A DNA stretch of 5,091 bases, from contig JAFGIT010000184.1 of the NCBI GenBank assembly GCA_016929465.1, positions 1 to 5,091 on the forward strand, given 5' to 3'. The notes beneath the pieces are model-generated. The model was not told the DNA's origin. It did no database searches and worked only from the letters and a program-made list of their open reading frames with translations. Positions 1 through 5,091 of this stretch are shown one piece after another (position 1 is the first letter of the stretch; each line of letters starts with the position of its first letter). A program made the translations under genes and the position numbers. Origin of the DNA: JAFGIT01 sp016929465 [NCBI: Candidatus Coatesbacteria bacterium]. GTDB taxonomy: Bacteria > B130-G9.

Positions 1-120
1 CTCTCGGCGAGAGGCATGCCCTCCACCAAGAGGCTCAACACAATTATTAGAGTACTTGAATAAAACTAGAGAGGGGAACATACAAGGCACGCAAGGAAAC
101 CGCCCTGCGCACTTAGCTTC
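1..120. other. Non-coding stretch downstream of the cyclase; possible start of a further minus-strand gene
   Basis: No gene is contained here. A short inverted repeat (CTCTC-GGC-GAGAG) occupies 1-13 and has no T-run, so it is not a convincing terminator. On the minus strand an ATG at 17-15 opens a frame (MPLAE) that runs off the window, with GGAGG two bases before it, which is closer than usual. An AT-rich patch with TAATAAT at 43-49 lies upstream of it, but no good -35 box is found. A gene start here is possible but weak. Confidence 0.3.
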
Positions 121-1227
121 CTAGGCCCTTAGGGTCGACAGGACCTTGACTATCTCGTCATCCGGGATGGGCTCCGACAGGAAGGCGCCGCCGAATTCGC
201 GGAGCAGGATGAACCTGGGCACCCCATTCTTTGCCTTGCCGTCATTTCGCATTTCGGGCAGAAGCGAGACGAGGTTGATCTCGTCAGATAGATGCGTCGG
301 CAGCCCAGCCATCGCTATCAATTCGCGCAGGGCATCGACGAGGTCGGGCGCTAAAAAGCCAAGATTGCGCGACAGGATCGCCGCGCCGTGCATACCGATT
401 CCGAGCGCTGTCCCGTGCGGCATGCGGTAATCGGTCACCTTCTCTATCGCATAGGTGATCGTGTGGCCCCAATCGAGAACGAGTCGCTCTCCTGAAAGGC
501 CGATCTCGTCACGCTCGATTATCCCGATCTTGATGCGATTTGCCTCCATGATGTATTCGAGCGTCTTGTCCAGGTCTCGCGCTGCAATAGCTGGCATATC
601 GGCTTTCAGCCGATCGAAGACGCCTCCGAGGCCTACGACCTTGTTGATTATCTCCGATATCCCATTGATGTATTCGGCGTCGGGCAATGTCTCAATGCAC
701 ATAAGGTCCTGGATGGCTGCCTTCGGCTGGTAGAACGTCCCGATGAGGCTCTTTCCAAGCGGGTGATCAACGGCACATCCCCCGATGCCGATATCGACCT
801 GTGAGAGCAGGGAGGTCGGGACCTGGATGAATGGGATCCCCCGCTTAAAGGTCGCCGCGACGTAATCGGTGAGATCCTGAATTACCCCGCCGCCGAGAGC
901 GATTATGCAGGCCTCACGGTCCATCCGTGCCTTTGCACACTCAACATATAGATCGGCCACCGTCTGCAGGTTCTTGTGCTGCTCCCCCTCGGGTATCAGC
1001 GCCCAGTGAACCTCCCGTCCGGCAAGCGCCTTCTTGAGCCGCTCGCCCTGTAATTCCCGGATTGCCGGATTGCTGACGACCAGAATACTGCCGGTTAGCG
1101 CTTTCTCCTCGAGCACTCCCGGCAAAAGGCCAAAGATATCCCGCCCGTAGTGGAGGCTGTAGGAGCGACTTCCGAACCTAGCGGGGAGTAGTTGGCAGTT
1201 GGCAGTTGGCGGTTGGCAGTCAGTCAT
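121..1227 (-). CDS. 3-dehydroquinate-synthase-like sugar-phosphate cyclase, divergent active site
   Basis: The fold is that of NAD- and metal-dependent dehydroquinate synthases, which cyclise DAHP in the shikimate pathway. Counting from the ATG at 1227, conserved blocks are PEGEQHK (79-85), the NAD-site GGGVIQD (112-118), RGIPFIQVPTSLLSQVD (129-145), HPLGKSLIGTFYQP (155-168), GISEII (189-194), GERLVLDWGHT (246-256) and PHGTAL (270-275). The metal ligands Glu192, His255 and His271 and the Arg at 248 are kept. Residues that normally contact substrate differ: GGKT is reduced to GGC at 151, Asn to Ser160, Lys to Asn195, Asn to Asp252, His to Tyr259. Function as AroB is therefore uncertain and a different cyclic product is possible. 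The first 16 residues (MTDCQPPTANCQLLPA) are translated repeat; family similarity begins at about residue 19. An upstream in-frame TTG (1242) has no better binding site. Length is otherwise normal for the family. Confidence 0.85.
   Translation of the reverse strand: MTDCQPPTANCQLLPARFGSRSYSLHYGRDIFGLLPGVLEEKALTGSILVVSNPAIRELQGERLKKALAGREVHWALIPEGEQHKNLQTVADLYVECAKARMDREACIIALGGGVIQDLTDYVAATFKRGIPFIQVPTSLLSQVDIGIGGCAVDHPLGKSLIGTFYQPKAAIQDLMCIETLPDAEYINGISEIINKVVGLGGVFDRLKADMPAIAARDLDKTLEYIMEANRIKIGIIERDEIGLSGERLVLDWGHTITYAIEKVTDYRMPHGTALGIGMHGAAILSRNLGFLAPDLVDALRELIAMAGLPTHLSDEINLVSLLPEMRNDGKAKNGVPRFILLREFGGAFLSEPIPDDEIVKVLSTLRA
1190..1220. repeat. 31-bp perfect inverted repeat, partner at 2205-2235
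   Basis: The stretch reads AGTT, GGCAGTT twice, GGCGGTT, then GGCAGT, and its reverse complement occurs without mismatch at 2205-2235 inside the right heptamer array. The arms enclose the membrane-protein gene and the S23 gene. A hairpin or inversion substrate about 1 kb across is therefore possible. Confidence 0.9.
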
Positions 1228-1264
1228 CTCTGTGACCTGCAAGGTGTTGAATGAAGCCCGTTAT
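1220..1264 (-). pseudogene. Remnant of a second S23-family gene (last 14 codons and stop)
   Basis: Read on the minus strand from 1264, the sequence encodes ITGFIQHLAGHRDD and a TGA. The C-terminus of the intact gene is ITGFIQYLLGHRDD, so only two residues differ. Nothing upstream of 1264 resembles the rest of the family; that space holds the 3' end of the membrane-protein gene, whose stop at 1274 lies in the same frame by chance or by junction. The remnant results either from a second cassette that lost its body or from a partial duplication. Confidence 0.85.
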
Positions 1265-1273
1265 CTGACAGAA

Positions 1274-1720
1274 TCATAGCAAAGTCAGTGTATAGATGAA
1301 CAATCCCAACCAGAAGAGCAAGGCAACAGTCGGGGCAGCTACGGAAAATGCAACCAGCTTGGGCCCCGCGCAAAACTCCTTGATCTCCTTCTCCCAGAGG
1401 CTCAAGCGAAGTCGGCGGCGTTCCCGATTGCGTTTGAGAACCGATGCCAAACTGAGGGCAGAGAAAATAAGGAAGGGTGGGGCAATAATCCGCAATATCG
1501 TATCACTTCCCAGCCAAAACGCGGCCAAAGTGGAGAACATAACTAAAATCTGCATGAGGGAAAAGAATACCGCTCCGAATAGCACTCTGCCCTCCGAATG
1601 AAAGAACGCATAGGCACGAAGCGTCTCCGCCGGACTTGCCTTGGGGCTCTCGAGCTCCGATTCACCCACTTCGCTAGACATCCTATCATGCACCACGATT
1701 GTTGGAGATGACTTCGCCAT
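1274..1720 (-). CDS. Hypothetical membrane protein with three predicted transmembrane helices
   Basis: I do not recognise a family for this 148-residue product. Residues 1-40 are polar with a Ser/Glu-rich stretch, and hydrophobic segments lie at about 46-70, 73-95 and 121-147. Between the second and third is a strongly basic loop (KRNRERRRLRL, 96-106). By the positive-inside rule that loop and the N-terminus should be cytoplasmic. The start is an ATG at 1720-1718 without a convincing ribosome binding site; a second in-frame ATG lies at codon 14, which would shorten only the polar tail. The gene lies between the two copies of the 86-bp repeat, ten bases upstream of copy A, so recombination between them would delete it. 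The hydrophobic pattern over 100 residues argues for a real protein, but expression and role are open. Confidence 0.65.
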   Translation of the reverse strand: MAKSSPTIVVHDRMSSEVGESELESPKASPAETLRAYAFFHSEGRVLFGAVFFSLMQILVMFSTLAAFWLGSDTILRIIAPPFLIFSALSLASVLKRNRERRRLRLSLWEKEIKEFCAGPKLVAFSVAAPTVALLFWLGLFIYTLTLL

Positions 1721-1814
1721 GTTTATTCATGCTTTCGAGATAGGCGCAGATTGCTTCTTTCGCCATAGCGGGGAGTAGTTTGCAGTTGGTAGTTGGCGGT
1801 TGGCAGTCAGTCAT
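1686..1814 (-). CDS. Possible 42-residue ORF starting at the S23 stop codon (doubtful)
   Basis: From an ATG overlapping the S23 stop, a 43-codon frame reads through the heptamers (MTDCQPPTTNCKLLPA) and continues as MAKEAICAYLES and onward to a TGA at 1686-1688. It uses the same frame and the same first 16 codons (three substitutions) as the cyclase start in copy A. The part after the repeat, from an internal ATG at 1766-1764, looks protein-like but matches no family I recognise. It overlaps the start of the membrane-protein gene by 35 bases in another frame. It may be a truncated remnant of a gene that once followed the cassette, or chance. Confidence 0.25.
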   Translation of the reverse strand: MTDCQPPTTNCKLLPAMAKEAICAYLESMNKHGEVISNNRGA

Positions 1815-1851
1815 CTCTATGACCTAAAAGGTATTGAATAAAGCCCGTTAT
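1766..1851. repeat. 86-bp direct repeat, copy B (left end of the intact S23 cassette)
   Basis: This copy aligns without gaps to 1179-1264 with 7 mismatches in 86 positions. It comprises a TAGCGGGG segment, the degenerate heptamers, and the last 14 codons plus stop of the intact S23 gene. Similarity stops at 1851, inside the S23 coding sequence. Confidence 0.9.
1774..1808. repeat. Short heptamer array, GGCAGTT type (left end of the S23 cassette)
   Basis: On the plus strand five degenerate heptamers follow each other: AGTAGTT, TGCAGTT, GGTAGTT, GGCGGTT, GGCAGTC. They are the reverse complement of the units at 2190-2276, so the two arrays form inverted repeats around the S23 gene. The stretch 1791-1807 (AGTTGGCGGTTGGCAGT) is perfectly complementary to 2191-2207 and again to 2205-2221. 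The last unit carries the S23 stop codon. Confidence 0.9.
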
Positions 1852-2178
1852 TAATTTTGAGATCAGGCTCAGATGTTCATATAGCTCATCAAACACTTGC
1901 TGATCAATATAACCTAGATCAAGAGCAATGTAGAGATGACTCTTCGTCTCGGAAGCCGAGGCCAGTGCAATAGTCAAGAAATTGGTGAAGTCCTTCTTGG
2001 TCTTGCGGTTGAATCCCTCGGCAATATTCGCCATGACAGAGATAGCGGAGCGACGAATCTGATCTCTGAGGGCGAAGTCGCGAGCGAATTGCCCATCCAT
2101 CGTCAGGGCATATATTCTGGCAGTCAGCTTCCTTGCCTCCTGCCACGACTTAATGTCCTCGAATTTGGCTATCTTCAC
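1807..2178 (-). CDS. Four-helix-bundle protein, 23S rRNA intervening-sequence (S23/IVP) family
   Basis: The 123-residue product has the hallmarks of the S23/IVP four-helix-bundle family: the FEDIKSWQEA start (6-15), DQIRRSAIS (39-47), NIAEGFNRKT (51-60), SASETKSHL (74-82) and LGYI (88-91). Length and motifs match full-length members, so it appears intact. Family members were first found as ORFs inside intervening sequences of 23S rRNA, and relatives (bAvd) accompany diversity-generating retroelements. Most others are orphans of unknown function, probably oligomeric and nucleic-acid binding. No rRNA, reverse transcriptase or variable-repeat pair is seen here, so the role is unknown. The gene starts at GTG behind a good GAGGAG site, sits between inverted heptamer arrays, and its stop codon lies within the first left-hand heptamer. 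An ATG overlaps the stop (ATGACTGA). Its 3' part is clearly AT-richer than the flanking enzyme genes, which suggests acquisition. Confidence 0.9.
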   Translation of the reverse strand: MKIAKFEDIKSWQEARKLTARIYALTMDGQFARDFALRDQIRRSAISVMANIAEGFNRKTKKDFTNFLTIALASASETKSHLYIALDLGYIDQQVFDELYEHLSLISKLITGFIQYLLGHRDD

Positions 2179-2183
2179 CGTCT

Positions 2184-2189
2184 CTCCTC
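2184..2189 (-). promoter_or_regulatory. Ribosome binding site of the S23-family gene
   Basis: On the minus strand GAGGAG lies five bases before the GTG at 2178-2176. This decides the GTG as start, since no nearby ATG in frame gives the family's usual N-terminus. The site directly abuts the last heptamer of the array, so pairing of the array with the inverted heptamers beyond the stop codon could affect its accessibility (inference). Confidence 0.7.
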
Positions 2190-2276
2190 AACTGCCAACC
2201 GCCAACTGCCAACCGCCAACTGCCAACTGCCAACTGCCAACTGCTAACTGCCAACTGCCAACTGCTAACTGCCAAC
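2190..2276. repeat. Tandem heptamer array, AACTGCC type, 12 units (right end of the S23 cassette)
   Basis: Twelve uninterrupted 7-bp units plus three bases run from 2190 to 2276 on the plus strand. With A=AACTGCC, B=AACCGCC and C=AACTGCT the order is ABABAAACAACA, so variation is confined to two positions of the unit. The array fills nearly the whole gap between the tricorn stop codon and the ribosome binding site of the S23 gene, so it would be transcribed as GGCAGTT repeats in the S23 5' leader. It is inverted relative to the shorter arrays at 1774-1808 and 1187-1221. It resembles the heptanucleotide short tandem repeats known from cyanobacteria in design, not in sequence. Confidence 0.95.
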
Positions 2277-2283
2277 GGATTCT

Positions 2284-5091
2284 CTATTCTATTTCCTCGA
2301 GCAGCTCCTCCACGGCCTTCTTCAGCTGGTTGTCGTCTGTCGTGCTGTAATCCTGCTCGGGCGGATTCTCGACGTAGATGTCCGGCTGCGCGCCAACGCC
2401 CTCGATCTCCTTGCCATCTATCATGCATGCCCGCCACCGGGGGATAAGAACGAATGTCCCGTCCAACAGCGTTGCGCCGCCGCTGACGAAAATCACGCCT
2501 CCATAGGTGGGCACACCGACCAGCTTGCCCAGGCCGAGCTCCTTGAACGAATTCGGGAACACCTCGGCATCACTATGTGAATACTCGTTTATCAGGACCA
2601 CGACCGGCTTGCGCCAGTTGAATCTCGGCTGCATAACCTTGAGGGCCCTTTCCCTGTCCTCGAAATAGAAGTAGACGTCTCGCCCCAATACCGAGAGCAG
2701 CTCATCGTGCAGGTTCCCGCCGCCATTGAAGCGAACGTCGATGATGAGGGCGTCTTTGTCCTTCAGGTCATGCGTCAGATCTCGCAGGAACTCCTTATAG
2801 GGCTCTTCCCCCATATACTGGACGTGTGCGTAGCCCACTTTGCCGCCGCTAAATCTCTCGGCGAGGGCCTTGCGTGTCTCGACCCAGGCCAGATAGACCT
2901 TCTCCCTGATATTTCCCCAAGAGCATGGCATGACGGTCACGAGCTCCGGCTTGCCGCGACCTCCTCTCAAGACCTCGAGGTCGATATATTCATCGACTTT
3001 CCCCGTGAAGAGCGCAAATGGATTGCTATATCTGCCGATTTGAACTCCATCGACCGAAAGTATGACATCACCTACCGCAATTTCGCTGCCTGGTAAGTTC
3101 GTCGGGCCATCAGGAATCACCCTGGACACCTTGAGCCCCTTGCCTCGCCAATTTCCGTCGAAATCGAGGCCCAATTGCCCCGTTTCCTCGAAGTCGGGAT
3201 CGCGAGGCCCCCACACGCCAAGATGCGATGCGCGGAGCTCGCCGACCATCTGCGACAGGATTATCCTGAATTCATCCGGCGTCGCAGCGGTGTCGAGCAT
3301 GGGGCGATATTTGTCCTTGATGGCGGCCCAGTCAACTCCGTGCATATCCTTATCATAGAAATAGAGGTCCATCGCTCGCCATGCTTCATTGAACATCTGA
3401 AGGCGCTCTGCATCGTGGTCTATTGTCATTTTTGCCATATAGGATACCGGTCTCATCATGCCGTTCGGCATCAGATTCATGATCATGCCGCCTCCGCTGA
3501 GCGCGAAGAATTCCTTGCCCTTCGCGTCCCAGACTATCTGGCGAGGGTAGAATCCAAAGGACGTCAGTTGCCTGGTCTTCTTACCGAACTCATCCACGAT
3601 GAATATGTCTCTCTTACCGAAAGCATCGGAGCCGTAGGCGTAGGTCTCGCCGTCCGGAGATGCTGCCAGCGGCCAGGAACGGCCTTGAGTGCGAGAGATT
3701 CTCATCGCCCGGAGGTGGATGTCATCGAAATCGAATGGCAGTGGCGTTCTCTCCTTCCCTGGCTTCCCAGCCCCTTCTTTCGGCTTTCTCCATTTCTTGA
3801 GGAAATCAAATAGCTTTGGCTTCTTGGATTTTTCTGACTTCTTGGCCTCGGATTTTTTCCTGCTCTTCCTGTCTGGTTTCTTGACGGCCTTCTCGTCGTC
3901 CTCCCCATCTCGCCTGGCCCTATACTCCTCCTCATCCTTCTTGGTCAAGAATACATGCCACACGTCGTAGTCGCTGTGCTTTTGCCATAGTGTGTTCTGG
4001 TTCGAGAGAAAGACTATTCTCTTTCCATCATCGCAGAGGCGGGGACCAAAGTCCCAGGCGGGGTTCTTCGTGATATTGTGCAGTTCTTCACCGTCAACTG
4101 AGACTATGAATATATCGCTCTGCCACCCGTCACACATCTTCGAAAAGACGAGGAAGTCTCCTTTTGGCCCCCACGAAACGTCCTCAATGAACGGTCCCTT
4201 TACGAGCAACTTGCTGTTTTTCCCATCCGAGTCCGCCACCCAGAGGTCGCGCCTCCCCGCCAGATACGCTATCTTCTTGCCATCTGGAGACCACACCGGG
4301 GCATACTCGAGTTCCTCAGTGGCAATTAGCGGGGTGATTTTGCGGTGCCTGGAGCGAGAGAGCTGCTTCTCCTTGGGATCGCTCGACTCCACGACGAAAA
4401 TGTCGTCATTCCCATTCCGGTCGGAGGAGAACGCCAGTTTCTCGCCCTTCGGATGCCAGGCGATGTGGCTCTCCCGCGCTGGGGTCTCGGTCAGATTCAG
4501 CCACTTCTTCGGTTCGGATGACGCCATCGCAAATACATCTCCGTGTACCACGAAGGCAATTTCTTTCCCATTCGGTGATAATGCCATCTCGGTAGCCCCA
4601 CTTCTGAATGCCTCATGCTCGAGCGGCGTCATCTTTCGATCGGTCGGGGCTTGAATATCGACTTTGTGGTGGCTCCCGGTGGTGGCATCTACGGCGTATA
4701 TCTCCGCGTCCAACTCGCAGACGATCGTGGAGCCATCGCCTGAAATTCGAGCATGAACCAGCCCATCTGCCCCAAAATCGGACACCATCCGTGCGTCGCC
4801 GCCATCGATAGGTTTTGCCCAAATATTCGAGGCGTCATCGCGGTCGGAAATGAAATACACATCGCTGCCATCAGCCGACCACATGGGATCGCTATCGCGG
4901 CCGTCGAATTTGGTCAGCTGCACAGCGGCCTGGCCTTCCTTCAAGGACTTGAGCCATAAGTCGAGGTTTGCGCTGCCATGATAGCCCCTGCTCCACCAGG
5001 GAACTCCGCCTCTGATGAAAGCCAAGGTCTCGCCGTCGGGTGAGAGCGAGGCACTTCGCGCGGAGCAGTCGATGAGCCTGACAGGCAATCC
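2284..5091 (-). CDS. Tricorn-type serine protease (beta-propeller, PDZ, S41 peptidase), 5' end cut off by the window edge
   Basis: Tricorn-family proteases degrade oligopeptides; the propeller gates access to a C-terminal S41-type active site. The frame is open to the window edge, so the start is outside; residues here count from the TTG at 5088. Residues 10-380 hold repeated TolB/WD-like blades, each with an SPDG-type turn (near 16, 71, 171, 212, 267, 307 and 352). A Lys/Glu-rich low-complexity linker fills 383-449, then about two more blades (455-545). The helical C1 region contains an EAWR motif at 568-571 and HGVDW at 583-587. A PDZ-like domain lies at about 636-710 and the peptidase core at 745-910. 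The expected tetrad is visible: Ser621-His622, nucleophile Ser839 in the NEYSHSD motif, and Glu896 in the EGVGAQPD motif, so the enzyme looks intact. The C-terminus ends in the usual QLKKAVEELLEEI helix. The stop lies only seven bases from the heptamer array. Whether it is cytoplasmic or exported cannot be judged without the N-terminus. Confidence 0.93.
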   Translation of the reverse strand, partial: GLPVRLIDCSARSASLSPDGETLAFIRGGVPWWSRGYHGSANLDLWLKSLKEGQAAVQLTKFDGRDSDPMWSADGSDVYFISDRDDASNIWAKPIDGGDARMVSDFGADGLVHARISGDGSTIVCELDAEIYAVDATTGSHHKVDIQAPTDRKMTPLEHEAFRSGATEMALSPNGKEIAFVVHGDVFAMASSEPKKWLNLTETPARESHIAWHPKGEKLAFSSDRNGNDDIFVVESSDPKEKQLSRSRHRKITPLIATEELEYAPVWSPDGKKIAYLAGRRDLWVADSDGKNSKLLVKGPFIEDVSWGPKGDFLVFSKMCDGWQSDIFIVSVDGEELHNITKNPAWDFGPRLCDDGKRIVFLSNQNTLWQKHSDYDVWHVFLTKKDEEEYRARRDGEDDEKAVKKPDRKSRKKSEAKKSEKSKKPKLFDFLKKWRKPKEGAGKPGKERTPLPFDFDDIHLRAMRISRTQGRSWPLAASPDGETYAYGSDAFGKRDIFIVDEFGKKTRQLTSFGFYPRQIVWDAKGKEFFALSGGGMIMNLMPNGMMRPVSYMAKMTIDHDAERLQMFNEAWRAMDLYFYDKDMHGVDWAAIKDKYRPMLDTAATPDEFRIILSQMVGELRASHLGVWGPRDPDFEETGQLGLDFDGNWRGKGLKVSRVIPDGPTNLPGSEIAVGDVILSVDGVQIGRYSNPFALFTGKVDEYIDLEVLRGGRGKPELVTVMPCSWGNIREKVYLAWVETRKALAERFSGGKVGYAHVQYMGEEPYKEFLRDLTHDLKDKDALIIDVRFNGGGNLHDELLSVLGRDVYFYFEDRERALKVMQPRFNWRKPVVVLINEYSHSDAEVFPNSFKELGLGKLVGVPTYGGVIFVSGGATLLDGTFVLIPRWRACMIDGKEIEGVGAQPDIYVENPPEQDYSTTDDNQLKKAVEELLEEIE

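Follow-up and report, generated by a model that had tools for sequence, protein, structure and literature searches.

An S23 gene between inverted heptamer arrays as a possible minimal mobile element of an unrecognised kind

REPINs are passengers of RAYTs, which are Y1 transposases, and the REPIN/RAYT system is defined by palindromic repeats together with a Y1 transposase gene. Mobility has long been proposed for the intervening sequences (IVSs) of 23S rRNA, some of which carry an S23 open reading frame, and the available text on the Coxiella IVS leaves open whether this ORF serves mobility (PMC4990558). Separate reports describe heptanucleotide arrays in Xanthomonas, Nostoc, Beggiatoaceae, and Geobacter, and one of them considers the role of the arrays still to be elucidated (PMC4692102). 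The published words, as excerpted, are GGGAATC in Xanthomonas and GGGGA(T/C)T in Nostoc (PMC4692102), TAACTGA in Beggiatoaceae (PMC4679880), and GGACCGG in Geobacter (PMC2700814). The excerpts count 186 GGGAATC repeats in Xcc, with 70 inverted pairs (PMC4692102), and 49 copies of the GGACCGG elements in Geobacter metallireducens (PMC2700814), and one of them contains the speculation that a repeat-binding protein could itself be a mobile element (PMC4679880). S23 genes in cas loci were earlier catalogued among CRISPR-Cas-associated functions, according to the accessible portion of that work. No link to S23 was found in the available parts of PMC4692102, PMC4679880, and PMC2700814, and no literature connecting heptamer arrays to S23 was found among open-licence full texts. 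Here, we describe an S23 gene enclosed by two arrays of one heptamer. The array–S23–array arrangement has the appearance of a very small mobile element of a type so far unrecognised, and such elements may explain the heptamer repeats scattered in bacterial genomes.

The window, that is, the whole stretch of 5,091 nucleotides analysed here, is contig C320 of a draft genome (3.19 Mb in 423 contigs, 86% complete). Its S23/IVP gene (1807–2178, minus strand) has a GTG start and encodes 123 residues. TRF detected a period-7 array downstream of the gene at 1777–1807 (4.4 copies, AGTTGGC) and a longer one upstream at 2189–2276 (12.6 copies, CAACTGC, score 148), whose sense-strand unit is GGCAGTT. The downstream array is inverted relative to the upstream array, and the S23 stop codon (1807–1809) overlaps its end. 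An inverted-repeat search gave arms at 1777–1807 and 2191–2221 (31 nt, 90% complementary). The preliminary description of this DNA had an S23 gene enclosed by inverted arrays of one heptamer, and this layout is confirmed. The perfect 17-bp inverted match that it reported between 1791–1807 and 2191–2207 is exact, and shuffling one arm 300 times gave matches of at most 10 bp. Its family assignment also stands, with PF05635 (23S_rRNA_IVP) matching at E 2.7e-36 (124.4 bits against a curated cut-off of 33.8) and TIGR02436 at E 1.2e-35 (122.1 against 24). The GC content of about 34% noted at 1851–1920 was measured as 34.3%, a value found in only the lowest 0.5% of all 70-bp stretches, and the whole S23 ORF has 46% GC versus 52–58% in the other three genes of the window. 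The upstream array had been placed exactly after the tricorn stop codon; this was inaccurate, as 7 bp (2277–2283) intervene.

All three other genes are on the minus strand: a tricorn-like protease gene open at the window end (2284–5091; PD40, Tricorn_C1, PDZ_Tricorn, and Peptidase_S41), orf148 (1274–1720), which has no Pfam or NCBIfam match at E 0.001, and a gene for an AroB-like 3-dehydroquinate synthase (121–1242; DHQ_synthase and DHQS_C). The listed 5′ end of the aroB ORF extends into a third period-7 array (1190–1220, TRF), which was absent from the earlier finding. The segment 1179–1264 is identical to 1766–1851 at 79 of 86 bases. Because this 86-bp repeat matches the left array plus the 3′ end of the S23 gene, we regard it as a truncated second copy (minus strand) beside aroB. 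Between the arrays, S23 was the single ORF submitted to the family search, from which shorter overlapping ORFs were left out, and no nuclease, transposase, or reverse transcriptase was recognised in the element. The sense transcript is predicted to fold into a long array–array stem (z −4.79), and the earlier idea of a hairpin-ended unit is plausible.

A counterpart of this locus without the unit, which the preliminary description had proposed to look for, was found in G003, a genome of the same family. The tricorn, orf148, and aroB genes occur there in the same order (63%, 34%, and 68% identity to the window over the compared parts, respectively) without S23. There is no array between orf148 and aroB, and the short gap between tricorn and orf148 contains GCAGTTGGCAGT, about two units of the window heptamer, which may be a footprint or a pre-existing seed. 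The place of orf148 between tricorn and aroB is kept in G003.

The genome of the window contains five PF05635 matches in a profile search, four of them above the cut-off. In addition to the window, where GGCAGTT arrays lie on both sides of S23, contig C330 has inverted GTTCAAG arrays on both sides, contig C259 has a GGGATAA array downstream (its upstream sequence being only 65 bp), and contig C405 has a GGGATAA/GGGATGG array upstream of a gene at the contig end. Two-unit GGCAGTT occurs 11 times on 6 contigs of this genome, 5 of them without an S23 match, and two-unit GTTCAAG is found at 16 places on 11 contigs, 10 of which lack an S23 match; the backwards-control words gave zero occurrences for both. 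Two of the array-only copies sit within open frames of 319 and 743 codons and leave the frames unbroken. Heptamers scattered without association with S23 genes were the outcome that the preliminary description had set against its own proposal, and taken literally the five GGCAGTT contigs without S23 are such an outcome. We read the S23-less arrays as dispersed array-only copies and not as a missing association with S23. At the upstream edge of GTTCAAG arrays (L231 and L236–L239), a T and the first AG of the array form TAG in 5 of the 10 contexts printed, a possible stop codon for the abutting gene.

The generality of the layout was examined in 80 S23 loci. These were not drawn at random but are the 80 best among 283 confirmed relatives of the window protein, and they span 23 named phyla plus seven loci without a named phylum. 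Scanning periods of 4 to 20 nt around S23 revealed a clear excess at periods 7, 8, and 9 and at 14, 16, and 18, any other period being found in at most 2 of 80 flanks. Period 7 was detected upstream of S23 in 23 of 80 flanks and downstream in 25 of 76, versus 50 of 2077 background segments. An array of period 7, 8, or 9 lay on at least one side of S23 in 55 of 77 loci and on both sides in 29, and 22 had no array at the threshold used. The corresponding numbers for control ORFs (120 codons or more, from other parts of these loci) were 29 and 5 of 124. A strong inverted match between 150-bp flanks was present in 33 of 77 S23 loci versus 2 of 124 control ORFs. With 220-bp flanks, an inverted match was found in 36 of 77 S23 loci and a direct one in 9, against an inverted background of 0.9% of 1522 cross-locus pairs and none of 62 far pairs. 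The shuffles, the 77-locus counts, and the control ORFs rule out chance or a local quirk of the window, and the control values likewise exclude position beside any ORF as the cause. Another 59 S23 rows at the same threshold (stretches matching under 60 HMM positions skipped) showed an array on either side in 45, on both sides in 20, and on neither in 14.

The sense-strand consensus of the unit contains GT in 84 of 91 flank arrays scoring at least 12 (39/43 upstream and 45/48 inverted downstream), and this GT is at least 90% conserved in 37/43 and 37/48, respectively. Among 88 background arrays of the same loci scoring at least 12.5, 13 contained GT, 29 AC, 1 both, and 45 neither. Apart from the GT, the words vary. 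Further S23 genes are accompanied by GGTAAAG, AGCTGAA, or GAAGGAT, and 3 of the 27 loci examined for units (L026, L030, and L040) had no array even at score 9. Each element carries its own unit of 7, 8, or 9 nt, so GGCAGTT is not special, and a single magic heptamer can be dismissed. The expectation of GGCAGTT/AACTGCC around S23 genes of relatives held for the inverted arrays, which flank many S23 genes, but not for the word, since units differ per element. From these data, it is close to certain that this is a real and general layout and that its parts form one unit.

Some individual loci have forms of their own. Genome G011 has 19 partial PF05635 matches, several of which are divergent inverted pairs a few hundred bases apart, such as C7:104028-104225(-)/104402-104554(+) and C2:122174-122377(-)/122544-122711(+). 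An S23-like frame in genome G043 (L147) has a long period-6 AGATTA array upstream, unlike the periods of 7–9 in other rows. A Pseudanabaena locus (L155) has long AGCTAAA/AGCCAAA arrays at 1380–1490 and 1866–1970 that run in the same direction instead of being inverted, and an inverted stretch lies farther upstream. In a contig titled Candidatus Acetothermia (L071), an S23 unit lies between two tRNA genes (2876–2947 and 3418–3490).

Enlarging the S23 set (five genomes reached via named loci, the three other genomes G019, G023, and G032, and 19 plasmid records) gave 95 elements with at least one array. The two arrays agreed in period in 44 of the 47 elements possessing both. Their unit similarity was 0.82, compared to 0.50 between elements, and was at least 0.85 in 33 of the 47, compared to 1.7% of cross pairs. 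Pairs of different elements in the same genome (n = 27) had a mean unit similarity of only 0.59, and for the most part the unit is therefore not a genome-wide trait. Between genomes, units agreed (at least 0.85) in 60% of 30 pairs at S23 identities of at least 70% (15/26 without four near-copies, one of which is the same gene counted twice), in 12% of 129 pairs at 60–70%, and in 0.4–3% below. This comparison left out arrays scoring under 12.5 or with periods outside 7–9, skipped six repeat loci, and missed one repeat (the first gene of L135 is L056); five loci carried no genome label (L052, L056, L057, L091, and L095), and thus a few same-genome pairs were counted as between-genome. The period changes more slowly than the unit. 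It changed 10 times on the S23 tree, from which L074, L117, and L121 were removed by hand, versus a shuffled mean of 22.6, and none of 200 shuffles was as low. The nearest S23 from another phylum shared the period in 38 of 59 cases, versus a shuffled mean of 22.9 and a maximum of 37 in 2000, with each locus without a named phylum counted as its own phylum. The clustering of periods partly reflects common descent. Given this descent, the poorly resolved tree, and the singly counted unnamed phyla, these results show co-inheritance of arrays and S23, and suggest rather than prove recognition.

Presence and absence of the unit at the same sites were observed on plasmids. A tblastn search of 72,556 plasmid records detected S23 in 29, mostly (24) cyanobacterial, and 19 of the 29 were read. 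The same search of 50,697 phage records gave no match, and phage carriage was rejected on this basis. The array–S23–array units on the cyanobacterial plasmids are 400–510 bp long. Site 1 is filled in Trichormus ATCC 29413 and Scytonema NIES-4073 (aligned) and empty, with uninterrupted sequence, in Nostoc linckia NIES-25, Tolypothrix PCC 7601, and N. carneum NIES-2107. GTAAT occurs once at the empty site and on both sides of the filled one, a clean 5-bp duplication. By coverage only, site 1 looks empty in H45, H47, and H49 and filled in T. variabilis 0441 (H41), and plasmid E of Nostoc C052 retains a truncated piece at this position. C052 plasmid D, ATCC 53789 plasmid a, and the Peltigera cyanobiont N6 carry the unit at site 2, whereas four other plasmids are empty here; the duplication, TTCTA minus one base, is imperfect. 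At site 3, ATCC 53789 plasmid c has the unit, four plasmids lack it, and the duplication is 3 bp long (ATG). Sites 2 and 3 are reciprocal, in that two Nostoc plasmids each provide the other's empty site. At sites 4 (N. edaphicum/C057) and 5 (Calothrix brevissima/N. carneum), one partner has the unit and the other a short, partly different junction, and these are not base-for-base simple insertions. A sixth candidate site (Aulosira) comes from coverage alone. A match of intermediate length was seen in H78 at the N. edaphicum site. The empty sites 1–3 contain no array, and the arrays therefore arrive with the gene. These observations show that mobility of the unit in cyanobacterial plasmids is well supported; by extension, the window unit would be mobile as well. 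The self-contained unit with 7-mer ends that the preliminary description envisaged is thus supported by the filled and empty sites and by the general layout, though not in any special part for GGCAGTT.

The S23 gene of N6 is interrupted by a 181-bp insert without S23, which has the same units, inverted, near both ends around other DNA. A blastn search detected sequences related to this insert in 43 plasmid records (98 places in all), and 28 of these records match at least 80% of the query in a single place. We read the insert and its relatives as S23-less derivatives. S23 genes were also located between cas6 and cas4 in Anabaena sp. 90 and Pseudanabaena, and between cas10 and a cmr3-family gene in Picosynechococcus. 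Array-like sequence adjoins the S23 genes inside cas operons (L152, L155, and L157). The cas6–cas4 pair of Anabaena sp. 90 and Dolichospermum was discarded as an empty site, the intergenic DNA being different throughout.

The AlphaFold2 monomer model of the window S23 (mean pLDDT 95.7) is a four-helix bundle. Its best Foldseek matches are Xcc0516 (2gsc, TM-score 0.86) and BT_0352 (2rld), the former being reportedly pentameric, to judge from the title of its structure paper. Weaker matches are to Avd (4dwl/8ub7, TM-score about 0.75, E 0.065 at best), both alone and in DGR ribonucleoprotein structures. Across 34 diverse S23 proteins, 19 columns do not vary, among them the block M49–F56 (MANIAEGF). 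Calculated on the first 125 residues, the pI of 81 S23 proteins has a median of 8.7 and a range of 5.4–9.7, with 8.1 for the window S23. No catalytic site was recognised in S23, as judged without a computational search.

We propose, with a probability of roughly 0.7, that the unit (about 1777–2276) is a minimal mobile element whose four-helix-bundle S23 protein recognises its terminal arrays. The element would consist of the left array, one S23 gene, and the right array. S23, probably as a pentamer of four-helix bundles, would recognise the repeated unit either on DNA or on a transcript with paired arrays, and this recognition would mark the ends at which a recombination activity, not visibly encoded by the element, carries out insertion or copying. 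As the unit would be read repeatedly, the arrays could expand and contract by slippage while drifting along with their S23. The same system could disperse arrays that lack S23, as well as array-bounded pieces of other content. Recognition of the arrays by S23 appears to be the most economical reading of the matched, co-varying ends. We infer that S23 binds the arrays and is needed for movement, and the same holds for the identity of the enzyme that would cut and join. Several findings count against a mobile element: the element has no recognised nuclease, transposase, or reverse transcriptase, some S23 loci have no array, only site 1 shows a clean duplication, sites 4 and 5 are not simple insertions, control ORFs not rarely have an array on one side or the other (29/124), and array-only copies are common, and hence arrays can exist without S23.

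These array-only copies would be expected if the heptamers came first, as slippage-prone intergenic sequence in which S23 landed by chance or by target choice, and the empty G003 site does already contain about two units. Such an order of events leaves the array-free plasmid sites 1–3 unaccounted for, together with a unit and period that follow the element rather than the genome and a fixed sense-strand orientation with its conserved GT, and we hold it to be improbable. It is also conceivable, though quite unlikely, that S23 is a resident nucleic-acid-binding regulator of its own mRNA via the upstream array, with the dispersed arrays as its regulon and the cassette moved passively. The best evidence for this comes from the order of G042 (Wenzhouxiangella), which we take to be Xanthomonadales, where 137 of 348 genomes have an S23 match and most of the S23-positive genomes listed have only one. 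Among the 30 best loci of this order (stretches matching under 50 HMM positions skipped), 14 have an upstream array only, 3 have both, none has a downstream array only, and 13 have none at the threshold. The flanking units in this order include GGGACCG, GGGACTC, and GGGATTC, and the published GGGAATC was found twice in L222 and twice in L229, the loci listed being those with more than one unit. The GGACCGG elements of G. metallireducens are annotated as predicted regulatory RNA elements in the accessible part of the report (PMC2700814). A regulator leaves the matched inverted arrays on two sides, the filled and empty sites, and the S23-less array-bounded inserts unexplained, and the upstream-only state in Xanthomonadales may represent a domesticated form of the same element.

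The mobile-element reading calls for a partner enzyme, and HUH Y1 single-strand transposases acting in trans are a lead only. The unit might be their passenger, as REPINs are of RAYTs, with S23 as an accessory. Y1_Tnp was present in 18/18 S23-positive versus 10/23 S23-negative genomes and, in the phylum of G043 (Kuenenia), in 78/102 versus 44/97 (odds ratio 3.9, p 1e-5). DDE_Tnp_1 was also more frequent in that phylum (74/102 versus 51/97, p 0.005), an association that was not significant with Y1 presence fixed. The genome of the window has three Y1 matches elsewhere. The relation between Y1 and S23 is correlative and is confounded by general mobile-element load. An obligate Y1 partner is weakened by the 24 of 102 S23-positive genomes of the G043 phylum without a Y1 match, among them G223 with 13 S23 matches in 10 Mb, in a set where genomes may be incomplete and 7/102 S23 calls are below the family cut-off. 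Moreover, the arrays are not palindromic, and IS200/605 insertion is not known to make a target duplication. Transport by Y1 transposases is thus possible but unlikely. The likeness to Avd raises the further idea that S23 works with a reverse transcriptase and that template slippage made the arrays, and the long array–array stem predicted for the sense RNA would suit such a retro-mechanism. RVT_1 was unrelated to S23 presence in 41 genomes (6/18 S23-positive versus 7/23 S23-negative), and no match was found in the genome of the window (86% complete) despite its four S23 genes above the cut-off. A reverse transcriptase partner is thus not supported, and we regard a retro-mechanism as very improbable.

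If the mobile-element reading is true, an element of 400–510 bp, whose protein has about 120 residues and no catalytic site that we recognise, would be very small. It would point to a way of moving DNA that is so far unrecognised. A single hypothesis, that S23 recognises its own array, would connect the heptamer repeats, the mobility of IVSs, and the S23 genes of cas loci. S23 genes in cas operons could then be recast as possible insertions of units of a kind that also inserts elsewhere, and the S23 system offers a testable source for the published heptanucleotide repeats. The wider proposal is that S23 with inverted 7–9-mer arrays forms a very widespread, unrecognised class of minimal mobile elements. 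The activity of S23, together with gene-less derivatives, would then be a main source of the over-represented heptanucleotide repeats of prokaryotes and of orphan MITEs, and the 23S rRNA IVSs would be a special case of such elements that landed in rRNA. We consider the odds of this proposal to be even.

The array–S23 unit fails a defining feature of each of the IS, REPIN/RAYT, and DGR classes. Inverted ends, as in an IS, are present in the window unit and in the S23 loci, and no transposase is encoded by the window unit among the family-searched ORFs. REP and REPIN/RAYT systems share with the S23 unit a gene flanked by repeats on which it may act and dispersed gene-less copies, often in inverted pairs, whereas the S23 units are tandem and non-palindromic and the gene encodes a four-helix bundle, not a Y1 transposase. 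S23 resembles Avd of diversity-generating retroelements in fold (TM-score 0.75 to 4dwl, E 0.065), and these differ from the S23 unit by a reverse transcriptase, for which the 86% complete genome of the window gave no match. The type II MITEs of Anabaena sp. 90 are described, in the part of the paper available, as small inverted-repeat elements without a matching IS (PMC3542288). The same strain has a plasmid with an S23 unit, and the likeness comes from the description, not from the termini.

The 23S rRNA IVS with an S23 ORF, as described for Coxiella in the accessible text (PMC4990558), involves the same protein family as the window unit and is of similar size (428–444 nt, versus 405–508 bp for the plasmid S23 units by length difference). 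According to the same excerpt, IVSs share with S23 units complementary termini able to form a stem, a GC content below that of the host, and an inferred horizontal acquisition (PMC4990558). The S23 units differ in that they are not in rRNA, their ends are tandem 7–9-mers, array-only copies are dispersed, and the unit changes from element to element. The window unit lies among tricorn, orf148, and aroB, outside rRNA, and was therefore not filed as an IVS, for which location in an rRNA gene is defining; an Rfam search of 20 of the 80 other loci, chosen as array-poor looking, found no rRNA. The published heptanucleotide repeats, as far as the available portions describe them, resemble the S23 arrays in unit length, intergenic dispersal, and inverted pairs, and similar words (GGGACCG and GGGATTC) stand beside S23 genes.
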